Of a stretch of DNA of 35,104 bases, positions 1 to 35,104 are shown piece by piece; position 1 is the first letter of the stretch; every line of letters starts with the position of its first letter. The stretch is taken from contig JAFSLH010000020.1 in the NCBI GenBank assembly GCA_017448545.1, positions 1-35,104 of the forward strand. Reading direction: 5' to 3'. The position numbers and the translations under genes are program-made. The notes below the pieces were generated by a model, which saw only the letters and a list, made by a program, of their open reading frames with translations, was not told where the DNA came from and ran no database searches. The stretch is from Clostridia bacterium (GTDB lineage: Bacteria; Bacillota; Clostridia; Christensenellales; CAG-138).

Positions 1-1
1 G

Positions 2-1600
2 CCGACGCCCACCCCGACGCCCAAGCCCACGCCGCACGCCGTCGCGGAATCCAATCCGGAAAACTACCGCTATGTCGACAAGATCGAAGAAAACGGCGTG
101 CAGATCGACGCCCAAAGCTATACGCGCAGCGAAACGCTTACGTTCCCCGCGCCGGAAGCATACAGTCAGGTCAACGGCATTCTGACGTTCCGCGGCAACA
201 ACTGGCGCAACCAATCGTCGTTCGGCACGGTCGCGCTCTCCGAATTCAAAATGACGCCAGTCTGGCATTACGGCATCGGATCGCTCACGAAGCCGTCCGG
301 CAAGGGCTCCTGGTCCGGCTGCGGCTGGACGGGACAGCCGCTCATCGTCGAATGGCCGGCCGAAACGCGCCGCCAGATGGCGAGCATGTATCAGTCCGCC
401 CGCGAGCAGGACGGGCTTGTCGAAGTCATCTACCCGACGGAAGACGGCAATATCTACTTCTTCGATCTCTATAACGGCAATCCGACGCGCGATCCGATCA
501 AGCTCCGCGTCCCGTTCAAGGGCACCGGCAGCATCGACCCGCGCGGCTATCCGCTGCTGTACGTCGGTTCCGGCGACCAGTATCAGGAGGAATCGCAGAA
601 ATCGCGCGTGTTCGTCATCAACCTGCTGACGAATCAGGTCATCTATGAGTTCGGCAAGCAGGGCACGGACGCTTTCGCGCCGCGCGTGTTCTACGCCTAC
701 GACTCCGCGCCGCTCGTTGACGCGACGACGGACACGCTGATCTATCCGGGCGAAAACGGCGTGATCTATACGATGAAGCTGAACACGAACTATGACCGCG
801 CAAACGGCATCATCAGCATCAATCCGGGCAACGTCGTCAAGCACACCTACACGAGCAACATCTCCTGGGGCGCGGACATCGAAACCGCCGACCTCTCGCA
901 CAAATGGTACGGCTATGAGGGCAGCGCCGTCGCCTGGAACGGCTACCTCTACCTTTCGAGCAACGACGGCCTGTTCCAGTGCATCGACCTGAACACGTTC
1001 CGGTGCGTCTGGATTGCGGACACGCTGGACGATACGAACGGCTCGCCTGTGCTCGACGTGATCAGCGATACCGAAGCGTATCTGTACGTCGGCACGTCGC
1101 TGCACTTCACGAAGGACAAGAACAGCTCCGGCGTCGCGCCGTTCTTCAAGATCGACGCCATGACCGGCGAGATCAAATGGCAGTACGGCGTCACGGTCAT
1201 GACCGTTTCCGGCGTCTCCGGCGGCATTCAGGCGACCGCGGTCGTCGGGCAGGGGAACCTTTCCGATCTCGTCTTTATTCCGATCGCCCGCTACGGCGGC
1301 AAGGATTCCGGCGCGCTCGTTGCGCTTGACAAGGAGACCCGCGCGGTTCGCTGGCAGTACAACATGGAGAAATACACCTGGTCGAGCCCTGCCGTGGTCT
1401 ATACGGCGGACGGTACCGGCTATATCCTGCAGGCCGACTCCGGCGGCAATATCTTCCTGCTCGACGGCGCAACCGGCAAGCTCTTAAGCTCGATCGCCCC
1501 GACGGATTCGAACTTCGAAGCGTCGCCGGCCGTGTATGGGCAAATGCTCATCGTCGGCTGCCGCGGCGATCAGGAAATCTTCGGCATCCGCCTTTCCTGA
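2..1600 (+). CDS. PQQ-like beta-propeller repeat protein, exported (5' partial)
   Basis: The reading frame is open to the left edge, so the true start lies outside the window; the GTG at 98 is only the first in-frame start-type codon. The first visible residues form a proline/threonine linker (PTPTPTPKPTP), typical of the spacer between a signal peptide or lipid anchor and an extracytoplasmic domain in Clostridia. The rest, about 500 residues, carries repeated blades with an aromatic/Asp-Gly pattern (for example DGNIYFFDL, SNDGLFQCIDL, GGNIFLLDGATGKLL and 'SSPAVV'/'ASPAVYG'), as in PQQ-binding-like (YVTN/PQQ) propellers. Such domains usually serve as binding scaffolds; no catalytic residues are visible and PQQ binding cannot be inferred. 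A strong terminator follows directly, so this is the last gene of its transcript. The family call is solid; the function is unknown. Confidence 0.85.
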   Translation, partial: PTPTPTPKPTPHAVAESNPENYRYVDKIEENGVQIDAQSYTRSETLTFPAPEAYSQVNGILTFRGNNWRNQSSFGTVALSEFKMTPVWHYGIGSLTKPSGKGSWSGCGWTGQPLIVEWPAETRRQMASMYQSAREQDGLVEVIYPTEDGNIYFFDLYNGNPTRDPIKLRVPFKGTGSIDPRGYPLLYVGSGDQYQEESQKSRVFVINLLTNQVIYEFGKQGTDAFAPRVFYAYDSAPLVDATTDTLIYPGENGVIYTMKLNTNYDRANGIISINPGNVVKHTYTSNISWGADIETADLSHKWYGYEGSAVAWNGYLYLSSNDGLFQCIDLNTFRCVWIADTLDDTNGSPVLDVISDTEAYLYVGTSLHFTKDKNSSGVAPFFKIDAMTGEIKWQYGVTVMTVSGVSGGIQATAVVGQGNLSDLVFIPIARYGGKDSGALVALDKETRAVRWQYNMEKYTWSSPAVVYTADGTGYILQADSGGNIFLLDGATGKLLSSIAPTDSNFEASPAVYGQMLIVGCRGDQEIFGIRLS

Positions 1601-1626
1601 GCAGCAACAGAATACGATTCCATCCG

Positions 1627-1660
1627 AAGAAAGTGCGCGCGAAAACGCACTTTCTTCTGT
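1627..1660 (+). terminator. Rho-independent terminator after the beta-propeller gene
   Basis: A perfect 11-bp inverted repeat, AAGAAAGTGCG (1627-1637) and CGCACTTTCTT (1646-1656), with an 8-nt loop. It ends in a T-rich tract and lies 27 nt after the propeller stop codon. The following permease promoter starts 7 nt later. Confidence 0.85.
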
Positions 1661-1666
1661 TTTCGC

Positions 1667-1695
1667 TTGCTTTCGGGCAAAATTGCGGCTATACT
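1667..1695 (+). promoter_or_regulatory. Sigma-A-type promoter of the AEC permease gene, apparently leaderless
   Basis: -35 TTGCTT (1667-1672), 17-nt spacer, -10 TATACT (1690-1695). A start site 7 nt after the -10 box falls at about 1702, immediately before the ATG at 1703. There is therefore no room for a Shine-Dalgarno sequence. Confidence 0.7.
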
Positions 1696-1702
1696 CGGAA
1701 GC

Positions 1703-2611
1703 ATGCAGGAGATTTTGTTGCAAGCCGGTTTGCTCGTCGCGGTCATCGCGGTCGGGTACCTTTTGCGCCGCTTCGGGGTCGTGCCCAAAGAGGCGTTCGG
1801 CGTCGTGTCCAAAATCGTCCTATGGATCACGCTGCCCGCGGTCGTGATCCGCAACTTTGCGCGCACCGAGCTGAACCTCGAATACCTCGTCATGATCAGC
1901 GTCGGCTTTTCCTGCATGGCGCTGTTCGTGACCCTCGGCTGGCTGATCAACCGGCGGCGCGGCGTGAACGCGCAGGTGTTCGACATGCTGAACCTGATGG
2001 GCTTCAATATCGGCTGCTTCGCCCTGCCGTACATCACGGGGCTGCTCGGCGCGGAAGCGGTCGTCGCCGTCTGCATGTTTGACGCCGGCAGCGCGCTCGG
2101 CTCGACCGGCGCGGTCAATCAGATCTGCCGTTCGATGCAGGAGGGGAAGGGACTGCAGATCGGCGTTATTCTGAAACGCCTTGCCAAAACGTTTCTGCTG
2201 CTCGTGTACCTTGTGATGATCGTGCTGCGGCTGCTTCGCGTGTCGATCCCGGACGTCGTCGTGCGGTTCTGCGACCTGTGCGGCAACGCCAACGCGTTCC
2301 TCGCAATGCTGATGATCGGGTTCGGGATGAACCTCTCGATCCCGAAAGCCCAGTGGAGGTGGATCGGAAAGACGCTGCTGGTGCGGTACGGCATTGCGAT
2401 CCCGCTGGCGCTGTGCTTCTGGCTGCTGCTGCCGTTTTCGCAGGAGGTGCGGCTCGGCGCGGCGGTGGCCGTGCTTGCGCCGATCGCGACGCTCGCGCCG
2501 CCGTTCACCTTGGAGCGCGGCGGCGACTATGCGCTTTCGAGCAGCTGGACCACGTTGACAATCCTCGTCTCCCTCGCGCTGATGACCGGATTTCTGCTGC
2601 TGACGCACTGA
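1703..2611 (+). CDS. AEC family (auxin efflux carrier-type) transporter
   Basis: A 302-residue, very hydrophobic protein with about ten membrane segments in two halves. This fits the AEC/bile-acid-sodium-symporter fold of bacterial permeases such as malonate or malate carriers. The N-terminal GYLLRRFGVVP followed by a helix with LPAVVIRNFA, and the mid-protein GFNIGCFALP, match the AEC pattern of a broken helix with conserved proline. An in-frame TTG at 1667 exists, but it is the -35 box itself, so the ATG at 1703 is chosen. The gene stands alone between two terminators. The substrate cannot be read from sequence; organic acid or amino acid export is the family norm. Confidence 0.85.
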   Translation: MQEILLQAGLLVAVIAVGYLLRRFGVVPKEAFGVVSKIVLWITLPAVVIRNFARTELNLEYLVMISVGFSCMALFVTLGWLINRRRGVNAQVFDMLNLMGFNIGCFALPYITGLLGAEAVVAVCMFDAGSALGSTGAVNQICRSMQEGKGLQIGVILKRLAKTFLLLVYLVMIVLRLLRVSIPDVVVRFCDLCGNANAFLAMLMIGFGMNLSIPKAQWRWIGKTLLVRYGIAIPLALCFWLLLPFSQEVRLGAAVAVLAPIATLAPPFTLERGGDYALSSSWTTLTILVSLALMTGFLLLTH

Positions 2612-2626
2612 CAACGGACAACAAAA

Positions 2627-2667
2627 GGAGCCGCCAAGCCCGATTCGGGGCTGCGGCTCCCTGTTTT
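2627..2667. terminator. Bidirectional terminator between the AEC permease and ade genes
   Basis: GGAGCCGC (2627-2634) pairs with GCGGCTCC (2653-2660), and the inner bases (around AGCCCGA and CGGGGCT) extend the stem. It is followed by a run of Ts on the + strand (2663-2668) and preceded by AAAA for the minus strand. It separates convergent genes. Confidence 0.85.
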
Positions 2668-2675
2668 TTACTCTC

Positions 2676-4379
2676 TTATTGGACGAATGCCATCTTTGTT
2701 ACGTCGAACAGGCCCATATCCGTGAGCCGCGCTTCGGGAATCACCGGCAGAGCCAGGAACGACAGCAGCACGAGCGGATCGCTTTCGTCCCTGCAGCCGA
2801 GCGCGCGCGCCGCCTCCAGCAGATCGCGCTGTCCCTGCAGCACCTCGTCGATCGGCGCGTCGGTCATGAGTCCGCCGATCGGCAGCGGGAGACACGCCGC
2901 GACTTCGCCGCCGCGAATCACGCAATAGCCGCCGTGGCAGTCGATCAGCGTCTGCACCGCAAGCAGCATGTCCGCATCGTTGTCCCCCGCGACGACGATG
3001 TTGTGCGAGTCGTGCGCAACGGTCGACGCGACCGCGCCGCCGTGGATGTGCAGCCCTTCGACGATGCCGAGCCCGATGTTGCCGGTCGCATGGTGACGCT
3101 CGATGACCGCCAGCTTGTTCTGCGTCCCGTTCGGAACGAACAGCCCGTCCGCATCGACGTCGACCGTTCGCGTCACGAGTTTTGTCACGAGCTGGCCCGG
3201 GACGGTTTCGATCACGGGCGTCGGGTTGCTCCGAATCGGCAGCCGGAACGACGCGAGCGAAACCGGCGCGGGATGCACGGTATCGTATACTTCCTCCGGC
3301 ACGGGACGGCCTTTCAGCGATTCCGACGGACGGTACAGCTCGCCGCAGGTGAACACAGCCTCCGGCTGCACGTCGGCAAGGTTGTCGAACAGGATCATAT
3401 CGGCGCGATAGCCGGGCGCAATCGCGCCCGTCCGGGACAGGCCGAACGTCCGCGCGGTATTCAGCGTCGCCATCCGGATCGCTTCGATCGGCGCAATGCC
3501 GCTGCGGATCGCCGTGTTCACGATGTAATTGATATGCCCTTCTCGCAGGATGTTTTCGATGTGCTTGTCGTCGGTGCAGAAGCAGATCGTATCGGTCGGC
3601 AGCCGCTCGGACACGATGCCGTCCAGCATTTCCTGCACGCCGTTCGCCGCCGACCCGATGCGGATCAGCACCGCCATGCCGTTGCGCAGCTTTTCCTTCA
3701 GCTCCGCAAAGTTCGAACATTCGTGATCCGTCCGCGGTCCGGCGATGCAGTACGCGTTCAGATCGCGGCCGGACAGCAGCGGCGCGTGGCCGTCGATCGG
3801 GCGGTTGAAAAACAGCTTCAGCTTTTCGACCAGCTGCGGATCGGCGTTGACCGTCGAAACGTAATCCATCACCTCGCCGAGCCCGAGCACGCGGCTCTTT
3901 TTTTGCATGAACGGAATGAAGTCGACCGCCGTGAGGCATGCGCCGCTGTGCTCAAACGGCGTTGCGGGAACGCAGCTCGGCAGCATGAACAGTACCTGCA
4001 GCGGCAGGTCCGCGGACTGGCGATAGATCGCTTCAAGCCCGACCGTTCCGGCGACGTTCGCGATCTCGTGCGGATCGGCGATGATCGTCGTCGTGCCCTT
4101 CGGCAGAATCACGCGCGCAAAGGACGCGGGCGTCACCATCGAGCTTTCGATATGGACGTGCGCGTCGATAAAGCCGGGCGCGAGATACGCGCCGGCAGCG
4201 TCGTATTCCTGTTTGCCGGAGAACGAGCCGACGCCGATGATCGTATCGCCGTTGACCGCAACGTCGGCTTCCGTGATTTCATTCGTAAAGACATTGATGA
4301 CGCGCGCATTCTTGATAACAAGCGTTGCGTCGCCGTCGCGCGCGGCCACAATCAGCCGGGATAAATCGGTTGCCTGCAT
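2676..4379 (-). CDS. ade: Adenine deaminase
   Basis: A 567-residue amidohydrolase, the normal length for the microbial adenine deaminase (Ade/YerA) family, which converts adenine to hypoxanthine and ammonia for purine salvage. The metal site is recognisable as HVHIESS around residue 75, with PKGTTTIIADPHEIANV following. Further family features are GHAPLLSGRDLNAY, the CTDDKH motif and a C-terminal glycine-rich part (LPLPIGGLMTD). The start ATG at 4379 has GAGGTG about 8 nt upstream, and a promoter ends 24 nt before it. The gene is monocistronic, between the shared terminator at 2627 and its own promoter. The short leader leaves no space for a purine riboswitch. Confidence 0.95.
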   Translation of the reverse strand: MQATDLSRLIVAARDGDATLVIKNARVINVFTNEITEADVAVNGDTIIGVGSFSGKQEYDAAGAYLAPGFIDAHVHIESSMVTPASFARVILPKGTTTIIADPHEIANVAGTVGLEAIYRQSADLPLQVLFMLPSCVPATPFEHSGACLTAVDFIPFMQKKSRVLGLGEVMDYVSTVNADPQLVEKLKLFFNRPIDGHAPLLSGRDLNAYCIAGPRTDHECSNFAELKEKLRNGMAVLIRIGSAANGVQEMLDGIVSERLPTDTICFCTDDKHIENILREGHINYIVNTAIRSGIAPIEAIRMATLNTARTFGLSRTGAIAPGYRADMILFDNLADVQPEAVFTCGELYRPSESLKGRPVPEEVYDTVHPAPVSLASFRLPIRSNPTPVIETVPGQLVTKLVTRTVDVDADGLFVPNGTQNKLAVIERHHATGNIGLGIVEGLHIHGGAVASTVAHDSHNIVVAGDNDADMLLAVQTLIDCHGGYCVIRGGEVAACLPLPIGGLMTDAPIDEVLQGQRDLLEAARALGCRDESDPLVLLSFLALPVIPEARLTDMGLFDVTKMAFVQ

Positions 4380-4402
4380 GCACTCACCTCGCGTTTTTTC
4401 TT

Positions 4403-4430
4403 ATTTTACCACAATTTTACCCGGATGCAA
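4403..4430 (-). promoter_or_regulatory. Promoter of ade
   Basis: On the minus strand: -35 TTGCAT (4430-4425), 16-nt spacer, -10 TAAAAT (4408-4403) preceded by TGTGG (extended-like). It gives a leader of roughly 17 nt carrying the GAGGTG ribosome binding site. Confidence 0.6.
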
Positions 4431-4462
4431 GAGGTTCTTTTCCGTTTGCCCTTATTTACACA

Positions 4463-4484
4463 AAAAGAGTCGCTTACGCGACTC
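4463..4484 (-). terminator. Terminator of the eight-helix membrane protein gene
   Basis: Read on the minus strand, GAGTCGC, a 4-nt loop, GCGACTC, then TTTTTGTG. It lies just after the stop codon at 4491. Confidence 0.85.
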
Positions 4485-4490
4485 TCCTGA

Positions 4491-5429
4491 TTATACTTCT
4501 ATGGGTTCCTGCTCCTGCCGCAATTCCTGCTCGATCTGCTCCTGCAGCGCGGCGGACGCGCGAATCTTCAAAAGCTGCCGCGTGCCTCGCACGATCATCG
4601 CGGCGGCGAGCAGAATGACCGCCAGCGTCACCGCGACGCCGAACCCGGTGTTCATCCGCTGCCGGAACAGCTCGTCGTTGCCGAAGTGCAGCAGCAGCGT
4701 GTTCTGCAGAATGTAAAGCGACATCAGCGCCGCCGACAGATTGATCGTCTTTGACGCGGCGATCAGCGGGCGATCCGTTTTGCGGAACTTGATGATCTGC
4801 ACGATCGCCGCCGTGAGCCGGTAAAACGCCCAGGAAGCCGAGACGTACACGACCGCGGCAAACTTGACCGAATCGGTGTTGCTGCGCAGCGACTGCAGGA
4901 TCACGAATCCCATCGCCACGTCGAGCAGCAGCAATTCCCAGCCGCAGCGGCGATAGCTCTTCCATGCGGAAGCGAGCCGCCGCTCGCCCTGCCGCCGCCC
5001 GGAAAACGCGTGAAACGCCAGCAGCAGCCGCACGCCGGACAACATCAGATAGTAAAACGCTTCGGCGGCGAACAGCAGCGTCTGGTACCGCGCCGCCGCG
5101 ACCAGCTTGAACGCCGCATACGCGAGGTTCACAAACACGCCGAACGCCAGCGTCACGATCGACTTCAGCTCCGCCGTTTCCAGGTACGTATCGCTGTACA
5201 CGCGCCCTTTCTTTGCGCGGCGGCGAATCCGCAGCAGCCGCGGGATCGACAGCAGCACCCAGAACGCAAGCACGCCGGCAAGCAGAAAGCTCATCACCAG
5301 CAGCGGCTTCGGCGAAGCTTCGATCGCATCCGACAGAGCAAGCAGCATCAAAAACAGAGGGATGCAAAACACGATTGCCGTACCCAGAATAACGGCAAAC
5401 ACGCCCGGAAACAGACGACGCATCGGCAT
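4491..5429 (-). CDS. Uncharacterised polytopic membrane protein
   Basis: A 312-residue protein from the ATG at 5429. That start has AAGGAGG 6 nt upstream and is preferred over a longer frame beginning at 5468 that would overlap the promoter. About eight hydrophobic helices are visible, near residues 8-32, 44-64, 92-112, 118-140, 160-182, 188-212, 225-246 and 256-282. A charged cytoplasmic loop rich in Arg/Lys follows helix 2 (RIRRRAKKGR). The C-terminal tail is Glu/Gln-rich and probably helical. No enzyme motif or known transporter signature is recognised. It has its own promoter and terminator, so it gives no operon clue. Membrane location is certain; function is unknown. Confidence 0.8.
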   Translation of the reverse strand: MPMRRLFPGVFAVILGTAIVFCIPLFLMLLALSDAIEASPKPLLVMSFLLAGVLAFWVLLSIPRLLRIRRRAKKGRVYSDTYLETAELKSIVTLAFGVFVNLAYAAFKLVAAARYQTLLFAAEAFYYLMLSGVRLLLAFHAFSGRRQGERRLASAWKSYRRCGWELLLLDVAMGFVILQSLRSNTDSVKFAAVVYVSASWAFYRLTAAIVQIIKFRKTDRPLIAASKTINLSAALMSLYILQNTLLLHFGNDELFRQRMNTGFGVAVTLAVILLAAAMIVRGTRQLLKIRASAALQEQIEQELRQEQEPIEV

Positions 5430-5458
5430 TCCCTCCCTCCTTGTTCGAGCCTGCAAAG

Positions 5459-5487
5459 AGTATAGCACGGAAACGCCGATTTGTCAC
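5459..5487 (-). promoter_or_regulatory. Promoter of the polytopic membrane protein gene
   Basis: On the minus strand: -35 GTGACA (5487-5482), 17-nt spacer, -10 TATACT (5464-5459), which is 29 nt upstream of the chosen ATG at 5429. Confidence 0.6.
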
Positions 5488-5509
5488 CCCGAAAACCCGT
5501 CGAAACGGC

Positions 5510-6373
5510 TCAGATCGTTCCCGAAACGGTGACGACCGTCATGCCGGGCAACGACGAAACTACGCCCGTGTCCGGGTCCTGCGTATAGGTCGCAGCCGGA
5601 ACGGACAGCACGGTCGCAGCGCCTTCCGCCGGCAGCGTCAGCACGCCGCCCACGTAGGTATAGTCCGACGCGGCAACCGGCGTGCCGTTGATCGAAACGG
5701 TCAGGTTGTTCAGCGCGGGCTGGAACGGATCGGACAGCACAAGATCGGTCGCCTCGGTATTGCCGGTGTTCAGGATCGTGAACGTGTTCCGGATCGTGCC
5801 GCCTCCCGTCACGGGGTTCGGCGACATCTCCTTTTCGATCGAAACGGCGGCATAGGTATCGACCGGCAGCGAATACGTCGCGGTGATCGGATCCCCTGCG
5901 GCGGGCGTAAACGTCGCCGTGTTGGTGATCGCGCTGTCCGGCTCCATCGGCGCGTACTCGTTCGGCACGGCCTTATACAGAATCGTCGCGGTCGAGCCGG
6001 GCGCAATCGACGGGATTGTGAACGAAACGCTGTCCTGCCCGACGGCCGGCGTCAGTTCGGAAGCGAACACGCCGTCCGAGTAGAGCTGCGCCGGTCCCTC
6101 GTAGGTCAGCGGAACGGCGGTTTGCAAAGCGGAAACGGAATACGCGCCGAGATCGTCCTCGATCGTCACGTTCGAAAGCGCCGCGTCGGTGCCGTTCGTG
6201 ACCGTAATGATGTAGGTGATCGCTTCGCCGGCGCGATACGCGGTTTCGAGCGACGTTTTTGTCATGTTCAGCGGGTCGTTCACAACGGTGCTCGCAACAT
6301 TCGAGGCGACGGTTTCGGTCACCGCGCCGTAGGTATAGCGCAAAGAGGCGCGATTGGTAATGGTAACAGCCAT
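5510..6373 (-). CDS. DUF11 repeat-domain protein without a signal peptide
   Basis: A 287-residue protein, rich in Thr/Ser/Val/Ala and nearly free of Cys. The first part (about residues 30-120) has the DUF11 Ig-like pattern: AGEAITYIITVTNGTDAALSNV, with a later acidic DDLG. A second similar module is near residues 175-245 (SIEKEMSPNPVTGGG, then FTILNTGNTEATDLVLSDP). DUF11 modules normally occur in large surface proteins. Here the protein begins MAVTITNRASLRYTYG with no signal sequence, membrane anchor or sortase motif. Its start is fixed by AGAAAGGAGAA 5 nt before the ATG. It may be a structural protein exported or assembled in an unusual way, for example on spores; that is inference. No convincing terminator is seen downstream. 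Confidence 0.8.
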   Translation of the reverse strand: MAVTITNRASLRYTYGAVTETVASNVASTVVNDPLNMTKTSLETAYRAGEAITYIITVTNGTDAALSNVTIEDDLGAYSVSALQTAVPLTYEGPAQLYSDGVFASELTPAVGQDSVSFTIPSIAPGSTATILYKAVPNEYAPMEPDSAITNTATFTPAAGDPITATYSLPVDTYAAVSIEKEMSPNPVTGGGTIRNTFTILNTGNTEATDLVLSDPFQPALNNLTVSINGTPVAASDYTYVGGVLTLPAEGAATVLSVPAATYTQDPDTGVVSSLPGMTVVTVSGTI

Positions 6374-6510
6374 GGAATTCTCCTTTCTTGCCCGCGCTGC
6401 GGCGAGGGCCTCTGTCCTACCCTATGCAATTCCCGCCCGATTTGTGTATACAAAAAGGCGTTGTCTCAAAACTCTTTGAGCGCTGTAAGGGGCTGTTGAT
6501 AAGGCAGGCA
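6374..6510. other. Intergenic stretch between the DUF11 gene and element A
   Basis: It holds the DUF11 ribosome binding site and putative promoter, and a weak hairpin CTCAAA-actc-TTTGAG (6465-6480). Nothing else is recognised. Together with element A it fills the 348-nt gene-free gap before pfkA. Confidence 0.5.
6418..6445 (-). promoter_or_regulatory. Possible sigma-K-like promoter before the DUF11 gene
   Basis: On the minus strand, AC (6445-6444), 17 nt, then CATAGGGTA (6426-6418). This matches the mother-cell sigma-K pattern AC-N16/17-CATANNNTA. No good sigma-A promoter is visible in the 140 nt upstream of the gene. This is a pattern match only, as the motif is short. Confidence 0.3.
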
Positions 6511-6704
6511 GAATTCGCGTTTTCGCCCCGAAGGCTATACTGACGCTATGCCGAGGGCGAAAACGCGGATAATTTGCGGCATATAATCAGAGAAAAGGCG
6601 GATTTTTCCGCCTTTTCCACATACAAGTTAAAACAATTCCAATTTGCCGCAAATGGTCTGACCCCTTTTACGACAGTCTGACCGCACCGGTTTCCCGGTG
6701 CGGC
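6511..6704 (+). repeat. Structured dispersed element, copy A
   Basis: About 190 nt with a second, inverted copy at 33470-33653. In order it contains: GAATTC; stem 1, a perfect 13-bp repeat (6516-6528 with 6555-6567); stem 2, a long-range 10-bp helix (ATTTGCGGCA 6572-6581 with TGCCGCAAAT 6645-6654); inside it a 9-bp hairpin (AAAAGGCGG 6593-6601 with CCGCCTTTT 6608-6616); a conserved 26-nt block at 6655-6680 (starting GGTCTGACCCC, ending GACAGTCTG); and a final 9-bp hairpin (CCGCACCGG 6682-6690 with CCGGTGCGG 6695-6703). It ends 18 nt from the pfkA stop codon. It could be a noncoding RNA, a MITE-like mobile element or a REP-like sequence. The last hairpin may also help end pfkA transcription, though no T-tract follows it. 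Confidence 0.75.
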
Positions 6705-6721
6705 AAACAAATGCAGGTTCC

Positions 6722-7714
6722 TTACACTGTGATATGGCTGCCGACCTGCGTGGCTTCCATGATCTCGTAGCGAATCATCTGCAGGTGCTTCTTCATCGCG
6801 AGCGCTTCCTCGATCGGAATCTCGACGATGCCGCCCTCCTGCGTGCAGATGATGCAGTTGGCGCGGCCTTCCGCGAACGCGCGCACGGCATAGTAGCCCA
6901 TGCGGGTTGCGGTCTCACGGTCGCGCGCATTCGGCGCGCCGCCGCGCTGGATATGACCGAGCACGGTCACGCGCGGGTCGATGCCGATCTCTTCCTTGAT
7001 GCGCTTGCCGATCTCCACCGCGCTGCCGACGCCTTCGGCAACGACGATCATGAAGTGCGTATTGCCCGCGACGCGCGAATCCTGAATCCGCTCCACGACG
7101 TCCTTTTCGAAATTGAGTTCCCGTTCCGGCACAAGAACCGCCGTCGCGCCGACCGCGATGCCGACGTACAGCGCCAAAAAGCCCGCGTTGCGGCCCATGA
7201 CCTCAACGATCGAGCAGCGCTCATGCGACTGCATCGTATCGCGCAGCTTGTCGATGCACTCGATCGCCGTGTTGCACGCGGTATCGAAGCCGATCGTATA
7301 ATTCGTGCAGCCGACGTCGTTGTCGATCGTCGCCGGGATGCCGACCGTCGGAACGCCGAGGCGGGACAGCTCCAGCGCGCCGCGGAACGTGCCGTCGCCG
7401 CCGATTGCGACGACGCCGCCGAGCCCGAGCATCCGGCAGGTGGCGACCGCCTTCTTGCGGCCCTTTTCCGTCATGAAGTCTTCGCTGCGCGCGGTAAACA
7501 GGATCGTACCGCCGCGGGACAGCGTATGGCCCACGTCAGCGGAGGAAAGACGAACGAAGTCCCCCGTAATCAATCCCTGCCAGCCGCGCCGAATGCCGAT
7601 ACACTCGATGCCGTAGGCGCTCGCCGTACGAACGACCGCACGAACCGCGGCATTCATGCCGGGTGCGTCGCCGCCGCTCGTCAAAACACCGATGCGTTTG
7701 ATTTTCTGTTCCAT
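6722..7714 (-). CDS. pfkA: ATP-dependent 6-phosphofructokinase
   Basis: 330 residues, the usual length of bacterial PfkA, which phosphorylates fructose 6-phosphate to fructose 1,6-bisphosphate in glycolysis. The nucleotide loop SGGDAPGMN is at residues 13-21. GGDGT (105-109) has Gly after Asp, the mark of the ATP-using rather than pyrophosphate-using type. PATIDND (127-133) is the catalytic loop, with Ala where PGTIDND is commonest. MGRNAGF and the C-terminal HIQRGG complete the signature. The start has AGGAGG about 10 nt upstream. The gene begins only 30 nt after the DUF1667 stop codon with no terminator between, so it may be read from the glycerol operon. A possible local promoter was not found. 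Confidence 0.96.
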   Translation of the reverse strand: MEQKIKRIGVLTSGGDAPGMNAAVRAVVRTASAYGIECIGIRRGWQGLITGDFVRLSSADVGHTLSRGGTILFTARSEDFMTEKGRKKAVATCRMLGLGGVVAIGGDGTFRGALELSRLGVPTVGIPATIDNDVGCTNYTIGFDTACNTAIECIDKLRDTMQSHERCSIVEVMGRNAGFLALYVGIAVGATAVLVPERELNFEKDVVERIQDSRVAGNTHFMIVVAEGVGSAVEIGKRIKEEIGIDPRVTVLGHIQRGGAPNARDRETATRMGYYAVRAFAEGRANCIICTQEGGIVEIPIEEALAMKKHLQMIRYEIMEATQVGSHITV

Positions 7715-7744
7715 GGTTTTCTTTCCTCCTGAATATTTTTGATC

Positions 7745-8110
7745 TTATTCCACGTCCTTCGTTGCGATCACGTCCACGCCCGTTCCCGCCACGTCGGGAA
7801 CCAGCACGTCGCCGATCCGGATCGGGGCCGCCGCCGTGACGTCGGCCAACGCCCGCATACAGCGGAAAATGTCGCCTTTCGGAAGGTCCGTTTTTGTCTT
7901 GCAGGGAACCGTGACCGCGCCGGTTTTGCTGCCCGAAACGCGCACGGTACTCGTGACGATCCGCGTCGGGGCGGTGACCTCTTTACGCGCATACACGTCT
8001 CCGCGCTTGCAGGTATTGCCGGTCACCGACGTCACAACGCCGTTTTCCATCGTTACGGTCATCGGACAGCCCATCGGGCAGCCGATGCAAATCAGTTGAA
8101 CGGTCTCCAT
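7745..8110 (-). CDS. DUF1667 domain-containing protein (small cysteine protein of the glycerol operon)
   Basis: 121 residues from the ATG at 8110, which has GGAGG about 7 nt upstream lying inside the end of the preceding gene. The N-terminus has CIGCPMGC (Cys 8, 11, 15) and a further Cys at 34 (NTCKRGD). This is a metal or Fe-S type cluster pattern, followed by a basic central region and a C-terminal part rich in Val. DUF1667 proteins regularly sit after GlpA-like and FAD oxidoreductase genes in Firmicutes, where they are thought to act as the electron-transfer partner in place of GlpC. That role is inferred from context. Its start lies 2 nt from the previous stop codon, so translation is likely coupled. 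Confidence 0.85.
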   Translation of the reverse strand: METVQLICIGCPMGCPMTVTMENGVVTSVTGNTCKRGDVYARKEVTAPTRIVTSTVRVSGSKTGAVTVPCKTKTDLPKGDIFRCMRALADVTAAAPIRIGDVLVPDVAGTGVDVIATKDVE

Positions 8111-8111
8111 C

Positions 8112-9357
8112 TTACGCCTCCTCAATCCGGATCAGAAGCTCGCCGAGCGCGGGATGCGCGTCAAACTGCGCGCGCGTCAGCTTCACTTCCTCCATCTCGC
8201 CCGGCGCCATGATCTGCCGCCGCCGTTTCCCGACCTCCTCGCCGTCCATCAGCACGCGGACGACGCGGTTCTTCATTACGCTGCCGACGCGGAACCGCAC
8301 CGTCAGCGCGTCCCGCACAAACGCCGGATCGATCGTCGCCGGAACGGTATAGCGCACGCCGCCCTCGAACCGGATCGGAATCTCGTGCCGCTCGGCGTCG
8401 CCCGCCGCGATGTACGCAGCCGCCGCGCGGCCCGCCGCCGCGGCTTCTTCGGAAACGAAGTCCACGAGATCGTGCACGTGCAGCACGTTGCCCGCCGCAA
8501 ACACGCCGGGAATCGACGTTTCGAGCGATTCGTTGACGCGCGGCCCGTTCGTGACCGGATTGATCGCAACGCCCATTTCCCGCGAAAGCTCGTTCTCCGG
8601 GATCAGGCCGCAGGAGAGCAGCAGCGTATCGCAATCATAATCCTCCTCGGTGCCGGGAATCGGCTTCAGCCGCTCGTCCACCGCCGCGATCGTCACGCCC
8701 TCGACGCGCTTGCGTCCGCGGATATCCACGACCGTATGGCTCAGCTTCAGCGGAATCCCGTAATCGTCGAGGCACTGGACGATATTTCGTTTCAGACCGC
8801 CGGAATACGGCATCAGTTCCGCAACGACCTTGACCTTCGCGCCCTCGAGCGTCAACCGCCGCGCCATGATCAGACCGATATCGCCGCTGCCGAGGATCAC
8901 GATCTCGCGCCCGGGCAGAAACCCTTCCATATTCACAAGCCGCTGCGCCGTGCCTGCCGAGTAGATGCCGGCGGGACGGTAGCCCGGGATGTTCAGCGCG
9001 CCGCGGCTGCGTTCGCGGCAGCCCATCGCCAGCAGAATCGCCTTCGCCTCCACGGTCTGAATCCCGTCCGTGCGGTTCATCAGCGTCACAACCTTGTCCG
9101 GCGAGACGTGCAGCGCCATCGTGTTCAGCAGGTACGGAATGTTCCGTTCGCGCACACCCGCGATAAACCGCGCCGCATATTCCGGGCCGGTCAGTTCTTC
9201 CTTGAACGTATGCAGACCGAACCCGTTATGGATGCACTGGTTCAGAATGCCGCCGAGCTCCTTGTCGCGTTCGACGATCAGAAGATCGCGCACGCCCGCG
9301 TCGTAAGCGGCGATTGCCGCGGCAAGCCCCGCCGGGCCGCCGCCGAGAATGATCAGA

Positions 9358-9368
<11 letters not shown>
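8112..9368 (-). CDS. NAD(P)/FAD-dependent oxidoreductase of the glycerol 3-phosphate operon
   Basis: 418 residues with an N-terminal FAD-binding fold (GGGPAGLAAAIAAYDAG, residues 8-24). A second dinucleotide site (VILGSGDIGLIMARR, near residue 160) and the FAD-closing motif IPGVFAAGNVLHVHDLVD near residue 290 are also present. The architecture is that of pyridine-nucleotide-disulfide-type oxidoreductases. Sandwiched between the GlpA-like dehydrogenase (11-nt overlap) and the DUF1667 protein, it probably passes electrons from glycerol 3-phosphate oxidation to another acceptor, a role analogous to GlpB. The start at 9368 has GGAGGTG upstream within the preceding gene. The enzyme class is sure; the donor and acceptor are inferred. 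Confidence 0.88.
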
Positions 9369-14529
<5,161 letters not shown>

Positions 14530-14547
14530 TAAAAAAAGGAGATCGCT

Positions 14548-15777
14548 ATGAAGAAAAAAATCGTTGCCATGCTGCTTGCGGGTGGTCAGGGCAGCCGTCT
14601 CGGCATCCTGACGTCCCATATGGCGAAGCCTGCCGTCCCGTTCGGCGGAAAGTATCGCATCATCGACTTTCCGCTGTCCAACTGCGTCAATTCGGACATC
14701 GACACCGTCGGCGTTCTGACGCAGTACCGTCCGCTCGCGCTGAACGCATACCTCGGCACCGGTCAGCACTGGGACCTTGACCGCAGCTCCGGCGGCGTTT
14801 TCGTCCTTCCGCCGTATATGACCGAAAAAGACGGCCGTTGGTACAGCGGCACGGCGAACGCGATCTGGCAGAACCGTGAGTTCCTCGATCAGTACGATGC
14901 GGAATACGTCCTGATTCTTTCCGGCGACCACATCTACAAGATGGACTATCACAAGATGCTGAACTTCCACATCGAGAACAACGCGGCGGCGACGATCGCG
15001 GTCTTCCGCGTACCGCTTTCCGAAGCGCACCGGTTCGGCATTATGAACGCGGACGAGAACAACAACATCACCTCGTTCGAGGAGAAGCCGAAGAACCCGA
15101 AGAGCGGCAACGCTTCGATGGGTATCTACATCTTTAACTGGAAGCTCCTCCGCAAGTACATGGAGATGGACGACAACGATCCGAATTCCGAGAACGACTT
15201 CGGCAAGAACATCATCCCGAGCATGCTGAACGCCGGCGAAAAGATGATGGCCTATCCGTTCGACGGGTATTGGAAGGACGTCGGAACGATCACCTCGCTG
15301 TGGGAAGCGAACATGGACATGCTCGGCACGACGCCGGTGCTCGACCTGAACGATCCCGCGTGGCGCATCTATACGCACAACCTGGCGCTGCCGCCGCACT
15401 ATATGGACAAAACCGCCAAGGTTTCGGACAGCCTTGTGACCGAAGGCTGCGTCGTCCGCGGCGTCGTACAGCACTCGGTTCTGTTTGCGGGTACGCATGA
15501 GGACATCAACACCGAAATCCTGGATTCCGTCGTGTTCCCGAACGCCATGATCGGCAAGAACTGCTCCGTCAAGAAGGCGATCATCGGTGAAAACGTCGTG
15601 ATCGGCGACGGCTGCACGATCGGCGGTCCCCTCCGCGAGGGCGAGACGGTGGACAACCGCCTGACCGACGATATCACGCTGCTCGGCAACGACGTTTCGA
15701 TCCCCGCCGGCACCTATATTCCGCAGGGCGCGGTCGTCAATGCGGATACGCTGCATCTGTTCACGAAGGAGGCTTGA
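14548..15777 (+). CDS. glgC: Glucose-1-phosphate adenylyltransferase, catalytic subunit
   Basis: 409 residues; makes ADP-glucose from ATP and glucose 1-phosphate, the committed step to glycogen. The nucleotidyl-transfer motif is complete: [11 protein letters not shown] (residues 9-19), [20 protein letters not shown] with the activator Lys, [10 protein letters not shown] (about 131-140) and [10 protein letters not shown]-terminal left-handed beta-helix ([24 protein letters not shown]) is visible. The start has AAAGGAGA 5 nt upstream. It is translationally near-coupled to glgD, with 2 nt between stop and start codons. Confidence 0.97.
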
Positions 15778-15779
15778 GT

Positions 15780-16904
15780 ATGATCCACGATACCTTTGCT
15801 CTGATTTATACCGGCGACACCACCCCGCTGCTGCGGGAACTGACGCTGTCCCGTTCCGTCGCTGCCGTTCCGTTCGGCGGCCGCTATCGCTGCATCGACT
15901 TCGTGCTGTCGAACATTGTCAATTCCGGTATCGACAACGTCGGCGTCATCATGCAGAAGAACTACCATTCCCTGATGGACCATCTCGGCTCCGGCAAGGA
16001 ATGGGATCTGAACCGCAAGCACGACGGTATGTTCATCCTGCCGCCGTTTATGACGAAGGACAACGCGGGCGTGTTCCGCGGCGACATCGACGCGATTCAC
16101 GCGGTCATGACGTATATCCGCCGCAGCACGCAGAAGTACGTCCTGCTGACCGGTTCGCACACGATCTTCAACACGACGTTTGAGGACATGCTGAAAAAGC
16201 ACGTGGAGACCGGCGCGGACATCACGATCATGTACAACATCGATCCGAAGTTCAATCCGGAAGACCAGAACCGCGACCTCCGGCTGATCATGCGCGAAGA
16301 CAGCCGCGTGACCGAGATGGAGTGGAACCCCTACCGTCCGCGCACGAACGCCCGTTCCTGCGACGCGATGATCATGGAAAAGAAGCTCCTCGAATACCTG
16401 ATCGAAGAAGCGTATGCGCGCGGCGATTCCGACTTCACGCGCGACATTCTGCAGCGGCTCTGCGGCACGCTGAAGATCTACGGCTGGCGGTATGACGGCT
16501 ACGTTGCACGGCTCGACTCGATCAACACGTATTATAAGTGCAGCATGGATATGCTGAACGTCAACTATGCGCGCGATCTCTACAACCACGAGCATCCGGT
16601 CGTCACGAAGGTGAAGGACCAGGTCTCCGCGAAGTACGGCCCGAATTCGGACGTCAGCAACGCGATGCTGGCCGACGGCTGCGTCATCGACGGCGCGGTT
16701 TCCGATTCGATCCTGTTCCGCGGCGTCACCGTTGCCGAGGGCGCGAAGGTTACGAACAGCATCCTGCTCCAGGGCACGACGGTCGGCGCAGGCGCGGTGC
16801 TCGATCACGTCATCTGCGACAAGAACTGCGTGATCCGTCCGGGCCGCTCGCTGATCGGCTATGAGAACTTCCCGATCGTACTGAAGAAAGGCGCAACGGT
16901 CTGA
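15780..16904 (+). CDS. glgD: Glucose-1-phosphate adenylyltransferase, regulatory subunit GlgD
   Basis: 374 residues from the ATG at 15780, which has GGAGG 7 nt upstream. An in-frame TTG at 15774 is rejected because it would overlap that site. It is homologous to GlgC along its length (VPFGGRYRCIDFVLSNIVNS, the C-terminal hexapeptide helix). However, the catalytic loop GGxGxRL is replaced by YTGDTTPLL, so it is probably not itself catalytic. In Firmicutes, GlgD forms a hetero-oligomer with GlgC and raises its activity. Placement directly after glgC fits this. Confidence 0.95.
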   Translation: MIHDTFALIYTGDTTPLLRELTLSRSVAAVPFGGRYRCIDFVLSNIVNSGIDNVGVIMQKNYHSLMDHLGSGKEWDLNRKHDGMFILPPFMTKDNAGVFRGDIDAIHAVMTYIRRSTQKYVLLTGSHTIFNTTFEDMLKKHVETGADITIMYNIDPKFNPEDQNRDLRLIMREDSRVTEMEWNPYRPRTNARSCDAMIMEKKLLEYLIEEAYARGDSDFTRDILQRLCGTLKIYGWRYDGYVARLDSINTYYKCSMDMLNVNYARDLYNHEHPVVTKVKDQVSAKYGPNSDVSNAMLADGCVIDGAVSDSILFRGVTVAEGAKVTNSILLQGTTVGAGAVLDHVICDKNCVIRPGRSLIGYENFPIVLKKGATV

Positions 16905-16947
16905 CCGCGCGCCGATTTTTGAAAACCAGCAAGGATAGGAGAAACAA

Positions 16948-18408
16948 ATGAAGGTACTGTTTTGCGCCAGCGAATGTTTTCCGTTCGTTAAGACCGGCGG
17001 GCTTGCCGACGTCGTCGGATCGCTCCCGAAGGAGCTTCTGAAGCAGGGCGTGGATGTGCGCGTCATGATCCCGAAGTATCGGGTGATCGATTATTCCTAC
17101 ATCACCGCCATGCACCATATCTGCCATTATCAGCTTCCGTTCGGCGGCGGCAGCGTCTATTGCGGCATCGATGCGCTCGAGTACGAAGGCGTGATGTTCT
17201 ACTTCATCGACAACCTTGCGATGTTCGGACATGACGGCGTCTATACCGGCGACGAGCAGGAGGGATACCGCTATGCGTTCTTCTGCCGCGCGGTGCTCGA
17301 TTCGCTGCCGAAGATCGACTTCTTCCCGGACGTGATCCACTGCAACGACTGGCAGACGGGTCTGGTTCCGGCGCTGCTCAAAACGCAGTACGCGCTCGAT
17401 CCCGACTACGCAAAGATCAAGACCGTCTACACGATTCACAATCTGCGGTTCCAGGGCCTCTATCGCTGGGACAAGATCGCTTCGGTGCTGCACATCGACG
17501 GACGGTACTTCACGCCCGACGGGCTGGAGTTCTACGGCCTGATTTCCTTCATGAAGGGCGGCCTTGTCTACTCCGACCGCATCACGACGGTCAGCCCGAC
17601 CTATGCGAACGAGATCACGATGCCGTACTTCGGCGAGCGGCTCGACGGGCTGCTCTGCGCGCGCCGGTACTCGCTGTCCGGCATTCTGAACGGCATCGAC
17701 ACCGGTTCCTACGATCCGCATACCGACGCCGCGCTGTCGGAGCATTATTCCGTGCGCAACCCGAAGGTCAAGAAGATCCTCAAGACCAAACTGCAGCAGG
17801 AACTCGGCCTTGCCGAGCGCGACGTGCCGATGATTTCGATCGTTTCGCGTCTGACCGACCAGAAGGGCCTCGACCTGATCGCCTGCGTGCTGAACGAGAT
17901 CCTTTCGCTCGACGTGCAGTTTGTCGTCGTCGGCCTCGGCGAGCAGCGGTACATCGACATGCTGCGGGACGCGCAGCGGAGATATCCGGGCATGGTCGTG
18001 CTCTGCGCCGTGCTGGATGAAAAGCTCGCGCGCCGCGTCTATGCCGCGAGCGACATGTACCTGATGCCGAGCCAGTTCGAGCCGTGCGGCCTGAGCCAGA
18101 TGATCGCGATGCGCTACGGCACGATCCCGATCGTGCGCGAAACCGGCGGTCTCAAGGACTCGGTCGTTCCGTACAACAAGTACACGGACGAAGGCACCGG
18201 CTTCTGCTTCGCAAACTACAACGCGCACGAGATGCTGTATCAGATCGAAGACGCGGTACGGTTCTGGCGGAACGATCCGGCGATGTGGGATCGGCTCGTC
18301 CATCGCGCGATGCGGGAAGACTTCAGCTGGAAAGCGTCGGCGAAGAAGTACCTTGCCCTGTATAAAGAAATGTTCGGCGTTACCCGCCGTAAAAAATCCG
18401 CGCAATAA
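16948..18408 (+). CDS. glgA: Glycogen synthase (ADP-glucose dependent)
   Basis: 486 residues, normal GT5 length; adds glucose from ADP-glucose to growing alpha-1,4-glucan. The N-terminal KTGGLADVVGSLP (residues 15-27) is the ADP-glucose loop. HCNDWQTGLVPALL (about 131-144) and the C-terminal PSQFEPCGLSQMIAMRYG with RETGGLKDSV are the other GT5 signatures. TAGGAG lies 9 nt before the ATG. It is 43 nt after glgD and 3 nt before the next gene, so the operon appears to continue into a ligase gene not usually linked to glycogen. Confidence 0.97.
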   Translation: MKVLFCASECFPFVKTGGLADVVGSLPKELLKQGVDVRVMIPKYRVIDYSYITAMHHICHYQLPFGGGSVYCGIDALEYEGVMFYFIDNLAMFGHDGVYTGDEQEGYRYAFFCRAVLDSLPKIDFFPDVIHCNDWQTGLVPALLKTQYALDPDYAKIKTVYTIHNLRFQGLYRWDKIASVLHIDGRYFTPDGLEFYGLISFMKGGLVYSDRITTVSPTYANEITMPYFGERLDGLLCARRYSLSGILNGIDTGSYDPHTDAALSEHYSVRNPKVKKILKTKLQQELGLAERDVPMISIVSRLTDQKGLDLIACVLNEILSLDVQFVVVGLGEQRYIDMLRDAQRRYPGMVVLCAVLDEKLARRVYAASDMYLMPSQFEPCGLSQMIAMRYGTIPIVRETGGLKDSVVPYNKYTDEGTGFCFANYNAHEMLYQIEDAVRFWRNDPAMWDRLVHRAMREDFSWKASAKKYLALYKEMFGVTRRKKSAQ

Positions 18409-18411
18409 ACA

Positions 18412-20325
18412 ATGACTTTCTACGAACGAATCATACTGGAAATAGAGAGGGCTCCGCAGGCCCTCTCTACCGTATATGACTTTGCGTTTCGTTTTACGGA
18501 CGAAGCGTATTTTGAATGGACCGAACTGGATCAGGTCTGCTCCATCACCTACGGCGAAACGCAGCAGCGCATCGAACAGGCGACCGCCGCCCTGCACGCG
18601 CGGCTTACCTCGCTGCCGAAGAACAGCCCCGTCGGTCTGTATCTGCCGAACAGCGTCGATTGGGTCGTTTCGTTCTGGGCGATCCTGCGCGCCGGATTCC
18701 GGCCGCTGCTGCTGAATACGATCGCGCCCGTCGAGATGACGGAGGGGTGCATCCGCGCCGCCGGCGCACGCTATGTGATTGCCGACCGCGCGTTTGCCGG
18801 CGCGGAGCAGATCACGCCTGCGGAACTTCGCGAAGCGAACGGCGAGCCGTACTGCGATTGGGCGGACGATATCATTCTCTGCACGTCCGGCACGACCGGC
18901 GCGCCGAAGCTGATTTCGTTCGACGGCAAGGCCGTCTGCGCGCAGATCCGAAACTCCGGCTACATCCTGAAAAACAACCGCTCCGTTGCGACGTTCGTGC
19001 ACGGCAAGATCAAGCTGCTTGCCTTTTTGCCGTTCTATCATATTTTCGGGCTCAGCGCCGTGCTGCTGTGGTTCTCCTGCTTCGGTCGGACGCTCGTTCT
19101 GCTGCCTTCGCTTTCGCCGGAGGCGATCGGGCGCACCTGCCGGACGCATGAGGTCACGCACATCTTTGCTCTGCCGGTCTTCTGGAACGCGGTCGCCGAC
19201 CAGGTGCTCCGCGCGGCGAAACGCACGGGCCAGAGCGAAAAGCTCGAACGCGGGCTGAAGCTCTCGCTGGCGCTGCAGAATCTGCCGATCCCGCGGCTCG
19301 GGCGGTTCCTTGCCCGCAAGCTGATGCGCTCGGTGCAGAAACAGGCGCTCGGCGACGCGGTGCGGTTCTGCATTTCCGGCGGCGGCGCGCTGCGGGCGGA
19401 CACGATGCGCGTGATCAACGGCATCGGCTATCCGCTGTACAACGGCTACGGCATGACGGAAATCGGCATCGCCTCGGTCGAGCTGCGGCAGAGCGCAAAG
19501 GCGCGGCTTTTAGGCACCGTCGGCAAACCGTTTCCGACGATGGAAACGCGGATCGAGAACGAAACGCTGCGCGTGCGCGGGCAGACCTGCTTTTCGGCCG
19601 AGTACCGCGACGGGAAGCGCATCCCGCACGACCCGATGGAGTGGTTCGATACGCAGGACTGCATGACCGCGGAGCCGGACGGATCGCTTTCGTTCGCCGG
19701 CCGGACCGACGACATGATCAACGGCGCAAACGGCGAGCGCATCGCGCCCGCGCTGATCGAATCCGCGTTCGGCAGTCCGCTGATCGCCGCGCTGGCCGCC
19801 GTCGAGCTTCCGGCACAAAGCGGCCCGCAGCTGACGCTGGTCGTCGAGCCGAACCAAAACAACGTATATGCGCTGGCGACGCTTTCGCGCCGGCTCTATG
19901 AAAAGAACGAAACGCTGCCGAGCGCGTATCGCGTGCAGAAATTCCTGATCGCGCGCGAGCCGCTGCCGCTCGCGCTGACGCGCAAGGTGCAGAACGGCGA
20001 AGTGCGCCGCCGCATCCGGGAAGGCACGCTCGACGTGGTCGAAGCGGATCGCCCGGCTGCGCCCGTCGAAACGCTGTATGACGCGGGCGTCGCGGAAATC
20101 CTGCCGCGCGTGATCGAATCGTTTTCGGCGGTGACCGGCGTTCCGGCGTCGGCGATTCTGCCGGACAGCCATTTCCAGTACGATCTCGGCGGCGACTCGC
20201 TGACGTACCTTTCGCTGCTGGAGCAGCTTTCCGAATCGTTCCACGTCGTGATCGACACCGACGTCGCGCCCGATCTGCATACGCCGCGCGCGTTTGCGGC
20301 CTACATTCTGAAGGAGAGCGAATAG
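18412..20325 (+). CDS. Adenylate-forming (AMP-binding) ligase fused to a C-terminal acyl/peptidyl carrier domain
   Basis: 637 residues. The ANL-type ligase domain shows the P-loop CTSGTTGAPK (157-166), the NGYGMTEIG motif, GRTDDMINGANGERI and a C-terminal TRKVQNGEV lysine motif. Residues about 560-635 form a carrier domain with GGDSL, the phosphopantetheine attachment serine being Ser 596. Such enzymes activate a carboxylic acid as an acyl-adenylate and load it on a carrier, here in cis. No condensation, ketosynthase or thioesterase domain follows. The ATG at 18412 is 3 nt after the glgA stop codon and lacks a clear Shine-Dalgarno. A perfect 10-bp hairpin covers codons 11-20, and no later start codon is available before conserved sequence. 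The substrate is unknown. Confidence 0.88.
   Translation: MTFYERIILEIERAPQALSTVYDFAFRFTDEAYFEWTELDQVCSITYGETQQRIEQATAALHARLTSLPKNSPVGLYLPNSVDWVVSFWAILRAGFRPLLLNTIAPVEMTEGCIRAAGARYVIADRAFAGAEQITPAELREANGEPYCDWADDIILCTSGTTGAPKLISFDGKAVCAQIRNSGYILKNNRSVATFVHGKIKLLAFLPFYHIFGLSAVLLWFSCFGRTLVLLPSLSPEAIGRTCRTHEVTHIFALPVFWNAVADQVLRAAKRTGQSEKLERGLKLSLALQNLPIPRLGRFLARKLMRSVQKQALGDAVRFCISGGGALRADTMRVINGIGYPLYNGYGMTEIGIASVELRQSAKARLLGTVGKPFPTMETRIENETLRVRGQTCFSAEYRDGKRIPHDPMEWFDTQDCMTAEPDGSLSFAGRTDDMINGANGERIAPALIESAFGSPLIAALAAVELPAQSGPQLTLVVEPNQNNVYALATLSRRLYEKNETLPSAYRVQKFLIAREPLPLALTRKVQNGEVRRRIREGTLDVVEADRPAAPVETLYDAGVAEILPRVIESFSAVTGVPASAILPDSHFQYDLGGDSLTYLSLLEQLSESFHVVIDTDVAPDLHTPRAFAAYILKESE
18443..18469 (+). 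promoter_or_regulatory. Perfect hairpin just after the glgA stop codon
   Basis: TAGAGAGGGC (18443-18452), 7-nt loop, GCCCTCTCTA (18460-18469). There is no T-tract, so it is not a standard terminator. It lies inside the first codons of the ligase gene and could stabilise the glg transcript end or limit ligase translation. Confidence 0.5.
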
Positions 20326-20327
20326 CC

Positions 20328-21089
20328 TTGCAGTCATCCACCGCCCTACGCATCGTTCTGCTGACGGTCGGCCTGCTGCTGATTGCGGACACGGCGATCG
20401 TCTCCACCCTGTCCAACTTCAACCTCGGCGTGATTCTGCCGGCGTTTTTCGGCGTGCCGCTCGTGCTGCTCGCCTGGCTGCTGCCGCGCATGGATCACGG
20501 CATTCTGCTCGCGCTGAAATGGGCCGCGACCGTCGGTTATGCCGTCGCGGGCGTGATCCTGCTCGTCTGCGGTCTGCTGATGGGAACGGCGGCAAAGCGC
20601 GCCAAGGACGTGGACGCGGACGTCGTTGTCGTACTCGGCGCGGCCGTCCACGGCGACCGCGTGACCTGGGTGCTTTCGAACCGGCTCGATACCGCCGCGG
20701 ACTACCTCAACTCGCACCCGAACGCCGTCGCGGTCGTATCGGGCGGGCAGGGGAACGGCGAGACCGTCGCCGAAGCCGTCGCCATGCAGCAATACCTGAT
20801 CGAACGGAAGGGGATCGACCCGGGCCGCATCCTTGTCGAATCGGAATCGACGAACACACGCGAGAATTTCGTGTTTTCCAAATCCATCGCGGAACAGGCG
20901 CTCGGTCCGAATCTGACATACGCCTTCGTCACAACCGGGTTCCACGTCTTCCGCGCCGGCCGCGTCGCCAAAGCCGCCGGACTCGACGCCGCGGGCATCG
21001 CCGCGCCGGACGTCTGGTACATCGCGCTGAACAACTTTCTGCGCGAAAGCGTCGGCATCTGCGTCTACGCCCTGCGCGGACAGCTCTGA
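20328..21089 (+). CDS. YdcF family (DUF218) membrane protein
   Basis: 253 residues starting at TTG 20328. That start is supported by AAGGAGAG about 10 nt upstream and by the lack of any earlier ATG/GTG after the preceding stop codon. Three N-terminal membrane segments (about residues 5-25, 30-52 and 58-86) precede a DUF218 domain (about 97-250). That domain has VVVLGAAVHGDRVTWVL, the VVSGGQGNGETVAEA motif and ESESTNTRENFVFS, the standard YdcF/ElyC/SanA signature. Members affect envelope carbohydrate metabolism, but their reaction is not established. It is 2 nt after the ligase gene, so is cotranscribed with it, and is ended by the terminator at 21110. Confidence 0.9.
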   Translation: MQSSTALRIVLLTVGLLLIADTAIVSTLSNFNLGVILPAFFGVPLVLLAWLLPRMDHGILLALKWAATVGYAVAGVILLVCGLLMGTAAKRAKDVDADVVVVLGAAVHGDRVTWVLSNRLDTAADYLNSHPNAVAVVSGGQGNGETVAEAVAMQQYLIERKGIDPGRILVESESTNTRENFVFSKSIAEQALGPNLTYAFVTTGFHVFRAGRVAKAAGLDAAGIAAPDVWYIALNNFLRESVGICVYALRGQL

Positions 21090-21109
21090 TCTCTTCCAAA
21101 AACTGAAAT

Positions 21110-21137
21110 GGGATGCGGTTTTGCCCGCATCCCTTTT
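21110..21137. terminator. Terminator between the convergent ydcF-family gene and serA
   Basis: GGGATGCGG (21110-21118) pairs with CCGCATCCC (21125-21133), followed by TTTT on the + strand; A/T-rich flanks suggest it works in both directions. Confidence 0.8.
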
Positions 21138-21153
21138 GGATTGTGGTTTGCTC

Positions 21154-22074
21154 TTACAGTGCGAACTGCTTTGTAATGATATCGACGATCTCCGCGCCGA
21201 TGCGCTTTTGCGCTTCGCCGGTCGCCGCGCCGATGTGCGGCGTGCAGGAGACCATCGGGTGCGAATACAGCGCGTGGTTCTGACTCGGCTCGGTCGCAAA
21301 CACGTCGAGGCCCGCCGCGCGCACCTTGCCGGATTCGAGCGCCGCCAGCAGCGCGTCCTCATCCACATTCTTGCCGCGGGACGTATTGATGATGCAGACG
21401 CCGTCCTTCATCTTTGCGATCGTGTCCGCATTGATGATCGCGCCGCCGTCGACCGCGGGCGCATGCACGCTGATAAAATCGGACTTCATGAGCAGTTCGT
21501 CCATCTCGACATATGGAATGCCGAGCTGCTGCTCGATGCCGTCGATGTGATAGATATCGTACGCGATGACGTTCATGCCGATCGCCTTCGCCATGACGCC
21601 GAGGTGCTGCCCGATGCGGCCGAAGCCGATGATGCCGAGCGTCCGGCCCTGCAGCTCGATGCCCTTGCCGTAGGCCTTCTTTTCCCACTTGTCCTCACGC
21701 ATCGTGTGACCTGCGATCGAGAGGAACCGCGCGCAGGCGAACATGTGGCCGAGCGCCAGTTCCGCAACCGACTGCGAGCTTGCGCGCGGGGTATTGCGGA
21801 CGGTGATGCCGTTTTCCTCGGCATACTTCACGTCGATGTTGTCCACGCCGACGCCGCCGCGGATGATCAGCTTCAGCTTGCCCGCTTCCTTCGCCGCGTC
21901 GATATGCGGCACGCGCACCTTCGTCGCCGACCGCACGACCAGCACGTCGTACTGCTTGACCGCTTCCTTCAGCGCTTCGGGATCATAAAACTGCTGATCG
22001 ACGACGCAGCCCTTCGCTTCAAGCGCGGCAACCGCGCCTTTCTCCATACCGTCGGATGCTAAAATGCGGATCAT
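21154..22074 (-). CDS. serA: D-3-phosphoglycerate dehydrogenase (short form)
   Basis: 306 residues; oxidises 3-phosphoglycerate to 3-phosphohydroxypyruvate with NAD, the first step of serine synthesis. The D-2-hydroxyacid dehydrogenase layout is clear: RGGVGVDNID (72-81), nucleotide loop GFGRIG (150-155) and catalytic His in PHIGAATGEA near residue 280. It lacks the C-terminal ACT and intervening domains that give serine feedback in the long forms. GGAGGAGAAC precedes the ATG. It follows serC by 13 nt, so the two are one operon. Confidence 0.95.
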   Translation of the reverse strand: MIRILASDGMEKGAVAALEAKGCVVDQQFYDPEALKEAVKQYDVLVVRSATKVRVPHIDAAKEAGKLKLIIRGGVGVDNIDVKYAEENGITVRNTPRASSQSVAELALGHMFACARFLSIAGHTMREDKWEKKAYGKGIELQGRTLGIIGFGRIGQHLGVMAKAIGMNVIAYDIYHIDGIEQQLGIPYVEMDELLMKSDFISVHAPAVDGGAIINADTIAKMKDGVCIINTSRGKNVDEDALLAALESGKVRAAGLDVFATEPSQNHALYSHPMVSCTPHIGAATGEAQKRIGAEIVDIITKQFAL

Positions 22075-22087
22075 TTCGTTCTCCTCC

Positions 22088-23176
22088 TTATGCGTTTTCG
22101 GCTTCGTACTGCTTGAGGAACTTCACGAGCGCTTCCACGCCCTCTTTCGGCATTGCGTTGTAGATCGACGCGCGCAGACCGCCGACGCTCTTATGCCCCT
22201 TGAGGTTGTCGAACCCGGCCGCCTTTGTCGCCGCGACGACCGCCGCGTCCTTCTCCTTGTCGCCGGTGACGAACGGAATGTTCATCAGCGAGCGATCCTT
22301 CTTCTCGACCGTGCCGTGGAACATCTTGCTGCTGTCGAGGAAGTCGTACATGACCTTCGCCTTCTCCTCGTTGCGCTTCGCCATCGCTTCGAGACCGCCG
22401 TTCTTCAGCAGGTACTTAAAGACCTTGCCGCAGACGTAGATCGCCCAGCAGTTCGGCGTGTTGTACATCGAACCGGCGTTCGCATGCGTGTCGTAGCGGA
22501 TGTAGATCGGCGTCTTCGGGTCGATGTCGTCACGGATCAGATCCTCGCGGATGATCACGATCGCGAGGCCCGCCGGGCCGACGTTCTTCTGCACGCCGCC
22601 GTAGATCAGGCCGTAATCCGCAACGTTGCACGGCTTCGAGAGGAACATGCTCGACTGGTCGGAAACGAGGATCTTGCCCTTCGTGTTCGGCAGGACGGGG
22701 TAGGTCGTGCCGTGGATCGTCTCGTTCTCGCAGATGTAGACGTAGTCCGCATCCTCGTCGATCGGAAGATCGGAGCAGTCCGGAATGTAGCTGTAATTGC
22801 GGTCCTCGCTCGTGGCGATCACGTTGACCTTGCCGAACTTCTTCGCCTCGGTCGCGGCTTTCTTGGACCACGCGCCGGTCACAATATAATCAAATACGCC
22901 GTTTTTGCAAAGGTTCATCGGGATTGCGGAAAACTGCAGCGTCGCGCCGCCCTGGATGAACAGAACCTTGTAGTTCTCCGGAATGTGCATCAGCTCGCGC
23001 AGGTCGGCTTCCGCTTCGTCGATGATCTGCTGATACACCTTCGAGCGGTGGGACATCTCCATTACGCTCATACCGCTGCCGCGATAGTTCAGAACCTCCG
23101 CGGCGATTTCCTCCAGAACCTCAACGGGCATCGTTGCCGGACCGGCCGAAAAATTATACACACGATCGTACTTCAT
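22088..23176 (-). CDS. serC: Phosphoserine aminotransferase
   Basis: 362 residues, the usual SerC size; a PLP enzyme converting 3-phosphohydroxypyruvate and glutamate to phosphoserine. NFSAGPATMPVEVLE (8-22) is the SerC N-terminal motif. QGGATLQFSAIPMNL (75-89) binds substrate. Lys 197 in GGVQKNVG is the Schiff-base lysine, and GGLRASIYNAM lies near the end. AAGGAGAT is 6 nt before the ATG. It is first in the serC-serA operon; a serB-type phosphatase is not in the window. Confidence 0.97.
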   Translation of the reverse strand: MKYDRVYNFSAGPATMPVEVLEEIAAEVLNYRGSGMSVMEMSHRSKVYQQIIDEAEADLRELMHIPENYKVLFIQGGATLQFSAIPMNLCKNGVFDYIVTGAWSKKAATEAKKFGKVNVIATSEDRNYSYIPDCSDLPIDEDADYVYICENETIHGTTYPVLPNTKGKILVSDQSSMFLSKPCNVADYGLIYGGVQKNVGPAGLAIVIIREDLIRDDIDPKTPIYIRYDTHANAGSMYNTPNCWAIYVCGKVFKYLLKNGGLEAMAKRNEEKAKVMYDFLDSSKMFHGTVEKKDRSLMNIPFVTGDKEKDAAVVAATKAAGFDNLKGHKSVGGLRASIYNAMPKEGVEALVKFLKQYEAENA

Positions 23177-23220
23177 GGCATATCTCCTTTTCTCGATTTG
23201 GGGATCTCCCCTCTATCTGC

Positions 23221-23249
23221 ATTGTAGCCCATTTCGCCGAGAAAAGCAA
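23221..23249 (-). promoter_or_regulatory. Promoter of the serC-serA operon
   Basis: On the minus strand: -35 TTGCTT (23249-23244), 17-nt spacer, -10 TACAAT (23226-23221). The leader is about 40 nt. Confidence 0.7.
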
Positions 23250-23334
23250 CCGGATAAACAAATATTTTTGCATTCCCAAAAAATTATTTTTGCGCCCTGC
23301 CCCACAAATAGGACGGCGTAGCAGTTCGTCTCTC

Positions 23335-23363
23335 TTGCCCGCGGCGGCGCGGTGTGGTATACT
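23335..23363 (+). promoter_or_regulatory. Promoter of the cupin gene
   Basis: -35 TTGCCC (23335-23340), 17-nt spacer, -10 TATACT (23358-23363). The leader is about 25 nt and carries GGGAGG. Confidence 0.7.
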
Positions 23364-23394
23364 GAACAGGATAAAAGCAACGCGGGAGGCAGGC

Positions 23395-23904
23395 ATGAAA
23401 AAGGAAGAACTGATTGAATCGCTCGGCATGATTCCGCTGGACGGCGAAGGCGGAATGTGGAAGAGCGCGTTCCGCAGCGACGAAACGCTGCCGGCGGGCG
23501 TTTGCCCGGGGCGTGAAGGGCCGCACGCGCTGTACGGATCCATTCTGTACCTGCTCACGCGCCGCTCGTTTTCCCGGATGCACCGGCTCCCGACCGATGA
23601 AATCTGGCATTTTTATATGGGCGCTTCCTGCGAAACGACCGTCCTCTGTCCGGACGGCAGCGGCTATACGAACCGGCTCGGGCAGGACCTCCTTCACGGC
23701 GAAACCGTCGTCGCCTGCGTCCCGCGCGGCTGCTGGCAGGGAACGCGCATCGTCGGCGACGGGGAATGGGCGCTGCTCGGCACGACGATGGCGCCCGGCT
23801 ATGAGAATTGCGACTACGAGGACGGAACGGACGCGCTGCTTGCGCAATATCCGGCGTTTGCGGACGCGCTGCAGATTCTGCTCGGCGCGCCGAGATCGGA
23901 GTAG
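23395..23904 (+). CDS. Cupin superfamily protein (DUF985/YML079-like)
   Basis: 169 residues from the ATG at 23395, with GGGAGG 6 nt upstream. The cupin_5 (DUF985) pattern is visible: SILYLLTRRSFSRMHRLPTDEIWHFYMG (about 50-77) with the potential metal or ligand histidines, then VPRGCWQGTRIVGDGEWALLGTTMAPGYE (about 107-135). Proteins of this family are small beta-barrels of unknown biochemical role, related to sugar-isomerase cupins. It forms an operon with the following oxidoreductase (3 nt between stop and start codons), which hints at sugar metabolism. Confidence 0.9.
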   Translation: MKKEELIESLGMIPLDGEGGMWKSAFRSDETLPAGVCPGREGPHALYGSILYLLTRRSFSRMHRLPTDEIWHFYMGASCETTVLCPDGSGYTNRLGQDLLHGETVVACVPRGCWQGTRIVGDGEWALLGTTMAPGYENCDYEDGTDALLAQYPAFADALQILLGAPRSE

Positions 23905-23907
23905 CCC

Positions 23908-24963
23908 ATGGACGTCATTCTGGTCGGACACGGGCTGATCGCCCAAACGCACCTCTCCGCTTTGCGCGCGCTCGGGCACACCGTGACCTGGGTGGTCGGG
24001 CGCCATGCGGAAAAAGCCGCCGCGTTCGCCGCCGCAAACGGCATTCCGCACGCAACGGCGTCCCTTGCCGAAGCGCTGCAGAGCGACGCGGGCGCCGTGC
24101 ATATCTGTACGCCGCCGACGCAGCATTTTGCCGCGATCCAATCGTCGCTTGCCGCCGGAAAGCACGTTTTGACCGAAAAACCGCTCTGCATTTCCACGGA
24201 CGAAGCCGAAACGCTTGCCGCGCTCGCCTTAGGCAGCGACCGCGTCACGGCCGTGAACTGCAACGTGCGCTTCTATCCGGCCAACCGTGCCGCCGCCGAA
24301 CAGATTCGCTCCGGCGCGATCGGTCAGCCGCTTCTGATCGCCGGCTCCTATCTGCAGAAGTTCCACGCCCCGCCGCACGGCGACGGCTGGCGGTTCGATC
24401 CGGCGCTTTCCGGCAACCAGCGCGCGATCGGCGAAATCGGCACGCACTGGATCGACCTTTCGTACGCCTGGACAGGCCTCAAAATCACGGCGGTCTCTGC
24501 CGCGCTCGGGAACTGGTACCCGGTGCGCTACCGCAAGGACGGCGTCCTCTCGGCCGTGCCGCCCGGCGAACCGGTGCGCGTCGAAACCGAGGATGCGGCC
24601 GCCGTCACGCTGCGCTTTGAAAACGGCGCGATCGGCACGCTGCTGCTTTCCGAAGTCTCCCGCGGGCACGGGAACGACCTCTCGCTTGAAATTGCCGGCA
24701 CGGACGGCACGCTGCGCTGGGAGGAATCCGCCGCCGACGCGCTGCTGCACGGCATGCCGGGCGCGTTCCAAAGCGAACCGTTCGCCGCCGCGCCGCGCGA
24801 ACAGACGTTTACGGCGCTGTTCTCCGCGTTCTACGCCGCCGTCGAAGGCCGCCCACACCCCGCGTTCCCGACCTTTGCCGACGCGCTCTACGTCGCGCGC
24901 GTCTGCGACGCGATCCGCCAAAGCGGCGAAACCGGACTGTGGGTTCCGGTCGCGGAAAACTGA
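23908..24963 (+). CDS. Gfo/Idh/MocA family oxidoreductase
   Basis: 351 residues. An N-terminal Rossmann fold begins VILVGHGLIAQTHLSAL (residues 3-19). The family's substrate-site lysine is in HVLTEKPLC (about 87-95). The C-terminal alpha/beta domain shows GEIGTHWIDLSYAW, with the usual catalytic His. Members use NAD(P) to oxidise or reduce sugars, inositols or related compounds, so the exact substrate cannot be read. CGGAG precedes the ATG. It is cotranscribed with the DUF985 cupin and followed by a strong terminator. Confidence 0.92.
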   Translation: MDVILVGHGLIAQTHLSALRALGHTVTWVVGRHAEKAAAFAAANGIPHATASLAEALQSDAGAVHICTPPTQHFAAIQSSLAAGKHVLTEKPLCISTDEAETLAALALGSDRVTAVNCNVRFYPANRAAAEQIRSGAIGQPLLIAGSYLQKFHAPPHGDGWRFDPALSGNQRAIGEIGTHWIDLSYAWTGLKITAVSAALGNWYPVRYRKDGVLSAVPPGEPVRVETEDAAAVTLRFENGAIGTLLLSEVSRGHGNDLSLEIAGTDGTLRWEESAADALLHGMPGAFQSEPFAAAPREQTFTALFSAFYAAVEGRPHPAFPTFADALYVARVCDAIRQSGETGLWVPVAEN

Positions 24964-24974
24964 AAAGGGTATGA

Positions 24975-25003
24975 AAAAGCTGCGGCACGAATCCGCAGCT
25001 TTT
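24975..25003. terminator. Bidirectional terminator between the Gfo/Idh and XRE regulator genes
   Basis: AAAAGCTGCGG (24975-24985) pairs perfectly with CCGCAGCTTTT (24993-25003) around a 7-nt loop. The A and T ends serve both converging transcripts. Confidence 0.85.
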
Positions 25004-25008
25004 GTCAA

Positions 25009-25224
25009 TTACGCTTCATCAGACACGTATTCCAGCAGGTCGCCCGGCTGACAGTGCAGCGCCTCGCAGATCGCGATCAGCGTGCTGAACCGGATCGCGC
25101 TGATATGCCCGTTTTTCAGCTTGGAAAGGTTCACGTTCGCGACGCCGACCTTTTCCGAAAGCTCATTCAAACTCATTTTCCGATCCGCCATGACGCGGTC
25201 GAGCCGTAAAATGATTCTTCCCAT
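25009..25224 (-). CDS. XRE-family (Cro/CI, YozG-like) transcriptional regulator
   Basis: 71 residues, essentially one helix-turn-helix domain: MSLNELSEKVGVANVNLSKLKNG (residues 17-39), then the AICEALHCQPGDLLEY ending typical of the YozG/HTH_26 group. The ATG at 25224 has GAGGTG about 7 nt upstream and lies 8 nt after the DUF2975 stop codon. Small regulators of this kind are the standard partner of DUF2975 membrane proteins. It is a good candidate for binding the TTAACG palindromes near the operon promoter. Confidence 0.93.
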   Translation of the reverse strand: MGRIILRLDRVMADRKMSLNELSEKVGVANVNLSKLKNGHISAIRFSTLIAICEALHCQPGDLLEYVSDEA

Positions 25225-25232
25225 AGCGCACC

Positions 25233-25964
25233 TCACAGCGTTTCGTCGGATTCCTTCTGCAGCGCCGCGCCGTACTTGAAGATCATCGACAGGAACAGCA
25301 CGATCAGCGCGATCAGGATCGGCGCAAAGCTCACCGAAGCATGCAGTCCGTCGCCAACGCCCGTCGGGTTCAGCGTAAACTCGAGATCAATGCTCCGCAT
25401 CAGCAGCGAATTGACGACCCCTTCCGCTATCGTCGAGACCACCGCGCTCCCGAGCAGCACCCACGCAAACACGGTCATCCGCTTGATCACGTCGTCCGCA
25501 AACGGCGAATCGCAGGTGCGGAACCCGTCCGAAAGCCGCAGCAGGAAGATGAACACGACGAGCAGCGCCGCACAGTAGATGCAGCCGGACAGGCACGCCC
25601 ACGCGAGCCGCCGGAGCGAGAACTCCATGCGATCCGTCTGCGCCGTCAGCTTCAGCCCGCTTTCGGTCTTTTCCATCTCGAGGTCCGTAAACTCCGAACC
25701 GTTGACGCGCATCGTGCCGTTGATTTTCTGCATATCCTCCGCGGAAATCTTGTCATACGCGCCCATCAGCAGGTCCTTGCCGACCGTCACGTCCATGTCC
25801 GTCGTCACACCGATCGTCACCGCGTTCTTCGGCATCACCGCCAGCACCGTGCCGCAGACGATCAGCGCCGCGCATGAGACCGCCATCAGCACGATCAGCA
25901 CGATCGAAACGATTTTTCCGATCAGTCCGATCCGGTTCACCTTTGTTTTAATTCCGTTGTTCAT
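25233..25964 (-). CDS. DUF2975 domain-containing membrane protein
   Basis: 243 residues from the ATG at 25964, with GGAGGT 7 nt upstream. The open frame extends to 26033 but that part overlaps the operators and is rejected. Four membrane segments are seen near residues 14-43, 119-144, 163-188 and 211-232. A roughly 75-residue extracytoplasmic segment lies between the first two. CDSPFADDVIKRM after helix 2 is typical of DUF2975. It is paired with an XRE regulator, as is usual in Firmicutes and often linked to stress or antimicrobial response. The mechanism is unknown. Confidence 0.88.
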   Translation of the reverse strand: MNNGIKTKVNRIGLIGKIVSIVLIVLMAVSCAALIVCGTVLAVMPKNAVTIGVTTDMDVTVGKDLLMGAYDKISAEDMQKINGTMRVNGSEFTDLEMEKTESGLKLTAQTDRMEFSLRRLAWACLSGCIYCAALLVVFIFLLRLSDGFRTCDSPFADDVIKRMTVFAWVLLGSAVVSTIAEGVVNSLLMRSIDLEFTLNPTGVGDGLHASVSFAPILIALIVLFLSMIFKYGAALQKESDETL

Positions 25965-25985
25965 AAAAGCACCTCCAAACACATT

Positions 25986-26013
25986 CGTTAATTTATTAAC
26001 GTTTATCGTTAAC
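25986..26013 (-). promoter_or_regulatory. TTAACG operator boxes downstream of the DUF2975 promoter
   Basis: CGTTAA-ttta-TTAACG (25986-26001) is a 6+6 inverted repeat. A further CGTTAAC (26007-26013, containing the palindrome GTTAAC) follows. They lie between the predicted -10 and the DUF2975 start codon. The likely ligand is the adjacent XRE protein (inferred). Confidence 0.6.
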
Positions 26014-26023
26014 TTTCGTGCAT

Positions 26024-26052
26024 AGCGTACCACGGCTTCTCCACGTTGTCAA
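26024..26052 (-). promoter_or_regulatory. Promoter of the DUF2975-XRE operon
   Basis: On the minus strand: a consensus -35 TTGACA (26052-26047), 17-nt spacer, and a weak -10 TACGCT (26029-26024). A perfect -35 with a poor -10 suggests a regulated promoter. Confidence 0.5.
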
Positions 26053-26066
26053 GTACTTTTTTACGT

Positions 26067-26076
26067 TTAACGTTAA
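26067..26076 (-). promoter_or_regulatory. Upstream TTAACGTTAA operator
   Basis: A perfect 10-bp palindrome upstream of the -35 box. It carries the same TTAACG half-site as the downstream boxes, so the promoter is bracketed by matching sites. Confidence 0.55.
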
Positions 26077-26121
26077 TTTTTTTATTTTTCGTTTTCCGTC
26101 TCCTCATCCGCCGCAGCCCAT

Positions 26122-26146
26122 AAAAAAAGATGCGCCTTTCGCACAT
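26122..26146 (-). terminator. Terminator after the duplicated small membrane protein genes
   Basis: On the minus strand, GATGTGCG-aaa-GGCGCATC (one G-U pair, stem at 26146-26129) followed by seven Ts (26128-26122). Confidence 0.8.
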
Positions 26147-26177
26147 CCTCAAACCGTTTTCTGTTCCGCTTCGCGGC

Positions 26178-26450
26178 CTATAAATCCAAATCCTCCGGTT
26201 CTGTTTTCCGCTCAAGCCAATCCTTCGGAACCATCATGTTCTTCATCAGATACCGAATCAGGAAAAACAGCGAGACGCACACAGCGGTCAGAACCAGCGC
26301 TTCCCGGGATCGGAACCCGCTGACGATCCAGAAGACGATCCCCGCCGCCGCGCCCAACAGGGTAAACGCATACCCGACGCCGCGATGCACTGCCTTATAG
26401 CGTTCCGGATAATGATCGAACCATTTTTCTACCCACGCTTTGGACAACAT
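26178..26450 (-). CDS. Small membrane protein, tandem paralogue 2
   Basis: 90 residues from the ATG at 26450. That start lines up exactly with its paralogue's, with AAAGGAGC about 10 nt upstream. The body reads YPERYKAVHRGVGYAFTLLG then AAAGIVFWIVSGF, with two membrane helices (about residues 24-46 and 51-70) and a charged C-terminal tail. No known domain is recognised. It lies 30 nt after paralogue 1 in the same transcript. A close copy next door suggests recent duplication. Confidence 0.75.
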   Translation of the reverse strand: MLSKAWVEKWFDHYPERYKAVHRGVGYAFTLLGAAAGIVFWIVSGFRSREALVLTAVCVSLFFLIRYLMKNMMVPKDWLERKTEPEDLDL

Positions 26451-26480
26451 CGTTCCCACGCTCCTTTGCCGGCTTACGGT

Positions 26481-26747
26481 TCACTCATGCGCTTCTTTTT
26501 CCTGCTCAAATCCTTCCTGATTCTCCAATGCTTCTTCCGGAAGGATCGTGTTCTTCGTCAGATACCCCACCAGGAAAAACAGCACGACGCTCACGACGGC
26601 CAGAAGCAGCGCTTCCCAGGATTGGAACCCGCTGACAATCCAGAAGACGATCCCCGCCGCCGCGCCCAGCAGGGTAAACACATACGCGCCGGCGCGATGC
26701 ATTGCTTTATACCGTTCCGGATAATTTCTCCACCATCTGAACCACAT
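26481..26747 (-). CDS. Small membrane protein, tandem paralogue 1
   Basis: 88 residues from the ATG at 26747, with AAAGGAGCGAAGG upstream. YPERYKAMHRAGAYVFTLLG and AAAGIVFWIVSGF match paralogue 2 almost residue for residue. The C-terminal tail diverges into an acidic stretch (EEALENQEGFEQEKEAHE). Two membrane helices are present. The longer open frame to 26942 is rejected because the promoter lies inside it. Function is unknown. Confidence 0.75.
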   Translation of the reverse strand: MWFRWWRNYPERYKAMHRAGAYVFTLLGAAAGIVFWIVSGFQSWEALLLAVVSVVLFFLVGYLTKNTILPEEALENQEGFEQEKEAHE

Positions 26748-26783
26748 CGTTCCTTCGCTCCTTTGCCGGGTTTTCCCGCCCTC

Positions 26784-26812
26784 ATCATAGCACGTTCGCG
26801 ACCGGTTTGCAA
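26784..26812 (-). promoter_or_regulatory. Promoter of the duplicated small membrane protein genes
   Basis: On the minus strand: -35 TTGCAA (26812-26807), 17-nt spacer, -10 TATGAT (26789-26784). The leader is about 30 nt. Confidence 0.7.
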
Positions 26813-26954
26813 TCCTTTCGCGCCCTGCGGGATCTTCTCTTTCCGCTTTTACGATACGGCTTTTCCGCCCGTTTTTCCATCCCAAAAACTGCAAATTCCA
26901 GCCCCCATTTCCCGCAAAAACTGCAAAGGACGCCGCAACCAAATTTCCTGAGGA

Positions 26955-26985
26955 AAAATACAGCCGCCGGACGGAATTCCGGCGA
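26955..26985 (-). terminator. Terminator after the DUF2442 gene
   Basis: On the minus strand, CAGTCGCCGG pairs with CCGGCGGCTG (one G-U) and is followed by TATTTTTCC. It closes the rubrerythrin-DUF4160-DUF2442 run. The remaining 26820-26950 stretch shows no feature. Confidence 0.75.
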
Positions 26986-27016
26986 CTGTTCTTTGTTTGA
27001 ATCTATTGTTTTTCTG

Positions 27017-27271
27017 TCAAGTCGTCCCGACCGCGACGCTGTCCTCGTACAGCCAATCGGGATCGATATCGACGTCGTCCGGCCATGTAACGCAGCCGTT
27101 CTGCACGGAAGCCTGTGCGAAAACCAGCGGATCGTTCAGCTTTGCATAGCATTTCCTTTGCAGCAAAGGCGTAACGTCAAAGCGACGCGCTTCCCCGTTT
27201 GCAAATGTGACAATCAGCGTCTTGTCGCCTGCCGTGAAAACGTCGACTGCATCCGGCGCCATCGTTTTCAT
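27017..27271 (-). CDS. DUF2442 domain-containing protein
   Basis: 84 residues from the ATG at 27271, with GAGGTG about 6 nt upstream. The pattern TLIVTFANGEARRFDVTPLL then DPLVFAQASVQNGCVTWPDDVDIDPDWLYE is the DUF2442 signature (NE0471 N-terminal-like fold). It follows a DUF4160 gene by 8 nt. The two families are regularly paired across bacteria, sometimes described as toxin-antitoxin-like, though no activity is established. Confidence 0.9.
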   Translation of the reverse strand: MKTMAPDAVDVFTAGDKTLIVTFANGEARRFDVTPLLQRKCYAKLNDPLVFAQASVQNGCVTWPDDVDIDPDWLYEDSVAVGTT

Positions 27272-27279
27272 GGGACACC

Positions 27280-27546
27280 TCATTTCAGCGGTTCGATCTT
27301 GTAAAGCGGTTCATCCTGCATCGCGAGCTCCCAATTTGCCCGAAGCTCATCCTGATGAATCAACGCCCACGCTTTCACGATAGAAGCCTGCTTAGGAGGC
27401 AAGGCCCCCGCAATGATTTGTCCGTCAAAATCGACTTCCGCCTTCTCCTCCCCGTAGCGTGCATGGAAATGGGGAGAATGATGCTGACCTTCCTTTTCCC
27501 AGTACATGGAAATGATAATACCATAAAACATCGAAATGGTAGGCAT
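27280..27546 (-). CDS. DUF4160 domain-containing protein
   Basis: 88 residues if started at the ATG at 27546, which has GAGGAAAG about 5 nt upstream. An ATG at 27564 would add six residues. The sequence MPTISMFYGIIISMYW and HHSPHFHARYGEEKAEVDFDG is the DUF4160 signature with its His-rich SPHFHA box. It lies 35 nt after the rubrerythrin stop codon without an obvious terminator, so it may share that transcript, and is followed by its usual partner DUF2442. Confidence 0.9.
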   Translation of the reverse strand: MPTISMFYGIIISMYWEKEGQHHSPHFHARYGEEKAEVDFDGQIIAGALPPKQASIVKAWALIHQDELRANWELAMQDEPLYKIEPLK

Positions 27547-27581
27547 ATTGCTTTCCTCGCTCATTTCCTCGCCGGGATTAT

Positions 27582-28127
27582 TCAGCCGAAATATCTCTCC
27601 AGCAGTCCCTTGAAGGCCTTGCCGTGTCTTGCCTCGTCGCGGGCCATTTCGTGGACGGTGTCGTGGATGGCGTCGAGGTTCAGCGCTTTTGCGCGCTTGG
27701 CAAGGTCCGTCTTGCCGGCGGTCGCGCCGTTCTCGGCTTCGACGCGCATCTGGAGGTTCTTCTTGGTGCTGTCGGTCACTACCTCGCCAAGGAGCTCCGC
27801 GAACTTGGCGGCATGCTCGGCTTCTTCATACGCGGCCTTTTCCCAATAGAGACCGATTTCCGGATAGCCCTCGCGGAACGCGACGCGCGCCATGGCCAGA
27901 TACATACCGACTTCGGAGCACTCGCCGCGGAAATTGTCCCTGAGATCGTTCAGAATATCTTCCGGTACGCCCTGCGCTACGCCGACGACGTGCTCGGCCG
28001 CCCAGGTCATATCCCCTGCCTGCTCCTGGAACTTGGCGGCAGGCGCTTTGCACTGCGGGCAGCGCTCCGGCGGCGTTGCTCCCTCGTGGACGTAACCGCA
28101 AACCATACAAACCCATTTCTTGACCAT
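27582..28127 (-). CDS. Reverse rubrerythrin (NADH peroxidase-type rubrerythrin)
   Basis: 181 residues from the ATG at 28127, with AGGAGG about 9 nt upstream; a longer frame to 28298 would cross the promoter. The N-terminal rubredoxin-like iron site is Cys 7, 10, 23 and 26 (CMVC and CPQC), and the ferritin-like diiron domain follows. Its ligands include RGECSE (Glu 69), EEAEH (102-105) and DEARH near the C-terminus. The rubredoxin-first order defines reverse rubrerythrins, which reduce hydrogen peroxide in Clostridium. It points to an anaerobe that meets oxygen. Confidence 0.94.
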
Positions 28128-28157
28128 GTGTAAAAACCTCCTGTTTTTAGTCAATTC

Positions 28158-28186
28158 ATCATACCGTATTTTTTCCGGTTCGTCAA
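28158..28186 (-). promoter_or_regulatory. Promoter of the reverse rubrerythrin gene
   Basis: On the minus strand: -35 TTGACG (28186-28181), 17-nt spacer, -10 TATGAT (28163-28158). Confidence 0.75.
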
Positions 28187-28221
28187 GCAAATCATTGCAG
28201 ATTCGGCGCTTTTCGCCGGGC

Positions 28222-28251
28222 TTGACACGGCGCAAAGCACGGGGGTATAAT
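28222..28251 (+). promoter_or_regulatory. Strong promoter of the pqqD-like operon
   Basis: -35 TTGACA (28222-28227), 18-nt spacer, -10 TATAAT (28246-28251): both hexamers match the consensus exactly. This is the strongest promoter seen in the window. Confidence 0.85.
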
Positions 28252-28296
28252 AACATGAATCTTTGTGCAAAGCCGCAGGTCGGAAAAGGAGTTTCC

Positions 28297-28557
28297 ATGA
28301 AACTGAAATCGAATTATGTTACGCAGGACGTGGACGGCGCGCAGTTTTTGGTCGGCGTCGGCAGCGCTTCGTTCAACGGGATTATCCGCAGCAACCGGAC
28401 GGCGGCGTTCATCGTGGACTGTCTGCACAAGGACACGACCGAGGAAGCAATCGTCGACGCGATGCTGAAGGAGTACGACGCGCCGCGCGAAGTGATCGCC
28501 CGGGACGTGAAAAAGGTGCTCGAAACGCTGCGTTCCGTTTCCGCGCTCGAGGAGTAA
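28297..28557 (+). CDS. PqqD family protein
   Basis: 86 residues from the ATG at 28297, with GGAAAAGGAG upstream. An in-frame ATG at 28255 would add 14 residues but sits at the predicted start site of transcription and lacks a binding site. The fold pattern (short beta-strands, then [18 protein letters not shown] and a long helix pair ending [10 protein letters not shown]) is that of PqqD-type RiPP recognition proteins, which bind leader peptides and hand them to a radical SAM or other modifying enzyme. Here no such enzyme or precursor is adjacent. The partner is instead the SipW-like peptidase 4 nt downstream. Confidence 0.88.
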
Positions 28558-28561
28558 GCCC

Positions 28562-29023
28562 GTGGCGGAGGGAACGTTTGAATCGCTGCTGGAACGGGAC
28601 GGAAAGCTCGTTTACAAGACGCGCGGCATCAGTATGCTGCCGATGCTCCATGAAAACCGGGATCTGGTGGTCATCGAGCGGACGGACAAGCGGCTGAAGC
28701 CGGGCGACGTTGCGTTGTACCGGCGCGGAAGCCAATACGTTCTGCACCGTGTTCTCGAAGTACGGCCCGACGATTATGTGATCCGCGGCGACAATACGTA
28801 TGTTCTGGAAACCGGCATTACCGACGCGGACGTCCTCGGCGTACTGACGATGTTCGTGCGCAAGGGGAAGCAGATTTCCGTAACGGACCCGGGATACCTG
28901 CGGTATGTACGCTTCTGGCAGCGCATCTATCCGGTGCGGCGGGTCGTCGTAATCGGATACCGGCGGCTGCGGGAATACGCCGCGGCGATTTGGAGAAGAC
29001 TGAAAAAGCTGTTTCATCACTGA
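28562..29023 (+). CDS. S24/S26 family peptidase (SipW-like Ser-His type)
   Basis: 153 residues from GTG 28562, with GAGGAG about 8 nt upstream overlapping the end of the pqqD-like gene. The S26 signature is present: GISMLPML with nucleophile Ser 24, LKPGDVALYRR, then LHRVLEV where His 62 replaces the usual Lys, and IRGDNTY. The Ser-His pair and RGDN mark the SipW/archaeal S26B type. Unlike signal peptidases it has no clear N-terminal membrane helix, but it has a very basic, aromatic C-terminal tail (residues 113-153) that might lie on the membrane. PqqD-like and S24/S26 genes often travel together in Firmicute peptide loci; the substrate here is unknown. Confidence 0.88.
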   Translation: MAEGTFESLLERDGKLVYKTRGISMLPMLHENRDLVVIERTDKRLKPGDVALYRRGSQYVLHRVLEVRPDDYVIRGDNTYVLETGITDADVLGVLTMFVRKGKQISVTDPGYLRYVRFWQRIYPVRRVVVIGYRRLREYAAAIWRRLKKLFHH

Positions 29024-29065
29024 ACGGCAACCCCTGCAAAAGCGACAGGAAAGGAGCGGAAGCGA

Positions 29066-30229
29066 ATGCCGAACAAGCGAAAACAGGGCAGACGGAATTT
29101 CCGGATCCTGCTGCTTGCAGCGATCGGCGCGGTCGTTTTGATCGCCGTCGTGTTGTTTGCGGCGGGGAAGCTGCGCCCGGTTCTGTCGCTGTCGCTGCCG
29201 CATACGCAGGAGCAGACAGCGCCGCAGGCCGTGGAGATTGCAATCACGATCACGCCTTCGCCGACGCCCCTGCCGACCGCCACGCCGCGCCCGACCGCGC
29301 TTGCCTATCCGGCCAACGCCGTGACCCTGGTCGTCAACGGGTCGCCGATGATGGCGCTTTCGAACCGCGACAGCGCGGAACGCATGCTTTCGGAATACCT
29401 TTCGATCTGCGCGAACGAGAATCTGGGGGACAACGAACGGCTGATCCGCGCCTATATCGACGCGTCGCTTGCGATCGCGCCGGTCGACGGCTCCGTCGAA
29501 TACCTGCCGTATGAGGAAGCGAAAACGCGCCTGCTCGCGAACCGTTCGCTGCTGCCGGTCGTCCGCACGACCGAGCTTGTCACGCTCGAAACCGGCACGG
29601 TGGAAGCGATGACGCTCGAACAGCCCGCCCTGCCGGTCGGCACGCGGTTCTATCGCTCGCTCGGGCTTGCGGAGCACCGGCTCGCGCTGCGGGAAATCAT
29701 TTACAAGAGCGGCATCGCCGTTTCGGACGCGCAAACGCTCGTCTCGACGCGCGTCGGCAGCGAGCCGGGCATGCGCATCGAAGAAAACGGGACGGCGACT
29801 CTGCCGGACGCGTTCGCGGTCGAAGCGGTCTATCCGATCGGCAAGGACGCCGGGGAGCTGCAGTTCATTGCGCCGTGCCGCGGCGGTACGCTCGAAGCCG
29901 GGTTCGGCATGCGCGACGGGCAGATGCATTACGGTGTGGACTATGCGCTGCGCGCCGGCGCCGCGATCCTTGCTCCCGAAAGCGGAACGGTCGTCTTTTG
30001 CGGCGAGCGCGGCGATTACGGACTGGTCATTGAGATTCGGCACGGAAACGGATTCGTTTCGCGGCTGACGCACTGCGCGTCGCCGTCGGTCGTGCTCGAT
30101 CAGCACGTCTACCGCGGCGAGCAGATCGCGCTGCTGGCGCTCGAGGAAAACGAGCCGTCGCCGCACCTGCATTACGAGCTGCTGATCGATTCGATTCCCT
30201 ACAACCCGCTGCAGTATCTTCCGCAATAA
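29066..30229 (+). CDS. Membrane-anchored M23 family peptidoglycan endopeptidase
   Basis: 387 residues. A basic N-terminus and a membrane helix (about 12-33) anchor it outside the cell, followed by a Pro/Thr linker (61-78). A central region (about 80-255) includes a possible G5-like beta segment (REIIYKSGIAVSDAQTLV). The M23/LytM domain is at about 270-385, with all ligands intact: His 288 and Asp 292 (MHYGVDYA), His 336 (LTHC), and His 367 and 369 (PHLHYEL). It should cleave peptide cross-bridges in peptidoglycan. GGAAAGGAGCGG precedes the ATG. It lies 42 nt after the S26-like gene and is probably in the same operon. Confidence 0.92.
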   Translation: MPNKRKQGRRNFRILLLAAIGAVVLIAVVLFAAGKLRPVLSLSLPHTQEQTAPQAVEIAITITPSPTPLPTATPRPTALAYPANAVTLVVNGSPMMALSNRDSAERMLSEYLSICANENLGDNERLIRAYIDASLAIAPVDGSVEYLPYEEAKTRLLANRSLLPVVRTTELVTLETGTVEAMTLEQPALPVGTRFYRSLGLAEHRLALREIIYKSGIAVSDAQTLVSTRVGSEPGMRIEENGTATLPDAFAVEAVYPIGKDAGELQFIAPCRGGTLEAGFGMRDGQMHYGVDYALRAGAAILAPESGTVVFCGERGDYGLVIEIRHGNGFVSRLTHCASPSVVLDQHVYRGEQIALLALEENEPSPHLHYELLIDSIPYNPLQYLPQ

Positions 30230-30238
30230 AACATGAAA

Positions 30239-30281
30239 AAAGAACCGTTCCGATGCTCTTTCGAGTTTTGAACGGTTCTTT
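30239..30281. terminator. Bidirectional terminator between the M23 gene and rpsR
   Basis: AAAGAACCGTTC (30239-30250) pairs perfectly with GAACGGTTCTTT (30270-30281). A-rich and T-rich flanks serve both converging transcripts. Confidence 0.85.
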
Positions 30282-30342
30282 CGTTTTCGCTAAAGGTCCT
30301 CTTTTGAGGATTCATCCGATCGCTGCGGATCGGGAAAAGTTC

Positions 30343-30588
30343 TTACTCTGCGCAATAGGGCAGCAGAGCCATGACGCGGGCGCGCTTGATTGCGACGGCC
30401 AGGTCACGCTGATGCTCGGCACACACACCGGACATCCGGCGGGGCATGATCTTACCGGCTTCGGTAATGAATCCCTGCAGTTTCCGAGTGTCCTTATAAT
30501 CGATGGATGTGGCCTTTTCAACGCAGAAACGGCAAACTTTGCGTCTGCTTCTCGGACGACGAGGACGCAGCTGTTTACGATCTTCCAT
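30343..30588 (-). CDS. rpsR: 30S ribosomal protein S18
   Basis: 81 residues; a small-subunit protein that binds 16S rRNA with S6. [11 protein letters not shown] gives a CxxC, with a further Cys-x2-His (SGVCAEH), so this is the cysteine-bearing, potentially zinc-binding form of S18. The core shows [19 protein letters not shown] and RAIKRAR-type arginines near the end. AGGAGG is 8 nt before the ATG. It is the last gene of the rpsF-ssb-rpsR operon. Confidence 0.98.
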
Positions 30589-30615
30589 GGTGCAAGCCTC
30601 CTGTATTAGTAATGG

Positions 30616-31041
30616 TTAAAAGGGGAGCTCATCGCTGTTAATGTCGGAAAAGCCGCCCGAGAGGTCCTGCGGAGCTGCCTGGGGCCGCGGCGCGGAATAA
30701 CCGCTGCCGGAGCCTTCTTCGCCGCCGCGCGGGCTCAGGAATTCGACTTCATCCGCCGAAACATCGAGAGACATCCGGGTGGAGCCGTCTTTCGCTTCGT
30801 ACTGACGCGCCTGCAGCTCGCCGACGACCGCGACCTTGCGTCCCTTTGCGAGGTACCGCGAGCAGGTCTCGCCCAGCTGCCGCCAGGCGTTGATGCGGAA
30901 AAAGTCGGTCTGACGTTCGCCGCCCTGCGTCGCAAACCGACGGTTGACAGCGATCGTAAACGTGCAAACGGTCACGCCGGAAGACGTGGTCCGGGTTTCG
31001 GGGTCATGGGTCAGGTTTCCGATCAACGTAATCTTATTCAT
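30616..31041 (-). CDS. ssb: Single-stranded DNA-binding protein
   Basis: 141 residues. The OB fold begins MNKITLIGNLTHDPETR and includes FTIAVNRRF and FFRINAWRQLGE. A Gly/Ser/Pro-rich flexible linker (about 105-130) leads to the acidic tip DELPF that binds repair and replication partners. It protects single-stranded DNA in replication and repair. It sits between rpsF and rpsR as in most Firmicutes. Confidence 0.98.
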   Translation of the reverse strand: MNKITLIGNLTHDPETRTTSSGVTVCTFTIAVNRRFATQGGERQTDFFRINAWRQLGETCSRYLAKGRKVAVVGELQARQYEAKDGSTRMSLDVSADEVEFLSPRGGEEGSGSGYSAPRPQAAPQDLSGGFSDINSDELPF

Positions 31042-31080
31042 GCTTTCATATCCTCCAATCTATCGTGCAGATTTCGTTGC

Positions 31081-31368
31081 TTATGCTTCCTTGCGGGTAA
31101 CCATGTAACGCATGACGCGCTCGTCGTTTCTCAGGTTACGCTCAAGCTCACGCGGCAGTTCCGGGTTTGCGGAGAACTCCACAAGCACGTAAAAGCCCTC
31201 GGTCTTGTAATCGATCGCGTAAGCAAGACGACGCTTGCCCCATACATCGGTCTTGGTGATTTCACCTGCGTTGTCGGTGATGATCTTGGCAAACTTCTCC
31301 TGAACGGAACGATTTGCTTCTTCATCCAATTCGGGCGTAATCACGTACAAAACTTCGTACTGATTCAT
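31081..31368 (-). CDS. rpsF: 30S ribosomal protein S6
   Basis: 95 residues with the S6 pattern: MNQYEVLYVITPELDEEAN, WGKRRLAYAIDYKTEGFYVLVEF and a C-terminal NDERVMRYMVTRKE. It is a partner of S18 in the ribosome. A perfect AAGGAGGTG lies 5 nt before the ATG. It is first in the operon, under the promoter at 31437-31465, with a structured leader. Confidence 0.98.
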   Translation of the reverse strand: MNQYEVLYVITPELDEEANRSVQEKFAKIITDNAGEITKTDVWGKRRLAYAIDYKTEGFYVLVEFSANPELPRELERNLRNDERVMRYMVTRKEA

Positions 31369-31384
31369 GTTTTCACCTCCTTAT

Positions 31385-31424
31385 GGTCTGTTGGCCTTCC
31401 TCCTAAGGGAAAGCAAGAAGGACC
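31385..31424 (-). promoter_or_regulatory. Candidate S6:S18-type autoregulatory leader of rpsF
   Basis: On the minus strand, GGTC (31424-31421 region) can pair with GACC (31388-31385), and the adjoining CCTTC with GAAGG (31421-31417 with 31399-31395). An unpaired 3' segment of about 7 nt interrupts the stem, immediately before the ribosome binding site. rpsF leaders in many bacteria fold to mimic the S18 rRNA site. The match here is by position and general shape only. Confidence 0.35.
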
Positions 31425-31436
31425 GTTAGCCGTATG

Positions 31437-31465
31437 AATATACCACAACAATGTCCCAAAAGCAA
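31437..31465 (-). promoter_or_regulatory. Promoter of the rpsF-ssb-rpsR operon
   Basis: On the minus strand: -35 TTGCTT (31465-31460), 17-nt spacer ending TGTGG, -10 TATATT (31442-31437). The leader is about 60 nt. Confidence 0.7.
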
Positions 31466-31546
31466 GCAATTTTTCGCCGTTTTGCGGGAAAAACAGAAGA
31501 TTCCGAAAAAGTTTTTTCCGCATGTCCCAAAAATCGGCCTGTGCCG

Positions 31547-31576
31547 TTGCCACGGCCGCCTGCGATGTGGTATAAT
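31547..31576 (+). promoter_or_regulatory. Promoter of holA, apparently leaderless
   Basis: -35 TTGCCA (31547-31552), 18-nt spacer ending TGTGG, consensus -10 TATAAT (31571-31576). A start site 7 nt after the -10 falls on the A of the ATG at 31583. No Shine-Dalgarno is present. Confidence 0.75.
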
Positions 31577-31582
31577 CGCGGT

Positions 31583-32584
31583 ATGAACGAGACGATGTTT
31601 TTCCGGGAAACGAACGCGCGCACGCTGCGCGGGCCGTACCTGCTGCTCGGTGGCGAGGAGCTGACCAAGCAGGAGGCGCTGGACCGCGTGCTCAAAACGC
31701 CGGATCCCGGGTTCTCCGAAATGAATCTGCACCGACTGAAAGACGTTTCCGCGCGCGACCTGCTCGGCGCGGCGGAGCAGCTGCCGTTTTTCGACGCGTA
31801 CCACATCGTCGTCGTGTCCGACTGGAGCGACGCGGAGCTGTACGACGGGCTCATGGCCGAGGAAAAGAAGCTGCCCGGCACGATCGGGCGGTTCTTCGGG
31901 CTGAAGGACGCGATCGTTCTGTTTGTGCGCCGCGGCGACGCGAAGGAAACGAACTTTTCGAAGCTGTTTTCGGAGCGCGACCGCGTCGTGCGGTTCGATC
32001 CCTTAACGCCCGACCGCGCCGCGAAATTCTGCATGCGCGAAGCGGCGCTGAAGAACGCGGTGATCGACGACCGCACCGCGCGCGTTCTGATCGACATGGT
32101 CGGAACGGACGCGTACCGGCTCCGCAACGAGCTCGGCAAGGCGGCGGGCTACGTCGGCGCGGGCGGAACGGTCACGAAGGACGTGCTGGAAACGGTCGTC
32201 ACGCCGTCGAGCGAGTACAATGCGTTCCGGATGCTGGACGCGCTGCTAATAGGCAACAAAAAGGGCGCGCTCCGGATGCTCGAAGCCGAGCTGAACGCCG
32301 GTCGGGAATCGGCGATGGGCGTCGCGGGATTCCTCGAAGGACGGCTGCGCCTGATGCTGATCGCGCGGGAAATGCTGGACCGGAAGCGGCCGCGGCAGGA
32401 GATCGTTTCGCGGATCGGCGGCAGCGCATACGCCGCGGGCATTGCGATCGACAGCGCCAAAAAGCACACGGCGGAGCGGTTGAAAAATGCCGTCGCCGCG
32501 CTTGCTTCGGTCAATGCGCTGGTAAAAAGCGGACAGTGCGACGAACGCAGCGCGCTGTTCGATGCGGTCTATCGGAATTTTTAA
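31583..32584 (+). CDS. holA: DNA polymerase III subunit delta
   Basis: 333 residues, the usual HolA length; the wrench subunit of the clamp loader that opens the beta clamp. The N-terminal RGPYLLLGGEELTKQEALDRVL is the degenerate AAA+ start. KLPFFDAYHIVVV-type (here EQLPFFDAYHIVVV) and LIDMVGTDAYRLRNELGKAAGYVG with the C-terminal helical domain (AELNAGRESAMGVAGFLEGRLR) are diagnostic. The ATG at 31583 directly follows the -10 box. The longer upstream frame from 31451 would cross both divergent promoters and is rejected. It heads a run with two further genes, 18 nt and 4 nt apart. Confidence 0.95.
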   Translation: MNETMFFRETNARTLRGPYLLLGGEELTKQEALDRVLKTPDPGFSEMNLHRLKDVSARDLLGAAEQLPFFDAYHIVVVSDWSDAELYDGLMAEEKKLPGTIGRFFGLKDAIVLFVRRGDAKETNFSKLFSERDRVVRFDPLTPDRAAKFCMREAALKNAVIDDRTARVLIDMVGTDAYRLRNELGKAAGYVGAGGTVTKDVLETVVTPSSEYNAFRMLDALLIGNKKGALRMLEAELNAGRESAMGVAGFLEGRLRLMLIAREMLDRKRPRQEIVSRIGGSAYAAGIAIDSAKKHTAERLKNAVAALASVNALVKSGQCDERSALFDAVYRNF

Positions 32585-32602
32585 CACAGGAGGATTCGAA
32601 TC

Positions 32603-33034
32603 ATGTTTTATGGCTATGAAACCGCGACGGTTCCCGCCGCGACGACGGAATACGCCGGCGTCGACACGCCGCGCGCGATGTATGACAAGATGCTGTCCGT
32701 CTGGTGCGCCTCTTCGTGCGCGCCGCGGCTGCGGCCCGACTGGTCGGAACAGAACCCGACGCTCGGGCAGTGCTCGATCACGTCGTTTTTAGTGCAGGAC
32801 ATTTTCGGCGGAAAGGTGTACGGCGTGCCGCTCGCGGGCGGCGGCGTGCATTGCTACAACGACGTGAACGGCTGCGTATTCGACCTGACGAGCGAGCAGT
32901 TCGGCGACGAAAAGCTGTGCTATGAAAACAACCCGGAGCAGTTCCGCGAGGATCATTTTGCGGATCCGGACAAATACGCACGCTATCTTTTGATCCGGGA
33001 CCGGCTGAAAGCCGTCTGCGAAAAGGCGGAATGA
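32603..33034 (+). CDS. YunG-like protein
   Basis: 143 residues, with AGGAGG 9 nt before the ATG. PTLGQCSITSFLVQDIFGGKVYG (residues 52-74), GGGVHCYNDVNGCVFDLTSEQFG (79-101) and a C-terminal helix with ARYLLIRDRL match the YunG family. Cys 57, His 83 and Asp 94 are arranged like a papain-type triad, so peptidase or amidase chemistry is possible. No function is established for YunG proteins. It follows holA and precedes the DUF1653 gene by 4 nt. Confidence 0.85.
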   Translation: MFYGYETATVPAATTEYAGVDTPRAMYDKMLSVWCASSCAPRLRPDWSEQNPTLGQCSITSFLVQDIFGGKVYGVPLAGGGVHCYNDVNGCVFDLTSEQFGDEKLCYENNPEQFREDHFADPDKYARYLLIRDRLKAVCEKAE

Positions 33035-33038
33035 CGGT

Positions 33039-33455
33039 ATGAAACTGTTCCGATACGAAGACAAGCTGGTCCGCGTTACGGATCTCGACGGCAGAACGTT
33101 CACCGGCGTTGCGGAATCGTTTCCGTCCGGCTACGGACTGCACGAATTTAACCGCGAGGAAGAAAGCCTGCAGATCGGCGAATGGCAGCTTTTCGAAAGC
33201 GATATTGAAAAAATCGAGATTCTGCCGACGTTCGAGGAGGTCGTGGCGACGATCCCGCCGGGCCGCTACCGCCATTTCAAGGGCAGGGAATACGAAGTTT
33301 TAGCGATCGCGCGCCATTCCGAGACGACCGAACCGATGGTCGTGTACCGGCAGCTGTACGGCGAGCACGGCGTTTGGGTGCGGCCGGCCGATATGTGGAA
33401 CGAGATCGTCGAGCGCGACGGGAAAAAGGTCCGCCGGTTCGAGCGGATCGACTGA
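33039..33455 (+). CDS. DUF1653 protein with an N-terminal Sm-like extension
   Basis: 138 residues. The C-terminal part (73-137) is DUF1653: PGRYRHFKGREYEVLAIARHSETTEPMVVYR, VWVRPADMWNE. DUF1653 proteins are usually only about 70 residues. Here an N-terminal module (1-65) reads VRVTDLDGRTFTGVAESFPSGYGLHEFNREEE and ends ESDIEKIEIL, resembling small LSM/Sm-like barrels. The role is unknown. It is the last gene of the holA run; element B begins 15 nt after its stop codon and supplies the first downstream hairpin. Confidence 0.85.
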   Translation: MKLFRYEDKLVRVTDLDGRTFTGVAESFPSGYGLHEFNREEESLQIGEWQLFESDIEKIEILPTFEEVVATIPPGRYRHFKGREYEVLAIARHSETTEPMVVYRQLYGEHGVWVRPADMWNEIVERDGKKVRRFERID

Positions 33456-33469
33456 TTCCGAAATCAATA

Positions 33470-33653
33470 CGCCCCGGCAAACTTGCCGAGGCGCCAGACT
33501 GTCGTAAAAGGGGTCAGACCGTTTGCGGCGAGGAATGATAATAACACAGCTGTCGGAAGAAAGGGCTCGAAAGCCCTTTCTTTGATTGATATTTCGCCGC
33601 AAACTATCCGCGTTTTCGCTCGGTCGCAGACTTTACGCGAAGAACGCGAATTC
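33470..33653 (-). repeat. Structured dispersed element, copy B (inverted relative to A)
   Basis: Read on the minus strand it has the same order as copy A. Stem 1: CGCGTT-c-TTCGC (33648-33637) with GCGAAAACGCG (33619-33609), one bulge. Stem 2: GTTTGCGGCGA (33604-33594 in rc sense, 11 bp) with TCGCCGCAAAC (33531-33521). The inner hairpin is AAGAAAGGGCT-ttcg-AGCCCTTTCTT (33582-33557, 11 bp, UUCG loop). The conserved 26-nt block (33520-33495) is identical to A. The last hairpin is CGCCTCGGCAA-gt-TTGCCGGGGCG (33493-33470, one G-U pair). Outer ends match at GAATTCGCG. The stretch 33456-33780 holds only this element and the next promoter. Confidence 0.75.
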
Positions 33654-33716
33654 AGAGGCGTTCTGTCAAGGAGGATTTTCAAAAGCACAGTCGATTTTTG
33701 TCGATTGTACTTTTCG

Positions 33717-33745
33717 TTGCATCCTATTGGAATCCGTGATAGAAT
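33717..33745 (+). promoter_or_regulatory. Promoter of the nucleotidyltransferase gene
   Basis: -35 TTGCAT (33717-33722), 17-nt spacer, -10 TAGAAT (33740-33745). The leader of about 29 nt carries GAAGGAA. Confidence 0.7.
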
Positions 33746-33780
33746 CAACGAGACAAATCGCAATTTGAAGGAATCTTATT

Positions 33781-34815
33781 ATGAATACTGTAAATCAAAA
33801 AATCATCCAGGCTGTAATCGACAAGGCAAACATAATATGTCCTGGTTCTTTGGCGCTGATTGGAATATATGGTTCGGCTGACACTGAAGACGAGTATGAG
33901 AAATCGGATTTGGATCTGCTTATACTGATCGAAAATGATGAGGGATGGAAACTTGGAACAGGATTTATTCTTGATGACAGGAAAATCGGATACGATATAT
34001 ATTGCACTAACCTGAGCGGATTGAGATATGATGCAGAATGCCACCATGCTCGTCTGTCTAAGCTGATGGACTCACGGATCGTGTATGTAAAGAATCAAGA
34101 TGCATATGACGAGTTAATGACATTGAGAGCGCAGGCAAAACAGCTTCTGAATTCCGAGGAACGCTTTCAAAGAGCTTATGAATCAGTTGATAAGGCAAAA
34201 ATAGCTTACGCAAACGCCTGTCTGTGCGAGGGATTGGGACAGGTACGTATGGAAGCATACGGCGTTATATCATATATTTCTGATGCTGTAATGCTTTATC
34301 ACGGGAAATATTTTACACGTGGCGTGAAAAGAACATTTGAAGAACTGGCAGCACTGCCGATTGACGATATTTTTATACAATTAATCCAAAAAGCGATTTC
34401 CTGTAAAGATATTGATCAGCTGCGCGATTTGCTTAAGCACCTGATCCTTTATGCGGAAAGTCACATACGAAAAGAGAAACCTAAAGCAAAACCTTCAGAA
34501 TCACTATCCGGAACATACGAAGAAATGTATTCCAATTGGCGAAACAAAGTTGAAGAAGCAGCACAAAATGCGGATGCTTTTGCTTCTTTTATGAATATGT
34601 GCAGTTTTCAATTAATGCTTTCTGAGATCGCGGAGGAAGTTGAAATTGGTTCCTTCTCTGTTATGGATGTGTATGACCCGGATTCTCTTGAAGATAATGT
34701 AAAAATATTTGATAAGTATTTGCAGAAATATGAGCAAGTATATATACGGGCGGGAATAAGCGTCAAACGGTATTCCAATGTTGAAGAATTTGTCGCGGAC
34801 TATTTGTCTCAATAG
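33781..34815 (+). CDS. Nucleotidyltransferase-domain protein (polymerase-beta superfamily), AT-rich
   Basis: 344 residues, with AAGGAA about 8 nt before the ATG. The N-terminal minimal nucleotidyltransferase motif is IGIYGSADTEDEYEKSDLDLLIL: Gly 31-Ser 32, then Asp 43 and Asp 45, with Asp 72 in GYDIY as likely third metal ligand. A helical domain of about 250 residues follows, similar in layout to aminoglycoside or HEPN-linked transferases. It may transfer a nucleotide to a small molecule or protein; the substrate is unknown. Codon use and base composition are clearly more AT-rich than its neighbours. It lies between element B and an insertion-sequence end, which suggests horizontal transfer. 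It has its own promoter and terminator. Confidence 0.82.
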   Translation: MNTVNQKIIQAVIDKANIICPGSLALIGIYGSADTEDEYEKSDLDLLILIENDEGWKLGTGFILDDRKIGYDIYCTNLSGLRYDAECHHARLSKLMDSRIVYVKNQDAYDELMTLRAQAKQLLNSEERFQRAYESVDKAKIAYANACLCEGLGQVRMEAYGVISYISDAVMLYHGKYFTRGVKRTFEELAALPIDDIFIQLIQKAISCKDIDQLRDLLKHLILYAESHIRKEKPKAKPSESLSGTYEEMYSNWRNKVEEAAQNADAFASFMNMCSFQLMLSEIAEEVEIGSFSVMDVYDPDSLEDNVKIFDKYLQKYEQVYIRAGISVKRYSNVEEFVADYLSQ

Positions 34816-34865
34816 CAGATCGTCTGTTTACCAAATTCCAATTTGTCCGGATCAAACAAATACAG

Positions 34866-34903
34866 ACCTTCCGGGAAACAGTTCCTTCTCGGGAGGTTTT
34901 TGT
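34866..34903 (+). terminator. Terminator of the nucleotidyltransferase gene
   Basis: ACCTTCCGGGAA (34866-34877) pairs with TTCTCGGGAGGT (two G-U pairs) around a 7-nt loop and is followed by five Ts. It lies 50 nt after the stop codon. Confidence 0.8.
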
Positions 34904-34966
34904 TTGTATAAAGCGCGCGTATCACCTCCGCATGGTAGTGAGTAAGTGCGCTCTTCAACAAAGAGG

Positions 34967-35016
34967 GGCTGTCGCAAAAGTGATCTGAACCCAAAAAGTT
35001 AGACACGAGATTCAAA
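34967..35016. mobile_element. Terminal region of an IS3-family insertion sequence
   Basis: From about 34981 the sequence TGATCTGAACCCAAAAAGTT followed by AGACACG resembles the terminal inverted repeats of IS150/IS3-group elements (TG...ACCCCCAAAAGTT...GAC). It ends just after the transposase stop codon. The preceding GGGGCTGTCGCAAAA (34967-34981) is also of a type seen at insertion-sequence ends and may be the edge of another element. The exact boundary cannot be set, because the other end lies outside the window. Confidence 0.6.
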
Positions 35017-35104
35017 TTAAGCAGCATCGAGGGCTTGCTTTCTGTGAACAGCAGGAGGTAAGCCCTTTAGCTTTGCCTTGATCCTACGGTTATTGTAGTA
35101 ATCA
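35017..35104 (-). CDS. IS3-family transposase, C-terminal end (partial)
   Basis: The last 28 codons on the minus strand read DYYNNRRIKAKLKGLPPAVH then RKQALDAA and stop at 35017-35019. 'YYNN.RIKAKLKGL.P..YR' is the conserved C-terminus of the IS3/IS150-group OrfB DDE integrases. The rest of the gene runs off the right edge, so intactness cannot be judged. Confidence 0.85.
   Translation of the reverse strand, partial: DYYNNRRIKAKLKGLPPAVHRKQALDAA

Follow-up and report, generated by a model that had tools for sequence, protein, structure and literature searches.

Group IIC introns, which combine a ribozyme with a reverse transcriptase (RT) and are much larger than the element described here, prefer terminator hairpins as insertion sites. 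For the IS1182 family, insertion sequence (IS) catalogues give direct repeats of 0–60 bp. Within this family, IS1272/TnSha1 of staphylococci targets terminator hairpins and deletes part of the hairpin, with no duplication according to the passages cited (PMC4923244), and ISCbo5 of Clostridium is described in the cited excerpt as inserting at hairpins at gene ends (PMC3098183). For elements of the QMITE2 (full-length ~190 bp) and BrickBuilt types, the cited excerpts give duplications of 7–9 bp for the former and CT and GAAA as examples for the latter (PMC10969869, PMC4596501).

Here we describe a structured repeat that occurs as two copies, A and B, in a 35,104-nt stretch of DNA (hereafter the window; contig JAFSLH010000020.1, positions 1–35,104) from the Clostridia bacterium assembly GCA_017448545.1. 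The repeat is real and well structured, and we estimate a probability of about 80% that both copies belong to a family of MITE-type DNA transposons of gut Clostridia that carry no genes and measure ~224 bp. On the strength of sequence comparison, this reading is preferred over that of an RNA gene. The terminator-duplicating family appears to be a new one of a known kind of element, with an unusual target duplication, and no paper naming it in the title was found in the open-access literature searched.

Results and discussion

Copies A and B in the window

The original prediction held that A and B share a 35-nt block, GCCGCAAA(T/C) followed by 26 nt. The block was found at 6646–6680 on the forward (+) strand and at 33495–33529 on the reverse (−) strand, with 0 chance matches expected from shuffled sequence. 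The order of stem 1 (P2), stem 2 (P3) around a hairpin (P4) and then the block is the same in both copies, and the compensation noted in stem 2 (A–T in A versus G–C in B) was confirmed. Both stems are enclosed by a 24-nt imperfect terminal inverted repeat that had been missed. Since the partner of the block in A lies at 6489–6512, the block is one arm of an inverted repeat (P1) enclosing everything else. The predicted repeat thus stands while its left boundary was wrong, because the P1 left arm of A starts outside the interval originally given (6511–6704).

Copy A matches the covariance model R1 over its full length (6489–6680, +, 154 bits, positions 1–192 of 192), A being one of the 46 sequences used to build the model. 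On the + strand it comprises the P1 5′ arm, which is the left terminal inverted repeat (6489–6512), P2 (6513–6570), P3 (6572–6654, with arms at 6572–6581 and 6645–6654), P4 within P3 (6592–6617), and the P1 3′ arm, which is the right terminal inverted repeat and lies within the shared 26-nt block (6657–6680). By-eye comparison with CAGCGTGTCAAAAAACCTTTTGACACGCTG of other copies identified the preceding segment (6457–6488, +) as a degenerate, own-genome form of the left-end hairpin, designated hairpin0. Copy A looks like a recombinant, as it joins the body of an own-genome subfamily to the right end of another class, with the presumed phosphofructokinase terminator behind it.

The "terminal hairpin" that begins 1 nt past the block had been counted as part of the element and is probably host sequence, its position fitting the terminator of the neighbouring gene. 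The gene beside A encodes phosphofructokinase (PFK; 6722–7714, −) and that beside B a DUF1653 protein (33039–33455, +). By analogy with the empty sites of four other insertions described below, the hairpin after A (6682–6703, outside the element, with the gene end at 6722) is presumed to be the PFK terminator, and that after B (33469–33494, −) the terminator of the DUF1653 gene. As the terminal hairpin is apparently host sequence, its sequence difference between A and B does not represent compensatory evolution.

Copy B (33495–33669, −, 118 bits with R1) has a displaced left inverted repeat: a second unit, breaking into the element at ~33654, separates the left arm from the rest of the copy, and the left end of B lies beyond the contig. 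Of a third copy, a right-end fragment is present (34965–34980, −), truncated by an IS whose first position is 34981.

Anatomy and distribution of the family

Complete copies consist of hairpin0 (CAGCGTGTCAAAAAACCTTTTGACACGCTG or a GCTTG form), the left repeat CAGRCTGTYGGGAAGGGAGGCAGA, P2, P3 around P4, and the right repeat TCTGACCCCTTTTACGACAGYCTG. Few unpaired bases separate the helices at the junction of P1, P2 and P3, and the arms of P1 are ~144 nt apart. Intact copies measure 223–227 bp between their direct repeats at ten loci free of inserts and contain no transposase gene; the spacing is 346 and 1788 bp at two loci with inserts. In many individual copies, the outermost bases of the two P1 arms pair with each other (CAGA/TCTG, CAGG/CCTG, GGGG/CCCC, CATG/CATG, and TAGA/TCTA), with the outermost scored P1 pair unpaired in 14 of 94. 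Some copies carry extra sequence at the P2 apex. An insert of ~62 nt (GATGGCGACGCGCG...), which constitutes a third, small nested repeat, was recognised by eye in L011, L038, L048, L073, and L087, either at the P2 apex or between P3 and the right repeat with GGTC on either side (L038 and L073). At L314 and L315, copies of the element are arranged in tandem, head-to-tail.

A search with the 26-nt right end, allowing up to 3 mismatches, gave matches in 21 of 61 genomes, all belonging to the genus of the window, and 0 matches in the control. The left end was found in 16 of the 23 genomes of the genus. The covariance model, built from 46 copies and comprising 192 positions with 51 pairs, matched 22 of these 23 genomes at E ≤ 0.001, with 2 to 74 matches each; the sum of 360 is an upper bound because a copy sometimes gives a second, weak match on its opposite strand. 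The richest genomes were G009 (74), G020 (60), G000 (37), G007 (29), and G008 (22). Across the order (396 genomes, 3 of them from this genus), a search with stricter filters and at most 6 candidates scored per genome gave strong matches in those 3 and in one sister genus, where four genomes had them. The matches in eight other genomes of the order were weak (E of 5.6e-6 or worse), and 8 of the 10 rows were confined to the P3/P4 region. An exact-pattern scan of GTDB contigs returned at least 50 stretches from metagenome-assembled genomes (MAGs) titled uncultured Clostridia, Clostridiales, Bacillota or Christensenella, many of them ruminant, and 0 viral contigs matched the exact right-end pattern. 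The search of the host and its relatives that had been proposed for the element, together with a covariance model, thus yielded further copies with covariation, and the outcome that was to count against it, a lack of such copies, did not occur.

Insertion at terminator-like hairpins

At 12 of 12 loci picked for visible repeats, the element is flanked by perfect direct repeats of 19–32 bp, each of which is a whole hairpin. For a wider count we used the 73 copies with both ends and flanks, 72 of 145 right ends being dropped as there was no left end nearby or no flank. Direct repeats exceeded the 99% level, set by mismatched pairing of left and right flanks from different loci, in 25 of the 73 and were absent from the other 48, copy A included. 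A hairpin followed the right end in 31 of 73 copies versus 20 of 1234 random places. The direct repeat was strongly associated with hairpin0 (22 of 27 copies with it versus 3 of 46 without it, p = 5e-11). Six occupied sites were queried after deletion of the insert: at four of them, relatives aligned continuously across the site, and at two none did. All 12 relatives aligned at these empty sites have, as judged by eye, a single hairpin between the same flanks, with a sequence that differs by species. Because whole-hairpin direct repeats occur at occupied sites and single hairpins at empty ones, we conclude that terminator-like hairpins are the target of the element and become duplicated when it inserts. 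Judging from their shape and place, the target hairpins probably terminate transcription. In a copy from the sister genus (L327), a near-identical hairpin lies on either side, with one base different.

The own-genome subfamily (GGGGCTGT...CAGCCCC) consists of near-identical copies and looks recent, and no direct repeat was found in it: L006, L007, L008, L080, L081, and L131 as well as the related L130 had direct-repeat scores of 5–7, and their flanks were also read by eye. Some of the 48 copies without the repeat share a gene end across several species as judged by eye (L023/L026/L029/L059 and L067/L150), and these may simply be old. At L066, L069, L023, L026, L029, and L059, the element abuts apparent stop codons (by eye) and a terminator hairpin distinct from the element is missing, as if P4 had taken its place.

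The inverted repeats, the dispersed copies, the direct repeats, and the empty sites with a single hairpin lead us to a MITE-type transposon. Several of the features expected of such an element were observed, namely terminal inverted repeats, a short length without a transposase gene, dispersed multiple copies, and a target site duplication (in 25 of 73 copies, A not among them). Insertion at a hairpin or terminator, which is expected of an IS1182-derived element, was found for the intact class. Of the three possibilities raised in the original prediction (a small RNA, an RNA-level mobile element or a hairpin-end MITE), the MITE is the best supported and the RNA-level mobile element is disfavoured, RT having been found in 3 of 23 genomes, of which G007 alone is among the five richest. 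In the mechanism that we envisage, a transposase supplied in trans would bind the paired ends, make one cut in each target strand, at either foot of the terminator palindrome, and join the element there. Gap filling would then leave one complete terminator on each side, and with one terminator per side the stop signal of the host gene would be kept. P4 may serve as a spare terminator.

Long target duplications might also arise if RT copied a folded RNA at nicked terminators, as in a SINE-like retro-element, which would in addition produce 5′-truncated copies. Several copies do keep the right end without the left part, a count affected by unequal thresholds at the two ends, and G007, with 29 model matches, has three matches to RVT_1. 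However, RVT_1 was found in only 3 of 23 genomes (G006, G007, and G010; incomplete MAGs), the genome of the window being without it, and none was seen in the incomplete MAGs G009, G020, G000, and G008 that have 74, 60, 37, and 22 model matches. Conserved inverted repeats at both ends are, moreover, typical of DNA transposons, and we regard a retro-element as very improbable.

Pairing and strand of the fold

Among the 46 copies of the model, 96.3% of the cells were paired and 111 cells were changed on both sides. Two-sided changes were observed in 30 of the 51 pairs across the four helices, and 0 of 500 shuffles reached any of the five measures; related sequences may beat such shuffles without structure, and the numbers of pairs and of types deserve more weight. 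Slid structures paired in 37–50% of the cells of the same copies. In 98 model-aligned copies, an alignment that leans to the structure, 35 of the 51 pairs had two-sided changes. The three helix segments of P1 paired in 93–99% of cells in the 46 copies and in 91–96% in the 98. The claim, originally made from A and B, that pairing is kept through two-sided changes is strongly supported across both sets.

A transcribed, structured small RNA or a domesticated 3′ UTR/terminator element, with the fold selected at the RNA level and with mobility incidental or past, would be expected to give such pairing figures (96.3% of cells, 111 two-sided cells, 0 of 500 shuffles). A strand preference would also be expected, and departures of the G–U type outnumbered those of the A–C type overall (184 versus 73) and in P4 (11 versus 1) and P2 (37 versus 16). 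Two common but not fixed U–G pairs, present in 48 and 42 of 98 copies, fit the + strand only. Leaving the two most frequent wobble pairs out of the count reduced the overall excess to 94 versus 72, and the column-wise sign test (22 versus 17) was not significant. In P3 the two types were nearly equal (12 versus 15), and in P1 the ratio of 76 to 41 became 34 versus 41 once one wobble pair was left out. For folding, copy A gave z values of −7.7 (+ strand) and −6.4 (− strand), and the right part of B (33495–33653) gave −4.4. In a consensus scan, P4 of B was flagged as terminator-like (+ strand, 33556–33583) and P4 of A was not. The sharing of gene ends by several species, mentioned above, likewise suits a domesticated element. 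Against it, no promoter-like site was found at A, and the Rfam comparison suggested along with the original prediction gave 0 matches above the gathering score in the window and five loci (L125–L127, L138, and L139). We consider a small RNA of this kind unlikely. The departures by helix suggest that P1 and P3 are DNA-level inverted repeats and that P4, perhaps also P2, may be under selection as RNA.

Paired changes could in principle come mainly from correction of the inverted repeats, by template switching between the arms, and not from selection on the fold. Two-sided changes without one-sided intermediates fit such a process, for example at columns 115/133, where A–U occurs 35 times, G–C 11 times, and intermediates are absent. 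On the other hand, the outer bases of P1 still match copy by copy across the ~144 nt between its arms, and the unpaired columns are twice as variable as the paired ones (entropy 1.07 versus 0.47). Correction as the main source of the paired changes is thus doubtful in our judgement.

Search for the mobilising enzyme

These incomplete MAGs, in which the DDE families PF13751 and PF01609 were searched for, yielded neither a mobilising enzyme nor an autonomous copy in which the same ends flank a transposase. PF13751 (DDE_Tnp_1_6) was present in 4 and PF01609 (DDE_Tnp_1) in 5 of the 23 genomes, and none of these matches was in the five richest genomes (G009, G020, G000, G007, and G008). When hairpin0 was used to look for other left ends, none of the 13 loci read (of 30) had a transposase; many known copies were missed by this search because the pattern fixed the loop length.

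Two loci with IS1182 transposases in the genus pass the NCBIfam cut-off, and the left ends at the IS1182 loci are GGGGCTGTTAAAAAG and GGGGCTATGAAAAAAG. One IS1182 left end of the genus, GGGGCTGTT-, resembles GGGGCTGTTG- of the own-genome subfamily, the likeness having the form GGGGCTGTT...AAG. As GGGGCTGT is a short motif, this resemblance is weak evidence, and a comparison of ends at the IS1182 and DDE_Tnp_1 loci gave a short likeness only. The flanks of two IS1182 copies were read and no duplicated hairpin was seen. At L165 (1881–2100) and L168, the right end of IS1182 is seemingly a palindrome with halves like its own left end, as in hairpin0 (by eye). Given the end resemblance and the published targeting of terminators, the transposase would most likely be of the IS1182 type. 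We put trans-mobilisation by such an enzyme first because IS1182 transposases occur in the genus and terminator-hairpin targeting has been published for them, and offer it, within the transposon reading, as a guess with less than even odds.

Two other candidates were rejected. The long copies L125–L127 are not an autonomous form, because their extra DNA belongs to a distinct unit that has inverted repeats of its own (AGAGGC-TTCTGTCAAGGGGGATTT) and cargo genes that vary. The IS at the window edge, which we take to be IS3-like from a motif, interrupts right ends of the element at all three of its own-genome places and was dismissed as the mobiliser. These places (34981–35104 in the window and, in G000, C25:129879 and C33:20385) each lie inside the right end of a 224-bp element, which suggests that this end is a hot spot for the IS3-like element.

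Nested units with cargo genes

The unit that interrupts B (33654–34964) is a second, nested mobile unit with an end, AGAGGCGTTCTGTCAAGG, at 33654. Its far end is not reached; it contains a single cargo gene and, near 34915–34958, a conserved segment. The cargo ORF (33781–34815, +) encodes 344 aa with a weak match, below the curated cut-off, to Polbeta nucleotidyltransferase. The same architecture was found in L125, L126, and L138. Nested units with the inverted repeats AGAGGC-TTCTGTCAAGGGGGATTT, the conserved segment (GCGCACTTACTCACCACC...), and varied cargo are present in the window (33654–34964) and at L125, L126, L127, L138, L139, L140, and L159. The cargo of similar units (L125–L127, L138–L140, and others) comprises signal-peptide or lipoprotein-like proteins (by eye), DUF5050, a methyltransferase, and a zinc ribbon. 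Several units occupy the same place in the 224-bp element, the boundary between the left repeat and P2, and one lies reversed in P4. A cargo gene beginning MKRIVCLT... is common to two genomes at different element positions (L138 and L159). The nested unit resembles a gene-cassette system, with no enzyme visible.

A more speculative scheme, which we hold to be improbable, would link these units with the fold and the target. The enzyme of a terminator-homing element would recognise a folded single strand (RNA or ssDNA) and not the double-stranded inverted repeat, so that structure guides both the ends and the target, hairpin joining hairpin. Duplication of the full terminator, together with P4, would make insertion at gene ends harmless, and for the nested cassette system the element would be the site at which single cargo genes are inserted.

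Comparison with known systems

The MITE-type element is a clear natural example of a bacterial transposon whose target duplication is an entire terminator-like hairpin, which could allow it to occupy gene ends and leave transcription units intact. With the empty sites and many copies at hand, the mechanism is testable, in particular how the transposase measures out the palindrome. The element also shows how covariation in four helices, a signature of structured RNA, can be mimicked by a transposon, a point of importance when metagenomes are searched for new RNAs by covariation.

The element is like group IIC introns in its preference for terminator hairpins and unlike them in that the window and five loci had no Rfam match and no RT was found in 20 of the 23 genomes. 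With QMITE2 and BrickBuilt, as portrayed in the cited excerpts, it shares the absence of a transposase gene, inverted repeats at the ends, the capacity to fold, an intergenic location, and multiple copies, and its size is similar to that of QMITE2. In place of the short duplications given there, it is flanked by a complete hairpin of 19–32 bp; covariation in four helices was measured for the present element. Like the IS1182 family in the cited descriptions, it inserts at terminator hairpins without a sequence consensus, and the first bases of the ends are alike. Unlike IS1272/TnSha1 as characterised in the passages cited, the element has no transposase gene and duplicates the whole hairpin.
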